Below, one piece after another: positions 1 to 10,852 of a stretch of DNA of 10,852 nucleotides (positions within the stretch are counted from its first letter, which is position 1; every line of letters starts with the position of its first letter). A model generated the notes under the pieces. That model made no database searches, had not been told where the DNA came from, and saw only the letters and a program-made list of their open reading frames with translations. This stretch comes from Pseudomonadota bacterium (GTDB taxonomy: Bacteria > Pseudomonadota > Gammaproteobacteria > Steroidobacterales > Steroidobacteraceae): positions 1-10,852 of the forward strand of contig JAJZLX010000116.1 in assembly GCA_021850555.1 (NCBI GenBank). Direction: 5' to 3'. Made by a program: the position numbers and the translations under genes.

Positions 1-100
1 CGGCCGTCTCTTGCGGCTCCTGCACGTCGCCTTCCATGTACAGATAGCCGCAGACCTTTCGTTGTCTCTCCGGCAGTCTCGCGTTGTTCGGTTCTCGCAT
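1..100 (-). CDS. 5' end of a minus-strand gene, paralog by N-terminus of the HTH gene at 9278-9634 (partial)
   Basis: An open minus-strand frame starts at ATG 100-98 and runs off the left edge, giving 33 codons that begin MREPNNARLPERQRK. Upstream is a GGAG ribosome binding site with 8-nt spacing. The first residues match the start of the HTH gene at 9278-9634 (MRKPNSAGMLP), and the DNA upstream is near-identical to the DNA upstream of that gene. The rest of the visible protein (…VCGYLYMEGDVQEPQ…) does not match that gene, so the two may share only a start region. The putative promoter lies at 179-207. The function is not visible because the gene is cut off. It is probably a small regulator-like protein by analogy, but that is inference. 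Confidence 0.45.
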   Translation of the reverse strand, partial: MREPNNARLPERQRKVCGYLYMEGDVQEPQETA

Positions 101-117
101 GTGTAGCGCTCCATTCG

Positions 118-136
118 CCCCTCAGGATTTGAGGGG
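118..136. promoter_or_regulatory. Inverted repeat CCCCTCA-n5-TGAGGGG
   Basis: A perfect 7-bp inverted repeat (118-124 and 130-136) with a 5-nt centre lies between the minus-strand promoter and the minus-strand start codon at 100. It would fall in the 5' leader of that transcript. The second copy (9652-9670) keeps it with one G-T wobble pair. It could be an operator for a dimeric regulator, such as the linked HTH proteins, or an RNA hairpin. That role is inferred from position and conservation only. Confidence 0.4.
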
Positions 137-178
137 TCGTGCCATGATGCGCAACCGGCGCGGTGTTCTTATTGTTTT

Positions 179-207
179 ATTTTATCCTTTGGCGTCGCGG
201 CAGTCAA
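179..207 (-). promoter_or_regulatory. Minus-strand sigma70-like promoter in repeat copy 1
   Basis: Read on the minus strand there is TTGACT (207-202), a 17-nt spacer and TAAAAT (184-179), close to the sigma70 consensus. It would drive the partial gene at 1-100 with a leader of about 70 nt. The same boxes are intact in repeat copy 2. Confidence 0.55.
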
Positions 208-235
208 TGACGGCAGGTCGGTACGCGCGTATTTT
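207..235 (+). promoter_or_regulatory. Plus-strand sigma70-like promoter in repeat copy 1
   Basis: ATGACG (207-212), a 17-nt spacer and TATTTT (230-235) form a moderate promoter. Its -35 box abuts the -35 box of the opposite promoter, so the repeat is a compact back-to-back divergent promoter. It would drive the frame starting at 303. Confidence 0.35.
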
Positions 236-302
236 ATTTCGACGGCAGACTCCCTAGAGACTCTCAGGCCAACAGGCAGCGCGCGTGCTGCGGGGGTATG
301 AC

Positions 303-602
303 ATGAGAGAGATCGCGAGAGACGCCACACCCGCCACCATGGAGAGGGGGCTTCTGCACGAGATCTTTGCCGCCAGCGGCAACATCCACCTCACACCGGA
401 TGAACTGCAGATCATCTCGGCACCGCTGAACTCACCGCATCGGACCCGCGCCGTGCAGACCCTCTGCGAGCTGCTCGATCAGACGTCCATCGTCTTCCCC
501 GGAACTCGGATGCACCTTCGCTTCGCCGTGCGTCAGCGGCCACTCGTCGGGCTCGCCTTCCCCGGCACACCGGCCCGCCCCCACGCCGTCTCCGCCCCTT
601 GA
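303..602 (+). pseudogene. Chimeric frame: repeat-encoded start joined to a C-terminal transposase remnant
   Basis: The frame starts at ATG 303, behind a GGGGG-type ribosome binding site (a GTG at 285 is also in frame). Its first 16 residues (MREIARDATPATMERG) are encoded by the direct repeat and match the start of the 9837-10571 protein. Exactly where the repeat ends, at about 350, the sequence changes to a tail of the form …NIHLTPDELQII… TLCELLDQTS… FPGTRMHLRF. I read this as the C-terminal module of a widespread family of putative transposases, in which a short beta element is followed by LCExLNxT and YPGTxLxL. The N-terminal bulk and any catalytic residues are missing. It is therefore a truncated mobile-element remnant that happens to be in frame with the repeat. 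The family call rests on remembered motif shape only. Confidence 0.55.
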
Positions 603-613
603 CCGGCCTGAAA

Positions 614-643
614 CCGGACATTTTTCAAAGGAGGTATGTCCGG
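614..643. other. Hairpin CCGGACAT / ATGTCCGG, possible IS end or terminator
   Basis: A perfect 8-bp inverted repeat (614-621, 636-643) encloses a 14-nt loop containing AAAGGAGGT, which is complementary to the 3' end of 16S rRNA. It lies 11 nt after the stop of the transposase remnant. ACCGGACATTT-type sequences recall the ends of some insertion sequences, so this may be the terminus of the lost element. There is no clear T-run for a terminator. The remainder of 603-765 holds only a 28-codon frame from 636, which I do not call as a gene. Confidence 0.4.
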
Positions 644-765
644 AGGTCTGCATTTACGGCTCTTTACGGCACCAACCTCGCTGGCGTGGCCGAAAAATAG
701 AACTTCGCAACTGGGAAAATGACAGCAGAAACGCGGGTACCCCCTTGTGGACACCGCGACGGTAC

Positions 766-1551
766 TCACGAGATTCGTACCGCGAAGCCATCGTCTGGCA
801 CTCCACCTAAATTGCGTAGGAGTTCCTCGGCCATCGACAAAAGTTCAGTCTGCTCACCTGAATCGACGGCGTTAAGCAATCGGTGGGCGAATGCGTCTCC
901 TTGCGCGAGATCCTTCAGCGAACGGTATGTCCATAGTAGCGATGTACTGCTCCAGGAGTGCCGCCACTGCAAAGTCGTACTCATCAACAACCCGACCAAC
1001 TCAATCTGGCTCAGCCGGGATTCTCGCGCGTCCGCGCCGGAGCGCGCGTCGTTTAATACGCTCAGAATTGTGCGCCGAAGAAAATCGACGCCGGTCTGAG
1101 TAAGCTTATTGGGTCCTGCCTGACGAATTCGCAGGGCGTGATTCCGCAGCGGCCCGGCCACACTCAATTCGTCCTTGAGAGCAATCATGCCGAGCACCAA
1201 GTCGACGAACTTCGCGCTCTGCGCATGTGGCGCCATATCCAACAGCTGCACGAAGCGAAAGTACGGCATGAAATTCACGTCCAGCAGTCGATCATCACAT
1301 GACGGACAGCGTAACAGTACGTTGTTGTGCGTACTCTCTCGACTTGCATACAGAACCAGGACGTCAATGTCCGACCCTGAATTGAAACAGTCCGTTAGTA
1401 CGCTTCCGCCCACGCCGATAAAGTGGGTTCCTTGAAACCGTTCGGTAATGAGTTCCACGATTGGTATTTTCCATCGGGAAATCCGCTCACGCGCGATTTC
1501 AGGTAGTACTGGCCCGGCAGATTCTTGTCCTTGTTCTAGTCCGCTGCTCAT
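766..1551 (-). CDS. Orphan nucleotidyltransferase-fold protein (261 aa)
   Basis: The protein carries the signature of the DNA polymerase beta-like nucleotidyltransferase superfamily. A GGS motif (Gly48-Gly49-Ser50) is followed eleven residues later by D61-x-D63 in the block SGSDIDVLVL, and a third likely metal-binding acid is D91 in LLDVNFM. A CPSC pair sits at residues 82-85. The C-terminal half is helical and unrecognised. Such enzymes transfer a nucleotide to small molecules (antibiotic adenylyltransferases), RNA or proteins (MNT-type antitoxins), and nothing here decides which. No HEPN partner gene is adjacent, which argues against a standard MNT/HEPN pair. ATG 1551 is preceded by GGGAG with 9-nt spacing and by a good promoter at 1588-1616. 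Its base composition looks less GC-rich than the exporter genes, which suggests separate acquisition. No gene overlaps it credibly on the plus strand. Confidence 0.8.
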   Translation of the reverse strand: MSSGLEQGQESAGPVLPEIARERISRWKIPIVELITERFQGTHFIGVGGSVLTDCFNSGSDIDVLVLYASRESTHNNVLLRCPSCDDRLLDVNFMPYFRFVQLLDMAPHAQSAKFVDLVLGMIALKDELSVAGPLRNHALRIRQAGPNKLTQTGVDFLRRTILSVLNDARSGADARESRLSQIELVGLLMSTTLQWRHSWSSTSLLWTYRSLKDLAQGDAFAHRLLNAVDSGEQTELLSMAEELLRNLGGVPDDGFAVRIS

Positions 1552-1587
1552 TACGGCGCACTCCCGCTAATTGTAAGAACGATCGCC

Positions 1588-1616
1588 ATTATACCCCGCG
1601 TTTCGCACACTGGCGA
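1588..1616 (-). promoter_or_regulatory. Promoter of the nucleotidyltransferase gene
   Basis: On the minus strand there is TCGCCA (1616-1611), a 17-nt spacer and a perfect TATAAT (1593-1588), about 37 nt before the start codon. An imperfect inverted repeat flanks it: AACGATCGCCA at 1578-1588, and its complement with a 2-nt bulge at 1611-1623. This could place an operator across the promoter. Confidence 0.55.
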
Positions 1617-1743
1617 GATCGTTTGCGGCAATCTCACGCATGCGGAACAGGGCGGGAAGGTTACCCTGGAGCGTTGAGTCCGATCAGCTTCTGCGTCTGC
1701 CCCTCCCAGGCCCTCAGTAGTTTCCTGGCCTTGCGCCAGACGC

Positions 1744-2118
1744 CGACAGCCCATCATTGAGAAGCGCTTCGAGCAACGCAAGACCGTCCACAAACTCGCC
1801 CCGCGTTCCTGAAAACCCAGGGCGCATCGAGGTATTCTTCACCGTGTACTCCCTCGCGCTGCTGATCCAAACCTTGATTGAACGCAAACTACGCCGCGCA
1901 ATGCAGCGCTAGCGCCTGAAGACCCTCCCGAACTATCCCGAGGAGCGCCGCCGTGCGCGCGACCACCGAACAGATCCTGCGTGTCTACGCTCACACCCAA
2001 TACCATGCCCCACTTCGTCAGGGGGCGCATCGTGGAAGTCTTCGAGATCACCGTCACGCCCCTACAGCAGCAAGTGCTTGATTCGCTGAGAGGGCCGTCA
2101 ACTGCTTTCCGCGGCTGA
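1744..2118 (+). pseudogene. C-terminal remnant of an IS1634-type transposase, multiply frameshifted
   Basis: Read across frames, the plus strand gives an ordered series of blocks: IIEKRFEQRKTVHKLAP, RIEVFFTVYSLALLIQTL and ERKLRRAMQR, then LPNYPEERRRAR, TEQILRVYAH, RIVEVFEI and TPLQQQVLDSLRGPSTAFRG before TGA at 2116-2118. This order fits the C-terminal third of IS1634-like (IS4 superfamily) transposases, where a YxEKRFxxLKT block is followed by a hydrophobic xLALLxxxLIERxLR segment. Each block needs a frame change or a stop read-through to reach the next. The N-terminal two-thirds with most of the catalytic core are absent. It is a dead fragment. The 1624-1743 stretch upstream shows nothing I recognise. 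Confidence 0.7.
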
Positions 2119-2655
2119 CCACCTGCAGGAAATTCGCGCAAATCACGATCCTGATCTGCGGAAAATGCGGCACGGGAGTTTTGCGGACAAGCCGCCGCTC
2201 CCGAGCGTGAGCTGGCGGAGGAGTGGGCAGCGAAGCAACCCTGGGAGCCACGCACAACGCGGCGCGAACGGCAGATTCTGGTGCACTGGCTGCCTGCGCT
2301 CGGGAGTCTTGTCGCCTCGAGCCTTCTGGCCTGTGCTGCTTGAGATCGAGGCGAGCGGGCGTGGTTTCTCTCACCGCAGCGTGAGATTCCCGGAGCGGAT
2401 GGCGCGGCAGGCGACGCGTGACTGGATCCGCATCGTGGATGTGATCTGGCGCGCATCGTCAAGGAGGGACAGGTCCGAATGGCAAGCGAAGAGCACGTCC
2501 GCGGCGCAGAGGCGGCTCAACGCGTGGGATACGATGCCGGATTACCGGGACGCCGCACGGGGCGTGCCTCAGTCCATCACGAAGGCGCGACAGCAGGACC
2601 GTGCCACCGTGCAGAAGGGGGACGAGCGGGGCGTCGGCAGGTAAGGTGGCGTTAA
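2119..2655 (+). other. Unrecognised, probably decayed coding sequence
   Basis: No intact gene can be supported here. Coding-like pieces appear in different plus-strand frames: a charged stretch ELAEEWAAKQPWEPRTTRRE (about 2200-2262) running into HWLPALGSLVASSLLACAA, ending in TGA near 2342; then PERMARQATRDWIRIVDVIW in a second frame (about 2390-2450); then a short frame at 2479-2655 with an AGGAGGG ribosome binding site (MASEEHVRGAEAAQRVGYDA…, 58 aa). An unbroken 159-codon frame (2165-2644) spans the region but reads as low-complexity Arg/Ser-rich protein in part. The pattern suggests an old gene broken by frameshifts next to the dead IS1634 fragment. I cannot name the ancestor. Confidence 0.3.
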
Positions 2656-3038
2656 GACATAACAGTACCAAGTCATGCGCACACTTTGAGCTGTTTCAAG
2701 GGTTTCGGTCGTAGAAGGTGGTGCTGTTATTCGTTTACGGCTCCTAAGCGGGCGCTGTGCGGTCCGCATTTCACACCCGAGAACCACCCCCGCGGGACCA
2801 CCCGAGCGCGCAAGGCGAGAGGGGTCGTAGATGTGCGCCTTGGCGGCACGGCGCCCGTCCCGCGTGGGTGGGCGCGTACTCGGAACTACGGTCCAGATCT
2901 GTGACGTGACGCCGGCAGTGGCGGCGAGGAGTTCTCGCACAGCACAAGCACCGGCGTCGGGTGAGAGCGTTCGCTCCGCTGGACGCGGTCCAGCCGAGCG
3001 TCATTGCCGAGGAATTGCCGAGGCGAGGACTGGGAGTC
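2656..3038. other. Intergenic stretch without a recognisable gene
   Basis: About 380 bp lie between the decayed region and the promoter candidate for the exporter operon. Frames exist on both strands (for example a minus-strand frame across 2569-2940), but they lack family motifs, ribosome binding sites and coding character. I see no RNA gene, no long repeat and no clear terminator. Confidence 0.4.
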
Positions 3039-3068
3039 TTGTGTCTTCATGACGCATGGCGTTACACT
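3039..3068 (+). promoter_or_regulatory. Candidate promoter of the exporter operon
   Basis: TTGTGT (3039-3044), an 18-nt spacer and TACACT (3063-3068) form a plausible but weak sigma70-type promoter. It would give a leader of about 40 nt before GTG 3116. No operator-like repeat is obvious at the boxes. Confidence 0.3.
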
Positions 3069-3115
3069 GCAGCCAAAATCGCAAGTGATGCGAGCGTGAC
3101 CGGAAGAAGGCCGGG

Positions 3116-4420
3116 GTGGAAGGACAAGGGGAGAGTCAGGGGCTTTTCAGGCGCGAAGCGCTGGGATCTCAGCGCCGCGCCGCTCTGGGCAGCATCCAAA
3201 TCAACACCCCGCCAGCGTTCTGGGCCGTCAGTCTCCTCGCGGCCGCCTTTGTCGTTGCTGCCGGTGTGTATCTGTATTTCGGACACTACACCCGTCGAGC
3301 CACGGTAAGCGGGATGCTGGTGCCGGCGACCGGACTCGTGACGTTGAACGCGACCGATGCAGGCGATGTGCGGGCGGTGGACGTGCACCAGGGCGAGCGG
3401 GTCGTGGCGGGTGAGCGGCTCGCGAGCTTCGACAACCCGCTCGCGAGCGCCGCGCTCGGCAACACCCTCGCGTTCATCACCTCCGAGCTCGACACCGAGC
3501 GCAAAGGTCTCGAGCAGGATCTGACGACACAACGGGCACTCGCGGCGGGCCGGAGTGCGACGCTGCGCCAGAGCGTGGCGAGCCTGCGGGCGCAACTGGC
3601 GCAGATCGACGCGCAGTTGGTGCTGCAGCGGCAGGAGGCGGCGAACATGGAGGGGCTGCTGAAGAGCATCATGCCGCTGCGCAAACAGGGGATCGTTTCG
3701 GTCTACGACATGCAGCAGCAGCAGGCCGATACCTTCAACGCCGAACTGCAGGTCAAGGCATTGCGGCGCGAGCGGCTGAGTCTGGCGCAACAGCTCGCCC
3801 AGGCCCGCCAGCAGCTGGCGCAGGTTCCGCTCACCCTCGGGGCCGAGCAAAACGCCACCCGCAACAAGCTCGCGCAGCTCGAGCAGGCTCTCGCCCAGAA
3901 TGAGGCGCGACGGGAGTGGGTGCTGCAGGCCCCGCGCGCGGGGATCGTCGCGACGGTGCTGATCAAGCCCGGGCAGGCGGTCACGGCCGGGGAGCCGCTG
4001 CTGACGGTGGTGCCGGCCGGATCGCCCCTCGAGGCACAGCTCCTGGTGCCGAGCTCGGCGGTTGGATTCGTGCGCGCGGGTCAGCGTGTGGTGCTGCGCT
4101 ATCAAGCGTTTCCGTACCAGCAGTTCGGGCTGCACTTCGGCGAGGTCGCTCAAGTCTCGCGCAGCGCCTTGTCCCCGCAGGAAGTGGCGATGCTGGTCGG
4201 AGAGCGGGTCACGGCGCCGCTGTATCGGGTACTGGTGCGCTTGAATGCGCAATCCGTCGATGCCTATGGGAAGCCCGTTGCGCTGCGTCCCGGCATGGCA
4301 TTGAGTGCGGACATTCTGTTCGATCGGCGGCGGCTGATCGAGTGGATCCTGGAGCCGATCGATGGGTTTGGCCGGCGGATGATGGTTGAGCCGGCGCTAT
4401 CGGCGAGGGCTCGCACGTGA
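3116..4420 (+). CDS. HlyD-family periplasmic adaptor of a bacteriocin/peptide exporter (434 aa)
   Basis: This is the membrane-fusion subunit that links an inner-membrane ABC exporter to an outer-membrane TolC-type channel. The short cytosolic N-terminus contains GLFRREAL, a common start motif in this subfamily. One transmembrane helix covers about residues 35-55 (FWAVSLLAAAFVVAAGVYLY). A split biotinyl-lipoyl-like domain follows (about 65-105 and 274-303, with the second half reading GIVATVLIKPGQAVTAGEPL). Between them is a Gln/Ala/Leu-rich coiled-coil hairpin (about 110-265), and a beta-barrel and membrane-proximal region runs to the end. The length is typical. GTG 3116 is chosen because AGAAGG lies 5 nt upstream. 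The stop overlaps the start of the ABC gene (GTGA at 4417-4420), so the two are translationally coupled. No outer-membrane partner is in the window, so a genomic TolC is presumably used. Confidence 0.92.
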   Translation: MEGQGESQGLFRREALGSQRRAALGSIQINTPPAFWAVSLLAAAFVVAAGVYLYFGHYTRRATVSGMLVPATGLVTLNATDAGDVRAVDVHQGERVVAGERLASFDNPLASAALGNTLAFITSELDTERKGLEQDLTTQRALAAGRSATLRQSVASLRAQLAQIDAQLVLQRQEAANMEGLLKSIMPLRKQGIVSVYDMQQQQADTFNAELQVKALRRERLSLAQQLAQARQQLAQVPLTLGAEQNATRNKLAQLEQALAQNEARREWVLQAPRAGIVATVLIKPGQAVTAGEPLLTVVPAGSPLEAQLLVPSSAVGFVRAGQRVVLRYQAFPYQQFGLHFGEVAQVSRSALSPQEVAMLVGERVTAPLYRVLVRLNAQSVDAYGKPVALRPGMALSADILFDRRRLIEWILEPIDGFGRRMMVEPALSARART

Positions 4421-6567
4421 GCGCGACGTCCGCGGCGATGAAGGACGCGCTTGCGGGCCTGCGCTTACGCGGGGGCAAGCGCCTGCCGGTGATCCTGCAG
4501 ACCGAGGCGGCCGAATGCGGCCTGGCGTGCCTCGCCATGGTGGCGAGCTACTACGGATATGAGATCGATCTGCCGGGGCTGCGACGTCAGGCGTCGATGT
4601 CCCTGAAAGGCGCCACACTCAAGCGGGTGATGGAGATTGCCGGGCAGCTGAAGCTCGATACCCGGCCGCTGCGGCTTGAGGTCGAGGAACTCCGTGAGCT
4701 GAAGACACCCTGCATCCTGCACTGGGATCTCAACCACTTGGTGGTCTTGAAGGAAGTGCGCGGCAAGGGCATCGTGATCCACGACCCGGCCCGGGGCGTG
4801 CAGCAGGTGTCGCTCGCCGAAGCCTCGAAGCATTTCACCGGGATCGCATTGGAGCTGTGGCCCTCGGCAAGCTTCAAGCGCGAGAAGGTGCGCGAGGCGG
4901 TATCGCTGCGCGCGCTCGCCGGGGAGGTGCATGGCGTCAAACGCGCGCTCACGCAGATCTTTCTGCTGGCGCTGGCCCTCGAGGCCCTCGTGCTGGCCGG
5001 ACCGTTCTACATGCAGTGGGTGCTGGATCAGGTTTTCCCCAGCGCCGACCATCAACTGCTCACCGTGCTCGGCATCGGTTTTTTGCTGCTGACGGTATTC
5101 CAGGTGGCGGTGAGCGCCGTCCGTTCGTGGTGCATCACCTGGATCAGCGCGCTGGTGAGCGTGCAGTGGGTAAACAACCTGTTCGGGCATCTGCTGCGCC
5201 TGCCGCTCGAGTTCTTCGAGAAGCGGCACATGGGCGATGTGGTCTCGCGCTTCGGCTCGGTGCGGACCATCCAGCAGACCCTGACCACGCATTTCGTGGG
5301 GGCGGTGCTGGATGGGGTGATGTCGGTGCTGACGCTGGTGCTGATGGCCTTCTACAGCGTACCGCTGACGCTGCTGGTGGTGGGAGCGTTTGCGCTGTAT
5401 GTGATTTTCCGCTGGGCGTTGTTCCGGCCGCTGCGGCGCACGACCGAGGATCAAATCGTGTACGCCGCGCGCCAGCAGAGCGATCTGCTGGAGTCGATCC
5501 GGGGCATCCAGGCCCTGAAGCTCGCCAATCAGCAGGATCAGCGCCGGGCCCGCTATGCGAACGCTCAGGTCGACACGACGAACCGGGAAATCGCGCTGCA
5601 GCGGCTGGGGATCGGCTTTACCGCGGGCAATGGGCTGATCTTCGGCCTCAGCCGGGTAGCGCTCATCTGGTGGGCGGCGGTGCTGGTGCTCAAGGGGCAG
5701 TTCAGCGCCGGGATGCTGGTGGCCTTCATCGCCTACGCCGGTCAGTTTACCGGTCGTGCCTCGGCGCTGATCGATCGGTGGAACGAGTTTCGGATGCTCG
5801 GGCTCCATGCCGAGCGGGTGGCGGACATCGCGCTCAGCTGTCCGGAGACCGATCTCGAGGGCGTGCATGCGGGATCCATTGAGGAGCCTCGCCTGGAGAT
5901 GCGCAACCTCTCGTTCCGCTACGCCGAGGGCGAACCGTGGGTCATTGAGAACTTCAGTCTCACGATCGAGCCGGGAGAAACCGTGGCGATCGCCGCGCCC
6001 TCGGGCGCGGGTAAGACGACGCTCGCGAAGCTGGTCCTCGGGCTGCTGGAGCCGAATCAGGGTGAGATCCGCTTCGGCGGCATCGACATCCGCAGGCTCG
6101 GCCTCAAGTACTACCGGGGCCTGGTCGCCGCGGTGATGCAGGACGATCACCTGTTCGCGGGCTCCATTGCCGACAACATCAGCCTGTTCGATCCGGAGGC
6201 GACGTCGCAGAGGATAGAGGCGGCGGCTCAGCTGGCACAGATCCACCAGGAAATCGTCGCCATGCCCATGGGCTACGAGACGCTGGTGGGCGACATGGGA
6301 TCGAGCCTCTCCGGCGGCCAGAAGCAGCGGGTGCTGCTCGCGCGCGCCCTGTATCGGAAGCCGAAGTTCCTGGTGCTGGATGAGGCGACGAGTCACCTCG
6401 ATGTAGCCAAGGAGCGCGAGATCAACGCGCTCGTCAAGCGCCTGAAGATCACACGGATGGTGCTTGCACACCGGCCGGAGACTCTCGCTAGCGCTGATCG
6501 GGTGATCGTGCTTGGGAAAGGTAATGTCCAGACAATCGTCGTCGGGCCGGGAAGTGGGCGTCAATGA
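4417..6567 (+). CDS. Peptidase-C39 ABC exporter for double-glycine-leader peptides (716 aa)
   Basis: This is a bifunctional processing and export ATPase of the CvaB/LagD class. The N-terminal C39 cysteine protease has the oxyanion Gln28, catalytic Cys34 (QTEAAECGLACLAM), His107 (LNHLVVL) and Asp123 (IHDPARG), so the protease looks active. A six-helix exporter membrane domain follows at about residues 175-450. The ATPase domain (about 490-700) has Walker A at 527-534 (APSGAGKT, with Ala in place of the usual first Gly), a Q-loop in VMQDDHLF, signature LSGGQ at 631-635, Walker B LVLDE at 652-656 and the H-loop His685. The length matches the family. The GTG start at 4417 overlaps the HlyD stop, and ATG 4438 is an alternative. 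Its likely substrate is the precursor at 8125-8352. The long open frame on the opposite strand here is a GC-bias shadow. Confidence 0.95.
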   Translation: MSATSAAMKDALAGLRLRGGKRLPVILQTEAAECGLACLAMVASYYGYEIDLPGLRRQASMSLKGATLKRVMEIAGQLKLDTRPLRLEVEELRELKTPCILHWDLNHLVVLKEVRGKGIVIHDPARGVQQVSLAEASKHFTGIALELWPSASFKREKVREAVSLRALAGEVHGVKRALTQIFLLALALEALVLAGPFYMQWVLDQVFPSADHQLLTVLGIGFLLLTVFQVAVSAVRSWCITWISALVSVQWVNNLFGHLLRLPLEFFEKRHMGDVVSRFGSVRTIQQTLTTHFVGAVLDGVMSVLTLVLMAFYSVPLTLLVVGAFALYVIFRWALFRPLRRTTEDQIVYAARQQSDLLESIRGIQALKLANQQDQRRARYANAQVDTTNREIALQRLGIGFTAGNGLIFGLSRVALIWWAAVLVLKGQFSAGMLVAFIAYAGQFTGRASALIDRWNEFRMLGLHAERVADIALSCPETDLEGVHAGSIEEPRLEMRNLSFRYAEGEPWVIENFSLTIEPGETVAIAAPSGAGKTTLAKLVLGLLEPNQGEIRFGGIDIRRLGLKYYRGLVAAVMQDDHLFAGSIADNISLFDPEATSQRIEAAAQLAQIHQEIVAMPMGYETLVGDMGSSLSGGQKQRVLLARALYRKPKFLVLDEATSHLDVAKEREINALVKRLKITRMVLAHRPETLASADRVIVLGKGNVQTIVVGPGSGRQ

Positions 6568-6642
6568 ATCCGCGAGGTGCATGAGATTCCGGCGGCTGAT
6601 GCCACGGAGCCTGTGATTTCAGCCCGAGCTGTTCCGTGCCAC

Positions 6643-6681
6643 CATTCTGCAACTCTCACCTTGAGTGATGGTTGCAGAGTG
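6643..6681. other. Long imperfect stem-loop after the exporter operon
   Basis: The arms 6646-6659 and 6665-6678 pair over 14 positions, with a 2-nt mismatch and a 5-nt loop (TCTGCAAC…TCAC with GTGA…GTTGCAGA), and a few more pairs extend to 6643 and 6681. It lies 75 nt after the stop of the ABC gene. It could end that transcript or act as an attenuator, but no T-run follows on either strand, so a classic intrinsic terminator is not supported. The rest of 6568-6721 shows no gene. Confidence 0.4.
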
Positions 6682-6721
6682 AAGAAAGTGTTGGTGCGAA
6701 ACGGCAAAACGGCTTCAACTC

Positions 6722-6746
6722 TGGTATGATTGAGTTGTAATACAAC
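6722..6746 (+). promoter_or_regulatory. Extended -10 promoter abutted by a perfect palindrome (GTTGTA-A-TACAAC)
   Basis: TGGTATGAT (6722-6730) is an extended -10 element, so transcription would start near 6737. That point lies inside a perfect 13-nt palindrome at 6734-6746. A repressor bound there would block initiation, as in autoregulated operons of toxin-antitoxin type. The palindrome is followed by an AAGGAG ribosome binding site at 6764-6769 and ATG at 6778. Confidence 0.45.
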
Positions 6747-6777
6747 AATCCCACCAAAGAAAGAAGGAGCCGACTGG

Positions 6778-6810
6778 ATGAAGCATAGCAAGGCTGAGGT
6801 CCATTGGTAA
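6778..6810 (+). pseudogene. Ten-codon frame behind complete expression signals; probable truncated gene start
   Basis: ATG 6778 has AAGGAG with 8-nt spacing and a promoter/operator upstream, yet the frame stops after MKHSKAEVHW at TAA 6808-6810. The decayed minus-strand transposase sequence begins within about 50 nt. The simplest reading is that the 5' end of an autoregulated gene survived while insertion or deletion removed the rest. A leader peptide is the alternative. The identity of the lost gene cannot be told from ten residues. Confidence 0.35.
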
Positions 6811-6860
6811 CTCACGGCAAATCTGTTCTGAGGCGCCCTCTTTCGTGAAGAGCCGGATGG

Positions 6861-7880
6861 TCAAACCGGCGCGGTCGGGGCGACAGGTGCAGCGGGACGC
6901 GGACAGGGGGTTCTGCGAGCATTCTCGCTCATGAGCAGGTAATCGAAGACGGTGCGCACTTTGCGATTGAGGCGGCGGAGGGTTTCCGCGACGCGCCGGC
7001 CGGGCTTGGGCTGGATGAGCGCGACGGCGAAGCGGCGCAGACGCGAGACGTTCTGTGGACCGTGGCCGGTGCGGATGCGGATGCGATCCTCGTCGAAGTT
7101 CGAGTCGATGACATAGTGGCAGCGGTTGATCTCGAGCAGGCCGTGTGCCCCGCACAGAGTCGCGGCTGCGGCGATCGCCGGCACCATGTGCAGCGGATGG
7201 CGTCGGCCTTGGCCACGGCGTGGATCGGGGATCTGGCGGAAAAACTCGGGCAGGGAGCACATTTGTTCTGCGCTGAGCATGAGCTTGGGGACTCCTCGAG
7301 TGAAAGGGGCCGGCAGATCGGCTGCCGACAATATAGCGCGGGCCTGCGGGCAAAGCGGGCGCAGCAACACGGTCTTGGGCGAGTCGGTCGTGGCGCTCTA
7401 GCCGCCCTGGCGGGCGGTATCCGCGGGTGCAGCCGACCTCGCTCCAGTTGGAGGTGCGGTAGAGCGTGCCGCGGTGTCGTCGCGGATCGACGGAGGTCGC
7501 GAGAATAAAGAATCGGATGCCCAAACGCCTCGAGCCAATCGGCGCTCACCCGTCGCTTGCACAGAGCGAGGATGTGCGAGGCGAGGTTCGGACGATGCCA
7601 GTCGGGCAAAACGTAATATTGGGAGTAGTTGGCCAGCAAGGTGCAAACGCGCGTACTGCTGCCGAGAGTTCCAGCCAATCCAGCGGGTCCCGCGCGGCAA
7701 TCTTCGATGCGGCTGTGGAAAAGCTCGGCAGCGCCACCCACCCCTGGCGCCAAGTCGCCACGTACCACAGCGTCTCGCCAATCTTCCCCAGTGCCCCGAG
7801 GTAATGGTGCCCCTGCAATCACAGCTCCTGGAAGCGTCCGCTTTCCTCCGGTCGCACCCGCCGCACCTGGGGATGGCCTT
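6861..7880 (-). pseudogene. Decayed DruA-domain (DUF4338)/ISAs1 fusion transposase
   Basis: On the minus strand the pieces run in order. A DUF4338/DruA-like part has RPEESGRFQEL, an in-frame TGA (7821-7819), HHYLGALGKIGETLWYVA, then in new frames RWIGWNSRQQYARL, LPDWHRPNLASHILAL and VDPRRHRGTLYRTSNW. A TAG at 7400-7398 follows. Next comes an ISAs1 transposase N-terminus (LPEFFRQIPDPRRGQGRRHP) and, directly after CGAHG, the ISAs1 C-terminus (NRCHYVIDSNFDEDR, RIRTGHGPQNVSRLRRFAVA, VFDYLLMSENAR). Normally some 200 or more residues with the catalytic acids lie between those two ISAs1 ends, so the core was deleted near 7140. The gene therefore has at least two stops, several frameshifts and an internal deletion, and it cannot be functional. 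Fusions of DUF4338 to ISAs1 transposases occur in insertion sequences. This is not evidence of a Druantia defence system. Confidence 0.75.
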
Positions 7881-7979
7881 GACCACCACATCACCCCGTG
7901 CCCATCACCTCCGCCACTGGGTGACCCTTATACGGCCTCGCGGCGGGAATATTCAGCCCGGGTAGAGCCGCCTTTATCG

Positions 7980-8015
7980 ATCAGGCCCTTGGCTGCAAGG
8001 CTGATTCAGCCTGAT
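7980..8015. repeat. Nested inverted repeats upstream of the precursor promoter
   Basis: An outer pair ATCAGGC (7980-7986) / GCCTGAT (8009-8015) encloses CCTTG-gctg-CAAGG (7987-8000). A competing perfect repeat AGGCTGA-T-TCAGCCT lies at 7998-8012. The block sits between the dead transposase and the -35 box at 8033. It could mark the old insertion-sequence end, a terminator for incoming transcription, or a regulator site. The remaining 7881-7979 sequence shows no gene. Confidence 0.4.
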
Positions 8016-8032
8016 TTGGAAACCGCTCAGTA

Positions 8033-8063
8033 TTGACAGGTAATCTATCTTAATTGTAGATTA
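8033..8063 (+). promoter_or_regulatory. Precursor promoter overlapped by inverted repeat TAATCTA-n9-TAGATTA
   Basis: A consensus TTGACA (8033-8038) is followed after 18 nt by TAGATT (8057-8062), a moderate -10. A perfect 7-bp inverted repeat (8041-8047 and 8057-8063) fills the spacer and covers the -10, the classic geometry for a repressor or MerR-like operator. The start codon of the precursor is 8125, giving a leader of about 55 nt that contains a T-rich tract near 8092-8099. Confidence 0.55.
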
Positions 8064-8124
8064 AGGATGCTTTAGGGGCTTTTAAGCACGTATTTTTTTG
8101 GCCAACCGAAATAGGGGAACCTCA

Positions 8125-8352
8125 ATGCGTGAACTCACCTTTGAAGAAATCAACCTAGTATCTAGCGGTCTGACCTGGACTGAAGTCGCAGCAGGGCTTA
8201 CCGTTGCATCGGCAGGGATGGCGGTGGGCGGTTATTGGACAGGTGGAGTAACGCCTGTTGGCAGCTTCTTGCTTGCTGGAGCGGCAATCACGGGTTTGAC
8301 TGCGGCCGGTATTAATTTCGCGATGAGCTTGGGTTACCTCAGTCGTTCGTGA
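8125..8352 (+). CDS. Class II microcin-like bacteriocin precursor with double-glycine-type leader (75 aa)
   Basis: The leader is MRELTFEEINLVSSG. Counting back from the cleavage point, it has Leu at -12, Glu at -8, Ile at -7 and Val at -4, which is the recognition pattern of C39 peptidases. The site ends Ser-Gly instead of Gly-Gly. Cleavage after Gly15 would release a 60-residue core starting LTWTEVAAGL and ending SLGYLSRS. The core is rich in Gly, Ala and hydrophobic residues (GMAVGGYWTGG, LLAGAAITGLTAAG), has no cysteine and is likely membrane-active, as in the colicin V class. ATG 8125 is chosen because AGGGGA lies 6 nt upstream and the leader begins exactly there; a TTG at 8098 is in frame but poor. 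The C39 exporter at 4417-6567 is the evident processor. Lower GC than the exporter genes suggests a different origin. I do not recognise it as a named bacteriocin. Confidence 0.85.
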   Translation: MRELTFEEINLVSSGLTWTEVAAGLTVASAGMAVGGYWTGGVTPVGSFLLAGAAITGLTAAGINFAMSLGYLSRS

Positions 8353-8440
8353 TGATGAAGGAGACAAGCGACGCCTCGTGAATTTTGCGGATGGGCCTAA
8401 AACCTCGAGCCAACGGTCCTCATTTCTTGGAGCGATGCGT

Positions 8441-8719
8441 ATGAATCGATGGCTATTACTTTACTCTATGGTCGTCTTCACAGCGGTCGTGGTCGCTTAT
8501 ATCATCAGATTTACCGCGCCTCCGCGTTGGCAGCAAGCGCTTCTGCAGCTGATGCTCAGACTCTTGACCTTGTCATTTGGGGTGTTTGGTGCCACGTATG
8601 TTGCTGCGGGAATGCCAGCGCTTGGCTGGCTGCTGATCGCTGCTGCGACAATCGGCAGTGTCCTTGTGCCTCTGAGGCCGAACGCTGATCGGAAGGTCTT
8701 GCATAGCGGCCTCACATGA
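8441..8719 (+). CDS. Small membrane protein, candidate bacteriocin immunity protein (92 aa)
   Basis: The protein is hydrophobic, with three likely transmembrane helices at about residues 4-22 (WLLLYSMVVFTAVVVAYII), 41-56 and 59-78 (PALGWLLIAAATIGSVLVPL), and short charged ends. The gene lies 88 nt after the bacteriocin precursor on the same strand, where immunity genes of class II microcins usually sit. These are typically membrane proteins of 50-120 residues. I recognise no family motif, so the immunity role is inferred from position, size and topology. ATG 8441 is preferred because GGAG ends 8 nt upstream. ATG 8435 and GTG 8378 (AAGGAG at 8358-8363, spacing 14) are alternatives that add 2 or 21 residues. 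It has AT-richer codon use like the precursor, so the two probably moved together. Confidence 0.65.
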   Translation: MNRWLLLYSMVVFTAVVVAYIIRFTAPPRWQQALLQLMLRLLTLSFGVFGATYVAAGMPALGWLLIAAATIGSVLVPLRPNADRKVLHSGLT

Positions 8720-8723
8720 GACT

Positions 8724-8744
8724 CCGAGAGACGTACGCTCTCGG
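8724..8744 (+). terminator. Hairpin after the putative immunity gene
   Basis: CCGAGAG (8724-8730) pairs perfectly with CTCTCGG (8738-8744) across a 7-nt loop, 4 nt after the stop codon. Only two T residues follow, so it is at best a weak intrinsic terminator. It probably closes the precursor-immunity transcript. Confidence 0.35.
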
Positions 8745-8782
8745 TTGCGGCATTGATTACGGCGAGGAGCTCTCTCCGTCGG

Positions 8783-8886
8783 AAACGTGAGTGCATCGTT
8801 TGCGGGTGGAAAGTAGACTGGGGGTGCAATTCCCCCCGGTCAACTCTCCACGTCGAAGATTACAATCCATCTGTCCGCGTGGACAG
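8783..8886 (+). other. Structured segment with several hairpins upstream of an HTH gene
   Basis: There are three consecutive stems. AAACG/CGTTT is at 8783-8787/8797-8801. A 9-bp stem GACTGGGGG/CCCCCGGTC (8816-8824, 8833-8841) is extended by GTGGA/TCCAC (8806-8810, 8847-8851) across a symmetric internal loop. CTGTCC-gcgt-GGACAG is at 8871-8886. The central GGGGG-TGCAATT-CCCCC part resembles a tRNA T-arm, but no complete tRNA can be folded around it. It may be a structured 5' leader of the HTH gene or an attachment-site relic. Confidence 0.35.
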
Positions 8887-8908
8887 TCTTTCCGGGGCAG
8901 CGCTGAAA

Positions 8909-9253
8909 GTGAACAAGACCCGCACGGTGAAGGTGTCGCTCGATGCGCAGGGCGAGGTGCAATTCAAGCTCAATGCCCGCCTACCAAAGCGCTGGCGCAA
9001 CCCCTCCCCTGAGACGATTCTCAAGGCACGCAAGGCCGCCGGGCTGACCCAGGAGGCCGCGGCCGAGAAGTGTCTCTCGGCACTTCGCTCCTGGCAGGAT
9101 TGGGAGTACGGAAAGCGCCGCATGCACCCAGCGATCTGGCAGGTGTTCCAGAATGCCACGGCGTCGGAACAAGCTGCCGTCGGCACGAAGCGCTCGAAGT
9201 CCCTTGTGCGTCAGGGCCGAGCGGATCGGGCGCACCAAAGCACCCGGGTGTAA
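8909..9253 (+). CDS. XRE-like helix-turn-helix protein (about 114 aa)
   Basis: The recognisable part is a helix-turn-helix domain: ETILKARKAAGLTQEAAAEK, then CLSALRSWQDWEYGKRRMHP and AIWQVF. The GLTQxxAA turn and the WxxWExGxRxMxPA ending are typical of XRE-like regulators on plasmids and phages. Before it is a short strand-rich stretch (TVKVSLDAQGEVQFKL), and after it a basic tail. The domain is clearly paralogous to that of the convergent gene at 9278-9634. The start is uncertain: the frame is open back to TTG 8753, but that part runs through the hairpin segment. GTG 8909 gives a natural start (MNKTRTVKV) with GGGG about 12 nt upstream, and GTG 8879 is also possible. It may regulate the nearby divergent-promoter repeat; this is inference. 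Confidence 0.6.
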   Translation: MNKTRTVKVSLDAQGEVQFKLNARLPKRWRNPSPETILKARKAAGLTQEAAAEKCLSALRSWQDWEYGKRRMHPAIWQVFQNATASEQAAVGTKRSKSLVRQGRADRAHQSTRV

Positions 9254-9277
9254 CCCCCGACTTCCGGCGGCATTCCC

Positions 9278-9634
9278 CTATCTGGGGATTCCCGCGGGAC
9301 CAGGCCGACGCGGATTTGAGTGTGTGGCGGCCTTCATTGCGCTCGCAGGCCACCCGTGATGTTCGACGAGCGCCCGGAGGAACGTCCGGAAGATTGCCGG
9401 GGGCATCCGCTCACGTCCCGACTCCCAGCCCCGCCACTCCTTGAGCGTCGAGAGGCAAAGCTTCGCAGCCTTGCTCGGGCTCAGGCCGGACTGGCGCCGG
9501 AGTTCCTTCAGGACCTGCGGCATCTCCTCGCGTGAGGGGGGCGTGTGCTTTGCCGCTCCGGGGTGGTGATTCTCGGCGATGTAGCGCTGGTGCATGAGGA
9601 AGGGAAGCATTCCGGCGCTGTTTGGCTTTCGCAT
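9278..9634 (-). CDS. XRE-like helix-turn-helix protein, divergent from the repeat promoter (118 aa)
   Basis: The protein starts MRKPNSAGMLP at ATG 9634, with GGGAG 8 nt upstream. An unstructured N-terminus of about 35 residues is followed by a helix-turn-helix domain: MPQVLKELRRQSGLSPSKAA, then KLCLSTLKEWRGWESGRERM and PPAIFRTF. It shares the GL…AA, CLS, W…WExG and RM…PAI pattern with the convergent gene ending at 9253, about 24 nt away. Its promoter is the minus-strand one in repeat copy 2, so autoregulation at the palindrome 9652-9670 is plausible. The start of this gene resembles that of the truncated gene at 1-100. It likely binds DNA as a dimer; the target is unknown. Confidence 0.7.
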   Translation of the reverse strand: MRKPNSAGMLPFLMHQRYIAENHHPGAAKHTPPSREEMPQVLKELRRQSGLSPSKAAKLCLSTLKEWRGWESGRERMPPAIFRTFLRALVEHHGWPASAMKAATHSNPRRPGPAGIPR

Positions 9635-9712
9635 GTGCAAATCTCCCTTCGCCTCTCAGGACTTGAGGGGTCGTGCCATGATGCGCAACCGGCGCGTTGT
9701 TCTTATTGTTTT

Positions 9713-9741
9713 ATTTTATCCTTTGGCGTCGCGGCAGTCAA
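9713..9741 (-). promoter_or_regulatory. Promoter of the HTH gene in repeat copy 2
   Basis: On the minus strand there is TTGACT (9741-9736), 17 nt and TAAAAT (9718-9713), identical to copy 1. Transcription would begin near 9706 and cross the conserved palindrome before reaching ATG 9634. Confidence 0.6.
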
Positions 9742-9769
9742 TGACGGCAGGTCGGTACGCGCGTATTTT
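9741..9769 (+). promoter_or_regulatory. Promoter of the 245-residue protein in repeat copy 2
   Basis: ATGACG (9741-9746), 17 nt and TATTTT (9764-9769) form a moderate promoter whose -35 box touches that of the opposite promoter. The start codon 9837 lies about 60 nt after the expected start site. Confidence 0.4.
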
Positions 9770-9836
9770 ATTTCGACGGCAGGTTCCCTAGAGACTCTCA
9801 GACCAACAGGCAGCGCGCGTGCTGCGGGGGTATGAC

Positions 9837-10571
9837 ATGAGAGAGATCGCGAGAGACGCCACATCCGCCACCATGGAGAGGGGAGCTGTGGGCCGTAACG
9901 AGTGGGAGCAGGGCACGTTTCGAATCCCGGCCAACCGCTGGACGAGCTTCAAGGGGGCGCTACGACTGGCCTACAACGAGGGGCTGGCGGCGGATCTGGT
10001 GCTCGCCGAACAGGTGCTCACGAAGGTCAAGGCCGATCACAAACGCCGTCGCAACGTCGATTGGCGCGCGGCGCTCACCCAGGAGATCGATGCGCAGGAT
10101 CCGCGCTCCGGCGGCGGTGGCACGTTCCGGCCAAACTACCGGTTCGGCGTGCTCGGCTCGGCGGCAGTTATCGCCAAAGCGTGCACGGGGCTTGTCGATG
10201 GGCGCGGCAAGCTTCGGTCGCTGAAGAAAAAGGACTTTCCGCGGGCGACCAACAAGACGACCACGTTCGATGCCGACACTGGGACGATTTCCCTACACGA
10301 TCCGGATCGCACCGTGGTCTGGAATGTCCCGGGCGGGGACTACGCCTGCGAACGGGCGCGCTCGAGCCACATGGCCCGCACGCTCTTTCGGCTCCTCGAT
10401 GGGATCGCTTGGTCGCGCGGCACTGGCGGGTACATCGTTGGCGACGACGGGAACAACCGAGCGAATTCGCCGGCCGACGTCGGCGAGGGTGTGAACCTGT
10501 TGAAAACGCCCTACTACGGGCCGGTCGGGAAGAGGGAAGCTGAGTCTCGGGGGCAGCGCAGATCGCGCTGA
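9837..10571 (+). CDS. Unrecognised 245-residue protein expressed from the repeat
   Basis: I do not recognise the family. The coding character is good: strong GC-rich codon use, one open frame and no stops. Residues 1-16 (MREIARDATSATMERG) are encoded by the repeat and also start the chimeric frame at 303. A helical N-terminal part rich in Leu, Ala and Lys (LRLAYNEGLAADLVLAEQVL) is followed by a basic patch (KADHKRRR). The middle has FRPNYRFGVLGSAAVIAKAC and FDADTGTISLHDPDRTVVWN, and a Gly-rich end has WSRGTGGYIVGDDGNN. There is no signal peptide or membrane helix. ATG 9837 (GGGGG 6 nt upstream) is preferred; GTG 9819 and ATG 9873 are alternatives. The last residues (KREAESRGQRRSR) could follow a late frameshift. 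Its divergent neighbour is an HTH gene, so it may belong to a plasmid or phage-like module. Confidence 0.65.
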   Translation: MREIARDATSATMERGAVGRNEWEQGTFRIPANRWTSFKGALRLAYNEGLAADLVLAEQVLTKVKADHKRRRNVDWRAALTQEIDAQDPRSGGGGTFRPNYRFGVLGSAAVIAKACTGLVDGRGKLRSLKKKDFPRATNKTTTFDADTGTISLHDPDRTVVWNVPGGDYACERARSSHMARTLFRLLDGIAWSRGTGGYIVGDDGNNRANSPADVGEGVNLLKTPYYGPVGKREAESRGQRRSR

Positions 10572-10683
10572 GAGAGGCCCGCCAGGACGCCCGGCAGAGT
10601 CCGGCGCGCCATCGATGAGCTCGACCAGGCAGGCGGGGTCGCCCGCGCGCAGCCGCAGTGGCTTTTCGCTTTGAGCAACTGGC

Positions 10684-10711
10684 ACCGCCGCGGGGATTTC
10701 CTCGCGGCGGT
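10684..10711 (+). terminator. Strong GC-rich hairpin, likely terminator
   Basis: ACCGCCGCG (10684-10692) pairs perfectly with CGCGGCGGT (10703-10711), and the loop can add further pairs. TCTTTCG follows on the plus strand. It lies 112 nt after the stop of the 245-residue protein and probably ends that transcript. The 10572-10683 gap shows no gene I can support. Confidence 0.55.
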
Positions 10712-10730
10712 CTTTCGTGTGTGCACCGGC

Positions 10731-10763
10731 GAATAAAACCCCAGGGCGAACGCCGCCCCGGGG
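10731..10763 (-). terminator. Intrinsic terminator of the minus-strand gene at the right edge
   Basis: CCCC-A-GGGCG (10739-10748) pairs with CGCCC-C-GGGG (10754-10763) with one mismatch and a 5-nt loop. On the minus strand it is followed at once by TTTTATTC (10738-10731). It sits 9 nt past the stop codon of the partial gene at 10773. Confidence 0.7.
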
Positions 10764-10772
10764 GTGATCGAG

Positions 10773-10852
10773 TCAGATCGGGATCTCGAGGAGCAGCTCC
10801 TCGACGTTCACGACAGCTTCGAGGGCGTCGTGCACCCGCGAGTCCCGGGCAA
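10773..10852 (-). CDS. C-terminus of a minus-strand gene (partial)
   Basis: The only sensible minus-strand frame at the edge reads ARDSRVHDALEAVVNVEELL followed by LEIPI and TGA at 10775-10773. It is an acidic, amphipathic helix-like tail with good codon character, and an intrinsic terminator follows immediately. Too little is visible to name the protein. Confidence 0.6.
   Translation of the reverse strand, partial: ARDSRVHDALEAVVNVEELLLEIPI

Follow-up and report, generated by a model that had tools for sequence, protein, structure and literature searches.

A candidate class II microcin-like peptide with a Ser-Gly leader ending near a C39 exporter in a proteobacterial locus

The analyzed window, meaning the whole stretch of 10,852 nucleotides, contains a peptide precursor gene at 8125–8352 on the plus strand. 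As the original prediction had described, this gene is a frame of 75 aa, here starting with ATG, whose leader carries L-12, E-8, I-7, and V-4. The C39-type leader (8125–8169, plus strand) has the 15-aa sequence MRELTFEEINLVSSG and ends in Ser-Gly, and the core peptide of 60 aa and the stop codon occupy 8170–8352 on the same strand. The Gly/Ala-rich, Cys-free character claimed for the core was confirmed by its composition. Starting at LTWTE, the core includes 11 Gly, 11 Ala, and 0 Cys, with a mass of 5.84 kDa, a GRAVY value of 0.92, and a near neutral charge of −0.24 at pH 7. A helical hairpin was predicted, with helices at precursor residues 18–40 and 44–68 (mean pLDDT 72.7, pTM 0.40, 7 sequences).

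A ribosome-binding stretch, AGGGG, was located at 8113–8117, seven bases 5′ of the peptide ATG. A TTG at 8098 would give a longer frame of 84 aa; it was set aside as the start, since the ATG at 8125 has this ribosome site and matches the ATG of a related locus, L002. Further 5′ of the peptide gene, a sigma-70-like promoter (TTGACA / 18 nt / TAGATT) was found at 8033–8062 on the plus strand, and an inverted repeat, TAATCTA/TAGATTA (8041–8047 and 8057–8063), overlaps its −10 box. Two promoter-like sites were counted within 6500–9300, compared to a shuffle mean of 0.6. The promoter region is not conserved in L002, because DNA similarity to that locus begins only at 8122.

An intact C39 exporter and an HlyD protein had been predicted about 1.6 kb upstream of the peptide gene, and both are present as open, complete frames on the plus strand. 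The HlyD-family membrane fusion protein is encoded at 3116–4420 (PF13437, E 7.4e-14; TIGR01843, E 2.8e-46, below the cut-off of that model). The ABC exporter is encoded at 4417–6567 and contains a Peptidase_C39 domain (PF03412, E 1.6e-34) together with PF00664 and PF00005; it ends 1.56 kb before the peptide start. In an alignment of eight exporters, residues C34, H107, and D123 matched the catalytic triad of CvaB in spacing (73 and 16), the CvaB triad being given as C32, H105, and D121 (PMC9746304).

The peptide gene is followed by orf2 (8441–8719, plus strand), which begins 88 bases after the peptide stop and encodes a candidate immunity protein. Its product is a hydrophobic, basic, membrane-type protein of 92 aa (pI 11.4) without a leader. 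Four helices were predicted at residues 3–25, 28–55, 59–75, and 80–91, comprising three long and one short (mean pLDDT 73.2). Immunity proteins of class II microcins are described as 51–216 aa in length, encoded nearby, and usually small inner-membrane proteins (PMC9746304), and orf2 agrees with them in length, position, and predicted helices. The orf2 product would probably be the immunity protein of the peptide. The structural models of the peptide and orf2, both of moderate confidence, are compatible with membrane insertion, short of proof.

To compare loci, the best 80 were retained from 361 stretches that encode a relative of the exporter. One of these, L002 (MAG SKS3.bin44), contains a clear copy of the peptide at 574–801, with 67% identity across all 75 residues. 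The orf2 product was 59% identical to L002:887–1162 over its full length (64% over 83 residues in another alignment). The peptide genes differ at 61 bases, distributed as 18, 10, and 33 over codon positions 1, 2, and 3 (p = 0.0012). Pairwise dN/dS values between the window and L002 were 0.22 for the peptide (0.31 for the core), 0.39 for orf2, and 0.19 for both the exporter and HlyD; these values are rough because the dS of the peptide is high (0.93) and that of the leader is saturated. By these values all four genes are constrained, and constraint is weakest on the core and on orf2, which is what a toxin-immunity pair would be expected to show. Furthermore, the frame, start, and ribosome site of the peptide gene are intact and the gene is conserved.

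The protein database yielded five homologs of the peptide, including P0001, whose identity to the window peptide is 99%, and seven entries for orf2 (P0006–P0012), of which P0006 is the window's own sequence. According to the original prediction, homologs of the core lacking a leader or linkage to an exporter would have spoken against a bacteriocin. All five homologs start with the same leader, and L002 encodes both the C39 exporter and HlyD. Thus, the linkage recurs in a second genome, with thin support as L002 is the one other genome with readable context.

The chance expectation of the leader was estimated using 200 dinucleotide shuffles of the window. The strict 15-mer pattern in ATG frames occurred at a mean of 0.02 per shuffle and in a fraction of 0.02 of the shuffles. 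A looser pattern, which accepts any start codon and longer leaders, had a mean of 0.31 and appeared at least once in 26% of shuffles. The window itself includes a second, looser match at 2864–3052. Therefore, the leader pattern taken by itself carries modest weight and would not suffice; conservation is the stronger evidence for a real gene, and no frame with a 15-mer leader other than the peptide was found in the window and in L002.

The end of the leader departs from the known pattern. The residues at −12, −8, −7, and −4 follow the C39 recognition pattern as predicted, but the ending differs: class II microcin leaders are reported to end in GG or GA (PMC9746304, PMC11494933), and with Ser at −2 the window leader is not a true double-glycine site. 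The corresponding ending is CG in L002, P0003, P0004, and P0005, and AA in P0002. Among comparable leaders from the 80 exporter loci, 59 of 60 have Gly at −2 (50 GG and 9 GA), and the sole exception is the L002 peptide; this count covers ATG frames with a 15-mer pattern free at −2, with Gly or Ala demanded at −1 and certain residues at 2 and 3, it excludes the window itself, and at least one frame is duplicated because L041 and L050 overlap. For microcin PDI, replacement of the −2 Gly by Ala is described as giving indications of weaker cutting, and cutting was abolished once Ala replaced both Gly (PMC5311971). PCAT1 is described with a narrow cleft at the cut site (PMC6959990). LahT150 is reported to require hydrophobic residues at −4, −7, and −12 (PMC10885120), all of which are present in the window leader.

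Processing is uncertain because the leader lacks GG or GA, and the window precursor may be processed weakly or the exporter may be tolerant. An adapted C39 pocket in the window and L002 exporters was considered and rejected, as the alignment of eight exporters contained no position common to these two but absent from L001, L003, and L073. With no exporter residue marking the window and L002 together, the exporters give no hint of protease adaptation. A tentative reading, which we would not yet favor, is a microcin-type family that has Ser, Cys, or Ala at −2 in place of Gly as a conserved trait and whose leader a C39 exporter nonetheless cuts and exports. If it is true, searches that use a GG/GA ending as a criterion would pass over such a family, and the deviation would show that criteria such as those described in PMC11494933 miss real substrates.

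The arrangement of the genes also differs between loci. L002 is a compact cluster in the order peptide (574–801), orf2 (887–1165), HlyD, C39 ABC exporter, and a nucleotidyltransferase gene. The window is rearranged compared to L002, with the nucleotidyltransferase gene (766–1551, minus strand) followed by HlyD, the ABC exporter, part of a transposase gene, the peptide, and orf2. The transposase part is an apparently incomplete frame on the minus strand with a DDE_Tnp_1-associated domain (6861–7370; PF13808, E 4.4e-9), and the three frames adjoining or overlapping it have no Pfam matches. The nucleotidyltransferase-like gene lies near the exporter in both loci (L002:5318–6226); the two versions are 78% identical with a dS lower than that of the exporter, and they differ in position and orientation.

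The nearest relatives of the window exporter are in L001, L003, and L073. The L001 exporter is the closest at 89.4% identity, and the exporters of L002, L003, and L073 are about 92% alike. These three loci carry other GG/GA-leader peptides located 3′ of the ABC gene (L001:10211–10411, L003:8082–8336, and L073:9118–9309), each adjoined by small ORFs, none of which matched orf2. The L001 and L073 peptides gave weak Bacteriocin_IIc matches below the cut-off. The window peptide had no match at E ≤ 0.01 in the genomes of these loci (G003, G004, and G002, respectively; completeness unstated). Because the closest exporters carry different peptides beside different small ORFs, the cargo seems to have been swapped on a conserved exporter (80–92% identity). 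A lost GG peptide directly 3′ of the window ABC gene was also considered and discarded, since tblastn of the three sister peptides gave only weak matches (E 0.07 or worse).

The precursor approached the Pfam MccV family (PF17508) at E 0.0014 over residues 1–50, with 19.6 bits compared to a cut-off of 27, and is therefore below membership. This approach depended on the leader, because the core alone gave no Pfam match at E ≤ 1. A search of NCBIfam with the peptide returned nothing relevant. The core had no sequence match in PDB, and neither the peptide nor the orf2 model had a PDB fold match at E ≤ 0.001. A literature search of limited scope found no published report of this peptide. The expectation of a probably new peptide, distinct from named bacteriocins, held in that no family matched at its curated cut-off. 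The absence of Cys as a mark of novelty did not hold, since microcin N, a class IIa member, is listed with 0 Cys (PMC10233263).

Compared to the class as described, the peptide shows several of the expected traits. Class II microcins are reported to have leaders of 15–18 aa that are hydrophobic at −4, −7, and −12 and Gly contents of 12–26% (PMC11494933). The window leader has 15 aa with V, I, and L at these positions, and Gly accounts for 16.0% of the precursor and 18.3% of the core. Both a membrane fusion protein and a C39 exporter that has the catalytic triad are encoded nearby, and the leader ends in SG instead of GG or GA. Class IIb does not fit, because the C-terminus, MSLGYLSRS, lacks the long Ser/Gly-rich stretch that is described for siderophore attachment (PMC10233263); class IIa fits in kind. 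On the sequence evidence, the window peptide would work like a class II microcin, and it was not filed as a confirmed member because GG or GA is absent and processing is possibly weak.

Like the microcin V system (CvaA/CvaB/TolC), the locus has an HlyD-type partner, a Gly-rich core, and a C39 ABC exporter, and the triad spacing of the two exporters is the same. MccV also has an adjoining gene for a small membrane immunity protein. The leader of microcin V likewise has 15 aa (PMC5311971). However, its mature peptide is described as 88 aa with 2 Cys behind a double glycine, compared to 60 aa, 0 Cys, and SG in the window. Microcin N, set beside the window core by composition and length alone, shares the absence of Cys and a similar Gly content (18.9% and 18.3%), but is listed with a longer mature peptide (74 aa; PMC10233263). 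The L001, L003, and L073 peptides belong to the same exporter clade and hold the same place in the system, but they differ in their cores, GG/GA endings, position 3′ of the ABC gene, and accompanying small ORFs. A class II microcin has been reported in Acinetobacter (PMC10333792), and 12 of 23 candidates from plant-associated genera were described as active, much weaker than MccV (PMC13174018); a true bacteriocin is therefore plausible here, though uncertain.

Taken together, this proteobacterial locus probably encodes a class II microcin-like bacteriocin system in which orf2 specifies the immunity protein. We infer that the C39 domain of the exporter would recognize the leader of the 75-aa precursor and cut after residue 15, and that the core would leave through the ABC protein, HlyD, and a channel of the TolC type whose gene would lie elsewhere. 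Related competitors may then be killed as the hydrophobic Gly/Ala-rich hairpin inserts into their inner membrane, with the small membrane protein of orf2 protecting the producer. The antibacterial, membrane-active nature of the core, proposed from the outset, is thus a predicted one. The non-Gly residue at −2, the transposase fragment between the exporter and the cassette, the core without a family match, linkage in a single other genome, and the frequency of the looser leader pattern in shuffles count against a microcin. The first two of these would suit a decaying cassette, in which the leader Gly was lost, a transposon separated the exporter, and export ceased; homolog P0002, with its AA ending and divergent tail, points the same way. 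However, the peptide and orf2 are under constraint, the peptide gene has kept its frame, start, and ribosome site, and Gly is missing at −2 in the compact L002 cluster too, and likewise in P0003, P0004, and P0005, so that decay appears rather improbable.

C39 exporters are also reported to export peptides for cell-to-cell communication (PMC7018657), and the near neutral core would agree with a peptide that is not a bacteriocin, for instance a signaling or surface peptide, with orf2 as a membrane sensor or helper. Against this, the core is long and hydrophobic, and unrelated cores beside different small ORFs on the sister exporters would be expected from turnover of weapon and immunity genes more than from a signal that is conserved; we consider this reading unlikely, if still worth weighing. 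The peptide and orf2 adjoin in both loci with readable context and are both hydrophobic, as two partners of a two-component bacteriocin or of an internal membrane pair would be, with orf2 having no immunity role. This is very improbable in our estimation: orf2 has no leader, its product is basic, and three long helices were predicted for it, in keeping with the small inner-membrane immunity proteins described in PMC9746304. If the microcin-like system is active, it would add a bacteriocin family without a named relative in the Pfam, NCBIfam, and PDB searches, with a likely immunity gene in hand. The exporter locus, with its apparently exchanged cargo, offers a natural setting for studying weapon turnover.

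The distribution of the pair was narrow. Strong profile matches to the peptide and orf2 among 148 relatives came from the same single genome, G001, which is the genome of L002; among 369 genomes of the class, orf2 was found only there and the peptide strongly only there, and in a second set of 148 genomes, relatives of G003, orf2 was again confined to G001, with part of the candidates scored in some genomes. Weak peptide-profile matches in G028, G035, and G099 (E 0.0018–0.0072) were dropped because the frames are longer (149–253 aa), one has an internal stop, and the profile is partly covered. Weak tblastn matches in other loci, such as L058, L062, and L021, start at the leader with 31–35% identity and were not accepted as homologs. 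A plasmid home was rejected, as neither the peptide nor orf2 matched in 72,556 plasmid records; the only near-DNA plasmid matches of the window are short exporter stretches in seven Rhizobium records. A phage or viral home was also rejected, since the peptide matched none of 50,697 phage records and no match was confirmed in two pattern scans of viral contigs. The source of P0002 names it a CHASE2 domain-containing sensor protein, apparently in error.

Several further features were observed in the window. Two HTH_31-like small proteins are encoded 3′ of orf2 at 8753–9253 (plus strand) and 9278–9640 (minus strand); the first falls below the Pfam cut-off, which the second reaches. A direct repeat of 277 bases with 93% identity (73–349 and 9607–9883) flanks the region; its copies start about 9.5 kb apart, each enters a different reading frame, and they may delimit a segment that is duplicated or mobile. 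Finally, a frame of 250 aa at 9819–10571 was 27–35% identical to hypothetical proteins in plasmid records (best 8 of 11 matches), those listed being from Variovorax, Arthrobacter, Dietzia, Thioalkalivibrio, and Rhodococcus, which may hint at a mobile setting.
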